Below are positions 1-49,792 of a DNA stretch of 49,792 nt, piece after piece. Position 1 is the first letter of the stretch; each line of letters begins with the position of its first letter. The position numbers and the translations under genes were made by a program. The DNA comes from Candidatus Levybacteria bacterium RIFCSPHIGHO2_01_FULL_40_16. Lineage in GTDB: Bacteria; Patescibacteriota; Microgenomatia; Levybacterales; UBA12049. Where the stretch lies: positions 153,975-203,766 of the forward strand of contig MFNS01000007.1 of assembly GCA_001783805.1 (NCBI GenBank), in the 5' to 3' direction. Under the pieces are notes generated by a model. That model was not told the DNA's origin. It saw nothing but the letters and a program-made list of their open reading frames with translations, and did no database searches.

Positions 1-210
1 AACCAAATTGAAGTGGATGCGAAAACAACCGGTGAAGAAAACGAAATTGCCTTTAATGCCAGATACCTCCTGGATTTTCTAGCCAATTCAATTAGTGAAA
101 CAATCTCCTTTGAAATGACTGGACCGCTCAATCCGGGAGTTTTTAGGGAGACAGATGACTCATCTTTTATGCATTTAATTATGCCAATTAGAGTGCAGGA
201 GGCGGCGTAG
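1..210 (+). CDS. dnaN: DNA polymerase III beta subunit (sliding clamp), C-terminal fragment
   Basis: The reading frame is open from base 1 and ends in TAG at 208-210, so only the last 69 residues are present and the 5' part lies outside the window. The fragment matches the third clamp domain: the stretch FNARYLLDFL, then an acidic TDDS turn, then the closing LIMPIRVQ, which is the usual clamp C-terminus (LIMPMRL in many bacteria). The clamp encircles DNA and tethers polymerase; its C-terminal tail forms part of the pocket bound by partner proteins. The last 23 bases overlap the convergent minus-strand membrane gene. In many bacteria dnaN follows dnaA, so the origin may lie just upstream, outside the window. 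The family call is firm; the position near an origin is only inference. Confidence 0.9.
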   Translation, partial: NQIEVDAKTTGEENEIAFNARYLLDFLANSISETISFEMTGPLNPGVFRETDDSSFMHLIMPIRVQEAA

Positions 211-514
211 GAGATGGGGTTATTGTCTGCGTTGGTGGGGCACCGAGCAGGAATATAACTGCGACGGTACCAATAAAAACAATGGCAACAGTAAGTACGA
301 CCAGCCCCGTGGGAGTAAAAAGAAAAGCTCCAAATCTAGCTGCTCCCTGCGCAGCCAATCTTCCGACTTGAGCTGCCGATTTTAATCCGGTTTTTCCGGA
401 AAGATTCCTAAGTCCCCTAAGGTTATTAAGAGCATTTATTCCCTGGCTAATTCCTCCTCCGGATTTTTTTTCTTGCTCTTGATTATTTTGTCTTTCTTCC
501 AGCGTTGGGTCCAT
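188..514 (-). CDS. Small single-span membrane protein at the end of the T4SS block
   Basis: A 108-aa protein with no family I recognise. Residues 1-20 are charged and Gln/Glu/Lys rich, then comes a Gly/Ala/Leu/Arg-rich stretch. One strong hydrophobic segment of about 22 residues lies near residues 70-92, and the protein ends in a Pro/Thr-rich tail (TITPSPTPPPAL). It starts 6 bases after the VirB4-like ATPase stop and has the same orientation, so it is probably the last gene of the secretion operon and may be a membrane partner or assembly factor. Its 3' end overlaps the dnaN stop region by 23 bases, convergently. The membrane topology is visible; the role is inferred from position alone. Confidence 0.6.
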   Translation of the reverse strand: MDPTLEERQNNQEQEKKSGGGISQGINALNNLRGLRNLSGKTGLKSAAQVGRLAAQGAARFGAFLFTPTGLVVLTVAIVFIGTVAVIFLLGAPPTQTITPSPTPPPAL

Positions 515-520
515 AAGATG

Positions 521-2425
521 TTAAAATATTTCCGGTTCGTGTTTGGGCGGAATAGGAAAATTGCTTGGTGACATTTCAACTGGGTTAGTTTGAGGTGTAG
601 GTAGGTCTTGCGGGATAGCAACCGGTTGTTGACTGGCGGCAGCATCTCTCTCTTGCATTTCTTTTATCTCCTGGGGATTGGATGTGGCAAGTTCTTTTTC
701 GTAGGGTGCGGCAACTATCTTAACCACAACATGACTTTGTCCCGCAAAAAACAATCCTTCTCCAACGCCTACAGACAACAATAATTCTTTTTCTCCCTGC
801 GACAAGTAAAAAATCTTGGAAACAGAATCTATTTCGGTTGGGCTTTGTTTTAACAGTATTTGGATTGACGAGTTAGATAAAACAGCTTTTCCGTAATCCG
901 TGGACAGAAAATCTCCAACGTCCTGAGTCGCGGTTGTTAAAGCCAAATAATATTTTCTGGCTCTTTTGGCTATGCCATAAACAAAAGACGCCGAGTCCTC
1001 ATATTTCATCAAGTACCAGGCTTCGTCCAAAATCAACAGGCGTTTTTTCAGACTTTTTCTTACTTTTGTCCAGACGAAATCCAAAACGATGTGCATGGCA
1101 ATAGGCCTTAATTCATCTTCAAGTGCCTTGACGGAAAATGCGGTAAAGGGATTGGTGATATCAAAATTTGATTGCTGGTTAAATAGTCCGCTCAAACTTC
1201 CCTTGATAAATTTTTCCAGCCGCAACGCCAATTCGCTGGCGTTGGAATCCTCCATGCCTAGAAGAACCTTGTAGAGATCTTCCATGAGTGGGGGCTGTCT
1301 GGTTTGAGTTACGGGATCTGTAGTTATTCCTTTTTGCCGGTAAGTTTCCACCAGCGCCCGGTCCAAAATCGCATCGGCCGTTGCGTCCAGTTCGCCCAGA
1401 ACAATTCTTAAAAGCCCATGCAAAGAAAGTATCTTCAATCCCAGCTCGTTTTCTCCCTCAGTGTACATTCCGGATAAATCAAAAGGATTAATTTTGATTG
1501 GGGAGGACGTGATGAAGGAGACATATTCTCCGCCTAGAGTTTTAGCAATTGCTTCGTATTCTCCCTCGGGGTCAATGATGATAACTTCCGTTCCAAACAT
1601 AAATTGGCGCATTGCCTCCAATTTAATTAGGAAAGATTTTCCCGAACCGGATTTTCCAAAAACAACTTCGTTGGCATTCTCCAAGGAAAATCGGTCAAAA
1701 ATGATTAATGACCCATTCTGCTGATTCAATCCGTACATAATTCCCTTGTCCTGGGTTAAGGTTGCGGAGGTAAAGGGAAAAGTTGACGCCAGGGAGGTGG
1801 TGTCCATATTCCGGGTGATAAAAAGATCATCTGTGCCAAGAGGGATAGTTGATTTAAACCCTTCTTCCATTTGCAGGGTTGACAATTTGGGAAGTATCAG
1901 AAGGGAAGAGAGCGTTGATTCAAGTCTTTTTGATGATTGCTCCAGCTCAGCGAGGGATTCCGAATACAAAGTGATATAAAGACTCATTTGAAAAAATCTT
2001 TCCATTCCCTTGGCGAGCTCTTCCGTTAAGCCTGCAGCATCATCCAGTGCCGCCTGAACTTTGGCATCAACCACTAATCCCTGATCGATTTGAGAGGAAA
2101 TAGTTGCCTCCATCTCGGCGGTTTTACGTCTTAAGTCTGACAAGACATCCGAGGATGAAGTTGGATAAATAAACATTGAGATATTTAAAGAATGATTGAA
2201 ATCAATCACCGGGGAAAGCCAGCCCGGGGAAACATAGCGCGGATAGCCGGCAATAAAAAAAGTTTTGTAGAATCTTTCTCCCACCCGGATATAATTAAAA
2301 TCAACCTCAGCCGAAGATGGGGCAAGCACATCTGGCAGGGAAACCATGCCATTCTGAATAATTTCCGTAGGAGAGGTTAACCCCTCGGCTTGCTTGATTT
2401 CCCCTGTCTTTTTATTTGCAAACAT
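521..2425 (-). CDS. virB4: VirB4/TraC-family T4SS ATPase
   Basis: A 634-aa ATPase that powers type IV secretion or pilus assembly at the inner membrane. The Walker A motif GKSGSGKS is at residues 257-264 and Walker B LLILDEAW at 463-470; the segment TTATQDVGDFL near 500 matches the following conserved VirB4 motif. The region before the P-loop (residues 40-230) looks like the middle VirB4/TraC domain. The start ATG lies one base after the stop of the upstream 211-aa gene, which looks like a detached N-terminal VirB4 portion, so the two products probably act together. The C-terminal 50 residues are Pro/Gln rich and probably disordered. VirB4 family membership is firm; the transported substrate is unknown because no coupling protein or relaxase is present here. 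Confidence 0.93.
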   Translation of the reverse strand: MFANKKTGEIKQAEGLTSPTEIIQNGMVSLPDVLAPSSAEVDFNYIRVGERFYKTFFIAGYPRYVSPGWLSPVIDFNHSLNISMFIYPTSSSDVLSDLRRKTAEMEATISSQIDQGLVVDAKVQAALDDAAGLTEELAKGMERFFQMSLYITLYSESLAELEQSSKRLESTLSSLLILPKLSTLQMEEGFKSTIPLGTDDLFITRNMDTTSLASTFPFTSATLTQDKGIMYGLNQQNGSLIIFDRFSLENANEVVFGKSGSGKSFLIKLEAMRQFMFGTEVIIIDPEGEYEAIAKTLGGEYVSFITSSPIKINPFDLSGMYTEGENELGLKILSLHGLLRIVLGELDATADAILDRALVETYRQKGITTDPVTQTRQPPLMEDLYKVLLGMEDSNASELALRLEKFIKGSLSGLFNQQSNFDITNPFTAFSVKALEDELRPIAMHIVLDFVWTKVRKSLKKRLLILDEAWYLMKYEDSASFVYGIAKRARKYYLALTTATQDVGDFLSTDYGKAVLSNSSIQILLKQSPTEIDSVSKIFYLSQGEKELLLSVGVGEGLFFAGQSHVVVKIVAAPYEKELATSNPQEIKEMQERDAAASQQPVAIPQDLPTPQTNPVEMSPSNFPIPPKHEPEIF

Positions 2426-2426
2426 A

Positions 2427-3062
2427 TTAAGTAATTTGTGCTTTTACAATCGGATATTTAATGTTTTGAGCAATTTTGTCAATTTGTTCAATGTCTCCGT
2501 TGTAGATTTCATGAAATAATTTCACCAACTCTTCTTTGGTTAGGGTTTTTGCTGCTAGATTCATGCGGCGGAGCATTGCATGCAGGCTCTCGGCTTTTGT
2601 AGCTAGCTTTGCTTTGGCAGACAGAAAGAAATTATCCCCTCTCCCAAGGATGCCGCTTTCCAGTCCCGTATAATGAATTGAGATGTAAAATTTTTTGTCC
2701 AAAACGGCATTTACCTTTACCAGCTCCGCAACAAAATCTTTATATAATTTGATTTGGCTTTTTAAGAGCTGATTTTGGCTTTTTTCCACCTCTTCTTCCA
2801 AAAGCCTTAAGTAAGAAGAAATATTTATTTTCTTGCTGCGAATAAATACCTGAATAGGAAAAGATAAAGAATTTAAAAGCGCTGAATAGGAGAGGACTTT
2901 GACATTTTGCTCCTCTTGGGATAAAAGCGCAAAGTTAGTTGCTTGAACTTCAATTACTAAACAGGCATTTCCGGAGGCAAGTAAAACAACATTATCGATA
3001 ATATCCAAAATCTCAATAAATTTTTGAGTTGTAGCTTTTGTTTTTTGAGCAGATTTATTCAT
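2427..3062 (-). CDS. VirB4 N-terminal-domain-like protein encoded as a separate gene
   Basis: A 211-aa soluble protein placed between the PrgI-like gene (6 bases upstream) and the VirB4 ATPase (1 base downstream). It begins with a Lys/Thr-rich stretch, then residues 16-90 show a mixed beta-alpha pattern (FIEILDIIDNVVLLASGNA, then SLSFPIQVFIRSKKI) that resembles the N-terminal domain of TraC/VirB4 proteins. A long amphipathic helix with many Glu/Lys/Gln lies near residues 88-120. In proteobacterial VirB4 this region is part of the same chain as the ATPase. Here a stop codon and a new ATG separate them. It has no Walker motifs. The assignment rests on gene order and fold pattern, so it is moderate; a separate T4SS accessory protein is the alternative. 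Confidence 0.6.
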   Translation of the reverse strand: MNKSAQKTKATTQKFIEILDIIDNVVLLASGNACLVIEVQATNFALLSQEEQNVKVLSYSALLNSLSFPIQVFIRSKKINISSYLRLLEEEVEKSQNQLLKSQIKLYKDFVAELVKVNAVLDKKFYISIHYTGLESGILGRGDNFFLSAKAKLATKAESLHAMLRRMNLAAKTLTKEELVKLFHEIYNGDIEQIDKIAQNIKYPIVKAQIT

Positions 3063-3068
3063 AAGAAC

Positions 3069-4127
3069 CTAATTTGTATTAAACAATGATCTTCTCAGCT
3101 CTTCCCGTGTGTCAACAGAGATCGCCTCGATAGGCAAGATAATTTGACCGGCAACATTAATCATCAGTTTCTCAAATCTATTTTGCGCTTTTGGATCTTC
3201 AAACTCGATACCGTATACTCCGTTTATGAGCGGAGTAGCCGAGGCAAATCTGCCAAGTTCATTTGTCTTAAACGCTCTAACTGGATTTCCCTGACTATCT
3301 TTTATTTCAATTAGAATATTAGATAAAGCATTGCCACGGGCATCTTTGGTGATTCCGGTAATTAGATTTGGAAACTCAGGAACATTTGGCGTACCGATAG
3401 ATTTATTGAACCCTTTTAAGGGCATTATATTTTCTGCTTGTCCCGCAAGGGGTGGATGAGGCGGGATAGTCGGCTTTACCGGCAACATGGATGCAAGCGG
3501 AGGGGTAGCTTGTGCATTTACATTAGGCAACGAGACAACTAGCTTTTGTTCGCTTGGGGGTTTTGGCAAATCACTCTGCCTAATTGGATTTAATTGGGGA
3601 CTAGTCTGCAAAACAGTCAGGCTTGGGGCGGGCTGGGAAGCATGGCTTGTTGCCAGACCGGATACAGACATTAAAAAATTGTTTTCGATTTCATCAGCTT
3701 TATTTCTTGGCTTGGCATTCAGAGTCACCAGATAAGCTTTGAGCTGATCTTTTGGGAATGGGCTAAGGTCATTTTTATATTGGCCGATGTTCTTAATGGT
3801 TGTTGCTACAGGCGTTTTGTTGGGAAAATAAATTTGGCCTCCGGTTTTTTCATAAACAAATTGAGTTGGCCTAAATAAGGCCTTAATGTAATTTCCAATC
3901 ATAACATCCATTGGGCGCCCGCTCACAGGAAAATATGCAAGCCCTATGCCCAAACTAGCGGAAAATGCGCAAAGCGGAAATTTTATAAGAATGTTAATGG
4001 GTAGCTGGAACAAGATCCAGGCGAAAACAACACCTGTTGCCAGGTAGGCAAATTGCTTTACCGTCATATTGCCGATTAGCTTAAATTGAAAGCCGGTAAC
4101 ATCTTGAGGAATCGGATGATTATCCAT
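3069..4127 (-). CDS. prgI: PrgI-family T4SS membrane protein with a C-terminal carboxypeptidase-regulatory-like domain
   Basis: From ATG 4127 the protein has 352 aa. It opens with HPIPQDVTGFQFKLIGNMT, the typical PrgI opening, followed by two hydrophobic segments (near residues 24-40 and 45-65) and the SGRPMDVMIGNYIKALF stretch. PrgI proteins are inner-membrane T4SS parts comparable to VirB3. Residues 150-250 are a Pro/Ser/Gln-rich linker. The last 90 residues (ITGITKDARGNALSNILIEI, then ELGRFASATPLINGVYGIEF) look like a beta-sandwich of the carboxypeptidase regulatory type, an unusual addition to PrgI. The start is chosen because a promoter (TTGCAT, 17 bases, TATGCT) ends 7 bases before this ATG and because family members begin here. 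A TTG at 4172 is the only upstream alternative in frame and is unlikely. Confidence 0.85.
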   Translation of the reverse strand: MDNHPIPQDVTGFQFKLIGNMTVKQFAYLATGVVFAWILFQLPINILIKFPLCAFSASLGIGLAYFPVSGRPMDVMIGNYIKALFRPTQFVYEKTGGQIYFPNKTPVATTIKNIGQYKNDLSPFPKDQLKAYLVTLNAKPRNKADEIENNFLMSVSGLATSHASQPAPSLTVLQTSPQLNPIRQSDLPKPPSEQKLVVSLPNVNAQATPPLASMLPVKPTIPPHPPLAGQAENIMPLKGFNKSIGTPNVPEFPNLITGITKDARGNALSNILIEIKDSQGNPVRAFKTNELGRFASATPLINGVYGIEFEDPKAQNRFEKLMINVAGQIILPIEAISVDTREELRRSLFNTN

Positions 4128-4134
4128 CAAATTT

Positions 4135-4163
4135 AGCATATAGCGTGAAAAATCACAATGCAA
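4135..4163 (-). promoter_or_regulatory. Promoter of the prgI-virB4 operon, near-leaderless
   Basis: On the minus strand, -35 TTGCAT (4158-4163), a 17-base spacer and -10 TATGCT (4135-4140) stand 7 bases before ATG 4127. The geometry fits a sigma-70-type promoter whose transcript would start at or next to the start codon. Confidence 0.55.
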
Positions 4164-4229
4164 GATTATCAAAATAGGTCAAAAAAATAGAGTTTTAGCC
4201 TCCGGTGTGAAAAATGGTATTATATGTGT

Positions 4230-4904
4230 ATGGCTTATTTTGTTCTTCTGCTTCTGGAAATAGTTATTTTGTTTTTTCTCTCAAGGTCAATGAGTAAAAC
4301 TCTTTCTAAATTCATGTCAATAAATCTAATCTCGTTTCTTCTTTTGCCCGGGATGATTATTCATGAACTAGCCCACCTTTTCATAGCAGTAATTTTATTT
4401 GTTCCCGTAGGAGATATGGAATTTGCCCCAAAGAAAAATGGTAATGGAGTCAAACTCGGAAGTGTTGAAATTGCCAAAACAGACCCGATCCGTAGAAGCA
4501 TCATCGGATTTGCGCCTATTTTTGCGGGATTAGTACTGGTTGTCAGCGCTGTCTATCTTTTTAGCGCGAATATTCTATTTTGGCAAAAACAAAATCTTTA
4601 TCTTTTTACAGCTGTGATTTTAATTCTCATTTACTTACTGTTTGCAATCAGTAATACTATGTTTGCAAGTAAACGCGACATGGAGGGAACAGTGGAAATT
4701 CTGATAACCCTTATTACAATTTTTATTGGCGCCTACATTCTTGGTTTTCGCTTTCCAATGGCATATTTAGATAAAATATTTACCAAAGAATTGCTTGGGG
4801 TAATTCAAAAATCATCCATATTTTTACTCGCGCCGATTACAATAGATGTTTTTATCTTGGGGGCAGTAAAATTATTTACTAACAGCCGAAGCCAAAGGTC
4901 TTAA
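4230..4904 (+). CDS. Integral membrane protein with an HELAH (HExxH) motif, possible membrane metalloprotease
   Basis: About 224 aa with roughly six hydrophobic segments. A HELAH motif sits inside the second hydrophobic region (LLPGMIIHELAHLFIAVILF). An HExxH motif within a membrane helix is typical of site-2-type (M50-like) metalloproteases, although the usual second motif (NPDG-like) is not evident, so catalytic activity is uncertain. It is the only plus-strand gene within the T4SS block, and its last 26 bases overlap the end of the minus-strand pilin gene. A -10 (TATTAT, 4218-4223) ends exactly 6 bases before ATG 4230, so I chose that start; ATG 4224 lies directly after the -10 and would add two residues. 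The topology is clear, the function is a guess. Confidence 0.6.
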   Translation: MAYFVLLLLEIVILFFLSRSMSKTLSKFMSINLISFLLLPGMIIHELAHLFIAVILFVPVGDMEFAPKKNGNGVKLGSVEIAKTDPIRRSIIGFAPIFAGLVLVVSAVYLFSANILFWQKQNLYLFTAVILILIYLLFAISNTMFASKRDMEGTVEILITLITIFIGAYILGFRFPMAYLDKIFTKELLGVIQKSSIFLLAPITIDVFILGAVKLFTNSRSQRS

Positions 4905-5208
4905 TACATGGCACATTCGTAACCGTAGAGATAAGATTGATTAGCAAGAAAGAAAAGATGACAATTGCCAGGCCAATTATTCCGAAAACAAAACTATTTC
5001 TTGCTCCCTCAATCCTTTTGGGATCTCCTCTGGCGTTCATAAATCTAAAACCCCCAATGATAAACATTATCAAAGCTGTCAGTCCTGCGAATACCAGAAG
5101 CGCGCTAAGAAGATTTGCGAAAACAGCAGGAATGCAATCAAGGGTAGCAACCTCACTCTCGCCACCCTGTACGCAACTATTAACAAGGTCATCCCACTCT
5201 TTAAACAT
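4879..5208 (-). CDS. T4SS pilin-like protein (VirB2/TrbC-type)
   Basis: A 109-aa protein with two hydrophobic segments (LLSALLVFAGLTALIMFIIGG and VFGIIGLAIVIFSFLLINLI) separated by a short positively charged turn containing RFMNARGDPKRIEGARNS. This hairpin with a conserved G-D-P-K/A turn is the signature of the T4SS pilin-like family common in CPR genomes. It carries cysteines near both ends (positions 12, 25 and the C-terminal pair) that could form disulfides outside the membrane. It lacks an obvious cleaved signal peptide. Its promoter ends 6 bases before the ATG, so it is probably transcribed on its own. Its 3' end overlaps the convergent HELAH gene. Confidence in the pilin-like fold is good; whether it forms a pilus is unknown. 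Confidence 0.8.
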   Translation of the reverse strand: MFKEWDDLVNSCVQGGESEVATLDCIPAVFANLLSALLVFAGLTALIMFIIGGFRFMNARGDPKRIEGARNSFVFGIIGLAIVIFSFLLINLISTVTNVPCIKTFGFGC

Positions 5209-5214
5209 AATTAG

Positions 5215-5243
5215 AGAGTAGCAAAGAAAGAATTAAAAAACAA
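5215..5243 (-). promoter_or_regulatory. Leaderless promoter of the 109-aa pilin gene
   Basis: Minus strand: TTGTTT (5238-5243), 17-base spacer, TACTCT (5215-5220), then 6 bases to ATG 5208. Confidence 0.45.
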
Positions 5244-5272
5244 GATGAGGAAAACCTATAATCCAGCGTTAA

Positions 5273-5725
5273 TTACTGGCCAATTACCGGAATTTTAAGG
5301 TCTGTTGCCTTTATTCCAAAAGCTGCAAGGACTACAGATAAGATAAAGACTGCCAGAATAACTACAATCAGTCCGATAATCGCAGCCAGGATGTGATTTC
5401 TAGCCGCTTCAACTTCTGTTTTATCGCCTCTGGAGGTGATCCATTTAATTCCGCCGTAAAGCAAATACAAAAGCGCAATAACAACCGCCAGGATTATGAA
5501 AAACACAACCACACCCTGGATTGTTTTGGCAATATTCCCGCCGCCAAGCTTACAAAGGATTCCGGCGATTCCCGTGGCTTGAACTACGCCACTAGTATCC
5601 ACAGCGCATGGATCTATAGTAATTGGAGTTGGGGTTTGGGCAAAAGCAAGAAGGGGTAAAGATAAATAGGTAAATACGCTGGAAATAGAAATAAATCCAG
5701 CACCTAAAACATTCCTTTTGTGCAT
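5273..5725 (-). CDS. T4SS pilin-like protein with signal peptide
   Basis: From ATG 5725 the product has 150 aa. It starts with a signal peptide (positively charged MHKR, hydrophobic core, cleavage likely after LLAFA). The mature part has two transmembrane segments flanking GGIKWITSRGDKTEVEAARN, the same charged turn as in the neighbouring pilin-like proteins. Family members are small inner-membrane proteins thought to be T4SS pilus subunits. An in-frame extension up to 5824 is possible, but a strong promoter with its transcription start near 5771 lies within that extension, so the shorter start is preferred; a GTG at 5770 is the other option. Its transcript would run towards the 109-aa pilin gene 64 bases downstream. 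Confidence 0.8.
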   Translation of the reverse strand: MHKRNVLGAGFISISSVFTYLSLPLLAFAQTPTPITIDPCAVDTSGVVQATGIAGILCKLGGGNIAKTIQGVVVFFIILAVVIALLYLLYGGIKWITSRGDKTEVEAARNHILAAIIGLIVVILAVFILSVVLAAFGIKATDLKIPVIGQ

Positions 5726-5777
5726 AGGCGTGATCAATTTAAGAAGGTGCTGGATAAATAATTTCTTCACTAAATTT

Positions 5778-5806
5778 ATCTTAAGCAGGAATTTAAGAAA
5801 TGTCAA
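5778..5806 (-). promoter_or_regulatory. Strong promoter of the 150-aa pilin gene
   Basis: Minus strand: consensus TTGACA (5801-5806), 17-base spacer, TAAGAT (5778-5783). It gives a leader of about 46 bases to ATG 5725. Confidence 0.7.
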
Positions 5807-5807
5807 G

Positions 5808-5830
5808 CCCCACTTGCGTCGCAAGTGGGG
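5808..5830. repeat. Perfect 10-bp inverted repeat beside the pilin promoter
   Basis: CCCCACTTGC and GCAAGTGGGG are separated by 3 bases (GTC). The hairpin lies 1 base upstream of the -35 box of the pilin promoter and downstream of nadE. It could end nadE transcription, but there is no following T run in either direction; it may instead be a repeat or an upstream operator. Confidence 0.6.
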
Positions 5831-5905
5831 CGCCGACCCCGCCCAAGCGCTCTTCGAGCCGTATTCGAATAGAATTGAAAAGGCGAGAAGTAAGCTGGTG
5901 TGGGG

Positions 5906-6673
5906 TCAAGGGGTATGTGGTAGGTGATGCTTGAAAGAATTTTTGTTCGCCCAAGCAATTATTTTCTGGGCATTTGAAAAATCTTTATAAACTATTTCGC
6001 CAATAATTTTTTTCTGATCGAAATATAAATGTAAGACATTATCCGCTTCTTCATAGGAGAAACCCAATTCTTTTTCGGCGGTGTGTCCGTTCCATAAGCC
6101 CGGCGATGGCTTTTGCTTAAGAACATTTTTTGGAACGCCCAGATATTCTGCCAGTTGATAAACTTGAGTTTTATATAGATGCCTGATCGGTTCTATGTCC
6201 GATGCTTCATCGCCAAATCTTGTAAAGTAACCTAAAAGAAATTCGGATTTATCTTCTGTTCCCAAGACCAGTGCATTATTTTTCTTTGCAAGATCGTACA
6301 GCATCGTCATGCGAATTCTTGCCATTACATTTCCAAGTCTGATCCTATCTCCGTCCGGTATATTTAATATTTTCTTGAGTTCATCAACAGCGTTCTGGAT
6401 GGAAATGTTAAGGATATTTTTTTCTGGAATATTTAATTTTTGCAAAAGAGGCTTAAGGGAATTGATTTGAGATTCAAAATAATATAAATGCGCGACAAAA
6501 ATATCTTCTTGAGGAATGGATTTTTCAAGGAGAGTTAGACTAACCGCGGAATCTATTCCTCCGGAGAGTCCAATTACCACATTTTTAAACTTTTGTTTTT
6601 TTAAAACGCCTTTAATAAAAGCAGTAATCCTTACCGTTTCGGTAGATGGATTTATCTTAAGCGTATTTCTCAT
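5906..6673 (-). CDS. nadE: NAD+ synthase (ammonia-dependent type)
   Basis: A 255-aa enzyme that adenylates and amidates nicotinate adenine dinucleotide to NAD+, the last step of NAD synthesis. The ATP pyrophosphatase signature SGGIDS is at residues 37-42; a GTEDKSEFLLGYFTRFGDEA stretch and the later QKPSPGLWNG match substrate-binding regions of NadE. The length matches the single-domain form without a glutaminase domain, so ammonia should be the nitrogen source. It follows nadD in the same direction with a 57-base gap made of AT-rich TTTGAAAT-type repeats. The pair provides the two final steps from nicotinate mononucleotide; no earlier pathway genes occur in this window, which suggests salvage. 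The start ATG 6673 is the first in frame and fits the family. Confidence 0.93.
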   Translation of the reverse strand: MRNTLKINPSTETVRITAFIKGVLKKQKFKNVVIGLSGGIDSAVSLTLLEKSIPQEDIFVAHLYYFESQINSLKPLLQKLNIPEKNILNISIQNAVDELKKILNIPDGDRIRLGNVMARIRMTMLYDLAKKNNALVLGTEDKSEFLLGYFTRFGDEASDIEPIRHLYKTQVYQLAEYLGVPKNVLKQKPSPGLWNGHTAEKELGFSYEEADNVLHLYFDQKKIIGEIVYKDFSNAQKIIAWANKNSFKHHLPHTP

Positions 6674-6730
6674 AATTTCAAATTTTCAAACATTTTGATT
6701 TCATTTCAAATTTTAAATTTCAAATTAAAT
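6674..6730. repeat. AT-rich tandem repeat between nadD and nadE
   Basis: Several copies of the unit TTTCAAATTT and its variants, similar in type to those inside pgk and gap. No promoter is clear in it. Confidence 0.55.
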
Positions 6731-7354
6731 TTATGAGTATAGCTTATTCTCTATTATATAATCTTTTACTCTTTTTGGTACCATGTTTGAAATAGATTTA
6801 TCCAGCACCGAATCGGTGCTGGATTTATTCCTCTTAATTCTCTCACGCGTAAGTTTTGAGGAAACATAAATTGGCGGGAATTTTTTTTGGTCAATTGAGA
6901 TAATGTTCTTTGGAAATAAAACTTGCTTGCTAATTTCTTGAAGTTTTATCTCTGCTTTCTTAAAACCGGTTCTGGGAACAATAATCAGTTTGAAATTATT
7001 AATAATTTTTTTCCACTCTTTCCATTTTGTAAAACTGTCAACCTGATCGGTTCCGATAATCCAGGAAAATTTGTCCTGCGGATGCTTTTTAGCTAATTCT
7101 CTAAGAGTGTCAATAGTGTAGCTAATTGTTTTTTTCCTTATTTCAAGATCAGAAACCTTAGTTGGGCCCTTTTCCAAATATTTGGTCATCTCTAGCCTTT
7201 TGTTGGGATCTGATAAATTTTTATTGAAAGGGTGTTGATAGCAGGGCATCAGCCAGACTGAATTAAAGTGAAATAATCTTATTAATTTATTAGCGATAGC
7301 CACATGTCCCTTGTGAGGAGGATCAAAACTTCCGCCCAGAATTGCAATATTCAT
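6731..7354 (-). CDS. nadD: Nicotinate-nucleotide adenylyltransferase
   Basis: From ATG 7354 the protein is 207 aa. It transfers AMP from ATP to nicotinate mononucleotide. The nucleotidyltransferase signature GSFDPPHKGH is at residues 8-17, with the two histidines of the HxGH region, and WIIGTDQVDSF near residue 100 matches the conserved IIGxD loop. SSKLTRERI near the C-terminus corresponds to the SSTxIR motif, with a Lys-Leu change. I prefer ATG 7354 because the family begins directly with MNIAILGGSFDP; a 14-residue extension to 7396 is possible. It lies upstream of nadE and is probably cotranscribed with it. Confidence 0.93.
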   Translation of the reverse strand: MNIAILGGSFDPPHKGHVAIANKLIRLFHFNSVWLMPCYQHPFNKNLSDPNKRLEMTKYLEKGPTKVSDLEIRKKTISYTIDTLRELAKKHPQDKFSWIIGTDQVDSFTKWKEWKKIINNFKLIIVPRTGFKKAEIKLQEISKQVLFPKNIISIDQKKFPPIYVSSKLTRERIKRNKSSTDSVLDKSISNMVPKRVKDYIIENKLYS

Positions 7355-7440
7355 GCCACTTCGCTTGACCCCTTTTCCTGCATTTGTTTTTATCATATTA
7401 ATTCACCAGCTTACTTGTTCCTCGTTCTTAAGCTTCGGGG

Positions 7441-7480
7441 CATGACCCTTCCGTAGTTTTAACGAAGGATGGTCATGTTT
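7441..7480. terminator. Imperfect hairpin between the pilin operon and nadD
   Basis: CATGACC and GGTCATG arms, continued by CTTCCGT and ACGAAGGAT with a bulge, enclose a loop of about 9 bases. TTTTA follows on the plus strand. It sits just past the end of the 117-aa pilin gene, so it may terminate that transcript, but on the minus strand no T run follows. Confidence 0.4.
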
Positions 7481-7508
7481 TACGGCTTTATTCTAGGTCT
7501 TTTGCGGA

Positions 7509-7862
7509 TTATTTACAAGATGAAAGCGGTTTAAAAACAATACAAAGAAGATCGGTTCCTAGGAAAGCGCTGACTGCGCTGACCATTAAAAAGGATAAGA
7601 AAATCAAAACTAATCCCAAAATTGCATAAGTTACTCTTTGCCGACCCCGGTTAAGTTTGTCTTTTTTCCCTTCGGATTGAATGATGTCAATTCCGCCCTG
7701 GATGATGAAATAAAGAGCGGTTAAAATCGCGATTATCAAAGCAAGGTTAAGAAAAGCCTGTATGATCTTCGAACCTGTTTCCAGCCCGCCGGTTGGCACG
7801 CCCCCGGGTGGGTTTAAGTCGACCTGTCCGTACCCCGGAACATTAATAGATAGATATTTCAT
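7509..7862 (-). CDS. T4SS pilin-like protein
   Basis: A 117-aa protein with two hydrophobic helices (AFLNLALIIAILTALYFIIQ and YAILGLVLIFLSFLMVSAVS) flanking the charged turn GGIDIIQSEGKKDKLNRGRQ. This is the same hairpin as in the other pilin-like genes of the window. Two cysteines occur in the C-terminal 12 residues (LLCIVF, SSCK). It lacks a signal peptide and starts 6 bases after the stop of the 380-aa pilin-domain protein, so the two are cotranscribed. It may be a minor pilin or a membrane partner of the T4SS; no further function can be read. Confidence 0.75.
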   Translation of the reverse strand: MKYLSINVPGYGQVDLNPPGGVPTGGLETGSKIIQAFLNLALIIAILTALYFIIQGGIDIIQSEGKKDKLNRGRQRVTYAILGLVLIFLSFLMVSAVSAFLGTDLLCIVFKPLSSCK

Positions 7863-7868
7863 AAATGA

Positions 7869-9011
7869 TTATTCAAAACCCGGAATCTTTAGAATATCAA
7901 CGCCGACGATTTGCAAGATAACAAAAGAAAAAATAATAAACAAAAGGCCGATGACAGCCGAAATCAGCTGTTCGGTTGCACCCTTAACTGCTTCCGGATT
8001 TCCCCGGGAAACCATAAATTTATACCCGGCAATGATAATTAAAATTAAAGCAATCCCTCCGGCCAGCCCCAAAACAATGCTAAAAACAGATTTCACAAAA
8101 CTTGCAGGATCCGTGCTGATAATTCCAAGCGCAGTATCTACGGAGAGACATTTCTTTGTGCTTTCATCAAATTCTTTGCAGGGAGGAGGAACAGCTGGGA
8201 TTTGCTCGTCAGAAGATAGTGATGCATTTTTTGTTTGGTCGCAAGACGTATCACCCTCGGGAGGATTAGTGGTGAAAGATAATGCGATACAGTTTTCTCC
8301 GGTTCTCTCTTGTCCTTCCATGTCCACACAGATCTGCCGTTTTTCCGCTCTTTTAGTTTCTTCACGTGGAACAGTTATTGTTAAATTAGAGCCGGAAGCG
8401 TCAGATCTTCCGATAAATTTGTGATCTGCAAAAAAACCATCGCTTTTCCACCACCAGCGATAATTAGTATCCGGCTGTAATCTGGTAGCTATTAAGATCA
8501 CTTCTTCTCCGATTTGAAATGAACATTTAGATTGAGCAAGCGGATCTATCTTTGGAAGATTTGCGGGAGGCTGTGTTGGGGTTGGCGTTGCGGCTGCGCT
8601 AACCATAATAGAAGTTTTACTTACTATATTGCTTTGGTTTGCGCAGTCAGATAGGTTGGATGCTTTTGAGCAGACCTCAAGGATCCATACTCCGGGATTA
8701 GTTTTTCCGATAGCCCCCTGAAACAAGTTAAGATTGGCAATTAAAGTTTGTGAATTTTGAGGATTTTTTCTGTCTGTGGTGAAATAATTAAGAGATCCGC
8801 CAAGGGCTACGCTTTGGGGGTGTGCAAAAATAACATATCTTACTGATGTTTGGAAGTTGCAGTCGGTGGTAGTTATTGTAACATCCCCGTTGTAATCAGG
8901 AGGGAATGAACTGGGATTGGCGCTAATTGTGCATGCATAGGAAGGTGTGGCTAAAAAGAGAAATATAATTAAAAAGGAAAATGAAATTAAAATATTTAAA
9001 CAAACTTTCCT
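7869..9011 (-). CDS. Secreted multi-domain protein with C-terminal T4SS pilin-like hairpin
   Basis: From GTG 9011 the product is 380 aa. The first 27 residues form a classic signal peptide (basic start, long Leu/Ile/Phe core, cleavage after PSYA, next residue Cys). The middle 270 residues are extracellular-looking, beta-rich and contain several cysteines, in two segments joined by a Pro/Thr linker (ATPTPTQPP). The last 75 residues repeat the pilin-like hairpin: two hydrophobic helices around AGYKFMVSRGNPEAVKGATE. This could be a pilin carrying a surface adhesin-like head. The GTG start is chosen because it gives a compact signal peptide; an in-frame ATG at 9074 would add 21 mostly non-hydrophobic residues. 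The domain assignment of the head is unknown. Confidence 0.75.
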   Translation of the reverse strand, partial: RKVCLNILISFSFLIIFLFLATPSYACTISANPSSFPPDYNGDVTITTTDCNFQTSVRYVIFAHPQSVALGGSLNYFTTDRKNPQNSQTLIANLNLFQGAIGKTNPGVWILEVCSKASNLSDCANQSNIVSKTSIMVSAAATPTPTQPPANLPKIDPLAQSKCSFQIGEEVILIATRLQPDTNYRWWWKSDGFFADHKFIGRSDASGSNLTITVPREETKRAEKRQICVDMEGQERTGENCIALSFTTNPPEGDTSCDQTKNASLSSDEQIPAVPPPCKEFDESTKKCLSVDTALGIISTDPASFVKSVFSIVLGLAGGIALILIIIAGYKFMVSRGNPEAVKGATEQLISAVIGLLFIIFSFVILQIVGVDILKIPGFE

Positions 9012-9119
9012 CACCCATTCATCGTAGACAAATTTGGTTATTTTTGCAACAGCGTAAAGCCCTTCAGGCCACATTGCAAGCTAAAATTCAAAAACTCAAA
9101 TATATGCTAAGCTGGCTTT

Positions 9120-9461
9120 ATGGACATGGGCTGGAAAATTATTTACTATATTTCAGCCAGCGGAGAAAATCCTGTCAGGGATTTTTTGGATAATTACCCA
9201 AAAGCCAAACTAAAAGCTTTAAGAATTCTTTCCCATATTGAAGAATTTGGTTTGAGCTATGCAATACCGCACGTTAAAAAATTAGCCGGTACACCTTTTT
9301 GGGAAATCAGAATTTTGGGAAGAGACAGCATCAGAATTCTTTATGTCACAAAACACGAAAAACAAATATTGCTGCTGCACGCATTCATTAAGAAGACCAA
9401 TAAAACACCGAGAAAGGAAATTAATATTGGTCTATCAAGATTATCAGAAATTAGTTCTTGA
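9120..9461 (+). CDS. HigB/RelE-type toxin (phage Gp49-like)
   Basis: A 113-aa protein resembling the phage-derived Gp49-like HigB toxins, which are RelE-fold ribonucleases acting on ribosome-bound mRNA. Visible family features are WKIIYYISASGENPVRDFL at the start, AKLKALRILSHIEEFG, then KLAGTPFWEIRI and RDSIRILYV, and a basic helix near residues 90-105 (FIKKTNKTPRKEI). The toxin gene comes first and the antitoxin second, as in HigBA. ATG 9120 or ATG 9126 (two codons later) could be the start. The promoter is not clear. Its TGA stop overlaps the -35 box of the antitoxin promoter. Confidence 0.8.
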   Translation: MDMGWKIIYYISASGENPVRDFLDNYPKAKLKALRILSHIEEFGLSYAIPHVKKLAGTPFWEIRILGRDSIRILYVTKHEKQILLLHAFIKKTNKTPRKEINIGLSRLSEISS

Positions 9462-9486
9462 CAAAATATATTCTAGAAGATATAAT
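9458..9486 (+). promoter_or_regulatory. Leaderless promoter of the HigA-like antitoxin, with a palindrome in the spacer
   Basis: TTGACA (9458-9463), 17-base spacer and TATAAT (9481-9486) are followed by 6 bases and ATG 9493. The -35 box contains the stop codon of the toxin gene. A perfect 8-bp palindrome TTCTAGAA (9471-9478) lies between the two boxes and may be the operator for the HTH antitoxin. Confidence 0.8.
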
Positions 9487-9492
9487 CTTTGT

Positions 9493-9777
9493 ATGAAAAG
9501 AAATACCTATACTTTGCGGGAACACATACGGGAGAGCTTAAGAAATCCTGAATTTAAAAATGAATGGGAAAAAAGCGAACCGGCCTATCAATTAAGCAGG
9601 GCTTTAATTAAAAAAAGGCTTGTTCATAAAATATCGCAAGTTGGTTTAGCCAAAAAGGCTAATACTACCCAAGCAGTCATCTCAAGGCTGGAGAATATGA
9701 GCGTCAATCCCTCGCTGGAATTGTTACAACGCATAGCGAGAGCTTTAAATGTCGGTCTGAAAATTCAGTTCGAATAA
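9493..9777 (+). CDS. HigA-like XRE-family antitoxin
   Basis: 94 aa. Residues 46-92 form a helix-turn-helix of the XRE/Cro type: ISQVGLAKKANTTQAVISRL is the HTH core, followed by ENMSVNPSLELLQRIARALN, the usual closing helices. The N-terminal 40 residues, with YTLREHIRESLRNPEFKNEW, resemble the toxin-neutralising part of HigA proteins. ATG 9493 is chosen because a consensus promoter ends 6 bases before it; the longer in-frame extension upstream overlaps the toxin gene. With its own promoter the antitoxin can be made independently of the toxin, a common arrangement for keeping antitoxin in excess. It probably represses its own promoter through the palindrome in the spacer. Confidence 0.85.
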   Translation: MKRNTYTLREHIRESLRNPEFKNEWEKSEPAYQLSRALIKKRLVHKISQVGLAKKANTTQAVISRLENMSVNPSLELLQRIARALNVGLKIQFE

Positions 9778-9800
9778 TTTTTTGATCCTGATTTTTTTGA

Positions 9801-9980
9801 CATCTTAAGATCAAAAATTCTACTCCTCAAATATTCAAAGTCGAAGGCGTCGAGAATATCCAACTTCAAGAAATCAAATCCCTACCGTCTAGTTTAAGTC
9901 AGGTTGATTTGTCAAGATTAATCAATTTTCAGAGAGTATTATGCGGACGTCATGAACATGAAAGAAGGAAAACCAATTGA
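9801..9980 (+). pseudogene. Possible gene remnant: open frame without a start codon
   Basis: Between stops at 9798 and 9978, 59 codons stay open, with a protein-like composition (FKVEGVENIQLQEI, then SLPSSLSQVDLSRLINFQR), but there is no ATG or GTG and the only TTG is late. The frame differs from both neighbours. It may be the tail of a third gene lost after a deletion, or chance. No family recognised. Confidence 0.2.
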
Positions 9981-12900
9981 TTTGACAAGCGTGCCTCAAA
10001 AACGTATTCTAAATGAAGACGGAGATATTTTTATGGCAGAAAACGGAGAAGGACCACAAGCACCAAAACAGCCAGAAGGAAATAATGCAAAAAACCCTCG
10101 GGAGGAAAAAATAATAACCCCTGAAGAAAAACAAAAAATTAACAACGCATGGCAGACGCATAATTCATTGAGAACATCAGAAGGAGAAAAAATTTCCGTT
10201 GATGAAATGCGAACTCAGGAAATGCTTAAAGAAAAAGGATTTATGCCTCCCCTTACTCAAGAGGCTAAAGACCTTCTTAAAAACGTTGACGAGGGATTGG
10301 GGCCTTCGCAGTTTACCGCTAGACTTGAGCGGATTCTAAGAGAAAATGGAATAAGTCAAGAAGACATTAATAGCAAAAATACTCAAGAACTTTTTAATAT
10401 TTTAAGATCAAGCAGGGTTCCGGAGCAAAATACCGAATCCCAGGGAAAACAAAATCCTGTAAATGAAGGAGAAAATAACCATAAAAAAGAAGCTCCAGAA
10501 GCTAAGGCGCCAGGTGATAAGCCTAAAGAACAAAAAAATATAAATGCCGAAGATGATCTTTTTTCCCAAACCCCAAATATTCCCGATGACGAAGCGGAAT
10601 TAGAAAGAATTGCAAAAAAAGATCTAGAGGCATCAGGGATAACAAAAAGCGCCGCAGAGGGGTCAAAAATTGCACAGGATGTCTTGGAATTAAGAAAGCA
10701 ACAATTGAGGAATACGAGAGATTTTATAAAAGGCGTTGAAATGGAAACACGTGCATTTGGAAAAGGTCCCGCGCAATCTCTCTCGGAAATAATTCAGGGA
10801 GTAAAAACCGGAAGGATTAACGCAATTGATGCGGAACCTTATATACAAAGATATGCCGAAATTGCTGCGAAACAGAAACAAGATATGGGAGAACAGGCAG
10901 GCAGAGAATGGAGAGAAATTATTGGAAATCTTGAATCAAAAACAGGATATGAAAAAACAAAAGCGCTAAAAGACGTAATAAGAAAATTAAATCCCGACAT
11001 GACGATTCCGGACGAATTTTTCGAATTGGTAGCAAAAGACGATGAGGCATCCGAGCAACTTGTTTCAAAGATTGTCTATAAACCTTTTGCGACTCCTGAA
11101 GCGGAATACAGTTTATCCTTCTATGCAAGTATCAACTTCGAAAGTTTTTTAACTGTTGTCGGAAATGTTGAGGAAAATGTTGGAAGTAGAAAATCAAGCG
11201 AAAGACGCCAAAACTATAAAGAGCAGCATGAGATGGCATTACGCTTACACGAAGCCAATAAAGCCATTGTTACTCAGTCGGCAAATATAGACGGACTAAT
11301 GAATATTGCAAGGACGATTACTCCCGAACGACTGCAAACAGGAATTGAGCTGGATGGGGTTGAACAGGCAAGGCAAATATGTGAGCTGGCTTTTGGAAGA
11401 TTATACGCCAATTACGATAGGCTGCAGGCCCAACGATACCAAACGGAAATAGCTGATTGGGCAAAGGAAACCTTTGTAAGCGAGATGCCTAAAGCGGGCA
11501 TAAAAAGTAGGTTTGAAGGACCGGACAAAAAACTGCGCAATCTGGAAGACTGGGAGCTTGAAAGAGCCTTTGGTTTGGGAAGAAATTACCAGGCAACTCT
11601 TTTAAGAGTTCCGGAGTTGGTAAGCTGGGGAAATATTCCGAAACCAAGCGAAGAGTGGCTCAGATCACCGACCTCGGAAACTCTGGCGAGAATAATCGGA
11701 GGATTTAAGATGCTACAGGGAAGATTTAGATCCGGAGTGACGAAGGGAGGACCCACCTATGTACATCTGATTAATCATGATGCAGTAAAAAATTATAAAG
11801 GACTTAGCAGAATTGGAGTACTTGATGTTAAGAAAGAGTTAATTCCTCTTTCTCTATTTAGTGCGGGAGGTTTTGAAAAGGGATGGAGACCTGTCGGATC
11901 ATATTTAAATACCCCGTTTATGAAAATTGATATATCAAGAATTCCTGAGGCGCTCCGGCAAATGAGAAGTGGGGGAGGAGAGCCGGAAAGAATATTTAAA
12001 AAATATTTGGAGGAACAAAAACATAATGACCAATCGTTAATAACTAATCCCGATAAATCTTCGACGGAAGTAAATTTAGGCGAATTCTTAGTTTATAATA
12101 CTGGACTTCTTCAAGAAGAGTTGGGACAAGATATTGAAATCAAAGGAATTAAAATCCCGAAAGAAATAACACAAACCGATTACGGCAAATCAAAACTTCT
12201 TATGGAGGACATGTTTCTTCCTTTGATGGGTTTTACTTTAAAACCGAAAAAAGTCCAAGAATTTAACGCGGAAAGAAGCAGAATAGAAAAATATGAGGCT
12301 AAAGGCCTGTCCGTAAAAGAAGGTGAAAAAGCAAGGAAAGATTTATTTAGTGGGCATTTCGAAAAAAACGAAAAAGGCGAAGACGTATACGAATATGACT
12401 ATTTTAAATATAATCAGAAAGAAGATCAAGTAAACTTTTCTTTAGGTCTTCTTCTCTCAACAGGCGGAGTCAGCAGTAATATTAGAATCCTCATTTGGCA
12501 AAAAGTTGCTGATATAATGCCTTTAAGAATCGCACAGTTTCTGTCAGAAGAGGGCGTAAAAAATTTGCCGGGTTACGAGAAAGTCAAGGGAGAAAAACTG
12601 AGTGATGGAGGAACGAGACTTTTTAAAAAGGATTTTGAAAACAAACTAATCAGGTTGCATATGATTAGGATGCAAGAACAGAAGAAAGTCTTTGAAGTGA
12701 CGAATCAGGGTAGAAGACATGAGGCTCTAAGGCTCTCTGATTATTTTGAAGCTGCTGGTTTGACGCAGGACGAACGGCAATTTGTAAAAAAGTTGCAAAA
12801 ATTAGGTAGGGAAAAAGCTTCGGAATTGGCACAAGTTGATTTTCCTCATGTAGCGTTTCTTGATGATGTTCCTTTCCAAAAATCAGAATACGGCAATCTC

Positions 12901-13452
12901 GGTCCGGAAGTTTATGCAAGAAGAATGAATGATGAAAGGGGTTATTCAGAAGCAAGAGATGCTGCAGGAGGGGTTGTTGAGCATATTGGGGGATCATGGG
13001 GAGAAATAAAAAAGCATTTGAAGGAAATGGAAGGAGCATTGAGTGGTCCGGAAGGATCATTCACTGCCCAGAATGTGGCATACAAACTTATAAAACCATA
13101 TTTTATGATGGCAGAACAATTTGGTAGGGCCAAGATCCCGGGATACAAGCCTATTGCGGAATTTTTAAATATTCCTACCTCCCATCTTCAAAGATTATTT
13201 TCAACAAATGCACCTTCATGGAACGTAAGAGAATTGAGCGTAAATATACGCGATTTGGCTGCTGATGATGGAATCCTCCGAAATGAAAAGATGCCCGGAG
13301 AGAAAAAAAGCCAAGTGAGCCAACTCTTAACGGAGTTTAATGCTCAACCATTTAAAGTCGCATGGAGCGAATTCCTGAATGCTTTAATGATGTGGATGTT
13401 ATTTTCTCTTGCGGCACTTCCATCAAAAATAAAAGACTACGGGAAAAGATAA
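9952..13452 (+). CDS. 1166-aa protein of unknown function, next to the T4SS VirB6-like gene
   Basis: I do not recognise a family. The N-terminal 230 residues are low-complexity and charged (Glu, Lys, Gln, Asn, Pro) and probably disordered. Residues 230-1110 are highly charged and mostly helical, without signal peptide, P-loop or HExxH motif. The C-terminus has one hydrophobic helix (FLNALMMWMLFSLAALP, about 1140-1157) before a basic end, which suggests a tail-anchored protein with a very large cytoplasmic part. It converges with the VirB6-like gene with only 3 bases between the stops. ATG 9952 follows a TATTAT -10 (9937-9942); ATG 10033, preceded by GGAG at a good distance, is an alternative start that drops 27 residues. 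A role as cytoplasmic T4SS scaffold or substrate is speculation from position. Confidence 0.6.
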   Translation: MNMKEGKPIDLTSVPQKRILNEDGDIFMAENGEGPQAPKQPEGNNAKNPREEKIITPEEKQKINNAWQTHNSLRTSEGEKISVDEMRTQEMLKEKGFMPPLTQEAKDLLKNVDEGLGPSQFTARLERILRENGISQEDINSKNTQELFNILRSSRVPEQNTESQGKQNPVNEGENNHKKEAPEAKAPGDKPKEQKNINAEDDLFSQTPNIPDDEAELERIAKKDLEASGITKSAAEGSKIAQDVLELRKQQLRNTRDFIKGVEMETRAFGKGPAQSLSEIIQGVKTGRINAIDAEPYIQRYAEIAAKQKQDMGEQAGREWREIIGNLESKTGYEKTKALKDVIRKLNPDMTIPDEFFELVAKDDEASEQLVSKIVYKPFATPEAEYSLSFYASINFESFLTVVGNVEENVGSRKSSERRQNYKEQHEMALRLHEANKAIVTQSANIDGLMNIARTITPERLQTGIELDGVEQARQICELAFGRLYANYDRLQAQRYQTEIADWAKETFVSEMPKAGIKSRFEGPDKKLRNLEDWELERAFGLGRNYQATLLRVPELVSWGNIPKPSEEWLRSPTSETLARIIGGFKMLQGRFRSGVTKGGPTYVHLINHDAVKNYKGLSRIGVLDVKKELIPLSLFSAGGFEKGWRPVGSYLNTPFMKIDISRIPEALRQMRSGGGEPERIFKKYLEEQKHNDQSLITNPDKSSTEVNLGEFLVYNTGLLQEELGQDIEIKGIKIPKEITQTDYGKSKLLMEDMFLPLMGFTLKPKKVQEFNAERSRIEKYEAKGLSVKEGEKARKDLFSGHFEKNEKGEDVYEYDYFKYNQKEDQVNFSLGLLLSTGGVSSNIRILIWQKVADIMPLRIAQFLSEEGVKNLPGYEKVKGEKLSDGGTRLFKKDFENKLIRLHMIRMQEQKKVFEVTNQGRRHEALRLSDYFEAAGLTQDERQFVKKLQKLGREKASELAQVDFPHVAFLDDVPFQKSEYGNLGPEVYARRMNDERGYSEARDAAGGVVEHIGGSWGEIKKHLKEMEGALSGPEGSFTAQNVAYKLIKPYFMMAEQFGRAKIPGYKPIAEFLNIPTSHLQRLFSTNAPSWNVRELSVNIRDLAADDGILRNEKMPGEKKSQVSQLLTEFNAQPFKVAWSEFLNALMMWMLFSLAALPSKIKDYGKR

Positions 13453-13455
13453 TTA

Positions 13456-15249
13456 TTATTGAATATTGGGTTCGTTTTCTTTCTTTTTAGTCTCTTTCGC
13501 CGGTATGGCAAATCTACCAATTAACGGCAGTCTTTGTGCTACTTTTTGTCCAGCTAAGAAACTAAAACCAGTCATAACTGGCCCGAATGGGGTAGTAAGT
13601 GTACCCGTGCCCGCGCCGATAGCGGCTCCAATACCAGCTTCGGTCTTGGGAGTTTTGAGGGCGGCTTTGAGGATATTTACGACATTTGGAGTCATTAAAA
13701 TAATTCCAAGACCAATTAGGGATCCAATTAAGCTTGGATTACCGGGATTCCCTATAAGCGGTGGGACAAAATTTTGCGTCCCGGTCGTAGGCGTAGTTCC
13801 AAAGGAGTCCATAAAAACTCTTCCTAGCATAAACATAGCAAGGACTGTCGGAAAAGCCAGTAGATTTGCCCCAATATTCCTGAACCACCCACCAAGACTA
13901 ATCGGACTTCCCGGGACAATTCCGCCAATAATCCAAAATGGCGCTAAGACAACCGCTAACAAAATTTGCACATAAGCCATAAGCAGCGCGAACCAAAGTC
14001 TAAACAAAGCAATCAGAAGCGCAAAGAATATGATTAGATAAACAATAATTATGGGGACAATTTCTCTAAGAAGATATTGAGTAGCAGCAGAAACGACGGC
14101 GCCTGCGCCAAGCGCTCCAATGGTTTTTGCACCAAGAGTAAGAGCGCCTACAAGATCAGATATGAAAGGGGTCCCCCCTTCGGGATTAGGGGTATGCGCA
14201 ATCTTCCAAAACATTGCTGATCCTGCCACCCAGCTTATGAGATCATATATTAAATCGAACGCGTTAAAGCCTACCCCTGTGGTCTTCAAGACGAAGTTAA
14301 AGGGATTAAGCGTTGCATTTAAGCAGTTTAAGGGGCTGTCGCAGTGTTCAACCCCAATAAGATTTTTAAATATATCTGCCACTCCGCGAGATATATTTGC
14401 TGGTATTCCAAAAATTCCTAACGGCGAAATATTGTTAGATGCCGCTAAGGCGTTTTGGCCCTGAATGAGGGATGGATTTAAAGATTGAACATTTACATTG
14501 GGGATTCCGGATATTATTCCATATGACAGGTATATTAAGACCCACATCATGTCGATGAGGAAGCCGGCGATGGCGAAGGAAAAGGTGACTGCCAAAATTC
14601 CGACGATAATTTTGGGAATTTGGTTTTGAATCGTCATGACTGTCCGCGGGTCAATTTTTACCCGCAGCATTATTGCCAGCCCGATGACGACAAAGACGAT
14701 GACTAATAAAAGATAAACAATGTTGCGGAAAGCCGCCCAAATTCCGATGAGGGGCGTCAGGCTTTGGAAGCCTGTTCCGCCTGCGGGTGGCGCGGCAAAA
14801 GCATGTTTGGTAATCCCAAAATTTTGCGCCAGATTTTGGAAATAGTCAGCAGTGTGTAGGGGCGGGGTATAGAGTGTAGCAATCATGTTGCCCATAAAAC
14901 CAATTGCTCCCCCGGTTTGTGGGGAAGGCAGAAAACCGATTTTTCCGGTTGCCTGGTCTGCTCCGAGGCAAGATTGTTTGGGATTGATCGGATCAACTCC
15001 GGCAATCTGGCAGGTTAAAGAGCTCATAACTTCAATCATCACGGTTTGCGTCCAGTTATGCAGATTATTCGGCACGTCGGCATTAGTATTGGATGTGGGA
15101 TGGTTAGTGGTTTGCGTAGCTGTATTTGCATGAGCAGCAGAGGGTAGAAGGTAGAAAATAGAAAGTAGAAAGAGGGAGAAAATTAGAATAATTTGAAATT
15201 TTAGTTTTGATTGAAAATTAAAAATTAAAAATTGAAAATTGGGCAGCAT
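13456..15249 (-). CDS. VirB6/TrbL-like polytopic T4SS membrane protein
   Basis: A 597-aa protein with a signal-like first helix (residues 16-42, ending PSAAHA), a periplasmic stretch of about 120 residues, and then at least seven hydrophobic segments between residues 170 and 530, for example YLLLVIVFVVIGLAIML and IIIVYLIIFFALLIALFRLW. The long loops between membrane segments and the position near PrgI/VirB4 genes fit the VirB6/TrbL group, which form the inner-membrane channel of T4SS. The last 40 residues are Lys/Glu rich and cytoplasmic. The ATG is preceded by GGAG four bases away. The first 25 codons (NFQFLIFNFQ) come from an AT-rich tandem repeat (15205-15248), a sign that repeat DNA formed part of the N-terminus. 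Confidence 0.75.
   Translation of the reverse strand: MLPNFQFLIFNFQSKLKFQIILIFSLFLLSIFYLLPSAAHANTATQTTNHPTSNTNADVPNNLHNWTQTVMIEVMSSLTCQIAGVDPINPKQSCLGADQATGKIGFLPSPQTGGAIGFMGNMIATLYTPPLHTADYFQNLAQNFGITKHAFAAPPAGGTGFQSLTPLIGIWAAFRNIVYLLLVIVFVVIGLAIMLRVKIDPRTVMTIQNQIPKIIVGILAVTFSFAIAGFLIDMMWVLIYLSYGIISGIPNVNVQSLNPSLIQGQNALAASNNISPLGIFGIPANISRGVADIFKNLIGVEHCDSPLNCLNATLNPFNFVLKTTGVGFNAFDLIYDLISWVAGSAMFWKIAHTPNPEGGTPFISDLVGALTLGAKTIGALGAGAVVSAATQYLLREIVPIIIVYLIIFFALLIALFRLWFALLMAYVQILLAVVLAPFWIIGGIVPGSPISLGGWFRNIGANLLAFPTVLAMFMLGRVFMDSFGTTPTTGTQNFVPPLIGNPGNPSLIGSLIGLGIILMTPNVVNILKAALKTPKTEAGIGAAIGAGTGTLTTPFGPVMTGFSFLAGQKVAQRLPLIGRFAIPAKETKKKENEPNIQ
15205..15248. repeat. AT-rich tandem repeat at the start of the VirB6-like gene
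   Basis: Units of the form AAAATTAAAAATT, partly read as NFQFLIFNFQ in the N-terminus of the VirB6-like protein. Confidence 0.6.
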
Positions 15250-15310
15250 GCTCCATATAGTTTGTCTTATTTTGTGTTTTATGTCAAGTTGAAGTAAAAT
15301 ACAAAGGCCT

Positions 15311-15384
15311 GTGCCTGTAGCTTAATGGATACCCGCCGACGCTGAAGCTTTGGCGGGCAGGGAGCATTCAGATTGCCTGGCACG
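15311..15384 (+). pseudogene. tRNA-like 5' half interrupted by a GC-rich palindrome
   Basis: GTGCCTGTAGCTTAATGGAT matches the acceptor and D-arm of the neighbouring tRNA-Arg genes. It is then broken by a palindrome (CCCGCC at 15332-15337 and GGCGGG at 15352-15357). The following GAGCATTCAG could continue the D-stem, but no anticodon stem-loop or T-arm follows; only GGCAC at the end can pair with the starting GTGCC. It is unlikely to be a working tRNA. Confidence 0.5.
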
Positions 15385-15388
15385 TTAA

Positions 15389-15461
15389 GTCCTTGTAGCT
15401 TAATGGATAGAGCATTGGGTTGCGAACCCAACGATTGGGAGTTCGAATCTCCCCGAGGACA
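15389..15461 (+). tRNA. tRNA-Arg, anticodon GCG
   Basis: Full cloverleaf: acceptor GTCCTTG/CGAGGAC (one G-T pair), D-stem GCTT/GAGC, anticodon stem TTGGG/CCCAA with loop TTGCGAA (anticodon GCG), variable loop CGATT, T-stem GGGAG/CTCCC with loop TTCGAAT, discriminator A. No CCA is encoded. GCG is unusual: most bacteria read CGU/CGC/CGA with an inosine-modified ACG anticodon. Confidence 0.92.
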
Positions 15462-15496
15462 CATAAAGACTTTTACGTGCCGGAGCTGCGGGCATT

Positions 15497-15581
15497 GGAG
15501 GATTCGCATAGTGGTCAATTGCACGAGTTTCGAAAACTCGAGGGAGCAATCCCTACACAGGTTCGAATCCTGTATCCTCCG
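15497..15581 (+). tRNA. tRNA-Ser, anticodon CGA
   Basis: Acceptor GGAGGAT/ATCCTCC, anticodon stem CGAGT/ACTCG with loop TTCGAAA (anticodon CGA, reads UCG), long variable arm (AGGGAGCAATCCCT), T-loop TTCGAAT, discriminator G. The long variable arm is the serine identity feature. No CCA is encoded. Confidence 0.92.
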
Positions 15582-15586
15582 CCCTT

Positions 15587-15656
15587 GTCCTCGTAGTTCA
15601 ACTGGATAGACCTGCCCGCCATCCCGATTTAATCGGGAAGGCAAATGCAGGCGGGG
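15587..15656 (+). pseudogene. Second tRNA 5' half truncated by a palindromic repeat
   Basis: GTCCTCG, then TAGTTCAACTGGATAGA, is a good acceptor and D-arm start, and its acceptor would pair perfectly with the CGAGGAC 3' end of the tRNA-Arg(GCG). It breaks off at 15611 into a palindromic element (CCTGCCCGCC, inner hairpin CCCGATT/AATCGGG at 15623-15637, then GGCGGG). No anticodon arm or 3' half follows. It is a tRNA-Arg-like remnant. Confidence 0.6.
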
Positions 15657-15662
15657 CGTCAG

Positions 15663-15736
15663 GTTCTTGTAGCTTAATTGGATAGAGCACTGGGTTCCGA
15701 ACCCAGCGATTGGGAGTTCGAATCTCCCCAAGAACA
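15663..15736 (+). tRNA. tRNA-Arg, anticodon CCG
   Basis: Acceptor GTTCTTG/CAAGAAC, anticodon stem CTGGG/CCCAG with loop TTCCGAA (anticodon CCG, reads CGG), variable loop CGATT, T-arm identical to the GCG tRNA, discriminator A. It is very close to tRNA-Arg(GCG), so the two probably arose by duplication. Confidence 0.92.
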
Positions 15737-15756
15737 CATTTGACAATTTAACGTTT

Positions 15757-16173
15757 ATGAAAATTCAATTTTCAGCAGGGGGGATAGTGTTTAAAAGAAT
15801 CGGCGATAAAACAGAAATTCTGGTTTCGCAGCATTCCCAGCACCACGGTTGGGTTTTCCCCAAAGGATTAATTGGAGACCATGTTGAAAAAGAAAACAAA
15901 GAAGAAACGGCGCTAAGGGAAGTAAAAGAAGAAGCAGGAGTAAACGGAAAAATTACACGAGCCTTGAATCCGATTACTTATTGGTTCGTTATGGATAGTG
16001 AAAAAATCAGAAAAACTGTTTATTATTTTCTAATGGAATATGTGAATGGAGATATTTCCAAACATGATCATGAAATGGAAGCAGTTGTTTGGTTGCCGAA
16101 AGAAAAAGTTGAAGAAAGATTGACCTATGAATCTGATAAAACTGTCTGGAAAGAAGCCAAAAATCTAATTTAA
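15757..16173 (+). CDS. Nudix hydrolase
   Basis: A 138-aa protein. The full Nudix box is at residues 40-62: G, five residues, E, seven residues, then REVKEEAGV, which binds the catalytic metal. The opening QFSAGGIVFKR and the GWVFPKG before the box match the diadenosine polyphosphate/NTP pyrophosphatase branch of the family. Nudix enzymes cleave nucleoside diphosphates linked to another group; the substrate cannot be read from the sequence. It sits between tRNA-Arg(CCG) and tRNA-Ser(GGA), 4 bases before the latter, so it may share a transcript with the tRNAs. No Shine-Dalgarno is evident before its ATG. Confidence 0.9.
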   Translation: MKIQFSAGGIVFKRIGDKTEILVSQHSQHHGWVFPKGLIGDHVEKENKEETALREVKEEAGVNGKITRALNPITYWFVMDSEKIRKTVYYFLMEYVNGDISKHDHEMEAVVWLPKEKVEERLTYESDKTVWKEAKNLI

Positions 16174-16177
16174 ACAA

Positions 16178-16264
16178 GGAGGGATCGCATAGTGGTCGAG
16201 TGCGTACGCTTGGAAAGCGTATATGTCCGAAAGGATATCGGGGGTTCGAATCCCCCTCCCTCCG
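16178..16264 (+). tRNA. tRNA-Ser, anticodon GGA
   Basis: Acceptor GGAGGGA/TCCCTCC, anticodon stem TACGC/GCGTA with loop TTGGAAA (anticodon GGA, reads UCU/UCC), long variable arm (TGTCCGAAAGGATA), T-stem GGGGG/CCCCC with TTCGAAT loop, discriminator G. No CCA is encoded. Confidence 0.93.
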
Positions 16265-16273
16265 CCAGTTTTT

Positions 16274-16912
16274 TTAACTTGTAGTTTTTTCCAGAGGGAA
16301 GTTTTTTTCAAGCCAAAGACCTGATTTTTCCATAAAATTTTGTCTGATGACCTCTCTGTAAGGCAGATAGGAGAGAAGAGCGGATTTAATGTGCTCGCGG
16401 TCGATATTACCCAAAGTTAGTGTTAGTTCTCCGGGAATAAACGAATGAGTCCGGATATGGACCACATCAACGCCTTCTTTCTTTTTAAAATAAAAATCAT
16501 ATAATTCCTGCCAGAGAAAAAAATGATCCTCAACTGTCACTCCTTCACTGGAAATTCGATATTTAAAATCAGACGGTGCAATCGAAGCTAGGGCAAAAGC
16601 GACAAAAAGCAGAGATAAAACTACCAGCATGAGCATATATTGGGAAAAAAGAAACAAAATCACTTCAATTAAGAGCATGATTAAGAGACCGGTTAAGTAG
16701 TATTGTTTACTTCTTTTTCGGAAGGGTCTTCCGGGAGCGCTCCATTCCAAAATCGTCTCAACCGTATTCTGATGCGCTTGAGGCTTGTTTAATTCCAAAG
16801 GTTCTTTGGGTAAACCTTGCCTGCCGGCAGGCAGGTCCAGCGGTTCCTTCGGAAGCATTTTTTCTCCCGCCTCAGCGGGATCCCGCATTTGCGGTGATTC
16901 TTGGGTAGCCAT
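16274..16912 (-). CDS. Membrane protein with a PH-like C-terminal domain; repeat-derived PAGRQG insert
   Basis: A 212-aa protein. Residues 1-70 are polar; within them a palindrome (GCCTGCCGGCAGGC, 16819-16832) is translated as LPAGRQG and flanked on each side by the peptide LPKEPL, so the insertion is linked to a duplication. Residues 78-118 hold two transmembrane helices (YYLTGLLIMLLIEVILFLFS, then YMLMLVVLSLLFVAFALA). The C-terminal 95 residues (FKYRISSEGVTVEDHFFLW, ELYDFYFKKKEGVDVVHIRT) look like a bacterial PH-type beta-barrel. I know no function; similar small two-helix/PH proteins are frequent in CPR genomes. No neighbour suggests a role. Confidence 0.65.
   Translation of the reverse strand: MATQESPQMRDPAEAGEKMLPKEPLDLPAGRQGLPKEPLELNKPQAHQNTVETILEWSAPGRPFRKRSKQYYLTGLLIMLLIEVILFLFSQYMLMLVVLSLLFVAFALASIAPSDFKYRISSEGVTVEDHFFLWQELYDFYFKKKEGVDVVHIRTHSFIPGELTLTLGNIDREHIKSALLSYLPYREVIRQNFMEKSGLWLEKNFPLEKTTS
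16819..16832 (-). repeat. In-frame palindrome within the PH-like membrane gene
   Basis: GCCTGCCGGCAGGC, a perfect 14-bp palindrome, translated as part of LPAGRQG and flanked by duplicated LPKEPL codons. Confidence 0.7.
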
Positions 16913-16956
16913 ATCTTTACTTTATATTAAAAGAAGATGTTAGTCAACGGAGCTAG

Positions 16957-17043
16957 CGGAGAGGGCGAGATTCGAACTCGCGAAGAACTTTCATTCTTAG
17001 ATGTTTTCAAGACATCCGCTCTAGTCCACTAAGCGACCTCTCC
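16957..17043 (-). tRNA. tRNA-Ser, anticodon TGA
   Basis: Minus strand: acceptor GGAGAGG/CCTCTCC, anticodon stem GATGT/ACATC with loop CTTGAAA (anticodon TGA, reads UCA and wobble UCN), long variable arm (AAGAATGAAAGTTCTT), T-stem GCGAG/CTCGC with loop TTCGAAT, discriminator G. No CCA is encoded. Confidence 0.93.
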
Positions 17044-17091
17044 AAGGATTGAATTTGAGTATATCAAAATAAGAGGATAACAACAATTTGC

Positions 17092-17595
17092 TTAGACTTT
17101 TAGAAAATAGCCCACAGCAACCCCGATAATCGTCGCGATCGAGCCGATGATAAGCAATTCAATTGCGCTTCGTAAGGGTTTATGTTCTACCAGCTGCCCT
17201 TTAACGTAGCCGATAATAAAAAGGCCCAGAAACGAAAAGACTATTGCTATGTCTCTGGCAATCGGCTGATCAAAAATTACTGTCGGAATAATCGAAAAAG
17301 ATCCGCCAATTAAATATGAAATAAACATGATTAATGCGCCAACATAAAGACTATCGGTATGTTTTCCGTTTTTATCCATTTGATGTACTGCTTTTTCGCT
17401 GGAATATTGTCCGGCAGCCATTGAGGACGCTTCAACCATGACCGCAACTATTGCCGCTAGAACGATAATTTCCTTATTGCTAACTCCTGTAGAAATTCCT
17501 ACCACGACCCCGGTGGTTGAAACAATTCCATCTTGAAGGCCAAACATTAAGGACCGAAGATAATCTTCATGTAGAAATTCTTTGATTTTTTTCAT
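17092..17595 (-). CDS. VIT1/CCC1-family Fe2+/Mn2+ transporter, short form
   Basis: A 167-aa polytopic membrane protein. The opening LHEDYLRSLMFGLQDGIVSTTGVVVGIS is the family hallmark: the first helix with the DG and TTG motifs involved in metal transport. A second hallmark is VMVEASSMAAGQYSSEKA. Five hydrophobic segments are visible. Plant VIT1 and yeast CCC1 move iron or manganese into vacuoles; bacterial members are presumed to export divalent metal. The usual protein is about 220-240 aa; here the cytoplasmic metal-binding helical loop between helices 2 and 3 is shortened to about 15 residues (VHQMDKNGKHTDSL). Substrate therefore uncertain. Confidence 0.85.
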   Translation of the reverse strand: MKKIKEFLHEDYLRSLMFGLQDGIVSTTGVVVGISTGVSNKEIIVLAAIVAVMVEASSMAAGQYSSEKAVHQMDKNGKHTDSLYVGALIMFISYLIGGSFSIIPTVIFDQPIARDIAIVFSFLGLFIIGYVKGQLVEHKPLRSAIELLIIGSIATIIGVAVGYFLKV

Positions 17596-17611
17596 AAGTA
17601 TTTTTAATGAA

Positions 17612-17848
17612 TCAAATTAAATGTCTTCTTAGGAATGCTCTCCCCGATCCTGATTTTAAATATTTTTCAAATTTAAAAGCCGTATATCTATTTTTAAAAG
17701 CAAAATATCCTATTAAAATCACTGGCAATCTAGATTTAGTTGCAGAGATGTTTCCCTTATTATGTCTAGCCACTCTTTCTTTTAGATCATCCGTGCAACC
17801 AATATAAGTCTTCTTATCTGAACATATTAGCAAATAAACATAGTGCAT
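17612..17848 (-). CDS. GIY-YIG domain protein (UPF0213/YhbQ-like)
   Basis: A 78-aa single-domain protein. The motif YVYLL then TYIGCT at residues 3-17 corresponds to GIY and YIG; DLKERVARHNKG contains the catalytic-type Arg, and FEKYLKSGSGRAFLRR ends the domain with the conserved Glu. Free-standing GIY-YIG proteins of this size are poorly characterised; some have structure-specific nuclease activity. It ends 16 bases before the VIT-family gene start, in the same direction. A paralogue lies at 20969-21205. The two are about half identical in the core by eye. Confidence 0.88.
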   Translation of the reverse strand: MHYVYLLICSDKKTYIGCTDDLKERVARHNKGNISATKSRLPVILIGYFAFKNRYTAFKFEKYLKSGSGRAFLRRHLI

Positions 17849-17862
17849 ATTTTTAGGCGGAC

Positions 17863-17930
17863 TGCGTCTCGCCGTAGCTAAGCCGAATCCCGCCTTCGTT
17901 CTGCAAAGCAGAACTTCGGCGAGGCAAAGG
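17863..17930. repeat. GC-rich palindromic repeat next to tRNA-Ser(GCT)
   Basis: The stretch contains GTTCTGC and GCAGAAC separated by 3 bases, framed by CCCGCCTTC and CTTCGGCG arms, with further GGCGG/CCGCC pieces. It belongs to the same group as the elements in comF and the tRNA remnants. Confidence 0.6.
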
Positions 17931-17931
17931 C

Positions 17932-18018
17932 GGAGGAGACAGGATTCGAACCTGCGTGAGCCTTTCGGCTCAGAGCTTTAGCAAAGCTCCGCAATTGACC
18001 GGACTATGCGACTCCTCC
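17932..18018 (-). tRNA. tRNA-Ser, anticodon GCT
   Basis: Minus strand: acceptor GGAGGAG/CTCCTCC, anticodon stem GAGCT/AGCTC with loop TTGCTAA (anticodon GCT, reads AGU/AGC), long variable arm (GAGCCGAAAGGCTC), T-stem GCAGG/CCTGT with loop TTCGAAT, discriminator G. No CCA is encoded. Confidence 0.93.
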
Positions 18019-18065
18019 AGAGCTTCATTATACCTTATTACTGGCTATTTTGCTAAACTGAACTC

Positions 18066-18800
18066 GTGGGATTATTGGATTTTTTCTTTCCCAAACATTG
18101 TGTGAATTGCCGGAAAATAGGGGATTACATTTGCGCCAACTGTTTTTCTTTTATCTCCTTTGATGTTTCCATGATTTGTTTGGTCTGCAACAAGGGTTCA
18201 ATTGACGGGTTAACTCATCCGGGGTGCCGGGGAAAATATACGATTGACGGGGCGTTTGCGGGAGTTAGTTACAAGAGAACTATTAAAAAATTAATTTATA
18301 ATTTTAAATACAAGCCTTACCTCGCCGACTTGAGAAGCGTTTTAACAGACCTTTTTTGCGAATCGCTTATTCAGCAGGAACTTTTTCAAAAAGCTCTCGG
18401 ATTTTCACCGATTCTGGTGCCGATTCCGCTTTACTCAAAAAGATTGCGAAAAAGAGGTTATAATCACGCAAAGCTATTGACAGAAGGCTTATCAAAAAAA
18501 CTTAATCTTAAAATGGTTGAGGTCTTGCAAAGAACCAAAGAAACCAAGTCTCAATTCGGATTAACCCTCAAAGAAAGAAAAGAAAACATCAAGGACGCTT
18601 TTACTCTTGCTCCAAATATCCCCGCCTTCGCCAAGGCTTCCACCTTCGCAAATGCTTCGGCGGACAGGTCGGCGGGCAAGGCCAATATCCTCCTCGTCGA
18701 CGATATCTTAACCACCGGCTCAACTCTTTTGGAAGCGGCCAAAATGCTTAAGAAAAGCGGAGTGAAAAAAGTCTGGGGATTAACTCTGGCAAGAGATTAA
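18066..18800 (+). CDS. comF: ComF-family phosphoribosyltransferase-like protein
   Basis: A 244-aa protein with the ComFC arrangement. An N-terminal zinc finger has CVNC (Cys12, Cys15) and CANC (Cys23, Cys26), plus further Cys near 38-51. The C-terminal phosphoribosyltransferase domain carries the PRPP-binding motif ILLVDDILTTGST at about 208-220 and the KRGYNHAKLL stretch typical of ComF. ComF proteins take part in DNA uptake during natural competence; the catalytic substrate is unknown. The start is a GTG. A GC-rich palindromic element (18621-18676) is read in frame as about 20 Ala/Ser/Lys-rich residues (PAFAKASTFANASADRSAGK) just before the PRPP motif. With the pilin and T4SS-like genes it could serve DNA uptake, which is inference. 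Confidence 0.88.
   Translation: MGLLDFFFPKHCVNCRKIGDYICANCFSFISFDVSMICLVCNKGSIDGLTHPGCRGKYTIDGAFAGVSYKRTIKKLIYNFKYKPYLADLRSVLTDLFCESLIQQELFQKALGFSPILVPIPLYSKRLRKRGYNHAKLLTEGLSKKLNLKMVEVLQRTKETKSQFGLTLKERKENIKDAFTLAPNIPAFAKASTFANASADRSAGKANILLVDDILTTGSTLLEAAKMLKKSGVKKVWGLTLARD
18621..18676 (+). repeat. In-frame palindromic element inside comF
   Basis: CCCGCCTTCG at the left and GGCGGG at the right enclose TTCG/GCTTCGGCGG repeats. It is a multiple of three in effect and keeps the comF frame open. Confidence 0.65.
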
Positions 18801-18822
18801 TTTATTCGTTGCTAGACCAAGC

Positions 18823-18850
18823 TTGTAATCGTAAGGCAACTTGCTATAAA
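18823..18850 (+). promoter_or_regulatory. Promoter of the phospholipase D-family gene
   Basis: TTGTAA (18823-18828), 16-base spacer, TATAAA (18845-18850). A Shine-Dalgarno-like GGTGGGA lies 5-11 bases before ATG 18866, so this gene appears to have a short leader. Confidence 0.5.
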
Positions 18851-18865
18851 ATAGGTGGGATCTTT

Positions 18866-19909
18866 ATGGTTTCATATAAATTGCTTTCAAATAGCATTCT
18901 CTTTTTGGATGATTTGGAAAAAGAAATTGAAAGGGCAAAATTAAGTATTGATTTGCAATTTTTTACCTTTGAAGCAGATACGGTTGGCAACCGTGTAGCC
19001 AAAGCCTTGTTTAGAGCAAAACTCCGGGGAGTAAAGATAAGATTTATCATTGATCATTTTATTGACCTTTTCCATAATGATTATTTTATTCATCGGCCAA
19101 GGTTAAATAGGGTCTTGCAGAGAATCATTACCGGCGAATGGAAAAATACAAAAAAGCTGCTTGAATTAATGGGAAAACAAGGCATTGAAATAAAACGCAC
19201 CAATCCCCTGGGCTTTTTACGAAGAAGAGCATTTCACAGAAATCATAAAAAAATTGTGATTATAGACAGGAAAGATCTTAAACAAGCGCTAGCATATATC
19301 GGGGGTTGTAATCTTTCGGAACATAACGCATCCTGGAATGATTTTATGGTAAAAATGAAAGGAGATATGGTTCCTGTTTTGCAAAATGATTTTAATGCGA
19401 CTTGGCGGGATAAAGATATTAATGGCAAAGTTGAATTTAGTGATGGCGTGGTCATGACTGATTCTTCCAAGGGAAAGCATGAAATTATGCCCTACGTCAT
19501 CAATTTAATTAATAATTCTAAAAAACGTATCGTAATAGAATCGCCGTACTTACGCGGCAAACATATTTGGGAAAGCTTGATTGAGGCTTCCCGGCATGGA
19601 GTTGATGCGCGCATCATTGTCCCGCTGCATAATAATCATAAAAGGTTAGGCGCTCCGACCGGCAGGTCTTTGAAAAAACTGATTGAGAATGGCGTCAGGG
19701 TTTACCGGTTTAAGGAAAATGGAGGAATGACGCATGCCAAAGCACTGTTGGTAGATGATATTACGATGTTTGGTTCAAGCAATCTAAGCGAATTCTTAGC
19801 CAAAAGACTTTGCGAAATAAACATTGCGTCCCATAACAAAAGCATGATAAAACAAATGCAAAAAAAACTTGACGAGGATATGAGAATGTCAATACTGCAG
19901 AATAAGTAA
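18866..19909 (+). CDS. Phospholipase D / cardiolipin synthase-like enzyme
   Basis: From ATG 18866 the product has 347 aa. It has two HKD motifs: H127-x-K129-xxxx-D134 (HKKIVIID) and H290-x-K292-xxxx-D297 (HAKALLVD), each followed by the conserved GSSN/GGCN turn. Two HKD motifs form one active site for transfer of a phosphatidyl group. Bacterial cardiolipin synthases of this type join phospholipids, but a nuclease or other phosphodiesterase role is possible, and no N-terminal membrane helix is present. The ATG was chosen because a GGTGGGA site precedes it; an upstream ATG at 18809 would place the promoter inside the gene. It is followed convergently by the TIM-barrel gene. Confidence 0.88.
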   Translation: MVSYKLLSNSILFLDDLEKEIERAKLSIDLQFFTFEADTVGNRVAKALFRAKLRGVKIRFIIDHFIDLFHNDYFIHRPRLNRVLQRIITGEWKNTKKLLELMGKQGIEIKRTNPLGFLRRRAFHRNHKKIVIIDRKDLKQALAYIGGCNLSEHNASWNDFMVKMKGDMVPVLQNDFNATWRDKDINGKVEFSDGVVMTDSSKGKHEIMPYVINLINNSKKRIVIESPYLRGKHIWESLIEASRHGVDARIIVPLHNNHKRLGAPTGRSLKKLIENGVRVYRFKENGGMTHAKALLVDDITMFGSSNLSEFLAKRLCEINIASHNKSMIKQMQKKLDEDMRMSILQNK

Positions 19910-19926
19910 GGCGTGTAACTTCAAAA

Positions 19927-20766
19927 CTATTTCAACGCATTTTTGATTATTTCAGCGCTTTGACAAAGTTTATTTAAATCCGCATTGATCTCCATGGTAA
20001 TTAATCCTTGATAATTTTCTTCTTTTAAAGTTTCGAGGAGCTTGTCTATCGGTAATTCTCCCTCGTTTAAAGAAAGATGCGTGCCATTGGCTAAAAGCAG
20101 TTTTTTATTAAGCCAATGTCTCTTATAATCGCTGATATGGATATTCACAATTTTTTCTTTATTTTTTTTGTAAAACTCACAAATATCTCCCTTTGTTTGC
20201 GCTAAATGTGTCGTATCTAAAGTCATGGAAAGTCCTGCATTATTAACAACGGAAGAAAATTCATTGGTATTGTAAGTATAGGTTTTAAATATTGAGAAAG
20301 GGCTTTTTGGCATATTTTCAATTCCGAACTTAATCCCGTGTTTTTCTTGTAGATTTTTAAGCTCCTGAATAAATTCTTTATCAAATAATTTATTGCCTAT
20401 TGCATCTGAATGGAGAGTTATGATGCCCGCTGGAAAATTATTAGCGATATCGCACAATCTTTGTATCTCCGAAAGTGCAATGTTAAAAACATTATTATTA
20501 GATTGATGGACGCTAAGGATGGACATATTGTGTTCTTTTACGATATTTTTAATCTCCTTAATATCGTTTCCAGAGATAATGTTAGAGACACGTAATTCAA
20601 AACCGTCAACACCGGCTTTTTTAAGCGATTGCAGAATGTGGTCGATGGATTGCGCTTTGTACATCCGGTGTTTTTCATCTGCGATAACTAAATTATTAAG
20701 TTTATCGAGTAGCGTTTCCCTTGCTGGAATTAAGGCCGAAAAAGCAACGTACAAACAAATTTTCAT
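19927..20766 (-). CDS. Sugar phosphate isomerase/epimerase-like TIM-barrel protein (AP endonuclease 2 superfamily)
   Basis: A 279-aa protein with the xylose isomerase-like TIM-barrel pattern. Candidate metal ligands are seen on strand ends: HQ (SILSVHQS, near 87), HSD (ITLHSD, near 118), GIENM (Glu near 152), LDTTHL (Asp and His near 182-186), HISDY (near 215) and MEIN at the end. These match the Glu/Asp/His set of endonuclease IV and sugar isomerases. Without close context the substrate is unknown. Its gene is monocistronic, with a TAAAAT hexamer 8 bases before the ATG. Confidence 0.75.
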   Translation of the reverse strand: MKICLYVAFSALIPARETLLDKLNNLVIADEKHRMYKAQSIDHILQSLKKAGVDGFELRVSNIISGNDIKEIKNIVKEHNMSILSVHQSNNNVFNIALSEIQRLCDIANNFPAGIITLHSDAIGNKLFDKEFIQELKNLQEKHGIKFGIENMPKSPFSIFKTYTYNTNEFSSVVNNAGLSMTLDTTHLAQTKGDICEFYKKNKEKIVNIHISDYKRHWLNKKLLLANGTHLSLNEGELPIDKLLETLKEENYQGLITMEINADLNKLCQSAEIIKNALK

Positions 20767-20784
20767 ATCGCATTATTTTACCAC

Positions 20785-20807
20785 AAAAAACCCCGCCTCG
20801 CGGCGGG
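20785..20807 (-). terminator. Intrinsic terminator after the second GIY-YIG gene
   Basis: On the minus strand CCCGCC-GCGA-GGCGGG forms a tight 6-bp GC hairpin followed by GTTTTTT. It faces transcription coming from the GIY-YIG gene and insulates the downstream TIM-barrel gene. The region 20808-20968 between them holds nothing I recognise. Confidence 0.75.
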
Positions 20808-20968
20808 ATAGTGTAGAGATTAATGATATTTCTTGGAATCGAATTGAGGAGTATATTTTCAAATGGTCTCCGATATTAAATGGTTCAGCTTTGGCCTCAG
20901 CCTAAGTAAAGTATAGCGGTATCACAAGAGAGTATTGGAACATTATGACTTGATAAGATAACTTCAAA

Positions 20969-21205
20969 TTATATTAATCTTTTATTTCTAAATGCAAAGC
21001 CTGAATTAGTTTTTAGATACTTTTCAAAATGCAAAGCTTTCAGTTTCGAAACAAAAGCTGAGTAGTGTACCAATTTAAGAGGTCTTAAATTTCTTGTTTG
21101 AGAAACTTCCCCCTTTTGATGAGTAGCTACACGTTGTTTCAAATCAGATGAGTAACCAATATATAAAGTTTTATCCCTTAATTGAAGAATATAAACATAA
21201 TACAT
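20969..21205 (-). CDS. GIY-YIG domain protein (second copy)
   Basis: From ATG 21205 the product has 78 aa and the same domain as the protein at 17612-17848: YVYILQL then LYIGYS for GIY/YIG, DLKQRVATHQKG with the active-site-type Arg, and HFEKYLKTNSGFAFRNKRL at the end. The ATG fits the paralogue exactly; an upstream in-frame ATG at 21238 would add 11 hydrophobic and aromatic residues and is less likely. It lies between a terminator and the tmRNA gene. The two copies both lie near structured RNA genes; whether that has meaning is not known. Confidence 0.87.
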   Translation of the reverse strand: MYYVYILQLRDKTLYIGYSSDLKQRVATHQKGEVSQTRNLRPLKLVHYSAFVSKLKALHFEKYLKTNSGFAFRNKRLI

Positions 21206-21305
21206 GAGGAAATTGTAGCAGAAATAAAAATGTCCCACTTCGTCCCTCTTCGCTTGCGCTACAATGGGATTACGTTTGGGACACTCTTCTTTTCAGCCAT
21301 AATGT

Positions 21306-21362
21306 CTTACTAACGAAGTGTGGCTGTGCCACTTCGTAGCTCATAAGTTTACTTATGAGCGA
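21306..21362. repeat. Two hairpins downstream of tmRNA
   Basis: GCTCATAAG-TTTA-CTTATGAGC is a perfect 9-bp stem, and beside it ACGAAGTG(T)GGC-TGT-GCCACTTCGT is a 10-bp stem with one bulge. They lie just past the tmRNA 3' end on the minus strand and may stop or process its transcript, though no T run follows. Confidence 0.6.
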
Positions 21363-21366
21363 AGAG

Positions 21367-21735
21367 TGGAGATGTCGAGCTGTGAGCTCGAGTCCAAGAA
21401 ATTACTATAAAAACTTCTACAAGCTTAGTTGATTATTTTGTGTCGCGCTATTTTTTTCTAATCAACAAGAATTAATAGCGTCAAGGTTGATAAATACAAT
21501 AAGGATAGAAACCAACTGCCCTCACCATCTCTCAACTGTAGTTATGCTTATAAAGTCCCGTTGAGAAAAGACTTCATAAACAGTTCAGCTTGTCTTAAGC
21601 GTATAAATACGCTTGTCGAAAAGCGAACGCTGGCATTTTATTGCTAGCATTTAATTTTTGATCAGTTTTACGACGTTTGATCGTTGTCGGCTTGCTGTTT
21701 TTTAAAGTGCAATCTTGTCGATGCAATGCATCCCC
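21367..21735 (-). ncRNA. ssrA: Transfer-messenger RNA (tmRNA)
   Basis: Minus strand, 369 nt, directly downstream of smpB. The acceptor stem is GGGGATG (21735-21729) with CATCTCC near the 3' end, discriminator A at 21367, no CCA encoded. GCATCGACAAG follows as in the usual tmRNA 5' domain. The 3' end has GGAC, a T-stem TCGAG/CTCGA with loop CTCACAG, which departs from the usual TTCRANT. The likely tag frame is 21648-21595: ASNKMPAFAFRQAYLYA, then TAA. Its stop codon sits beside a hairpin (AGCGTA-TTTA-TACGCT), as in other tmRNAs. tmRNA with SmpB frees stalled ribosomes and tags the unfinished protein for degradation. The call is strong from position, both end pairings and the promoter; exact tag start is inferred. 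Confidence 0.85.
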
Positions 21736-21744
21736 AAGACTGGT

Positions 21745-21773
21745 ATTATACCTAAATTAATTTGTAAAGTCAA
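21745..21773 (-). promoter_or_regulatory. tmRNA promoter
   Basis: Minus strand: TTGACT (21768-21773), 17-base spacer, consensus TATAAT (21745-21750). The -10 box ends 9 bases before the mature tmRNA 5' end (GGGG), so little or no 5' trimming is needed. Confidence 0.85.
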
Positions 21774-21787
21774 GGTCTAGCCTCAGC

Positions 21788-22234
21788 TTAGCCTTGTTTT
21801 GCCTCTTCCAATTCCTGCTCGACTTCGCGTTGAATATCTTTTTTCTTGATTGATTCTTTTTTGTCATATTGTTTTTTGCCTTTGCCCAAGGCAATTTCGA
21901 CTTTGATAAAACTTTTGGTGGTGTACATTGACAGAGGAACCAAAGTCAGATTTTGACCTTCGGTTTTGGATTTTAGAGCAATAATTTCACTTTTGTGAAG
22001 TAATAATTTTCTAGTGCGCTGTTCGTCATAATTTTCGGGTCTCGCATATTGATAGGGGAAGATCTTGGCATTGATCAAATACGCCTCAGAACCCATAATC
22101 CGCACGTGAGACCCAGTTAAATCCGCATGTCCCAAGCGCACAGCCTTGACCTCGGCCCCATAAAGATTTATTCCGGCCTCAAATTTTTCCAAAATTTGAT
22201 AATCAAAAAACGCCCGCTTATTCGCAATTTTCAT
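21788..22234 (-). CDS. smpB: SsrA-binding protein SmpB
   Basis: A 148-aa protein. It opens IANKRAFFDYQILEKFEAGI and continues LYGAEVKAVRLGHADLTGSHV, the typical SmpB oligonucleotide-binding barrel. GKGKKQYDKKESIKKKDIQRE near residues 117-137 is the conserved basic C-terminal tail that reaches the ribosome's mRNA channel. SmpB carries tmRNA to ribosomes stalled without a stop codon. Its start codon overlaps the stop of the RelE-like toxin gene by 4 bases, so translation is coupled to toxin translation. tmRNA follows 53 bases downstream with its own promoter. Length and motifs match the family fully. Confidence 0.95.
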   Translation of the reverse strand: MKIANKRAFFDYQILEKFEAGINLYGAEVKAVRLGHADLTGSHVRIMGSEAYLINAKIFPYQYARPENYDEQRTRKLLLHKSEIIALKSKTEGQNLTLVPLSMYTTKSFIKVEIALGKGKKQYDKKESIKKKDIQREVEQELEEAKQG

Positions 22235-22479
22235 TTATATGCTCCTTGTCTGTGTAGAATAGAAACTACAAAAATAGTTTTTTGCTCCGGTTGAATAAGA
22301 TAAAGTATTCTATATGGCCAAGCCCGTAGCGAATAAACCCCTGCAAATCTTCCTTCTAGTTTTTTCCCAAGATGAGGATTTGTTTCGAGTAATTTTAACC
22401 TTTGCTGTACTTTAAACAATTCTTTTTTTGGAAGACGTTTGCAGTGGGAGAGTGCTTTTGGGGTAATAATGATATGCAT
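22231..22479 (-). CDS. RelE/ParE-family toxin
   Basis: An 82-aa protein with the RelE fold pattern: ITPKALSHCKRLPKKELFKVQ (two N-terminal helices), then ETNPHLGKKLEGRFAGVYSL, RAWPYRILYLIQPEQKTIFVV and the end HRQGAYK. The late Arg and Tyr residues match the usual active-site region. RelE toxins cleave mRNA in the ribosomal A site; ParE relatives attack gyrase, and the family cannot be split with certainty by eye. It starts 5 bases after the Phd-like antitoxin and its stop overlaps smpB (ATGA). The order is antitoxin, toxin, smpB. Confidence 0.85.
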   Translation of the reverse strand: MHIIITPKALSHCKRLPKKELFKVQQRLKLLETNPHLGKKLEGRFAGVYSLRAWPYRILYLIQPEQKTIFVVSILHRQGAYK

Positions 22480-22484
22480 ACTGC

Positions 22485-22739
22485 TTATTTTAATTCGGAA
22501 AGAGGGATGCCCAAGCCCTTTTTTGCCTCTCTAATCCCAGTCAGAATGTCTTTTTCAGCTCCCGGAATTGCCAATATTTCCGCTGTTTCTTCCAATGATT
22601 CCAGCTCTTCTGCGCTGATTAAAGTTGCTTTTGGCTGGCCTTTGACAGTGATCACCACCCGATCCAGATACTTGTTTACTTTCGAAACGAGATTTGGAAG
22701 ATGTTGTCTCACGTCGGATATTGACATCAAATTAGTCAT
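22485..22739 (-). CDS. Phd/YefM-family antitoxin
   Basis: From ATG 22739 the protein has 84 aa. MSISDVRQHLPNLVSKVNK followed by VVITVKGQPKATLISAEELE is the Phd/YefM DNA-binding fold, in which the N-terminal part binds the operator as a dimer. The C-terminal 35 residues (AEKDILTGIREAKKGLGIPL) would wrap the toxin. ATG 22739 is preceded by a promoter and an inverted repeat, GTGTAC, 8 bases, GTACAC, that covers the -10 and spacer and probably binds the antitoxin. A second ATG at 22727 would drop four residues. It is the first gene of a probable three-gene operon with relE-like and smpB. Confidence 0.87.
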   Translation of the reverse strand: MTNLMSISDVRQHLPNLVSKVNKYLDRVVITVKGQPKATLISAEELESLEETAEILAIPGAEKDILTGIREAKKGLGIPLSELK

Positions 22740-22748
22740 ATTAAATGA

Positions 22749-22777
22749 AGTGTACAACAACATGTACACCTTGTCAA
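22749..22777 (-). promoter_or_regulatory. Promoter and operator of the antitoxin-toxin-smpB operon
   Basis: Minus strand: TTGACA (22772-22777), 17-base spacer, TACACT (22749-22754), 9 bases to ATG 22739. The inverted repeat GTGTAC (22750-22755), 8 bases, GTACAC (22764-22769) overlaps the -10 and would block RNA polymerase when bound. Confidence 0.75.
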
Positions 22778-22875
22778 TGAGTAAAATGGGCATATATACC
22801 ATGACCTCATGGGCTAAGAAGAGTATGTAGGCAGCTCATGTAGAATTTTTTGTCATAACTTGATACCATCAACTC

Positions 22876-25410
22876 ATGGACGATATTATCTCCCTCAAAG
22901 ATGGCTACATATTAGATAGAGCTACAAATAAACCCGTTGATATTAGAAAACCCGAAGAAGAAGTAAGACAGGAATATGAAAAAACCCTGCGTGAGGATTA
23001 TGACTACGATTATGAACGAATGGATATAGAAGTCTCCATTCAACGAGGAGAAGTCCACAACAAAAAAAATCAGAAAGAAAGAGCTGACATTGTAATTTAT
23101 AAAACCTCTAATAAAGCACAAAGAGACCAAAATAAAGATATTTTAGGAATTGTAGAAACAAAAAAACCGACAAAAAAAGATGGGATAGAACAACTAATGA
23201 GCTACATGTCTGCTACTACTGCTCTTTGGGGAGTGTGGATAAATGGCGAGGAAATAGAATATGTCTATAGAGACATAAAAACAGGAGAACTGAAAGAGGA
23301 TTATATTCATCAAATACCAAGTAGCGGTGAAACTTTTGAAGACATAGAAAGAATAACAAAAGAAGATTTAAAACCTGTTCAAAATCTGAAACCTATTTTT
23401 AGAAGAATGTATTACACTCTTTATTCAAATACCAACATAGCAAGAAAAGAAAAATTAGGAAGCGAAATGACAAGATTGATTTTTTGTAAAATTTATGATG
23501 AGAAATATGATTTAGATAAACCACCAAAATTTAAAATAGGCTTTAATGATAGCCCCGAAGATGTCAAAAAGAATGTAGAAGAATTATGGGAGAAAGTTAA
23601 AAAATACCTTGTTGAAGATGGTATTTTTGAACAGCACGAAAAAATAGTCTTAGACCCTAAATCAATTGTTTATATTGTTAGAGAATTAGAAAAATATAGC
23701 TTGACGAAAACTGACAAAGATGTTATCGGAGACGCTTTTGAAGTTTTTGCAGAAAGACAATTTGTGGGTGATAAAGGGGAGTTTTTCACACCACGCCAAG
23801 TTGTAAAGATGGCAGTAGATATTATCAATCCTCAACCGGAAGAAAGATTATTAGACCCTGCCTGTGGAAGCGGAGGATTTTTAATTTATGCCCTAGAACA
23901 TGTATGGGGCATTATGAACAATAGCCCAAAATATAAAGGAAGTAATCTTGAGGATGAAAAGAAAGAATTTGCCCGCAAATACTTTTATGGTATTGATAAA
24001 GAAATTGATTTAGTAAAAATTTGCAAAGCGTATATGTCTATTATTGGAGATGGAAGAAGCAGTATTGTCAAAGCCGATAGCCTCAAAAGTCCCGACGAAT
24101 GGGAAAACGCTGCGAGAACTATTTTAACCGAAGACGGCAAAGACCAAATGAAGAAATTTGATGTTATCTTAACAAATCCTCCCTTTGGCAGTAAAATAAA
24201 AGTCCATCACGAATATATATTAAAAAATTATGACTTAGGACATAAATGGATATTTAAAGATGAGAAATGGATAATGACAAATGAAACAAAAGAGACAGAA
24301 CCACAAATACTTTTTATTGAATTATGTCTTAATTTATTAAAAGATGGAGGAAGAATGGCGATAGTTCTCCCTGATGGTATTTTTGGAAATCCTACTGATG
24401 GTTATATACGAGAATGGATAAAAGATAAAGCAGAAATTTTGGCAATTATTGATTGCCCGCATAATACATTTATGCCTCATACTCACACAAAAACCTCCCT
24501 ACTTGTTCTTAAAAAATGGGATAAAACAAAGCAAAAAAATTACCCAATAATGATGAGTGTTGTGAATAAATGTGGACATGATACAAGAGGGAATGAAGTT
24601 TATACAAAAAATGAAAATGATAAGGAGATTTTAGATGAAGAGTTTTCCAAAGTTTCCGAGATTTATAAAACATATCAGAATAGAGTTATAAAGGGATTTG
24701 ATAGATTAGGCTTTACTCTTTACGAAGGTGGTTTAATAAATGGTATCTTAATACCAAGATATTATGACCCTGACACAATAAAAGATATTCAGAAATTAGA
24801 AGATACGGGGCGGTATGAAATGAAGTCAATTCAAGACCTTGTTGATGAAAAAGTCTTAGAAATTAAAGGAGCCGGTGGAACTGCACCAAGTAAAGACTAC
24901 AATATCTATGATGAAATCCCATTTTTGAGAACATCCGATATAGGGGCTTGGGAAACCAGAAATTATGCTGTGCAGAATGTGAATGAACTCACTTATCTTA
25001 AATATAAAGACAAGCAGAGTTTAAAAGAGGGAGACATGTTGTTTATAAAGGATGGAACATATAGAATTGGAGAAACTTTAATTCTTACTAAATATGATTT
25101 AAAAATGCTTGTTCAAAGTCATTTTCTAAAAATAAGGTCGCTTGATAAAGATGGTATGGACCCGTATTTGCTTCTATATTTGCTCCATGTTCCTGTAGTT
25201 AGAAAACAGATAGATGAAAAAACTTTTGTCCAAGCAACTTTATCTACAATTGGTGATAGATTAAACGAAATCATAATTCCAATTCCAAAAGACAAAGGAA
25301 TAAGAGAAAAAATAGGAATTGCTATGAGAGAAAAATTAGAAGCAAGAGCTAGGTTAAGAGCAGAAATAAGAGAAGTTTTTAATAAAGGCATAGAAGATGA
25401 AAATTCATAA
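22876..25410 (+). CDS. Single-chain restriction-modification protein: HsdR-N-like nuclease, N6-adenine methylase and target-recognition domain
   Basis: An 844-aa protein. Residues 20-135 match the HSDR_N_2-type domain with a PD-(D/E)xK-like set: D71 (RADIVIY) and E94-T-K96 (GIVETKKP). Residues 280-560 form an N6-adenine methylase with DPACGSGGF (327-335) and NPPF (434-437). Residues 620-844 look like one HsdS target-recognition half (IPFLRTSDIGAW, LILTKYDLKML, STIGDRLNEIIIPIP, ending in a coiled coil). There is no ATP-dependent helicase domain. The order nuclease-methylase-specificity is that of type IIG enzymes, although each domain resembles type I parts. It could also act as a methylase alone if the nuclease is dead. 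A 54-aa gene overlaps its 3' end and an IS-type transposase follows. Confidence 0.85.
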   Translation: MDDIISLKDGYILDRATNKPVDIRKPEEEVRQEYEKTLREDYDYDYERMDIEVSIQRGEVHNKKNQKERADIVIYKTSNKAQRDQNKDILGIVETKKPTKKDGIEQLMSYMSATTALWGVWINGEEIEYVYRDIKTGELKEDYIHQIPSSGETFEDIERITKEDLKPVQNLKPIFRRMYYTLYSNTNIARKEKLGSEMTRLIFCKIYDEKYDLDKPPKFKIGFNDSPEDVKKNVEELWEKVKKYLVEDGIFEQHEKIVLDPKSIVYIVRELEKYSLTKTDKDVIGDAFEVFAERQFVGDKGEFFTPRQVVKMAVDIINPQPEERLLDPACGSGGFLIYALEHVWGIMNNSPKYKGSNLEDEKKEFARKYFYGIDKEIDLVKICKAYMSIIGDGRSSIVKADSLKSPDEWENAARTILTEDGKDQMKKFDVILTNPPFGSKIKVHHEYILKNYDLGHKWIFKDEKWIMTNETKETEPQILFIELCLNLLKDGGRMAIVLPDGIFGNPTDGYIREWIKDKAEILAIIDCPHNTFMPHTHTKTSLLVLKKWDKTKQKNYPIMMSVVNKCGHDTRGNEVYTKNENDKEILDEEFSKVSEIYKTYQNRVIKGFDRLGFTLYEGGLINGILIPRYYDPDTIKDIQKLEDTGRYEMKSIQDLVDEKVLEIKGAGGTAPSKDYNIYDEIPFLRTSDIGAWETRNYAVQNVNELTYLKYKDKQSLKEGDMLFIKDGTYRIGETLILTKYDLKMLVQSHFLKIRSLDKDGMDPYLLLYLLHVPVVRKQIDEKTFVQATLSTIGDRLNEIIIPIPKDKGIREKIGIAMREKLEARARLRAEIREVFNKGIEDENS

Positions 25411-25561
25411 AAAATTAACATTAAAAGAACTTCAAAAAAGACATGCTAAAAATCCTCAAGATAAAAAGTTGCATGATTTCTTAAAAAAAGGCGGTAGGGA
25501 CAATGCTGAAGAGGATTTTAATACTGTATTGGAGAAAGCTGGGAAGACTTCAAAATCTTAA
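25397..25561 (+). CDS. 54-aa small protein overlapping the restriction-modification gene
   Basis: ATG 25397 lies 14 bases before the end of the restriction-modification gene, in another frame, and the frame is open to TAA 25559-25561. The product is short, basic and helical (LTLKELQKRHAKNPQDKKLH, then DFLKKGGRDNAEEDFNTVLE). The overlap suggests coupled translation. Its last 44 bases overlap the convergent transposase 3' end. It might be an antitoxin- or anti-restriction-like partner, but I recognise no family. Confidence 0.5.
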   Translation: MKIHKKLTLKELQKRHAKNPQDKKLHDFLKKGGRDNAEEDFNTVLEKAGKTSKS

Positions 25562-26429
25562 CCTCCGCAACTTGCTTTAACAAGCTATCAAATATATTTA
25601 TGTCGTTTCTATGATTGTATCTCCATGAGAACTCATCCGAGTAAGATTGTAGGTATTCTTTGGAGACATGCCTATAAACTCCAGTAATTCCTCTTTTTAA
25701 TTGCGACCAAACACCTTCTATATTTTGAGTATGGATTTCTCCTCTTGTATATTCAGAAGCACTATGATTAACCGAAAAATGGTGATAACCATATTTAGAT
25801 AATTGAGTATATCCTGCATAATTATCAGTCATGATACTTGCGTTTTTATCAACATTCTTCTGAATTTCCTCAAGTAAGGTATATTTTCCTGTATTTGGAA
25901 TATGTTTTGTATGAAGTTTTCCACCTCTTTCAACCATACCCATAATTACTTCTTTTGGTATTTCGCTAAAGTTTGGCTTAAAAGCTCTATTTTTACCTTT
26001 TCCTCCCACAAAAGTTTCGTCTATTTCAACATTTCCGCTTAATAAGTCTCCCTTTGTTTCTGTCATTAAAAGTCTTATTTTCTTAAACATTCTGTGAGCT
26101 GTTTTATATGTGACGCCAAGCTCTCTTTGAAGTTGCTTTGCAGATATGCCTGAACGGGTCTGTGTCATTATGTAGATTGCGTAAAACCAGTATTGAAGTG
26201 GAGTAGTTGTTTTCTCAAAGATAGTTCCCGCTAGAGGAGAGACTTGATGGCTTCCCCCAAATTCACATTCAAAAACGGGACGACCTTTTATTTTATAGAA
26301 TTTAGTGATTTTTTCACATTGTTTACAGAATATTCCATTTGACCAACGGAGGTCTTTAATCTTTTCTAAGCATTTGTCATTATCGGAGTATTTTTTAAGG
26401 AATACTCCAAGGCTAAACTTTTCTATCAT
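25518..26429 (-). mobile_element. IS1595-type (ISXO2-like) transposase gene
   Basis: A 303-aa protein. An N-terminal zinc ribbon contains CKQC and a later Cys; then the DDE domain begins with EIDETFVGGKGKNR, followed by IMTDNYAGYTQL and the closing IEGVWSQLKRGI, the typical IS1595 order of Asp, Asn/Asp and Glu/His residues. Such enzymes cut and paste their own DNA. The gene looks intact. The promoter (TTGACA, 17 bases, TATAAT) ends 6 bases before ATG 26429, so the mRNA is probably leaderless. I could not find convincing terminal inverted repeats: the right end would lie near 26460-26490, but no matching left end is visible before 25518, so the element may be truncated or have lost one end. 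Confidence 0.85.
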
Positions 26430-26435
26430 AGCCTC

Positions 26436-26464
26436 ATTATAGCAGGTTATTTACATGATGTCAA
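26436..26464 (-). promoter_or_regulatory. Leaderless promoter of the transposase gene
   Basis: Minus strand: TTGACA (26459-26464), 17-base spacer, TATAAT (26436-26441), 6 bases to ATG 26429. Full consensus in both boxes. Confidence 0.85.
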
Positions 26465-26493
26465 GGGATAAGTACCGTAAAATGGGGTAAATT

Positions 26494-26522
26494 TTGCTAA
26501 AAACGACTATAAGCTGTATAAT
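26494..26522 (+). promoter_or_regulatory. Promoter of the 117-aa gene
   Basis: TTGCTA (26494-26499), 17-base spacer, TATAAT (26517-26522), 8 bases to ATG 26531. Confidence 0.65.
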
Positions 26523-26530
26523 ATCACGAT

Positions 26531-26884
26531 ATGAAATCTATAGAGGTTAAAAGCGAAGGGCAATTAGCTATACAATCAGAACAGCAATTTAAAAAAAGTG
26601 GATTATTGGAGATGATTCTTAATCAGGGCAGACTTGGAAAAGTCCGTGATGGCTTGATTTTCGCGGGTTCAGGAAGAATCGTGGTAAGACCGGCCAGAAA
26701 CAGCGATAAATCCAAAAAGGTAGTAGACATAAAGACTACTCCGGAGGGAACTATAATAATTAGGGGCGGACTATTTGGTTCTACAACTCTTTCTAATCCT
26801 CAATGGGAGGGCGGAAAGGGTTGGGACACGCTGGAAGAAGCTTTAAAGAAAGCATGCAAACACCCCCGCTCGGTAAAAAAATAA
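26531..26884 (+). CDS. Hypothetical protein, 117 aa
   Basis: No family recognised. It has no signal peptide or membrane helix. Residues 30-95 look beta-rich with glycine turns ([38 protein letters not shown]), and the C-terminus is basic ([12 protein letters not shown]). It has its own near-leaderless promoter. It converges with the PP2C/LytR_C gene with 5 bases between the stops. The adjacent transposase suggests that this may be cargo brought in by mobile DNA, but base composition does not clearly differ. Confidence 0.5.
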
Positions 26885-26889
26885 TCCTT

Positions 26890-28245
26890 TTATTTTCCAA
26901 TAATTATAACTGCGGAGGGGGAGGAGTCTGGAGATAGATCGGAAGAGGTTGAGGTAATGGTGTAATCTTTGGCGAGATCCTTTTTGAGCAGATCCAGAAA
27001 TTTAGAATTTTCTTTTTTCACTTTGATCGTTACTCCAACATAATTAAAATTATCTGCGTTGCCGGTGGAAACGACATCGTAGCCAAACCCTTTGAGAATA
27101 TTTGCGCCTCTGGCCGCGATACCTTCTTTGCCGCTGCCGTTACGCACCGCAATTGATAGCGTGCTTCTGTCCAGGCCGGATTTGTCAATCGGTGAAACCA
27201 GAGCCAGACCATCGTCCACTTTTTTCAGCAAATCTTGAGTCTGGGCTAATTCCTTGGACTTGACGGGGAATTTAACTTGATTATCCTGAAGGATTTTTTG
27301 TGCAGACAGAAAAGAGTCCCGCGCCAAATTTTTATTCAGATCCACCAGACTTTGCCCTTCATCATATTTTTTTAAGGCTTGAGGGTAAATTTGGGCAAAA
27401 AGAGCTTGAATTTTAGCCTTGTTTTGATTTTGAATTGCCAGAAAAATACTGACTGTCAAAACCACAACTATGACAATTGCGGTTAGTAAAAATATTTTTC
27501 TTGTCAGCGGAATCCTAAGGTTTGGTTTTCTGAATGCTGATTTTAAAAAAGATAAATATTTGTTAAATAATGAGGGTTCCTGAACTTGTACTTCCTGCTT
27601 TATTTCTTCATTTTCTTCAATGCCCTCATCAATTAGTTCTTCCGCTTGAGGGGTCTGAAATTTAATAAAAATTGCAGAAATTTTCCCATTTTCCGCTTTG
27701 TGTATTTTTGGAGCCAAGGCCTCCGAGATTTGAGCTGGATCAGGGTTATTCAGATTGGAGTCAAGCTCATCCTGCGTGACAACTTGTGAAAATGCCTCGG
27801 TTGCCAAAACTATTAAATCTTGCTCCTTGAGAAATCCGGACGAAGCCGCAGCCTTTTCTGCTGTTGCATTTTGTGAGTCAAGCGCCAGCCCAAGAGACCC
27901 GCCCCTTTTGATAAAAACTTTGGCGTTTCCCAAGCCAAACAAGTACAAAATGTTATTCACAAAGGCTCCGGCAGCAAAAGAAATGGCCACTCCTTCTATT
28001 TGATTTTCAAAAGTTGAGGAAACGGCTTTTTTAATTGATTCCAAATTTTTCTCCTCAATTGTAAAAAATTCCTGTTCCAGGCGCTCCAGTAAATTCTTAC
28101 CCGAGATGTTTAAGGATTCCGTTTCGAGATCTTTCGTTTTCTCCAAAGATAAAACAGCAAAAAGCTTGCCGGCATTATAGGCCTGAGACCAGGAATTAAG
28201 GGTCGGGGTTGCGGATATCTTTGAGAAGGAGATATTATTATCCAT
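26890..28245 (-). CDS. Fusion protein: PP2C-like domain, membrane helix and LytR_C domain
   Basis: A 451-aa protein. Residues 1-195 resemble a PPM/PP2C-type phosphatase (AISFAAGAFVNNILYLFGLGN, then AKVFIKRGG, EQDLIVLATEAFSQVV, GKISAIFIKF) but metal-binding aspartates seem to be missing, so it may be non-catalytic. Residues 247-270 form one transmembrane helix (KIFLLTAIVIVVVLTVSIFL). The C-terminal 95 residues are a LytR_C domain (LSIAVRNGSGKEGIAARGAN, ILKGFGYDVVSTGNADNFNY), usually outside the membrane. This arrangement could link cytoplasmic sensing to the cell envelope. A second LytR_C protein occurs at 30857-31450. The gene lies 3 bases after the 75-aa membrane gene and is probably cotranscribed with it. 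Confidence 0.75.
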   Translation of the reverse strand: MDNNISFSKISATPTLNSWSQAYNAGKLFAVLSLEKTKDLETESLNISGKNLLERLEQEFFTIEEKNLESIKKAVSSTFENQIEGVAISFAAGAFVNNILYLFGLGNAKVFIKRGGSLGLALDSQNATAEKAAASSGFLKEQDLIVLATEAFSQVVTQDELDSNLNNPDPAQISEALAPKIHKAENGKISAIFIKFQTPQAEELIDEGIEENEEIKQEVQVQEPSLFNKYLSFLKSAFRKPNLRIPLTRKIFLLTAIVIVVVLTVSIFLAIQNQNKAKIQALFAQIYPQALKKYDEGQSLVDLNKNLARDSFLSAQKILQDNQVKFPVKSKELAQTQDLLKKVDDGLALVSPIDKSGLDRSTLSIAVRNGSGKEGIAARGANILKGFGYDVVSTGNADNFNYVGVTIKVKKENSKFLDLLKKDLAKDYTITSTSSDLSPDSSPSAVIIIGK

Positions 28246-28248
28246 TTT

Positions 28249-28476
28249 CTAAAGTATAACAATTGCTACTAAAAAAAGCGAAACAGCCAGAAAAATATTA
28301 ATTATGGAAATTGCCTTTAATACCGGTTCGGCATGGGGGAGACGCAGGATTTGAGTCATAACCTTTATTTGGGTAAAAACAACAAATGTAAAGATTGCAT
28401 AAAATCCGATTACAATAAGAGTAACGATTTTGACCCAGAAAACCGGCTGAAAAAAATTAATAAAATCTAAATTCAT
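28249..28476 (-). CDS. Small two-helix membrane protein (DUF5657-like)
   Basis: A 75-aa protein with two transmembrane helices (VKIVTLIVIGFYAIFTFVVF and AISIINIFLAVSLFLVAIVI) joined by TQIKVMTQILRLPHAEPVLK. This resembles a short membrane family common in CPR genomes (DUF5657 from memory, not checked). Its ATG overlaps the stop of the upstream bPH gene by 4 bases and it precedes the PP2C/LytR_C gene by 3 bases, so all three probably form one operon and may work in the same membrane complex. Confidence 0.65.
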   Translation of the reverse strand: MNLDFINFFQPVFWVKIVTLIVIGFYAIFTFVVFTQIKVMTQILRLPHAEPVLKAISIINIFLAVSLFLVAIVIL

Positions 28477-29111
28477 TTTGATTTTTTCTCCGTTAAGTCC
28501 CCAATAATATGCGTTGCTTCTCTGGGTTTTGGAACGGAAAAAGCTTCGAAATTTCTTTCGTTTCCTGCTGTTTGAACAAAGAGATTGCCATAATGGAAAA
28601 AAGTTGGAATAAACCCCGACTGTGTGTAATTAACATCTTCAATATGAGAAAGGTCTGTAACGGCAATGTTGTGTACTACAACATCTGAATAATCTATGTC
28701 AACAACGCGTTCCGAAGTAACTATAAATACATTGTAAAACCAATGCAGAAAGTTTACGAATACAAAAGAGAAGACCAGAAGGTAATAAAACAATACGAAA
28801 ACGGCAGTGAAGCGATTCGCAGCGGGAGTAGAAAGAAAATCCAATCCAAAGTTTGAAAGGAAAGTCAAAATTATTACCGGTAATACGATAAGTACGAAAG
28901 ATATTGTAATCCAGGATAAATTTGTTAGGATGTGAGACCGCAGGAATAAAATTATTGATTCTTCGTCTTTTTGTGTCTGAAATGAAACGCCTTTTGGATT
29001 TGGGCAAAAGGAGGACAAAACATTCATGTGGGACTCATCGATTTTTCTGCCAGCCGGAGGATTGATTTTTTTCTTTTCGTCTTGTTTAGATGCTACAAAA
29101 ATATCCTTCAT
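28473..29111 (-). CDS. Membrane protein with bacterial PH (bPH/YdbS-like) domain
   Basis: A 212-aa protein. The first 55 residues are polar and include NPPAGRKIDE, possibly a repeat-derived insert. Two transmembrane helices follow (ILTNLSWITISFVLIVLPVI and FTAVFVLFYYLLVFSFVFVN). The C-terminal 90 residues (FYNVFIVTSERVVDIDYSDV, HNIAVTDLSHIEDVNYTQSG) match bPH domains of the YdbS/YdbT type. The start is supported by an AAAGGA site 9 bases before ATG 29111. It lies 2 bases after the SpoIID-like gene. Role unknown; family members sit in envelope maintenance contexts. Confidence 0.75.
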   Translation of the reverse strand: MKDIFVASKQDEKKKINPPAGRKIDESHMNVLSSFCPNPKGVSFQTQKDEESIILFLRSHILTNLSWITISFVLIVLPVIILTFLSNFGLDFLSTPAANRFTAVFVLFYYLLVFSFVFVNFLHWFYNVFIVTSERVVDIDYSDVVVHNIAVTDLSHIEDVNYTQSGFIPTFFHYGNLFVQTAGNERNFEAFSVPKPREATHIIGDLTEKKSK

Positions 29112-29113
29112 TT

Positions 29114-30796
29114 TTAGTTCCTTTCTATATCATATAAGGGTCCGACAATTTGTATATTAGCGGGAGCACGCAGATTAAAATAAGTTTTGAAAAAATCTCC
29201 GGAAAGACTTGGATCAGACGAATCTCCGCTGACGTGTACATTGGCCACCCGTCCTACCGACCAATCTACATCCACGTTTATTCCCGAAACGGAATTAAAA
29301 GGCGTAATGCCCCTATTTTGAAGTTCTGCTTTGACTCTTCCCGCATCCCAGGTATCGGTGCCCGCAGGATTTGGATTGGTGTTTTTATCTGTCTGGTAGA
29401 GATGTTCTTTAACGGATTGATCTGTCCGGGCAAGCATAATTACATTGACGATATCCGCAACTTCCTCTGATTTAAGCCAGGCAGTTTTATTATAGTCTCC
29501 TCTTGATCCCCAGTCGCAATAAAACCAAGGAGAATCTTTATCGTAAGCATTATTTTTCAGATCCGAAAAACTGGAAATATTTCCATTGCCGTCTTGTGCA
29601 TTTTTTGTCCAAGGGGTGGCGCTCCAGCCAATATCGCTTGAAGAGTGAATGTATCCGCCGTGAGTAGAAGAAAACCAGGCTTTAACCGGATTTCCGCCCT
29701 GGATCATGACCATTCCGGCAGTATCGTTAACTGCCTGTTCCCAGTTGCCTCCTTTAGGATTGTCTTGAAAAACTTGGCATTGTTCAGTCGTACAAATTGA
29801 GCCCGAGCCATTGTTGGTATAAGCCAAGGCATAAGATCTGGCAGCAATTGTCTGAGCTTTTAAGGCCTCCATTCCTCCCTGATTACCCCATTCATTGGGA
29901 ACTTCGTAGATACGTTTGACATAATCATCCAGAGAATAACCATGATAACCTTCAACATTAATTATTGCGTCTCTTTTTTCAATTGAGTCAAAATTATAAT
30001 ACGCTCTTAAGATTTGTTCGTATCCTTGTCCCGCCCTTGATCTGCCAAATGCTCCGTACTGATTTAAACCGACGCGGTTAGGAACGCCATAAGTGAAGAA
30101 ACCAAAGCCTCCGCCAAATCCCGGATCTTTTCCGATATCGCTGGAACATCTTCCCAGAGAGCTGGCAAAAAGGGGAATACCTAATGCAGATAGCCTTTGG
30201 GCTAAGATTTCTTGCTGTCTGGCGGACAGAACAGCAATCTTGTTTGAGAGATTTGCCTGGTAAGTTTTTGCCTCTATTACTACCTTGTCTAAAGAGGCTT
30301 TGATGACAGCCAATTTTGCCTCTTCACTTTCTAAATCTTTCTTTTTCTGTTCCAAATCGGTAATCGAGAGAGCAATGTTGGTAATAATTACTTTATCTTG
30401 ATCCGCTTTGGCTTTTTGATAGGCAATATTCTGGATGATTTCACTGGCCTGTGAGCTGGAAAGAAAATAGGAAAGCCAATTGGCATTGTAGCTGTCGATG
30501 TAATTTCTGGCAACTGTTTTGTCAAAAACTATCTTCTTTGCTTCCAGATTCTTATATCCATTGTCAATTTCCCGCTTCTTCCTGGCTAGATCAGCTTCTA
30601 TAAAAGCAACTCTTTCTTTTATGTTATTAAGCTGGGCTTCCAGCGGCGCGGTTGCGGCTTTAGATTGATTATATGCGGTTCTTAAATCCTTTAATTGCGT
30701 GTTAATATCGTCCAGCTCATCTCCATAAGTTTTACTAATGCCGGAGAAAACAAAAACAGTAAAGATTAAAATTACAAAATATAGAATTTTTTTCAT
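29114..30796 (-). CDS. SpoIID/LytB-domain protein with N-terminal coiled coil
   Basis: From ATG 30796 the product has 560 aa. A signal peptide (KKILYFVILIFTVFVFSGIS) leads into a long coiled coil (about residues 25-215, Lys/Glu/Ala/Leu heptads) like those of EnvC/PcsB-type hydrolase regulators. Residues 240-500 contain the SpoIID domain (YGVPNRVGLNQYGAFGRSRA, VEGYHGYSLDDYVKRI, ALKAQTIAARSYALAY, STHGGYI), which in SpoIID cleaves glycan strands as a lytic transglycosylase. It probably remodels peptidoglycan. The start is chosen because an extended -10 promoter lies 12 bases upstream; a longer form starting at 30892 would cross the divergent gene's promoter. It heads the operon with bPH, DUF5657-like and PP2C/LytR_C genes. 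Confidence 0.88.
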   Translation of the reverse strand: MKKILYFVILIFTVFVFSGISKTYGDELDDINTQLKDLRTAYNQSKAATAPLEAQLNNIKERVAFIEADLARKKREIDNGYKNLEAKKIVFDKTVARNYIDSYNANWLSYFLSSSQASEIIQNIAYQKAKADQDKVIITNIALSITDLEQKKKDLESEEAKLAVIKASLDKVVIEAKTYQANLSNKIAVLSARQQEILAQRLSALGIPLFASSLGRCSSDIGKDPGFGGGFGFFTYGVPNRVGLNQYGAFGRSRAGQGYEQILRAYYNFDSIEKRDAIINVEGYHGYSLDDYVKRIYEVPNEWGNQGGMEALKAQTIAARSYALAYTNNGSGSICTTEQCQVFQDNPKGGNWEQAVNDTAGMVMIQGGNPVKAWFSSTHGGYIHSSSDIGWSATPWTKNAQDGNGNISSFSDLKNNAYDKDSPWFYCDWGSRGDYNKTAWLKSEEVADIVNVIMLARTDQSVKEHLYQTDKNTNPNPAGTDTWDAGRVKAELQNRGITPFNSVSGINVDVDWSVGRVANVHVSGDSSDPSLSGDFFKTYFNLRAPANIQIVGPLYDIERN

Positions 30797-30808
30797 GGCA
30801 GCTTTGCC

Positions 30809-30817
30809 ATTATAGCA
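30809..30817 (-). promoter_or_regulatory. Extended -10 promoter of the SpoIID operon
   Basis: Minus strand: TGC-TATAAT (extended -10, 30809-30817), followed by 12 bases (GGCA-AAGC-TGCC, a small hairpin) and ATG 30796. It lies back to back with the divergent LytR_C promoter. Confidence 0.65.
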
Positions 30818-30821
30818 AATG

Positions 30822-30850
30822 TTGCAAATGGACAGAATCAGTGATATAAT
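30822..30850 (+). promoter_or_regulatory. Leaderless promoter of the LytR_C gene
   Basis: TTGCAA (30822-30827), 17-base spacer, TATAAT (30845-30850), 6 bases to ATG 30857. Confidence 0.8.
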
Positions 30851-30856
30851 CGGGGC

Positions 30857-31450
30857 ATGGAAGACAATTCGTTTCAATCGCCGATAAGCCAATTTAATTA
30901 TGCCTCTCCGGAAATACCCAAAAAACCAAAGAAGTTTATTTACCTGATCATTTTTTTGGTTATTTTAGTTGGTTTCTTCCTAATCAAAAATTTATTTTTT
31001 GGATCAAGTGAACAAAAAGAAACGTCTGTTGTGACTCCAACCCCAACCGAATTTCAATTTCCAACTGACACTCCGGCTGCAAGCATTAGTCCAACTTCAG
31101 GACCAAATCAGCCAACTGCAGTTCCAACTGTCAAGCCGATAAATCCTATCGATCAGTCAACAGGCCTGGACAGAAGTACCCTTTCAATTAAGGTTCAAAA
31201 TGGCTCTGGCGAAACAGGCGTTGCGGCCAAAGGCGCAGACGTGCTGAAAAGTTTTGGCTATAAAATTACCTCAACCGGTAATGCCGATAATTATAATTAT
31301 GAAAACGTAACTATTCAAGTAAAAAGCACAAAAAGCAATTTCCTGGCGCTTTTGAAAAAAGATTTAGGCTTTAGCTACACTGTCGGAAGTGCTTCGGCAG
31401 ATTTATCTTCGGATTCCACCTCCGATGCTCTGGTAATTATTGGGAAATAA
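30857..31450 (+). CDS. Membrane-anchored LytR_C domain protein
   Basis: A 197-aa protein. A short cytoplasmic start (about 25 residues), one transmembrane helix (KFIYLIIFLVILVGFFLIKN), a Thr/Pro/Ser-rich linker (residues 55-105) and a C-terminal LytR_C domain (STLSIKVQNGSGETGVAAKG, VLKSFGYKITSTGNADNYNY, SFLALLKKDLG-like). The domain is closely similar to the C-terminus of the 451-aa protein at 26890-28245; most of the last 90 residues align without gaps. LytR_C domains occur at the ends of LCP enzymes that attach polymers to the wall, but here no LCP catalytic domain is present. It diverges from the SpoIID operon over a shared 60-base promoter region. Confidence 0.85.
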   Translation: MEDNSFQSPISQFNYASPEIPKKPKKFIYLIIFLVILVGFFLIKNLFFGSSEQKETSVVTPTPTEFQFPTDTPAASISPTSGPNQPTAVPTVKPINPIDQSTGLDRSTLSIKVQNGSGETGVAAKGADVLKSFGYKITSTGNADNYNYENVTIQVKSTKSNFLALLKKDLGFSYTVGSASADLSSDSTSDALVIIGK

Positions 31451-31490
31451 AATTTATAATTGTTATAATAATTATAAATCTTATATACCT

Positions 31491-32156
31491 ATGGAAATAA
31501 TCCCCGGAATTTTGGAAAAGGATTGGACGAAAATTAAAAAAAAATTGGAAATTGTCAAACCTTTTGCAAAATCGGCTCACATAGATATTCTGGACGGAAA
31601 ATTTGCCCCCAACACCACTTTTTTAGACCCAACCCCGTTTGTTAAATATAGTCATTCTTCGACAGGCTCAGGATTGTTTTTGGAGCTGCACATGATGGTT
31701 GAAGAGCCAATTCAATATTTGAAACCTTTTTCGGATGTAGGATTTAAAAGATTTATCGGGCATGTTGAATGCCTCCGCCAGCCGGCGGATCAGGCTGAAT
31801 TTGTCACTAAAGCACGTGAATTGGGAGAAGTCGGGTTAGCAATTGACGGACAGACACCACTAACAAATCTTAAAGTTTCTTTAACCGATTTAGATTGCGT
31901 TTTGATAATGACCATCAAAGCCGGATTTTCCGGACAAAAATTTAATCCGGAGTATTTGAAAAAAGTTGAGATTCTTCGCTCCGCTCGGGATGACATCAAT
32001 ATAGAAGTGGATGGAGGAATTAATGATAAAACAATTACTCAGGCAATTCAGGCCGGCGCGGATAGATTTGTTGCAAACAGCTTTATCTTTAATTCACCAA
32101 ATCCTCAAGAACAATTTGATATATTAAAGAATATTGCCGAAACCCGCCTTCGTTAA
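31491..32156 (+). CDS. rpe: Ribulose-phosphate 3-epimerase-like protein
   Basis: From ATG 31491 the enzyme has 221 aa and a TIM-barrel with the Rpe signatures: AHIDILDGKFAPN (strand 2, His and Asp ligands), LELHMMVEEP (His), IKAGFSGQKF (near 147) and VDGGINDKTI (Asp near 170). It interconverts ribulose 5-phosphate and xylulose 5-phosphate in the pentose phosphate pathway. Motif variation (LDG for the usual MDG) leaves room for a related hexulose epimerase. A GC palindrome (31771-31795, CCGCC/GGCGG core) is translated in frame as CLRQPADQA. The end of the gene lies in another palindrome, CCCGCCTTCG...CTTCGGCGGG, which supplies its last codons. ATG 31491 is chosen because the family starts at MEIIPGIL. 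Confidence 0.85.
   Translation: MEIIPGILEKDWTKIKKKLEIVKPFAKSAHIDILDGKFAPNTTFLDPTPFVKYSHSSTGSGLFLELHMMVEEPIQYLKPFSDVGFKRFIGHVECLRQPADQAEFVTKARELGEVGLAIDGQTPLTNLKVSLTDLDCVLIMTIKAGFSGQKFNPEYLKKVEILRSARDDINIEVDGGINDKTITQAIQAGADRFVANSFIFNSPNPQEQFDILKNIAETRLR
31771..31795 (+). repeat. In-frame palindrome inside rpe
   Basis: GCCT-CCGCC-AGCC-GGCGG-ATC-AGGC; translated within rpe as CLRQPADQA. Confidence 0.6.
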
Positions 32157-32168
32157 AACTTCGGCGGG
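32142..32168. repeat. Palindrome overlapping the end of rpe
   Basis: CCCGCCTTCG and CTTCGGCGGG arms with a TTAAAA loop. It contains the stop codon of rpe. No T run follows, so it is a repeat element rather than a clear terminator. Confidence 0.6.
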
Positions 32169-32186
32169 CGAGGGGAGGTGAAGAAA

Positions 32187-32381
32187 ATGGCGGAGGAAAA
32201 AATGATGTGCGCAGGACATGCGGGCAAAAAATACATGCTTTTCGGAGTCTTGGCAATAGTCTATGGAGTTATAAATTACATGATCAGTGTTATGGGCTGG
32301 CAGCCATACATGGCTTGGATTGCAGGAGGAGTTATTTTGCTTTTAGTTGCCTGGACAAAGGGGTCAATGAACAAAGCTTAA
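32187..32381 (+). CDS. Small two-helix membrane protein
   Basis: From ATG 32187 the product has 64 aa: a short polar start with one Cys and a His-Ala-Gly, then two hydrophobic segments (YMLFGVLAIVYGVINYMISV and MAWIAGGVILLLVAWTKG). A strong Shine-Dalgarno (GGGGAGGTGA) lies 5-14 bases before this ATG, one of the few clear ones in the window; a GTG at 32178 would overlap it. It follows rpe by 30 bases and may be cotranscribed. It converges with the penicillin-binding protein gene. No function recognised. Confidence 0.6.
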   Translation: MAEEKMMCAGHAGKKYMLFGVLAIVYGVINYMISVMGWQPYMAWIAGGVILLLVAWTKGSMNKA

Positions 32382-32399
32382 AGTTAATTTTTAATTTAT

Positions 32400-34586
32400 T
32401 TATTGATTAACCGGTGTCGGTGAGGGGTGCGGACAAGTGACGCAATACGTCTGATTTGTGGCATCGGTGACGACCAGTTCGTCTTTTTCTTCAACATTAT
32501 CTGTTTGATTTGGAGCCGCTAAGTCTTGTGTGGTTTTATCTACCCTTACCTTTTGCAGCCCAGGGTCAACTCTCCAAGGATCAGTTCCTACAATGAAATA
32601 TTCAAATCTGGTTTCACAGCGATTAGACGTTCCGTCCGGAGACGGAATCAATCCGGATAAAGAACAAACTTTTTTCTGAATTATGCCGGGCGGACGGGAA
32701 ATCGGATGGGGGCTTTTATCTTTGAGAAGATAAGTCATAATCTCATGCCAGATGGGAGCTGCTCCGGTAATGCCTGAAGCAATATTGTTCATTGGGGTAT
32801 TATCATTATTTCCTACCCAGCTGGCTACTACATACTCGGGGGTGTAACCAAATGTCCAGTTATCGCGGAAATCATTGGTGGTTCCTGTTTTAACAGAAAC
32901 TGTTTGATTTGCTATTTTTAAGGATGAGCTGGGTCCGAACTCCAAAAGTCTGGCATTGTTATCAGCCAAAATGTCGGAAATTATAAAAGAAACTCCTTCC
33001 GGTAAAACCTTTTTGCCGAAAATCGGAGAAGGCGGAGGATTGTATTCCTCTATAACTTTGCCGTGATTGTCCATAATTTTAAGAATGGGGTGAAGATTAA
33101 TTCTGTACCCGTTGTTGGCAAAAACTCCGTAGGCGGTAACCATTTCCAGCATCGTCACTTCTCCTCCGCCCAAAGTTAGCGATAAACCATATCTTTCAGG
33201 CTCCGAAAAACTTGTGATTCCCATTGCCGATGCGGTGGCAATCATGGCGTCAACGCCATTAAGCTTGAGCATTTTAACCGCCGGAATATTTATAGAATTA
33301 CCCAGAGCATAACGCATTTGCAGTATTCCGTGCCACTTACCGTCGTAATTAACCGGACAATATTGCTTGTCCTCAACGGTTGGAAAACAAATCGGCACAT
33401 CTGCAAAAGCGGTCGCACCGGTATATCCCTTAATTAGCCCCACGGCATAATTAATGGGTTTTATAGAAGAGCCGGGCTGTCTTAAGGCAAGCGTGATATT
33501 GACGTTGCCGTCAATTTTTTCATCAAAATAATCTTTGCTGCCAACCATTGCCAGAATTTCTCCGGTTGCAGGATTGGTGACCAGAGCGGATCCGTTAGTG
33601 ACATGGTATCCCCGGAGCCTATCGATATTTTCTGTCACGACATTTTGGGCCTCTTCCTGAATTTTAGAATCAAGAGAGGTAACAACCTGCAATCCTCCTT
33701 CTTCAACCATTTTTTCTCCATACTTTTTGATCAGAAGATCCTTAACATACAAAACGAAATGGGGAGCGGAAATATTGTTGAAAAACTTTTGAAATTTTAG
33801 GGTTTCTTTGATTGCGGAATCCTTTTGTTTAAGCGTAATGTATTTTTGCTCAAACATTTTGTTAAGTATTTCCTCCTGGCGTTTTTTGGCAAATTCCGGG
33901 TGAGAGCCGAACGGGGAATTGGTAGTTGGAGCTTCAGGCAGGCCGGCTAACAAAGCCGACTCTGCCAAAGTTAAATCGCGGGCCTTTTTACCAAAAAAAA
34001 TCTGGGAAGCTGCTTCAACTCCGTAAGTTGTTCCTCCGTAGGGAATTTGATTAAGATACATTTCCAGAATTTTATCTTTTGGATAAATCGCCTCGGTTGC
34101 AAAAGCCAGAATTACCTCTTTAATTTTCCTCAAGATTGTCTGCTCGGGAGTTAAGAGACTATTTTTTACCAGCTGTTGGGTGAGAGTTGATCCTCCCTGG
34201 AGCTCTTTGCGAATAATAATTGAAACCAAAGATCTAAAAATTCCTCTAAAGTCCACTGCTCCATGGTTATAAAAATCTTTGTCTTCAATCGCAATTGTTG
34301 CCTCCTGCATCTGTTTGGGAATAGCGGAAAGAGGAATAAAAGTTTGATTCTTATTGGAATAAATAGAATAAAGCAGTTTTTGGTCGCGATCAAAAATTTG
34401 AGTTGCCTGGGGAGTAGTTGAGCTATTTAATCTCGTCGGCAGAGGAAGGTCTTTGAGTATAAAAAAATAGGTTGTACCAATAAAACCGACTATCAGAAGA
34501 ACAATAAACAGCAAAAACCAGGCGTGTTTCTTTCTAAACTTTTTCAACTTTTTTAATTTAGGTCTTAAAATGCTTGAAACTTTCAT
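32400..34586 (-). CDS. Class A penicillin-binding protein (transglycosylase/transpeptidase)
   Basis: From ATG 34586 the protein has 728 aa. A basic start and one membrane helix (residues 22-42) are followed by a GT51 transglycosylase domain with catalytic-type E101 in EDKDF (101-105) and GGSTLTQQLVKN (131-142). The transpeptidase domain has S373-x-x-K376 (SSIK), S431-I-N433 and K566-T-G-T569. The last 70 residues are a Cys-containing, Pro/Thr-rich tail. It polymerises and cross-links peptidoglycan. A start at 34994 would overlap pgk and the promoter; the TATTAT -10 with exactly 6 bases to ATG 34586 fixes the start. Its promoter lies back to back with that of pgk in 28 bases. Confidence 0.95.
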   Translation of the reverse strand: MKVSSILRPKLKKLKKFRKKHAWFLLFIVLLIVGFIGTTYFFILKDLPLPTRLNSSTTPQATQIFDRDQKLLYSIYSNKNQTFIPLSAIPKQMQEATIAIEDKDFYNHGAVDFRGIFRSLVSIIIRKELQGGSTLTQQLVKNSLLTPEQTILRKIKEVILAFATEAIYPKDKILEMYLNQIPYGGTTYGVEAASQIFFGKKARDLTLAESALLAGLPEAPTTNSPFGSHPEFAKKRQEEILNKMFEQKYITLKQKDSAIKETLKFQKFFNNISAPHFVLYVKDLLIKKYGEKMVEEGGLQVVTSLDSKIQEEAQNVVTENIDRLRGYHVTNGSALVTNPATGEILAMVGSKDYFDEKIDGNVNITLALRQPGSSIKPINYAVGLIKGYTGATAFADVPICFPTVEDKQYCPVNYDGKWHGILQMRYALGNSINIPAVKMLKLNGVDAMIATASAMGITSFSEPERYGLSLTLGGGEVTMLEMVTAYGVFANNGYRINLHPILKIMDNHGKVIEEYNPPPSPIFGKKVLPEGVSFIISDILADNNARLLEFGPSSSLKIANQTVSVKTGTTNDFRDNWTFGYTPEYVVASWVGNNDNTPMNNIASGITGAAPIWHEIMTYLLKDKSPHPISRPPGIIQKKVCSLSGLIPSPDGTSNRCETRFEYFIVGTDPWRVDPGLQKVRVDKTTQDLAAPNQTDNVEEKDELVVTDATNQTYCVTCPHPSPTPVNQ

Positions 34587-34592
34587 TTCTGT

Positions 34593-34621
34593 ATAATAAC
34601 ATGATAATGCTGATATGTTAA
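34593..34621 (-). promoter_or_regulatory. Leaderless promoter of the penicillin-binding protein gene
   Basis: Minus strand: TTAACA (34616-34621), 17-base spacer, TATTAT (34593-34598), 6 bases to ATG 34586. The -35 lies within the first codons of pgk. Confidence 0.65.
34603..34608 (+). promoter_or_regulatory. Likely -10 box of pgk, leaderless
   Basis: GATAAT ends exactly 6 bases before ATG 34615. No convincing -35 is seen at 17 bases. The box lies inside the spacer of the divergent promoter, so the two promoters probably compete. Confidence 0.45.
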
Positions 34622-35721
34622 GCTTTAATTTCTTAAAAGATGCAGGTGTCAGCGGGAAAAAGGTTTTTTTGAGAGCAGACCTTGACGTTCCGCTTGCAAA
34701 TGGGGGAATCGAGGATGATACCAGATTGCTGTCTGCGATTCCTACACTTGAATATCTTTTAAGCCAGGGTGCCAAAATTATTCTTGCCGGGCATTTGGGT
34801 AGGCCGGAAGGGATTAATAAGAGTTTGAGTTTGGAACCGATAGCCAAGTGGTTTGCGAAACAATTAACAATTAACAATTTACAATTAACAAAAATCGGAG
34901 AGTTTGAGGGGTGGGAAATTGGGCCAAATATTTTTCTTTTGGAAAATCTGCGTTTTTTTGCCGGAGAAGAAAAAAATGATCCGGGATTTGCCAAGCAATT
35001 AGCTAATCTGGCAGATATTTATGTCAATGAAGCGTTTGCAGATTCCCACAGAAATCATGCATCAATTACCGGTGTGCCAAAATATCTACCAGGTTTTGCC
35101 GGACTGCATTTACAGCAAGAGATAGAAGTTTTATCAAAAGTTTTAGAGAAACCTAAACGTCCTTTGGTTGTGGTGATTGGCGGGGCAAAATTGGAAACAA
35201 AACTTCCTTTGGTTGAAAAAATGCATCATCTCGCAGATTACGTTTTGGTGGGCGGAAAAATTGCTAGAGATGTGAAAACTTTATTAAAAATACAGCATGA
35301 GAAAATTGAAGGAAGAAAGTCAGCACTTTTAATTGCAGATTTAAATCTGGATGAAACAGATGTCACGCCAAAAAGCATCGAGAATTTTCTGCAGATTATT
35401 GATCTGGCAAGAACTGTTGTTTGGAACGGCCCTTTGGGAAAAATTTCAGATAACAAAATGGAAATGGCAAAAAGCGAGGATGGAAGCAGAAAATTGGCGG
35501 AAGGACTGGTTAAGAGTAGTGCCTATACGATTGTCGGGGGAGGAGATACGGTTGGATTTTTGGAAAAAGCCTGTCTTTTGGATAAATTCGCCTGTCTGCC
35601 CAAAAACAGATGTTTTCTTTCAACCGGCGGCGGCGCCATGCTTAGTTTTCTCTCCGGTGAAAAACTCCCCGGCCTGGAGGCTTTAAAAGCCCGCCCGACT
35701 TCGCCTGCGACACTGGCTTAA
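34615..35721 (+). CDS. pgk: Phosphoglycerate kinase with repeat-altered tail
   Basis: A 368-aa enzyme of lower glycolysis that makes ATP from 1,3-bisphosphoglycerate. Signatures: KVFLRADLDVPL near the start, GHLGRPEG, NEAFADSHRNHASITGVPKY, PLVVVIGGAKLETK and VWNGPLG, then TIVGGGDTVGF and STGGGAMLSFLSGEKLPGLEAL. An AT-rich tandem repeat (34861-34889) is translated as QLTINNLQLT (residues 83-92). After the conserved PGLEAL the normal end is replaced by KARPTSPATLA, read from one arm of a large palindrome (35689-35757). A second copy of the pgk end (GEKLPGLEALT, then stop) lies at 36460-36494, beyond the RHH/PIN genes. The enzyme should work, since the catalytic parts are intact. Confidence 0.95.
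   Translation: MLSFNFLKDAGVSGKKVFLRADLDVPLANGGIEDDTRLLSAIPTLEYLLSQGAKIILAGHLGRPEGINKSLSLEPIAKWFAKQLTINNLQLTKIGEFEGWEIGPNIFLLENLRFFAGEEKNDPGFAKQLANLADIYVNEAFADSHRNHASITGVPKYLPGFAGLHLQQEIEVLSKVLEKPKRPLVVVIGGAKLETKLPLVEKMHHLADYVLVGGKIARDVKTLLKIQHEKIEGRKSALLIADLNLDETDVTPKSIENFLQIIDLARTVVWNGPLGKISDNKMEMAKSEDGSRKLAEGLVKSSAYTIVGGGDTVGFLEKACLLDKFACLPKNRCFLSTGGGAMLSFLSGEKLPGLEALKARPTSPATLA
34861..34889 (+). repeat. AT-rich tandem repeat within pgk
   Basis: The unit CAATTAA is repeated about four times with small changes and stays in frame. Confidence 0.7.
35656..35673 (+). repeat. Left copy of 18-bp direct repeat (pgk end)
   Basis: GGTGAAAAACTCCCCGGC is identical to 36460-36477. It encodes the GEKLPG of pgk and marks the left border of the TA cassette. 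Confidence 0.85.
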
Positions 35722-35757
35722 TGACAACCTAAACTGGTTAGGCAAAGTCGGGCGGGC
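35689..35757. repeat. Large palindrome at the pgk end
   Basis: A perfect 13-bp inverted repeat GCCCGCCCGACTT / AAGTCGGGCGGGC, extended by GCCT/AGGC, with an inner CCTAA/TTAGG hairpin. It contains the pgk stop and directly abuts the -35 box of the RHH gene. It may also terminate pgk transcription. Confidence 0.8.
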
Positions 35758-35786
35758 TTGACTTTCATTCCAACGTGTGGTATACA
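35758..35786 (+). promoter_or_regulatory. Promoter of the RHH/PIN toxin-antitoxin pair
   Basis: TTGACT (35758-35763), 17-base spacer, TATACA (35781-35786), 8 bases to ATG 35795. Confidence 0.75.
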
Positions 35787-35794
35787 TTAGACAT

Positions 35795-36037
35795 ATGATA
35801 CGGACACAAATATATTTGCCTCAACAACTCTATCAAGCAATTGATCTGGTGGCAAAAAAAGAGAAAAAAGCTAAGGCTCAAGTTATTCGTGAGGCTTTGG
35901 AGAAAGATATGGAGAGGAAACAAGGTAATGCCGGAGAAACATTGCTAAAACTTGCAGCGATGGCAAAAAAATATAATTGGAAAGGGCCAAAAGATTTGTC
36001 TGTGAATCACGACAAATATCTCTACGAAAAAACATGA
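35795..36037 (+). CDS. Ribbon-helix-helix antitoxin (CopG-like)
   Basis: From ATG 35795 the product is 80 aa. IRTQIYLPQQLYQAIDLVAK followed by KKAKAQVIREALEKDM is a ribbon-helix-helix: a short beta strand, then two helices, which dimerises on operator DNA. The C-terminal half (NAGETLLKLAAMAKKYNWKG, then SVNHDKYLYEKT) would bind and block the PIN toxin. The ATG is supported by the promoter; an upstream in-frame ATG at 35777 lies between the promoter boxes. Its stop overlaps the PIN gene start (ATGA). Such pairs are VapBC-type toxin-antitoxin systems. Confidence 0.85.
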   Translation: MIRTQIYLPQQLYQAIDLVAKKEKKAKAQVIREALEKDMERKQGNAGETLLKLAAMAKKYNWKGPKDLSVNHDKYLYEKT

Positions 36038-36453
36038 ATACGCCCCTGATTATAGATACCAGCGCTTTTATTTCTTTAGGAAGCATTACAGATAGCAACT
36101 ACAAGAAAGCGCAATTCATAAGCAGTCGGATCAAAAAGGAGAATAGGAAAATCATTGTTCCAGGAGATATTTTTACAGAAACTATGAATGTGATAGGTAG
36201 ACAAATAGGCCATAAAGGGGCAATCATACAGGCAAAGAACATTTTTCTGGATAGAAGCTTATCGATTGCCGAAATGACTTCTCAAATCCGTCAAAGAGCT
36301 CTGGATAAATTTAAAAAACAGTCCGAGTCTGTAAGTTTTACGGATTGCATAGTCATGGCTTTTGCCGATGAATATGGGACAAGAGAAATTTTTGGATTTG
36401 ATGAAGCATTTCGCAAGAACGGATATATAAGAATGGGGATAGACAAGAAGTAA
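36034..36453 (+). CDS. PIN-domain ribonuclease toxin (VapC-type)
   Basis: A 139-aa protein. LIIDTSAFISLG near the start carries the first acidic residue (D8) and ETMNVIGRQIG the second (Glu near 49); SFTDCIVMAFADEYGTREIF near 108-127 gives the third and fourth acidic positions (TD, DE), and FGFDEAFRKNGY closes the PIN fold. PIN toxins cut RNA, often tRNA, using Mg2+. It starts by a 4-base overlap with the antitoxin stop. The pair lies between two copies of the pgk end, so it appears to have been inserted there as a cassette. Confidence 0.87.
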   Translation: MNTPLIIDTSAFISLGSITDSNYKKAQFISSRIKKENRKIIVPGDIFTETMNVIGRQIGHKGAIIQAKNIFLDRSLSIAEMTSQIRQRALDKFKKQSESVSFTDCIVMAFADEYGTREIFGFDEAFRKNGYIRMGIDKK

Positions 36454-36459
36454 TTCTTT

Positions 36460-36494
36460 GGTGAAAAACTCCCCGGCTTAGAAGCGCTGACCTA
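36460..36494 (+). repeat. Displaced copy of the pgk 3' end (right copy of 18-bp direct repeat)
   Basis: 36460-36477 repeats 35656-35673 exactly. The next bases still encode PGLEALT and a stop in the pgk frame (GEKLPGLEALT), which is the expected natural end of Pgk. It has no start of its own. Confidence 0.8.
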
Positions 36495-36806
36495 ATGTTT
36501 CTTTGGACCGCCACTTGATTTTAATGCACCTAAAGTTCTTAATTTCCTTTGTAATTCAAACATCGTATCACGAGCTTCCATTCTATTGGAAACTCTTTCT
36601 TCAAGATCGTCATCAATTTTTAGAGCAATACACATCTTTGTAATACTACGTATTTGTTTATCTGTTGGTGGGAGCTTATGCCAAGCATTCTTTTCGGCTA
36701 ATGATTTTTTGGGTTTGTCAACGGTTGTCATTCCTTCCCCTGATTTTGTAGAAGCAAATTCTCCCCCAAGCCTTAGCTGTGTTGGCTTGATCCCGACGGT
36801 TTCCAT
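36492..36806 (-). CDS. Hypothetical 104-aa protein (weakly DUF3072-like)
   Basis: A soluble basic protein. The middle stretch LPPTDKQIRSITKMCIALKI, followed by EERVSNRMEARDTMFELQRK, has the pattern of the short DUF3072-type helical domain (helix, acidic loop, then an E-A-R-xx-[FI] helix), but this match is from memory and weak. The N-terminal 35 residues are probably disordered. It converges with the PIN toxin gene, and its last bases touch the displaced pgk end. Function unknown. The ATG at 36806 has no clear Shine-Dalgarno. Confidence 0.55.
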   Translation of the reverse strand: METVGIKPTQLRLGGEFASTKSGEGMTTVDKPKKSLAEKNAWHKLPPTDKQIRSITKMCIALKIDDDLEERVSNRMEARDTMFELQRKLRTLGALKSSGGPKKH

Positions 36807-36869
36807 AAGAAAAATATAACAGATTGTTTTACTTGAGTCAAACTATGGGGCACGAGCTTATAAATCCTC

Positions 36870-36898
36870 TTGATGGATTTTCCGAAAACCTTTATACT
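36870..36898 (+). promoter_or_regulatory. Leaderless promoter of gap
   Basis: TTGATG (36870-36875), 17-base spacer, TATACT (36893-36898), 6 bases to ATG 36905. Confidence 0.75.
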
Positions 36899-36904
36899 GA
36901 TTGT

Positions 36905-37972
36905 ATGATTCGAGTTGCAATTAACGGATACGGCCGGATTGGCAGGGTAGCGCACCGGGTAATTTTGGAAAAACACGCTTCAGAAATTGAAGTTGTAGCA
37001 ATTAATGCTGGGAGCTCAACGGATATAAAAGGTTGGATGTACCTGCTAAAGTATGATACGACGTATCATACTTTAAGTTCAAAGTTCAAAGTTCAAAGTT
37101 CAAAGTTAAGCGACGGAGAAAACGTAGGAACGTTAAAAGATTGCATAGGATATTTAATTATTAATAACCAAGAAATTCCGGTGTTCTCGCAGAAAGATCC
37201 CAGCCTTTTACCCTGGAAAGATTTAAATGTTGATGTTGTAATTGAGTCAACCGGCTGGTTTCTGACTCAAGAAAAATTGCAAGCTCATTTAACCGCCGGA
37301 GCCAAAAAAGTAGTCTTGTCAGCACCTTCCAGGGGAGGAGAGATTCCCACATACGTTTTATCGGTTAATGACCAAAACTATAAAAGTGAAGATTTAATCA
37401 ACAATGCTTCCTGCACAACCAATTCTATAGCTCCGGTTGCCAGAATTATGGTGGATAAATTCGGAGTAGAAAAAGCCATGATGACGACAATTCACGGTTA
37501 TACTCAAGATCAAAGATTGCAGGATGGCGGACACAAAGATTACAGACGGGCCAGGGCGGCTGCGGAAAATATAATTCCAACTTCAACCGGCGCAACGATT
37601 GCAGCTGCAGAAGCAATACCGGAGCTTTCGGGAATATTTAACGGGTTGGCGATCAGAGTTCCGATTGCAGTCGGATCGTTGTCTGATTTTACCTTTTTAT
37701 TAAAAAAACCAACAACTAAAGAAAAAGTCAACGAAGTTTTTAAAAAGGCAGCAGAAGATTCAAGATTTAAGGGGATATTGGAAGTGACTGAAGATCCAAT
37801 TGTATCAAGCGATATTATTGGTAACTCTTGCTCTGCGATTGTTGATTTATCTCTTACTCAAGTGGTTGGCGGAAATATGGTCAAAATTATTGCTTGGTAT
37901 GACAATGAATTCGGTTACGCCAATAGGCTGGTTGAAGAAGTCATTTTAATTGGCGGAGGCATTTCAAAATGA
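36905..37972 (+). CDS. gap: Glyceraldehyde-3-phosphate dehydrogenase
   Basis: From ATG 36905 the enzyme has 355 aa. It carries the NAD-binding NGYGRIGR (7-14), catalytic C170 in ASCTTNSIAP and H196 in TTIHGYTQDQ, then RRARAAAENIIPTSTGA and WYDNEFGYANRL near the end. It oxidises and phosphorylates glyceraldehyde 3-phosphate, the step before pgk. The start is fixed by the promoter 6 bases upstream and the family opening IRVAINGYGRIGR; the frame extends to 36824 but that part lies upstream of the promoter. An AT-rich tandem repeat (37074-37110, unit AAAGTTC) is translated as SSKFKVQSSKL (58-68), an insertion not usual for this enzyme. The last 4 bases overlap the kinase gene. Confidence 0.95.
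   Translation: MIRVAINGYGRIGRVAHRVILEKHASEIEVVAINAGSSTDIKGWMYLLKYDTTYHTLSSKFKVQSSKLSDGENVGTLKDCIGYLIINNQEIPVFSQKDPSLLPWKDLNVDVVIESTGWFLTQEKLQAHLTAGAKKVVLSAPSRGGEIPTYVLSVNDQNYKSEDLINNASCTTNSIAPVARIMVDKFGVEKAMMTTIHGYTQDQRLQDGGHKDYRRARAAAENIIPTSTGATIAAAEAIPELSGIFNGLAIRVPIAVGSLSDFTFLLKKPTTKEKVNEVFKKAAEDSRFKGILEVTEDPIVSSDIIGNSCSAIVDLSLTQVVGGNMVKIIAWYDNEFGYANRLVEEVILIGGGISK
37074..37110 (+). repeat. AT-rich tandem repeat within gap
   Basis: About five copies of AAAGTTC keep the gap frame open. Confidence 0.75.
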
Positions 37973-38559
37973 AGAAAGAGCCGGTTAAATTGCCCAATAT
38001 CCGCATGATTACTGTTTCCGGCCGGATTGCTTCAGGTTCTACAACTTTAGGTCATAAGCTTGCCGGGATTTTGGGTTGGCGTCATGTTGAAGGAGGAGAG
38101 GTTTTTTGGGAAGCAGTTCGTACGAAAATGGGACTTTTGGAGAAAGATACAAATTTGCGTCCCGACAAGGAAGATGAAGATTTCGATAAATCCTTGAAGC
38201 AAATACTAACCGGTGGAAAAAATCTAATTTTGGAAACGAAACTGTCCGGATTTAATGCGCAGAAAATTCCCGGAGTTTTCAAAATTGCAGTTATCTGTGA
38301 GGATGAAATGGGGCATGACAAAGTGGACATCCGGATTGACAGGCTGATAAATCGGGAAAAAATTTCAATAGAGCGGGCAAAAGAAGAGGTAATCGAGCGG
38401 GAAAAAAATGACTTGGAAAAGTGGAGGAGGATTTATGCGGAAGGGGATAAGAATTGGGTTTATTGGGATAAAAAATATTATGACTTGGTAATCAATACCT
38501 ACTCACACAATCAAGACGAAACCCTAGAATACGCTCTTCAGAGATTAGGCTACAGCTAA
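37969..38559 (+). CDS. Cytidylate kinase-like protein (archaeal-type P-loop)
   Basis: A 196-aa P-loop kinase-like protein. ITVSGRIASGSTTLGHKLAG at residues 14-33 is the P-loop, in which the usual Lys is replaced by Ser (ASGST), as in the archaeal-type CMP kinase branch with GSGTTT. HVEGGEVFWEAV matches the nucleotide-binding part after the first helix, and RIDRLINREKISIERAKEEV the lid region with its arginines. It may phosphorylate CMP/dCMP or a related small molecule. Its ATG overlaps the gap stop (ATGA), so it is cotranslated with gap. No close functional link between the two is known to me. Confidence 0.75.
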   Translation: MKKEPVKLPNIRMITVSGRIASGSTTLGHKLAGILGWRHVEGGEVFWEAVRTKMGLLEKDTNLRPDKEDEDFDKSLKQILTGGKNLILETKLSGFNAQKIPGVFKIAVICEDEMGHDKVDIRIDRLINREKISIERAKEEVIEREKNDLEKWRRIYAEGDKNWVYWDKKYYDLVINTYSHNQDETLEYALQRLGYS

Positions 38560-38612
38560 AAATATATAGCAAGTACTCTGGATATAGTTTTAATGTAAGA
38601 CTTATAGTGTGA

Positions 38613-38618
38613 TATAAT
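38613..38618 (+). promoter_or_regulatory. -10 box of the methyltransferase gene
   Basis: TATAAT stands 9 bases before ATG 38628. A -35 (TTAATG at 38590) with 17-base spacing is weak. Confidence 0.5.
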
Positions 38619-38627
38619 TCACCGAAT

Positions 38628-39467
38628 ATGAACAAAGAGAAATCAAGTCGGCAAAAAACAATCGGATTTGAAGCAGTTGATCAAGCTAGAGATCCCCTAG
38701 CGTTTACACATTATTTAAACAAAGTAAATTCATTGGAGGCAATAAGGAATTACAAGAGTAAAGTGCATGCGCTTTTAGAAGTTCGGGATGGAGATTCAAT
38801 TCTTGATATTGGCTGCGGTGTAGGTATTGATACTGAAGAAATCGCCGAATTATTTGGGCCGAATATAAAAATTACAGGAATTGACAATAGCGAAAAGATG
38901 ATTAAAGCTGCCAATTCCTCCTTAACCAATAAGAAAAACCATACTCAAATTAGATATGTAGTTGGAGATGCCTGCTCCCTTGATTTTAAGGACAATGAGT
39001 TTGATATAGTCAGAGCAGATAGAACATTTCAGCATTTGATAGACCCAAAGCGTGCGCTGAGAGAAATGGTTCGCGTTACCAAGCCGGGCGGAAAAATCCT
39101 GGTAATTGATGCGAATTGGAAATCATTGGAGATAAAAGGAATATCTAGGGAAAATTCAGAATTAATTAAGAAAACTTACGGAGCAATTATTCAGAACCCA
39201 AACATTGCAATTAAATTAAAGAAGTTAATGATTGAAGCAGGCATAAAGGAGGATCAAATCTATTTTGAAAAAACTCAACTCGTATTTTCTAATTTATCAA
39301 GCATCGAGGACGTTCTATGGATAGAAGATTCGTTAAATGAAGCGGAAAAAATGGGAACAATCACGCAAGAAGATAAGCTAAAATGCATGAGAGACGTTAA
39401 AAGGGCGGATTCGGATTATGTTCAGGCTACAATAGAACTTTATATTGTTAAGGGAATAAAAGCTTAA
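38628..39467 (+). CDS. Class I SAM-dependent methyltransferase
   Basis: A 279-aa protein of the UbiE/ArsM-like group. Motif I is DIGCGVG (60-66), motif II is TGIDNSEKMIKAA (near 86), and VGDACSLDFKDNEFDIVRAD (near 112) provides motif III/IV. VRVTKPGGKILVIDAN then matches the usual post-motif strand. The substrate is unknown. It has its own promoter and an intrinsic terminator 50 bases past its stop, so it stands alone. Its C-terminal part (residues 170-260) is helical and ends with SDYVQATIELYIVKG, as in many small-molecule methyltransferases. Confidence 0.85.
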   Translation: MNKEKSSRQKTIGFEAVDQARDPLAFTHYLNKVNSLEAIRNYKSKVHALLEVRDGDSILDIGCGVGIDTEEIAELFGPNIKITGIDNSEKMIKAANSSLTNKKNHTQIRYVVGDACSLDFKDNEFDIVRADRTFQHLIDPKRALREMVRVTKPGGKILVIDANWKSLEIKGISRENSELIKKTYGAIIQNPNIAIKLKKLMIEAGIKEDQIYFEKTQLVFSNLSSIEDVLWIEDSLNEAEKMGTITQEDKLKCMRDVKRADSDYVQATIELYIVKGIKA

Positions 39468-39516
39468 TTTGTAATTCGGCTTACATTTTATAGGATAAAT
39501 TTTTGTTAAAATTCCC

Positions 39517-39540
39517 TATCTCTTTTAGAGATATTTTTTT
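39517..39540 (+). terminator. Intrinsic terminator after the methyltransferase gene
   Basis: TATCTC-TTTTA-GAGATA followed by seven T residues. The T run continues into the next promoter's TTGACA. Confidence 0.75.
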
Positions 39541-39567
39541 GACAATCTTAAAGAGATGTAATATAAT
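39539..39567 (+). promoter_or_regulatory. Promoter of the GNAT gene with long leader
   Basis: TTGACA (39539-39544), 17-base spacer, TATAAT (39562-39567): full consensus. Unlike most genes here it has a leader of about 50 bases, with ACTTC/GAAGT pairing followed by TTTTTTTTT (39591-39600), like an attenuator. Confidence 0.8.
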
Positions 39568-39624
39568 ACTTCGACCTTTGGAAGAAGTTAGTTTTTTTTT
39601 GGCGCGTGAAAGATAAATAAAACT

Positions 39625-40377
39625 ATGGTAAAACAAGAGGTTAACGGTAAGGAAAAATTAACAATTGCTGAAAGAGCAAAAATCGTAAGAATAAGAGGCA
39701 TTCAGAATAACGATCTTCCGCTTATCGCTAGGTGGGTTGCCGATTCTGAAACGCATGGGAAATTGGATTTTGCTCCGGAGCCTCCTAAAGACTGGAGAAA
39801 TAGAACTGAAGTTCAGGCATACATAAGTCAATTTGAAGACTATTATAGAAATAAAAATAAGGATGAAGATAAAAATAAAGATGAAGATCCTAAAAAGATT
39901 ACTCCTTTAGTTGCGGTTAATTCTATGCTGGAACCGGCAAGCGTATTAACTATAAGATGGCGGGGAGATCCTTATGTGCCAAAAGACAAAAGGATTGCAT
40001 CTATTGAAGCTTTTATGACTGATCCGGAATTAAGGCATAAAGGCATTGGCAAACAAACTCTTTCCGCGGCGCTGGATGTAATATTTTATGAATATAAAGG
40101 ATACAGCGGCGAAGCCGCCAGGGAAGCAAGGCTTTGGATATTCACGGATGCAAGGGCCGGGGACTATAGCAGCAACATTAATTTTTTCCGCCAATACGGC
40201 TTTGAGAATTTGGCAGGGAATTGGAAAGAGTACGTCGCCAAAAGGGAAATTGAAAATGTAGGAGATAGAGACGCCATGTGGTTTAAATTAACTAAAGAAA
40301 AATGGGAAGAAATTAAGCTGGGAAATTCAAAAATAGCCGAACATGCTCCGATTGATCTACTTAACCTGAGAATATAA
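39625..40377 (+). CDS. GNAT-family acetyltransferase-like protein
   Basis: A 250-aa protein. The acetyl-CoA-binding motif A of the GNAT fold is seen as IEAFMTDPELRHKGIGKQTL (near 131-150, R-x-x-G-x-G/A type: RHKGIGK). The N-terminal 120 residues include RIRGIQNNDLPLIARWVADS, a typical GNAT opening, and a low-complexity insert of Lys/Asp/Glu repeats (KNKDEDKNKDEDPKK, near 72-90). The late NFFRQYGFENLAGNWKEY is the usual motif B. Substrate unknown. Its leader carries a hairpin and T run, so its expression may be controlled by early termination. Confidence 0.8.
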   Translation: MVKQEVNGKEKLTIAERAKIVRIRGIQNNDLPLIARWVADSETHGKLDFAPEPPKDWRNRTEVQAYISQFEDYYRNKNKDEDKNKDEDPKKITPLVAVNSMLEPASVLTIRWRGDPYVPKDKRIASIEAFMTDPELRHKGIGKQTLSAALDVIFYEYKGYSGEAAREARLWIFTDARAGDYSSNINFFRQYGFENLAGNWKEYVAKREIENVGDRDAMWFKLTKEKWEEIKLGNSKIAEHAPIDLLNLRI

Positions 40378-40407
40378 GTTAAATTTCTAATCTTCTAATC
40401 TAAGTAG

Positions 40408-40437
40408 TTGCTTTTTTTATCCGCTATAGTATATGAT
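40408..40437 (+). promoter_or_regulatory. Possible promoter of the CBS-methyltransferase gene
   Basis: TTGCTT (40408-40413), 18-base spacer, TATGAT (40432-40437), 12 bases to ATG 40450. A TATAGT at 40425 could also serve. Confidence 0.4.
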
Positions 40438-40449
40438 ACGTGTAATTTT

Positions 40450-41709
40450 ATGAAAGTTTCAGCAATAATGCATCGTTCTGTGATTACGGTTACGGAGGAT
40501 GTATCCCTTAAAGAGGTGGGTAGATTAATTTTTACTCTTGGTATTGCAGGAATTCCGGTTGTCAGGGGCAAAAAACTGATTGGAATTGTTACGGAAGAAG
40601 ATATTCTCTCCAAGATGCATCCCACGATGCAAGATTTAATAGATGATTATGTTCATGCAAAAGATTTTGACACCATGGCAAAAAATATCCACAGCGTTTT
40701 AGATGTCTCAGCCGGAGAAGCAATGAATCCGCGTGTCATTTCCATAACTCCAGACACTCTCTTAATGGAAGCTCATTCGATAATGCAAATGAATGAGTTT
40801 AGCCGTCTGCCGGTTGTAAATGCTAAGAACGAGCTAATAGGAATTATTTCTCAAGGAGACGTTTTTAGGGCTATTCTTAAAGACGAAATTCCCCAATTGG
40901 AAAAAGAAAGATATGCCGGATTTATATCTCAATATTATGATCAAATGGTGAATTGGGACAAGCGTTTTGATGAAGAATTTCCAGCACTTTTTAAAATATT
41001 TGAAAAGGAAAATGTAAAAAAAATATTAGATGTGGGAGTTTGGACCGGAGAATATACCGTAGGACTTGTAAAAAGAAGCAATTATTTTGTTTTGGGATTG
41101 GATAACAATCCGGTTATGATCAAAACATCAAATGAAAAAAAAGCAAAATTGCCCGGAAGCGCTCGCAGAAGATTAAATTTTTCCCTCACTGATTACGCAG
41201 ACCTAGACTCGTTAGCTAAAGATAAGTTTGATGCTGCAATCTGCATGGGTAACTCACTTCCCTATATTCCGGTAAATCCAAATGAGCTTTTTAAAAATTT
41301 GTCCAAAGTTATTTCGGATAAAGGTCTAATTATAATTCAACTTCTTAACTTCGAAAAGATTTTAAAATCAAAAAATAGATTGCTTAATTTTGCCATACAT
41401 AAGGTAGATGGAGGAAGAGAGCAATTGTCCATAGAGTTTTTTGACAACAAAGACAAATCAAGTCTTTTTCACAATACAATTATATTTGATTATGATGGGA
41501 TTAACTGGATTTATAAGGGTATAACAACCATAGGAGTGGAATATATAAAAAAAGAAGATTTAGAAAGCGCTTTTAGAAAAGCCGGATTTAAAAAGATTTC
41601 CTGCTTTGGAAATAACGGTGAATATCAAGGTGATTATGGAGAACTGTCTTTTGAATTACCCTTTAACCCCTTGAAAAGTGATTGGCTTAACGTTATAGCT
41701 AAAAAATAG
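40450..41709 (+). CDS. Fusion of paired CBS domains with a SAM-methyltransferase-like domain
   Basis: From ATG 40450 the protein is 419 aa. Residues 1-55 and 88-145 are two CBS domains (MHRSVITVTEDVSLKEVGRL, LIGIVTEEDIL and AMNPRVISITPDTLLMEAHS, LIGIISQGDVF), which as a pair bind adenine nucleotides or SAM. Residues 160-419 form a class I methyltransferase-like domain with motif I LDVGVWTGEY (193-202), VLGLDNNPVMI for motif II, FDAAICMGNSLPYI and LIIIQLLNF. The motif I glycines are partly replaced (DVGVWTG for DxGxGxG). The pair could be a methyltransferase gated by cellular energy state. A frame extension upstream to 40408 overlaps the promoter. The secreted protein gene follows after 14 bases. 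Confidence 0.85.
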   Translation: MKVSAIMHRSVITVTEDVSLKEVGRLIFTLGIAGIPVVRGKKLIGIVTEEDILSKMHPTMQDLIDDYVHAKDFDTMAKNIHSVLDVSAGEAMNPRVISITPDTLLMEAHSIMQMNEFSRLPVVNAKNELIGIISQGDVFRAILKDEIPQLEKERYAGFISQYYDQMVNWDKRFDEEFPALFKIFEKENVKKILDVGVWTGEYTVGLVKRSNYFVLGLDNNPVMIKTSNEKKAKLPGSARRRLNFSLTDYADLDSLAKDKFDAAICMGNSLPYIPVNPNELFKNLSKVISDKGLIIIQLLNFEKILKSKNRLLNFAIHKVDGGREQLSIEFFDNKDKSSLFHNTIIFDYDGINWIYKGITTIGVEYIKKEDLESAFRKAGFKKISCFGNNGEYQGDYGELSFELPFNPLKSDWLNVIAKK

Positions 41710-41723
41710 AGACAGAAGGCAAT

Positions 41724-42269
41724 ATGAGAAAGGTTTGGGTGTTGGTATTTTTTCTTTTGATCTTCTTGCCGAACTTTAATATTTCTTTTGCCAAGTCAGA
41801 CTCGGCTTTTGCTCAAACAGCCTCTTCAAGCTCTAAGCCTGAAATAAATTACGAATTGCCATATCCCGGACTTTTGCCGGATAGTCCTTTGTATTTCTTA
41901 AAAGCTATCAGAGATAAAACTGTCAGCTTTCTGATTTCGGATTTTTTTAAAAAAGCAGAATTTGATCTTCTTCAAGCCGACAAAAGACTTAATGCCGGCA
42001 TCTACCTTTTTAAAAAAGGAAAAACCTCCCTGGCCATATCAACAGTTTCAAAAGCCGAGAATTATTTTGAAGAGGCTTTAAACAGGATGGGGGAGGCAAA
42101 AATGCAGGGAAGAAATATAAAAGAAATGGAAGAAAAGTTAAGGAATGCCTTGAAAAAACATCAGCAGGAATTGGGATATTTTGTTGAAAAAGTAAATGCC
42201 AATCTTACAGTTGGTTTCCAAAAAGAACAAAAAAGACTGGAAGGTTTTGATAGGCGGCTAAATCAATAA
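41724..42269 (+). CDS. Secreted DUF5667-like protein
   Basis: A 181-aa protein. A signal peptide (MRKVWVLVFFLLIFLPNFNI, cleavage near SFA) leads into a conserved stretch, YPGLLPDSPLYFLKAIRDKT, which matches DUF5667 as I recall it. The rest (residues 70-181) is helical and charged (KKAEFDLLQADKRLNAGIYL, EAKMQGRNIKEMEEKLRNAL), like a small helical bundle. Such proteins are exported in CPR bacteria; their role is not known. It follows the CBS-methyltransferase gene in the same operon. Confidence 0.75.
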   Translation: MRKVWVLVFFLLIFLPNFNISFAKSDSAFAQTASSSSKPEINYELPYPGLLPDSPLYFLKAIRDKTVSFLISDFFKKAEFDLLQADKRLNAGIYLFKKGKTSLAISTVSKAENYFEEALNRMGEAKMQGRNIKEMEEKLRNALKKHQQELGYFVEKVNANLTVGFQKEQKRLEGFDRRLNQ

Positions 42270-42407
42270 TATTAAAAACATAGAGCAAGACTCTTTTATT
42301 GAAGACATTTTCCCTTCAACTAATTGCCCTAATTTTTTCTTTGGAGGTAAATTGGCCAAATTGAAGCTAAAAAAAGACCTGACCCCCTTTGATACAGAAA
42401 TTTCTAG

Positions 42408-42436
42408 TTGACACAACAGATTTAGCGTTCTATATT
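42408..42436 (+). promoter_or_regulatory. Promoter of nrdR-nrdJ
   Basis: TTGACA (42408-42413), 17-base spacer, TATATT (42431-42436), leader of about 22 bases to ATG 42465. Confidence 0.8.
42413..42428 (+). promoter_or_regulatory. Degenerate second NrdR box
   Basis: ACAACAGATTTAGCGT matches the downstream box at 10 of 16 positions and lies 32 bases upstream of it centre to centre, the usual three-turn spacing of paired NrdR boxes. It lies in the promoter spacer. Confidence 0.45.
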
Positions 42437-42444
42437 GGGTATTG

Positions 42445-42460
42445 ACACTAGTAGTAGTGT
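42445..42460 (+). promoter_or_regulatory. NrdR box
   Basis: ACACTA-GTAG-TAGTGT is a palindrome with perfect 6-bp arms that fits the known NrdR-box pattern (ACACWAWATMTWGTGT-like). It covers the expected transcription start, so binding of NrdR would block its own operon. Confidence 0.7.
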
Positions 42461-42464
42461 TTTT

Positions 42465-42914
42465 ATGAAGTGTCCATATTGCGGATCAATAGATTCAGAA
42501 GTAGTTGAGACCAGAGCTTCGGAAGATGTGGACACTATCAGAAGAAGAAGAGAATGTTTAAAGTGCGGGAAAAGATTTACTACTTACGAAAGAATTGAAA
42601 ATGTCAACTTGGTGGTTATAAAAAAAGACGGAAAAAGAGAACAGTTTGACCGGGACAAATTAAAAAGCGGAATAATCAGAAGCTGTGAGAAAACAACTGT
42701 GTCAATGGAGGCAATCGAAAAAATAGTCACAGAGATAGAACGTGAGTTAAGAGGAGCGGACAGTGTTGAAGTTGAAAGTAAAAAAATAGGACAGATGGTT
42801 GCAGCCAGACTTAAAAAAATCGACAAAGTTGCTTATATTCGGTTCTCAAGCGTTTTCAAAAGATTTGTGGATGTAGAAGACTTCGAAGAGGAAGTGCGAC
42901 GACTAATAAAATAG
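42465..42914 (+). CDS. nrdR: Transcriptional repressor NrdR
   Basis: From ATG 42465 the protein is 149 aa, the usual NrdR length. A zinc ribbon has Cys3, Cys6, Cys31 and Cys34 with RRRRECLKCGKRFTTYERIE. An ATP-cone (about 47-137: VVIKKDGKREQFDRDKLKSG, then KIDKVAYIRFSSVFKRF) binds ATP or dATP. NrdR represses ribonucleotide reductase genes when dATP is high, acting at paired NrdR boxes; a box is present at its own promoter. It is followed by nrdJ after 60 bases and probably cotranscribed, so it controls its target directly. A start at 42435 would lie upstream of the box and is not the family start. Confidence 0.96.
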   Translation: MKCPYCGSIDSEVVETRASEDVDTIRRRRECLKCGKRFTTYERIENVNLVVIKKDGKREQFDRDKLKSGIIRSCEKTTVSMEAIEKIVTEIERELRGADSVEVESKKIGQMVAARLKKIDKVAYIRFSSVFKRFVDVEDFEEEVRRLIK

Positions 42915-42928
42915 CATTCAGACTACGG

Positions 42929-42957
42929 CTTACAGACTACAGTAGTCTGTAGACTGA
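42929..42957. repeat. Short palindrome between nrdR and nrdJ
   Basis: ACAGACTA-CAG-TAGTCTGT is a perfect 8-bp inverted repeat, flanked by further CAGACTAC-type direct repeats. It has no T run, so it is likely a repeat rather than a terminator. Confidence 0.6.
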
Positions 42958-42974
42958 AAGCGGAAAGCATAGTT

Positions 42975-45431
42975 ATGAAATTGGATGGAGTAAGGGAAAA
43001 AGTATTTAAAGACAGGTATGCCCTTAAAGGTAAAAATGGTGAGCTTTTGGAACACAAACCGGAAGAGATGTGGAAAAGAGTTGCAAGAGGCATCGCACGG
43101 AACGAAAAGCCAAGCAAAAGAAAATATTGGGCCAAAAAATTCTATGACGTTATGACCGACTTCAAATTTGTCCCCGGAGGAAGAATTTTGTCGGGTGCCG
43201 GAACAAAATATCAGGTTACCTACTTTAACTGCTTTGTTATCCCGTCTCCAAAAGACTCTCGCGGCGGAATCGTAGATTCCCTAAAGCAATTAATTGAAAT
43301 CCAGTCCCGCTCCGGCGGAGTAGGGCTTAATCTTTCATCTCTGCGCCCGAGAGGTGCCAGGGTGAAAAAAGTTAACGGAACATCTTCAGGTCCGGTTACC
43401 TGGGCCGGACTTTTCTCTTATGCCACTCATGACGTAGTCCAGCAAGGCGGAACCCGCAGGGGGGCAACCATGCTCATGCTTTGGGATTGGCATCCGGATA
43501 TCGAAGAATTTATCACAGTTAAGCAGGACCTCTCAAAAATTAACGGAGCAAATCTATCTGTTTGCGTTTCGGATGCTTTTATGGAAGCAGTCAAGAAAGA
43601 CAAAAAGTGGGATTTGGTTTATCCGGATTTGGATGATTCCCGCTATGATGCAAAATGGGATGGAGATCTGGCGCAGTGGCGCAAAATAAAAGGGAAAGTA
43701 AAAGTTTATAAAACCGTAAAAGCAAAATATCTTTGGGATTTAATTTGTACTGCGGCCTGGCGTTCTGCCGAACCGGGGCTGCACTTCCTGGAGAGGTCCA
43801 ACAAAAGATCCAATACTCATTATTTCGAAACATTAATTGCGACAAATCCTTGCGGGGAGCAGCCATTAGGCGCTTGGGCGGTTTGTAATTTAGGAGCAAT
43901 GAATTTGGCTGCTTATGTAAAAAACGGCAAATTCGATTATACGAATTTTGGCCTCGATGTGCGGGTCGCGATGCGGTTATTGGACAATGTTATTGATCAG
44001 ACATATTATTTCTTTAAAGAGAACGAAAAGTGTGCAAAAGACATCCGCCGGACGGGACTCGGGATAATGGGAATCGGAGATGCACTGATTAAAATGAAAA
44101 TCCGTTACGGGTCCAAAGAATCAATGCCAATAATCAAAAAAATCTTTGAGACACTACGCAATAATGCCTATGATGAATCCTGTAATCTGGCAAAAGAAAA
44201 AGGAGCATTTCCAAAATTCAACAGGAAGAAATATCTTAAAGGTTATCATATCAAAAATCTTCCGGCAGATCTTCGAAAGAAAATCGCCAAGCAGGGAATT
44301 AGAAATGCGGTTTTGTTAACTATTGCTCCAACCGGAACAACCAGTTTAATTTCGGGTGTCAGCTCCGGAATTGAACCGGTTTATGAATTTGTTTTTAAAA
44401 GAAAAGACAGGACCGGCGAGCACATGATGTATCATCCGCTGTATGAGGAGTGGAAAAAACAAAATCCCCCTTCGTCCATTTCAGGGCAAGCTCCGGAAAA
44501 ACCCGCCTATTTTGTCTCGGCAAATGACTTAAGTCCTTTAGAACATGCCCAAGTGCAGGCAGCTGCCCAGGAATTTATTGATTCGTCGATTTCCAAAACA
44601 GTGAACGCTCCAAGTTTCCATACGGTTGAAGATGTTAAAGCTCTTTACATGTCAGCCTATGATTTGGGTCTGAAAGGGCTCGCCTATATGAGAGACGGAT
44701 CCCGAGAGGGGGTATTGGAAAGAATTGTCCCGACGGTTACCTCAGCTCAAACCAAGGCTTCTTCTTCGCCAAAACCGGTTGTTCCCCGTCCAATGTCCCT
44801 TTCGGGAGTGACTTATAAAATTGAAACGCCTGTCGGACACACCTATATAACCCTTAATCATAACGATCAGGGAGAGCCTTTTGAAGTGTTTATGACAATT
44901 GGTAAAGTGGGCTCTGATGTTGCAGCTATGGCTGATGCATTGGGTCGCATGATTTCCCTGAATCTGCGTTTGACTGACGGGCTTTCACCGCGGGAAAGAA
45001 TTAAGCAGGTAGTTGCCCAGCTAATCGGAATTGGGGGAGCAAGAAGTGTTGGCTTTGGTAAGGACCGGGTCAGGTCCTTACCGGACGCGATAGCCAAAGT
45101 CTTGTCAATGCATTATGGGTTTGCTCTGAACGGAAAAGTGGAGGACAAGCCTTTGACAAACGGTTTGACAAATGGCCTGCCCGACATTGCCAAGTCATGG
45201 CAGGCGGGACACGCCAACGGAAGTCTTACGAATGGGCAGATTGAGCCTGAAGTTGTCGAAAATACAGAAATTGTTAAAATGCAGCAATTGGCAATCGACG
45301 GAGGGGCGGCTGCCGCCTTATCGGACACGTCAACCAGTCTTTATGATCTTTGCCCGGAGTGCGGCGGAGGAAGTTTGGCTTATGAAGAAGGCTGTAAAAA
45401 GTGCTATGCCTGCGGATATTCGGAATGTTGA
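42975..45431 (+). CDS. nrdJ: Class II (adenosylcobalamin-dependent) ribonucleotide reductase
   Basis: An 818-aa enzyme that reduces ribonucleotides to deoxyribonucleotides using adenosylcobalamin. Key residues: Cys86 (FNCFVIP) and Cys304 (AVCNLG) as the redox pair; N291-P-C293-G-E295 carry the radical Cys and Glu; APTGTTSLISGVSSGIEPVY is the phosphate loop. The C-terminal end has CPECGGG, then CKKCYACGYSEC, the shuttle cysteines. A region near residues 720-770 contains tandem NGLTNGLP text and a palindrome (45176-45208, CCTGCC/GGCAGG arms) read in frame as DIAKSWQAGHA. It lies downstream of nrdR, with no own promoter visible. The downstream riboswitch and adenosyltransferase supply its cofactor. 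Confidence 0.95.
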   Translation: MKLDGVREKVFKDRYALKGKNGELLEHKPEEMWKRVARGIARNEKPSKRKYWAKKFYDVMTDFKFVPGGRILSGAGTKYQVTYFNCFVIPSPKDSRGGIVDSLKQLIEIQSRSGGVGLNLSSLRPRGARVKKVNGTSSGPVTWAGLFSYATHDVVQQGGTRRGATMLMLWDWHPDIEEFITVKQDLSKINGANLSVCVSDAFMEAVKKDKKWDLVYPDLDDSRYDAKWDGDLAQWRKIKGKVKVYKTVKAKYLWDLICTAAWRSAEPGLHFLERSNKRSNTHYFETLIATNPCGEQPLGAWAVCNLGAMNLAAYVKNGKFDYTNFGLDVRVAMRLLDNVIDQTYYFFKENEKCAKDIRRTGLGIMGIGDALIKMKIRYGSKESMPIIKKIFETLRNNAYDESCNLAKEKGAFPKFNRKKYLKGYHIKNLPADLRKKIAKQGIRNAVLLTIAPTGTTSLISGVSSGIEPVYEFVFKRKDRTGEHMMYHPLYEEWKKQNPPSSISGQAPEKPAYFVSANDLSPLEHAQVQAAAQEFIDSSISKTVNAPSFHTVEDVKALYMSAYDLGLKGLAYMRDGSREGVLERIVPTVTSAQTKASSSPKPVVPRPMSLSGVTYKIETPVGHTYITLNHNDQGEPFEVFMTIGKVGSDVAAMADALGRMISLNLRLTDGLSPRERIKQVVAQLIGIGGARSVGFGKDRVRSLPDAIAKVLSMHYGFALNGKVEDKPLTNGLTNGLPDIAKSWQAGHANGSLTNGQIEPEVVENTEIVKMQQLAIDGGAAAALSDTSTSLYDLCPECGGGSLAYEEGCKKCYACGYSEC
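45176..45208 (+). repeat. In-frame palindrome inside nrdJ
   Basis: CCTGCC and GGCAGG arms with inner TGCCA/TGGCA. The nrdJ frame stays open through it. Confidence 0.65.
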
Positions 45432-45434
45432 ATG

Positions 45435-45469
45435 CGAATTTATACGGATTGTTAATACGAATAAATTCG
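45435..45469. repeat. AT-rich inverted repeat after nrdJ
   Basis: CGAATTTAT (45435-45443) and ATAAATTCG (45461-45469) form a 9-bp stem. It lies between nrdJ and the riboswitch; no T run follows directly. Confidence 0.6.
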
Positions 45470-45484
45470 AATTTAATATTTAGA

Positions 45485-45604
45485 TTTAAAGTTAGGTAAT
45501 CATGGTGTAAATCCATGACTGTGCCGCAACTGTTAAAGTCAGAAAACTAACTTTATTTAAATTCCCGAGCAGGATCTTTTCATTGTCCTTCTCGGGAGAG
45601 AAGG
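45485..45604 (+). promoter_or_regulatory. Cobalamin riboswitch
   Basis: The outer stem is TAAAGTTAG (45487-45495) with CTAACTTTA (45547-45555), a perfect 9-bp pairing. Inside, CATGG-TGTAAAT-CCATG and then ACTGTGCCGCAACTGT match the conserved core of the B12 riboswitch (usual GGTGAAAATCC and CCGCAACTGT elements). A following hairpin, CCCGAG (45564-45569) with CTCGGG (45590-45595), inner AGGA/TCCT, lies just before the Shine-Dalgarno AGAAGGA and a T run. The probable effect of bound adenosylcobalamin is to hide the ribosome site or end transcription of the adenosyltransferase gene. Confidence 0.88.
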
Positions 45605-45611
45605 ATTTTTT

Positions 45612-46211
45612 ATGCCAATTTATACGCGGACAGGAGACAAAGGGAAAACAACTCTTTTTAACGGACAAAGAGTATCAAAGGGAGATTTAAGAATTGATAC
45701 TTTGGGGACAATTGACGAGCTAAATTCAGCGATCGGAGTTGTACTTGCGGAAACTCAAAACTCAAAACTCAAAACTCAAAACTACAACTCAAAATTAAAA
45801 AGTGAGCTAATTAAAATCCAAAATGATTTATTAAGCATTGGCTCGGCGCTGGCAAATCCGAAAGTTAGCAGTAAGAGGTTAACAGTTAGTAGTTTATCAA
45901 AAAGGGTTAAGGAATTCGAAGATTTTATTGACAAAATGATGAAAAACTTACCACCCCTTTCCAGCTTTATCCTTCCCGGAGGAGGAAAGACAGGCGCCAC
46001 TCTTCATTTGGCCAGAGCAATTTGCCGGCGGGCGGAAAGAAGAATTGTAGAATTAAATTCTAAAGAAAAAACCCTTCGGCTTCGCTCAGGGCAAGTTGAT
46101 AACAGCATCATTATTTACTTCAATCGGCTTTCGGATTTGCTTTTTACCCTGGCCCGTTTTGCGAATTTCAAAGAAAAGAAAAAAGAGATAGTTTGGTCTA
46201 AGAGACATTAA
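45612..46211 (+). CDS. Cob(I)alamin adenosyltransferase (PduO-type)
   Basis: A 199-aa enzyme that adds the adenosyl group to cobalamin. IYTRTGDKGKTTLFNGQRVS at the start is the PduO ATP-binding signature, with TLGTIDELNSAIGVV next, and late FILPGGGKTGATLHLARAIC and RAERRIVEL complete the family motifs. AT-rich text (45751-45800) is translated as the low-complexity TQNSKLKTQNYNSKLK (residues 47-63), and a GC-type repeat (46072-46091) as LRLRSGQ (near 157). The enzyme's product, adenosylcobalamin, is what nrdJ needs and what the riboswitch upstream senses. Shine-Dalgarno AGAAGGA is 7 bases before ATG. Confidence 0.95.
   Translation: MPIYTRTGDKGKTTLFNGQRVSKGDLRIDTLGTIDELNSAIGVVLAETQNSKLKTQNYNSKLKSELIKIQNDLLSIGSALANPKVSSKRLTVSSLSKRVKEFEDFIDKMMKNLPPLSSFILPGGGKTGATLHLARAICRRAERRIVELNSKEKTLRLRSGQVDNSIIIYFNRLSDLLFTLARFANFKEKKKEIVWSKRH
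45751..45800 (+). repeat. AT-rich tandem repeat within the adenosyltransferase gene
   Basis: About six copies of AAACTC with variants keep the frame open. Confidence 0.7.
46072..46091 (+). repeat. GC-type repeat within the adenosyltransferase gene
   Basis: CCCT-TCGGCTTCGCTC-AGGG, translated as part of LRLRSGQ. Confidence 0.55.
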
Positions 46212-46215
46212 TATT

Positions 46216-47214
46216 ATGGCTAGAGTAGAATTATTACAATATGATGTAAGACATGACTACGGAGAAAAAGATAAAACTTTTATTGCCACGCAATTAAAAA
46301 CACATTTAGGAGAAAGATTTAATGTGCTTTTATCAATAATTGAATATGGAATTAAAAATGGGCATTTGGTTAGGTCTGGTAAAGAGGAGCCATTTATTCA
46401 ATCAATTATCAGAGGAAGAGATGCAATTCAAGCGCTTGATCCAAGAGAAGTAGATTTTGCCAGAGAAAATGCTGAAATTATAGGTTTTCAAAAAATAGAC
46501 CCATTTTTATCTGATCCTGAAACTCCCATTGATAGTAAAATGCTATCAATTTCTCCGGAAGGTGAGCAGGGATCAAAATATCAGCATAATTTTTATGATA
46601 TTTTTACGCTTAAAGAAGTTCGGGGGCAAAGATATGTTGAGTTAACCAGATATAGTTCCGGATTATCAAGACGAGATTATGCTAGACGATTAAATCTTGG
46701 CATGCAAGACCCAAAAGCAGAAGATTTTCTTGCTAACCCAATTAAAGCGCCGCAAAATTTAAGTCCCGAGGAAATAAGTAAATTGCTACATATAGAGCAC
46801 GAGTGCATGGATTCTTTGGAGTTTGAAAAAATTATAAAATCTGCCTATGTTCAATATTGTATGGAAAGATATGGGGAAAATCCTACTCCCAAAGCGTTTA
46901 AAGCAGTTTTAAATGCGGCAGATGAAATAATTTACGGTAATAAATTTAGAGATTATTCAACTTATATTCCAACAAATGCAGATTTAAGATATTTGGAAGA
47001 TAAAAAGGTCCGTCAGGCGGGCGGACAATGTCCGGGAAAATCAGGAGCAGATCTTGATAATTCACCATTTTCAGTTTCAGAATTCGGATTTTCTGATGAT
47101 AAGTTCGGTTCGCGTGAATTTGAGTGTCCGGAATGCGGAAAGACAAATATCAGACCTAAAGATGAGCTTCTTAAAAACTGCCAGCACTGCGGAAGCAACA
47201 AAGTAAGTTGTTAG
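46216..47214 (+). CDS. Unknown 332-aa protein with C-terminal zinc ribbon
   Basis: No family recognised. Residues 1-280 are soluble, charged and mostly helical (EKDKTFIATQLKTHLGERFN, ISKLLHIEHECMDSLEFEKI). The C-terminal 35 residues have two CxxC pairs (CPECGKTN and CQHCGS), a zinc ribbon as in many RNA- or DNA-binding and assembly proteins. A palindromic repeat (47008-47034, GTCCG/CGGAC) is translated as VRQAGGQCPG before it. It begins 4 bases after the adenosyltransferase and should be controlled by the same riboswitch, which suggests but does not prove a link with cobalamin or deoxynucleotide supply. Confidence 0.6.
   Translation: MARVELLQYDVRHDYGEKDKTFIATQLKTHLGERFNVLLSIIEYGIKNGHLVRSGKEEPFIQSIIRGRDAIQALDPREVDFARENAEIIGFQKIDPFLSDPETPIDSKMLSISPEGEQGSKYQHNFYDIFTLKEVRGQRYVELTRYSSGLSRRDYARRLNLGMQDPKAEDFLANPIKAPQNLSPEEISKLLHIEHECMDSLEFEKIIKSAYVQYCMERYGENPTPKAFKAVLNAADEIIYGNKFRDYSTYIPTNADLRYLEDKKVRQAGGQCPGKSGADLDNSPFSVSEFGFSDDKFGSREFECPECGKTNIRPKDELLKNCQHCGSNKVSC
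47008..47034 (+). repeat. In-frame palindrome before the zinc ribbon
   Basis: GTCCG (47008-47012) with CGGAC (47022-47026), and CGGACA-TGTCCG overlapping it (47022-47034). Confidence 0.6.
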
Positions 47215-47285
47215 CCTTGTAAGGCTCGCCTTGCGAGGCTAGATTGATTGGGTTATTTGCATATTTGAGAATTTGTTTATTTCCG

Positions 47286-49792
47286 TTATGGGGCGATTTC
47301 TTGCCAGGTTCTGGTGGTTTGCTGGACCATGGCAGGATAATTAAGAATAAAATCAGGCCTCTCAACAAAACTAACTGATGGGTAAGAATTATTATCTCCG
47401 CAAAGCGTCCGATTATTGACAAAAGTTCCCCCGGCTCTTCCCGCATTGGCAAAAGCAGAACCTGCGATATTCAGTCTTAAATCTGCACCAATAGCGCAGT
47501 TGTTGTTGCCATCAGCTATGAAATTGTTATCTGCAGAATAAAGTCCTTCGATGGTTGTGGCAGTGGAGGAGACTGTCTCTCCAAGGGCACTATTAACCCC
47601 GATGTCTCCGGATGCTGAAAATATCGCGGTTGACCCAACCGGAACTTTAATTCTTCGATTAATATTCAGATTTCCATTAACCAGAATGATAAAATTCCCC
47701 GCACCAAAAGTATAGTCTGCTCCGGCGAGATTAAGGTCGCCTTCTACTTTGTATATTCCATGAGTCGTAATATCAGCAAGGGATACAATAGGAATTGGCG
47801 TAATTCCTGATTTCTGCGCGGTTCCCAGGAGAAATCCATAAGAAGTTGGAATCAGACTATGAGTATCTGTAAAAACTTCAGGATATGTAGGACTTCCAGC
47901 TTGCCAGTTAAACGGATTGCTAGAGGCTTGTCCGTTTCCAAAGGAAGGGGTGCTTGCTCCGGAGAAAATTATTCCGGGCATTCCGCCGCTTCCGGGAATT
48001 GAGGCGTAGATATTTGAGGAAGGAAGAAAATTATTAAATCCGCTATCCCAGCGCATATCCGCTCCCGTAGATTGGAACCAGGCAGGCGCGCCGCTGGTTA
48101 CACCTGCATTAAGATTAGAAATATTTCCTCCCGAACAGATCCCTTCGCTGGTTATCGGAACAGAGCAGCTTGCCCCAACGTTGACAATTAAAGAATTTCC
48201 CGGAGTTGTTGGATACGTGAAGGAATATCCGGGAGATATCCCCGAGAAGGTGACGGTATATTGCCCGGCAGAAAAATTGGTAAACGAATATACCCCTCCG
48301 GGAGGATTGCTGATGAAGGGAACAGGCGCTTGATATAAGGCGGTAATTTCCGCCTGCGACAACGCCCGATTGTAAATGCGGACATCATCAATGAGACCGT
48401 TGAAATAATCTCCACTATACCAAGAAGCTTTGCCGATAGTTGGAGCGGTAGTATCCTGAGAAAGTGTCGAAGCACTTCCAGTTCCCCTTAAAATACCATT
48501 AACGTAAATCTGGACAATCGAACCACCCCATACACCAACAATGTGAGACCAGCTCCCAGTTGGAATTGATACTGAACTCGAAGCTCCCGGACATGTTGAA
48601 GGAGTGCAAATATTAAATACTGCATATCCAGTATTATTAATGATTAACTTATAGCCTACAAAATTTCCTCCATATTTTGTAAAAATCGCACAGTTAGTAT
48701 CTGTACCAGCACAAGTAAAACTATTTGGATTGACCCATGTAGAAACAGTAATTGCTGTTGTTGGTTTTAAAGCTGCGCCATCACTTAGACCCACATAATC
48801 ATCCGTCCCGTCAAAACTGTAGGCCTGCCCGAATTTGCCCGGAATTGGAATTGCGCCATTAACCGTTCCGTTATTTCCATTGTCGGAGCTGTCCGTGGCA
48901 TCACCGTCAAATTTCCACCAGCCCATCAGGTTTGGATCAGCGCCTGGGTTAGCAGTTATATTTACAGTGCCGGTGTAATTGGAATCTCCAACACTTTTCC
49001 CGTCCCCATTAGCATCAATAAAAATCTTTCCGCTGATAGAGAAGGAAGGAGACAGGGTTGGGGTGGGAGACAGGGTTGGGGTGGGGGTGACAGGCGGAGT
49101 ATATTTGAAGAAAATATCCGCATAATTGCCGGCAACCGGCAAAGAAACGGTTGTAGAATTGCCTGCAGTGTAAGTTACGTGATTAGTGCAATTAATACAG
49201 GAAGAGAAAGATGTCGTATATCCGGCAATATTATCAGCAGTTACGGTATATGTGTTAGGGGATAGGGTATTGAAAAACCAAGTTGGAGTAGAGGTGGTTG
49301 ATCCTACGCCGCTGACTGTTACCCTTTGCCCAACTAAAACTAAAGTATTCCCGTCTTGATCTACGTGACGTCCCTGAATTGTCACCGTACCCGGAATGGG
49401 CGTGGGGGTAATGGTTGGCGTGGGAGTAATGGTTGGAGTTGGAGTTGGGGTTGGCGTTGGAGTGGGAGTAATGCAAGCAATATCGGTATCCGTAGCTCCG
49501 GTAGTTTGACAATACCTGTCAATAGTTCCATCACCATTATCATCCACGTCCGCGGTTCCCCAGGCAGCGGTGTTGCCGCCCAGAATGCAGGTAGCGGTGG
49601 TGTAATATCTGGAGACCGGATCGGAAGTCGGATTAACAGTGGCTATGGAGGTATTGTAAGAGCCAAAACGCACTTGCTTTACTTTTGACAATGGTGCTCC
49701 GTAGACATCAACTTCAATCAGTCCTCCCGGTCCGCCCACAGTCAGATTGTGAGCGCTGGGAAAAGTCGTTACACTGCACGGCACCCCCGTAG
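47286..49792 (-). CDS. Large surface protein with LamG domain (5' end outside the window)
   Basis: The frame is open from the right border and at least 835 codons long; no start or signal peptide is seen, so it is partial. Reading from its start: a short beta-rich part, a Thr/Pro linker (PTPTPTPTPTITPTP), a beta-sandwich of carboxypeptidase-regulatory type (VDQDGNTLVLVGQRVTVSG), another linker (TPTPTLSPTPTLSP), an SdrD/B-like repeat (SGKIFIDANGDGKSVGDSNY), and a LamG domain (LMGWWKFDGDATDSSDNGNN, KFGQAYSFDGTDDYV, WVNPNSF, GRRYN-like NRALSQAEITALY). The C-terminal 230 residues are Gly/Asn/Ser-rich and beta-rich. It is likely an adhesin or S-layer-associated protein. No C-terminal anchor is visible. 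Confidence 0.85.
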   Translation of the reverse strand, partial: TGVPCSVTTFPSAHNLTVGGPGGLIEVDVYGAPLSKVKQVRFGSYNTSIATVNPTSDPVSRYYTTATCILGGNTAAWGTADVDDNGDGTIDRYCQTTGATDTDIACITPTPTPTPTPTPTITPTPTITPTPIPGTVTIQGRHVDQDGNTLVLVGQRVTVSGVGSTTSTPTWFFNTLSPNTYTVTADNIAGYTTSFSSCINCTNHVTYTAGNSTTVSLPVAGNYADIFFKYTPPVTPTPTLSPTPTLSPSFSISGKIFIDANGDGKSVGDSNYTGTVNITANPGADPNLMGWWKFDGDATDSSDNGNNGTVNGAIPIPGKFGQAYSFDGTDDYVGLSDGAALKPTTAITVSTWVNPNSFTCAGTDTNCAIFTKYGGNFVGYKLIINNTGYAVFNICTPSTCPGASSSVSIPTGSWSHIVGVWGGSIVQIYVNGILRGTGSASTLSQDTTAPTIGKASWYSGDYFNGLIDDVRIYNRALSQAEITALYQAPVPFISNPPGGVYSFTNFSAGQYTVTFSGISPGYSFTYPTTPGNSLIVNVGASCSVPITSEGICSGGNISNLNAGVTSGAPAWFQSTGADMRWDSGFNNFLPSSNIYASIPGSGGMPGIIFSGASTPSFGNGQASSNPFNWQAGSPTYPEVFTDTHSLIPTSYGFLLGTAQKSGITPIPIVSLADITTHGIYKVEGDLNLAGADYTFGAGNFIILVNGNLNINRRIKVPVGSTAIFSASGDIGVNSALGETVSSTATTIEGLYSADNNFIADGNNNCAIGADLRLNIAGSAFANAGRAGGTFVNNRTLCGDNNSYPSVSFVERPDFILNYPAMVQQTTRTWQEIAP

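Follow-up and report, generated by a model that had tools for sequence, protein, structure and literature searches.

Gene content of the smpB locus

The window is a 49,792-nt stretch of the 0.9-Mb genome of a member of the Levybacteria (Microgenomatia, CPR), very small bacteria from groundwater; the genome is designated G000. Genes for a YefM/Phd-family antitoxin, a RelE-type toxin of the RelE/ParE superfamily, SmpB and tmRNA lie in this order on the reverse strand (Table 1). An earlier sequence-only reading had listed this order, a 5-base gap between antitoxin and toxin, a 4-base ATGA overlap between toxin and smpB, a promoter before the antitoxin and a separate promoter for tmRNA. All elements are recovered by profile and Rfam matches, and the gap, the overlap and both promoters (TTGACA-17-TACACT and TTGACT-17-TATAAT) are located. 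The operator given there as GTGTAC-N8-GTACAC is present; a reading as two TGTACA boxes, with centres spaced by 12 bp, describes it better.

Table 1. Positions of features in the window.
Feature	Position	Strand	Description	Profile match or score
TA operon promoter	22749..22777	-	-35 TTGACA (22777-22772), 17-nt spacer, -10 TACACT (22754-22749)	10/12 consensus
Operator TGTACA-N6-TGTACA	22751..22768	-	12 bp centre to centre; in -35/-10 spacer, overlaps -10
YefM/Phd-family antitoxin	22485..22739	-	84 aa, start MTNLMSISD	PF02604 E 2.9e-14; TIGR01552
Gap, antitoxin stop to toxin start	22480-22484	-	5 nt
RelE-type toxin	22231..22479	-	82 aa	PF05016 E 7.6e-12
Shine-Dalgarno AAGGAG of smpB	22242..22247	-	within toxin C-terminal codons, 7 nt before smpB ATG
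ATGA overlap, toxin stop/smpB start	22231..22234	-	4 nt
smpB	21788..22234	-	148 aa, intact, full length	PF01668 E 2.9e-50; NF003843 171.9 bits
tmRNA promoter TTGACT-17-TATAAT	21745..21773	-	9 nt before tmRNA 5' end	11/12 consensus
tmRNA (ssrA)	21364..21735	-	full length, positions 1-374	Rfam RF00023 108 bits vs 47
GIY-YIG domain protein	20969-21238	-	small, just past tmRNA
HSDR_N/N6-methylase restriction-modification protein	22876..25410	+		PF02384, PF13588
IS1595-type transposase	25518..26429	-		PF12762 E 2.3e-40
LytR_C-domain gene	26890..28245	-	ancestral upstream neighbour of smpB; ~450 aa, domain C-terminal
SpoIID-domain gene	29114-30892	-
pgk	34615-35721
PIN-like ORF	35977-36453	+	follows pgk
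AdoCbl-II (cobalamin) riboswitch aptamer	45478-45557	+		57.5 bits

The window has no other exact match to the paired TGTACA operator; its one further match differs at 2 bases and is of a quality expected by chance. The YefM operators of yefM-yoeB and axe-txe show the same geometry, a pair of TGTACA boxes spaced by 12 bp across the promoter (PMC7730913). The antitoxin start codon lies ~10 nt past the -10 element, so the TA message may be nearly leaderless. The antitoxin is predicted to neutralise the toxin and to repress the operon.

The toxin scores 23.4 bits against TIGR02385 RelE_StbE, just short of the cut-off of 27.9. A PDB search with a three-sequence toxin profile gave seven matches, all of them either named RelE or Rv2866 or PHS013, and including 9g12 RelE (E 4.8e-9) and E. 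coli RelE. Rv2866 and PHS013 are uncharacterised proteins by annotation and are presumed here to belong to the RelE family. Neither a gyrase-type ParE nor a YoeB is among these matches, and a gyrase-poisoning ParE is not favoured by them. In the alignment, R57 (in PYRILY), H76-R77 and Y81 are retained in all three smpB-linked copies; R57 corresponds in position to the YR of RelE, R77 to the late R of E. coli RelE, and Y81 to the last Y in several RelE chains. The arginines and the C-terminal tyrosine are the residues that we take to be catalytic. The toxin appears closer to RelE than to gyrase-type ParE; mRNA cleavage by it is putative.

SmpB is above the cut-off in the NCBIfam equivalog NF003843 (171.9 vs 130 bits) and in TIGR00086. 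The sequence ahead of its start is CAAGGAGCATATAA, by which the Shine-Dalgarno sequence falls in the toxin codons Q-G-A. The same AAGGAG precedes smpB in the related genomes G004 and G001. It is weaker at the toxin end of the non-smpB copies in G030, G015 and G025 (AAGGGG, AAGGTG), and AAGGAG is also found at the toxin end of the non-smpB copy of G007. In the region, two promoter-like sites fit gene starts, those of the antitoxin and of tmRNA. A scan for promoters, which covered E. coli-like sigma-70 promoters only, and for terminators gave no such site in 22231-22740, from antitoxin to smpB; neither part of the contrary finding named by the sequence-only reading, a separate smpB promoter with a terminator behind the toxin gene, was thus seen there.

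The tmRNA was detected by Rfam RF00023 and was not called by ARAGORN. Its tag frame, read from ORF 21595-21726, ends ...NASNKMPAFAFRQAYLYA. Unusually long tags of ~28–30 residues, e.g. AKNSISALKAERDAILAELYGSRPALALAA, occur in some relatives (L012, L034 and others). Several relatives have small ORFs resembling that of the GIY-YIG protein in the vicinity of smpB. In G002 (L088:5076-6656) and G024 (L090), smpB is closely followed by a serine-recombinase gene, a hint that integration takes place at tmRNA or in its flank. A further RNA element in the window is a cobalamin riboswitch aptamer.

Ancestral neighbourhood of smpB

The usual neighbour of smpB in relatives is a gene for a 450–600-aa LytR_C-domain protein, mostly 0 to ~130 nt upstream, itself preceded by a SpoIID-type gene. 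Both genes are present in the window and form, in this CPR lineage, the conserved block ancestral to smpB. In G000, smpB and the LytR_C-domain gene are ~4 kb apart and are split by the methylase gene and the insertion sequence (IS). Read-through from the old operon is unlikely, since it must cross the IS and the 2.5-kb methylase gene on the opposite strand. After these insertions, the scan shows a single promoter-like site upstream of smpB, the antitoxin promoter. Isolation of smpB from its old neighbour is the best argument that the gene has probably come under TA control.

Alternatively, smpB is expressed independently, from an unrecognised promoter type or by distant read-through, and the overlap is a side effect of compaction of the genome. 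Overlapping genes are frequent in small genomes, little is known of promoter signals in CPR bacteria, and TA-less G002 has a -10-like stretch (TAAAAT, TATCAT) just before smpB. However, no site of sigma-70-like type lies between antitoxin and smpB, and read-through meets the obstacles given above. The good sigma-70-like promoters at the TA operon and at tmRNA indicate that the organism seems to use such promoters. Independent expression is regarded as very improbable.

Toxin–antitoxin modules at smpB in relatives

The comparison comprised 5 genomes of the genus and 73 of the family; 66 family genomes had an smpB match, and the DNA upstream of smpB was read in these. A TA module lies directly upstream of smpB on the same strand in 7 of the 66, and no TA was found directly upstream in the other 59. 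The order is thus recurrent, a point on which the sequence-only reading had made its proposal depend. Modules in the slot are of YefM-RelE, MazEF and PIN (VapC-like) type. YefM-RelE precedes smpB with an ATGA overlap in G000 and G004 and with a 43-nt gap in G001. A MazE-like/MazF pair precedes it in G003 and G031, where toxin stop and smpB start share 1 base (TAATG), and in G006, with a 3-nt gap. An AbrB-PIN pair precedes it in G019 with an 18-nt gap, and an AbrB-Doc pair is also present. G004 carries MazEF and YefM-RelE in tandem, and the remnant between them is similar to the ancestral neighbour gene at its 3' end; G003 has an extra PIN gene farther upstream. The arrangement, first described as a RelE case, does include RelE here and is not confined to one TA family.

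Three further observations concern the vicinity of smpB. The 43-nt gap of G001 (L030/L087) holds a small inverted repeat, GCCAAG-TTTGA-CTTGGC. In G022 (L024, 54-1295), a protein of ~413 aa, Fic-like by eye and possibly of toxin type, is encoded 196 nt upstream of smpB. A strong PemK match near smpB in G024 was not counted, since it belongs to another MazF type (47% identity) and lies ~5 kb away on the opposite strand.

In a tree of SmpB and the neighbour protein, in which several forks are weak, carriers fall on ~4 branches, with 5 parsimony changes counting losses. A single ancestral TA insertion is ruled out: TA-less sisters interleave with carriers, and the MazEF genes of G031 and G004 are far closer than their flanks. 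MazE and MazF of these two genomes share 95% and 93% nucleotide identity, as against 50% for the neighbour gene and 74% for smpB. Such similar cassettes between diverged flanks mean that MazEF moved horizontally at least once and reached the same slot. The MazEF promoter (TTGACA...TTGTGTATAAT) is preserved in all four copies. An assembly chimera is ruled out, because the arrangement recurs, with sequences that are related yet divergent, in several MAGs that were assembled independently of one another.

Exchange of the toxin half

Nucleotide identity among the YefM-RelE loci of G000, G001 and G004 is 86–97% over the promoter-operator (29-nt promoter) and 84–90% over the N-terminal half of the antitoxin gene. 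It falls to 36–57% over the antitoxin C-terminal half and to 53–61% over the toxin gene. It recovers over 17 nt that hold the Shine-Dalgarno sequence, and is 73–77% over smpB. Copies at other loci in G030 and G025 have an equal antitoxin N-half identity (90% aa); their toxins are 87% identical, versus 46–62% at the smpB loci.

The DNA tree of the antitoxin N-half joins the three smpB loci (support 100/98; alternative rejected, AU p 0.023). The tree of the antitoxin C-half and toxin joins G000, G030 and G025 (99/98; smpB-locus clade rejected, AU p 0.009). Both trees are built on small sets of 6 sequences. The signal is clear: the toxin half was exchanged, with the promoter, the operator, the DNA-binding half of the antitoxin and the smpB junction kept. 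A YefM promoter peculiar to smpB loci was considered and rejected, as similar YefM promoters and operators occur at the non-smpB loci L150, L154 and L158.

Other toxin–antitoxin loci and distribution in the class

Of 46 further ParE or PemK toxins in the family, three have a plausible core gene within 10 nt downstream on the same strand. In G072 (L143, G072:C32, toxin 15924-16157), a ParE-type toxin gene has an ATGA overlap with a pyrE-like gene, followed by a pyrF-like gene. An ATP-dependent DNA ligase gene follows the toxin with a 1-nt overlap in G062, and an oxidase-like gene follows at 2 nt in G007; the identities of pyrE, the DNA ligase and the oxidase-like gene are our reading of the sequences. 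By these junctions, tight coupling is a general outcome of TA insertion, unspecific to smpB.

Among 40 other TA loci, only two flanks recur: one is a weak match, and the other is pgk, next to which G007 (L145) and G089 (L160) have ParE-type modules. Together with the PIN-like ORF that follows pgk in the window, these modules make pgk a likely second site of repeated TA insertion in Levybacteria.

The class was represented by 262 genomes. ParE is present in at least 117 of them. Among 38 PemK matches listed, only one, in G003, is at smpB. Outside the family, neither ParE nor PemK was found directly upstream of smpB among the matches listed, which were matched by eye, so the TA-smpB association appears local to the Levybacteria family. 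About 0.04 ParE/PemK modules would be expected directly upstream of smpB by chance, versus 6 genomes observed, by a rough hand estimate (68 ParE or PemK modules, ~900 genes per genome, both orientations) that is weakened by vertical descent, by cassette exchange via flanking homology and by the choice of smpB after one case.

These controls bear on the possibility of a neutral slot, in which selfish or defensive TA cassettes recombine into permissive sites between core genes, tight spacing only keeps smpB expressed, and SmpB is supplied without a useful response to toxin. Cassettes clearly move, and the smpB slot has been exchanged and, in G004, stacked; the pyrE, DNA ligase and oxidase-like junctions, the second flank at pgk and the lack of TA at smpB in most relatives all agree with it. 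It accounts less well for three toxin types reaching smpB on ~4 branches when pgk and one weak match alone recur among the 40 other loci. The TA promoter, moreover, seems to be the only one left in G000, and the regulatory half was kept while the toxin half was exchanged. A neutral slot is judged a serious possibility, short of probable.

Interpretation of the locus

The favoured explanation, held with moderate confidence, is that a YefM-RelE type II TA operon has captured smpB as its third cistron and probably regulates it. Capture of smpB in a putatively autoregulated TA operon is well supported by the anatomy. TA modules have repeatedly landed in one slot, the interval between the LytR_C-domain gene and smpB, on the smpB strand; in this genome, the methylase and IS insertions later severed smpB from its old neighbour. 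The operon is predicted to yield a single transcript. The antitoxin, together with the toxin, would repress the TA promoter, and loss of antitoxin would free the RelE-type toxin and derepress the operon. The ATGA overlap and the Shine-Dalgarno sequence in the toxin gene would couple translation of toxin and SmpB. SmpB, which would clear ribosomes from RelE-cut mRNAs, would then rise along with the toxin. The earlier proposal that smpB is now regulated by the TA pair is strengthened by the isolation of smpB and by the regulatory half kept across the toxin exchange. Gaps of 43 nt in G001 and 18 nt in G019 and the restriction of the scan to sigma-70 promoters count against capture, as do the 59 family genomes in which no TA was found directly upstream of smpB, the lack of such a case among the matches listed elsewhere in the class, and the equally tight junctions at pyrE, the DNA ligase and the oxidase-like gene.

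That the cell raises its rescue factor upon toxin release is compatible with the anatomy and plausible as adaptive induction. A stronger form is that Levybacteria evolved several times, from different toxin families, a TA operon that carries its own remedy for the damage done by the toxin: toxin release would derepress smpB, the TA autorepressor would set trans-translation capacity, and toxin pulses would be recoverable. Such a dedicated function is considered rather unlikely. Most relatives are TA-less at smpB, other modules abut unrelated genes as tightly, and similar YefM promoters and operators serve non-smpB loci.

The part of trans-translation in clearing the damage done by RelE-type toxins is known, but the genes for the two have been studied apart. 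Their recurrent linkage, in position and probably also in regulation, offers a natural setting in which to test if chromosomal TA modules work as tunable devices of mRNA decay and rescue. The locus would illustrate a TA autorepressor taking over a housekeeping gene, and it shows toxin-half swapping at a fixed site with the regulatory half retained.

Comparison with known systems

To our knowledge, the rescue genes of E. coli lie outside the TA operon, unlike smpB in the putative operon here. No type II TA operon containing smpB was found described in the literature searched, which covered few subscription papers; the sequence-only reading had likewise known of none with smpB as third gene. Cleavage of mRNA in the A site by RelE and YoeB leaves ribosomes on truncated messages, and these ribosomes are recycled by tmRNA-SmpB (PMC4554461), in agreement with the biology on which that reading drew. 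The locus resembles relBE in its RelE-type toxin, whose putative A-site cleavage would likewise leave ribosomes for tmRNA-SmpB to recycle.

The most frequent smpB neighbours in surveys are ssrA, ratA/rnfH and the RNase R gene (PMC4131195). The ratA-rnfH pair of beta- and gammaproteobacteria is similar in that a gene once called a ribosome-targeting toxin adjoins smpB; it differs in being divergent from smpB (PMC1779556) and in not being a type II TA, and the toxicity of RatA has been attributed to a mis-annotated start (PMC11988751). In CnuH of Type II/III-A CoCoNuT systems, an OB fold like that of SmpB adjoins an RNase fold like that of RelE (PMC11090510), but CnuH is a defence helicase fusion and not a genuine smpB in a TA operon.

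The locus is like yefM-yoeB and axe-txe in having a Phd/YefM antitoxin first, a RelE-superfamily toxin second and paired TGTACA boxes, and like axe-txe in the placement of the boxes in the spacer and -10 (PMC7730913). It differs from both in that its toxin matches RelE sequences (Rv2866, PHS013, E. coli RelE) better than YoeB, and in that smpB is joined to it as a third cistron through the ATGA overlap.
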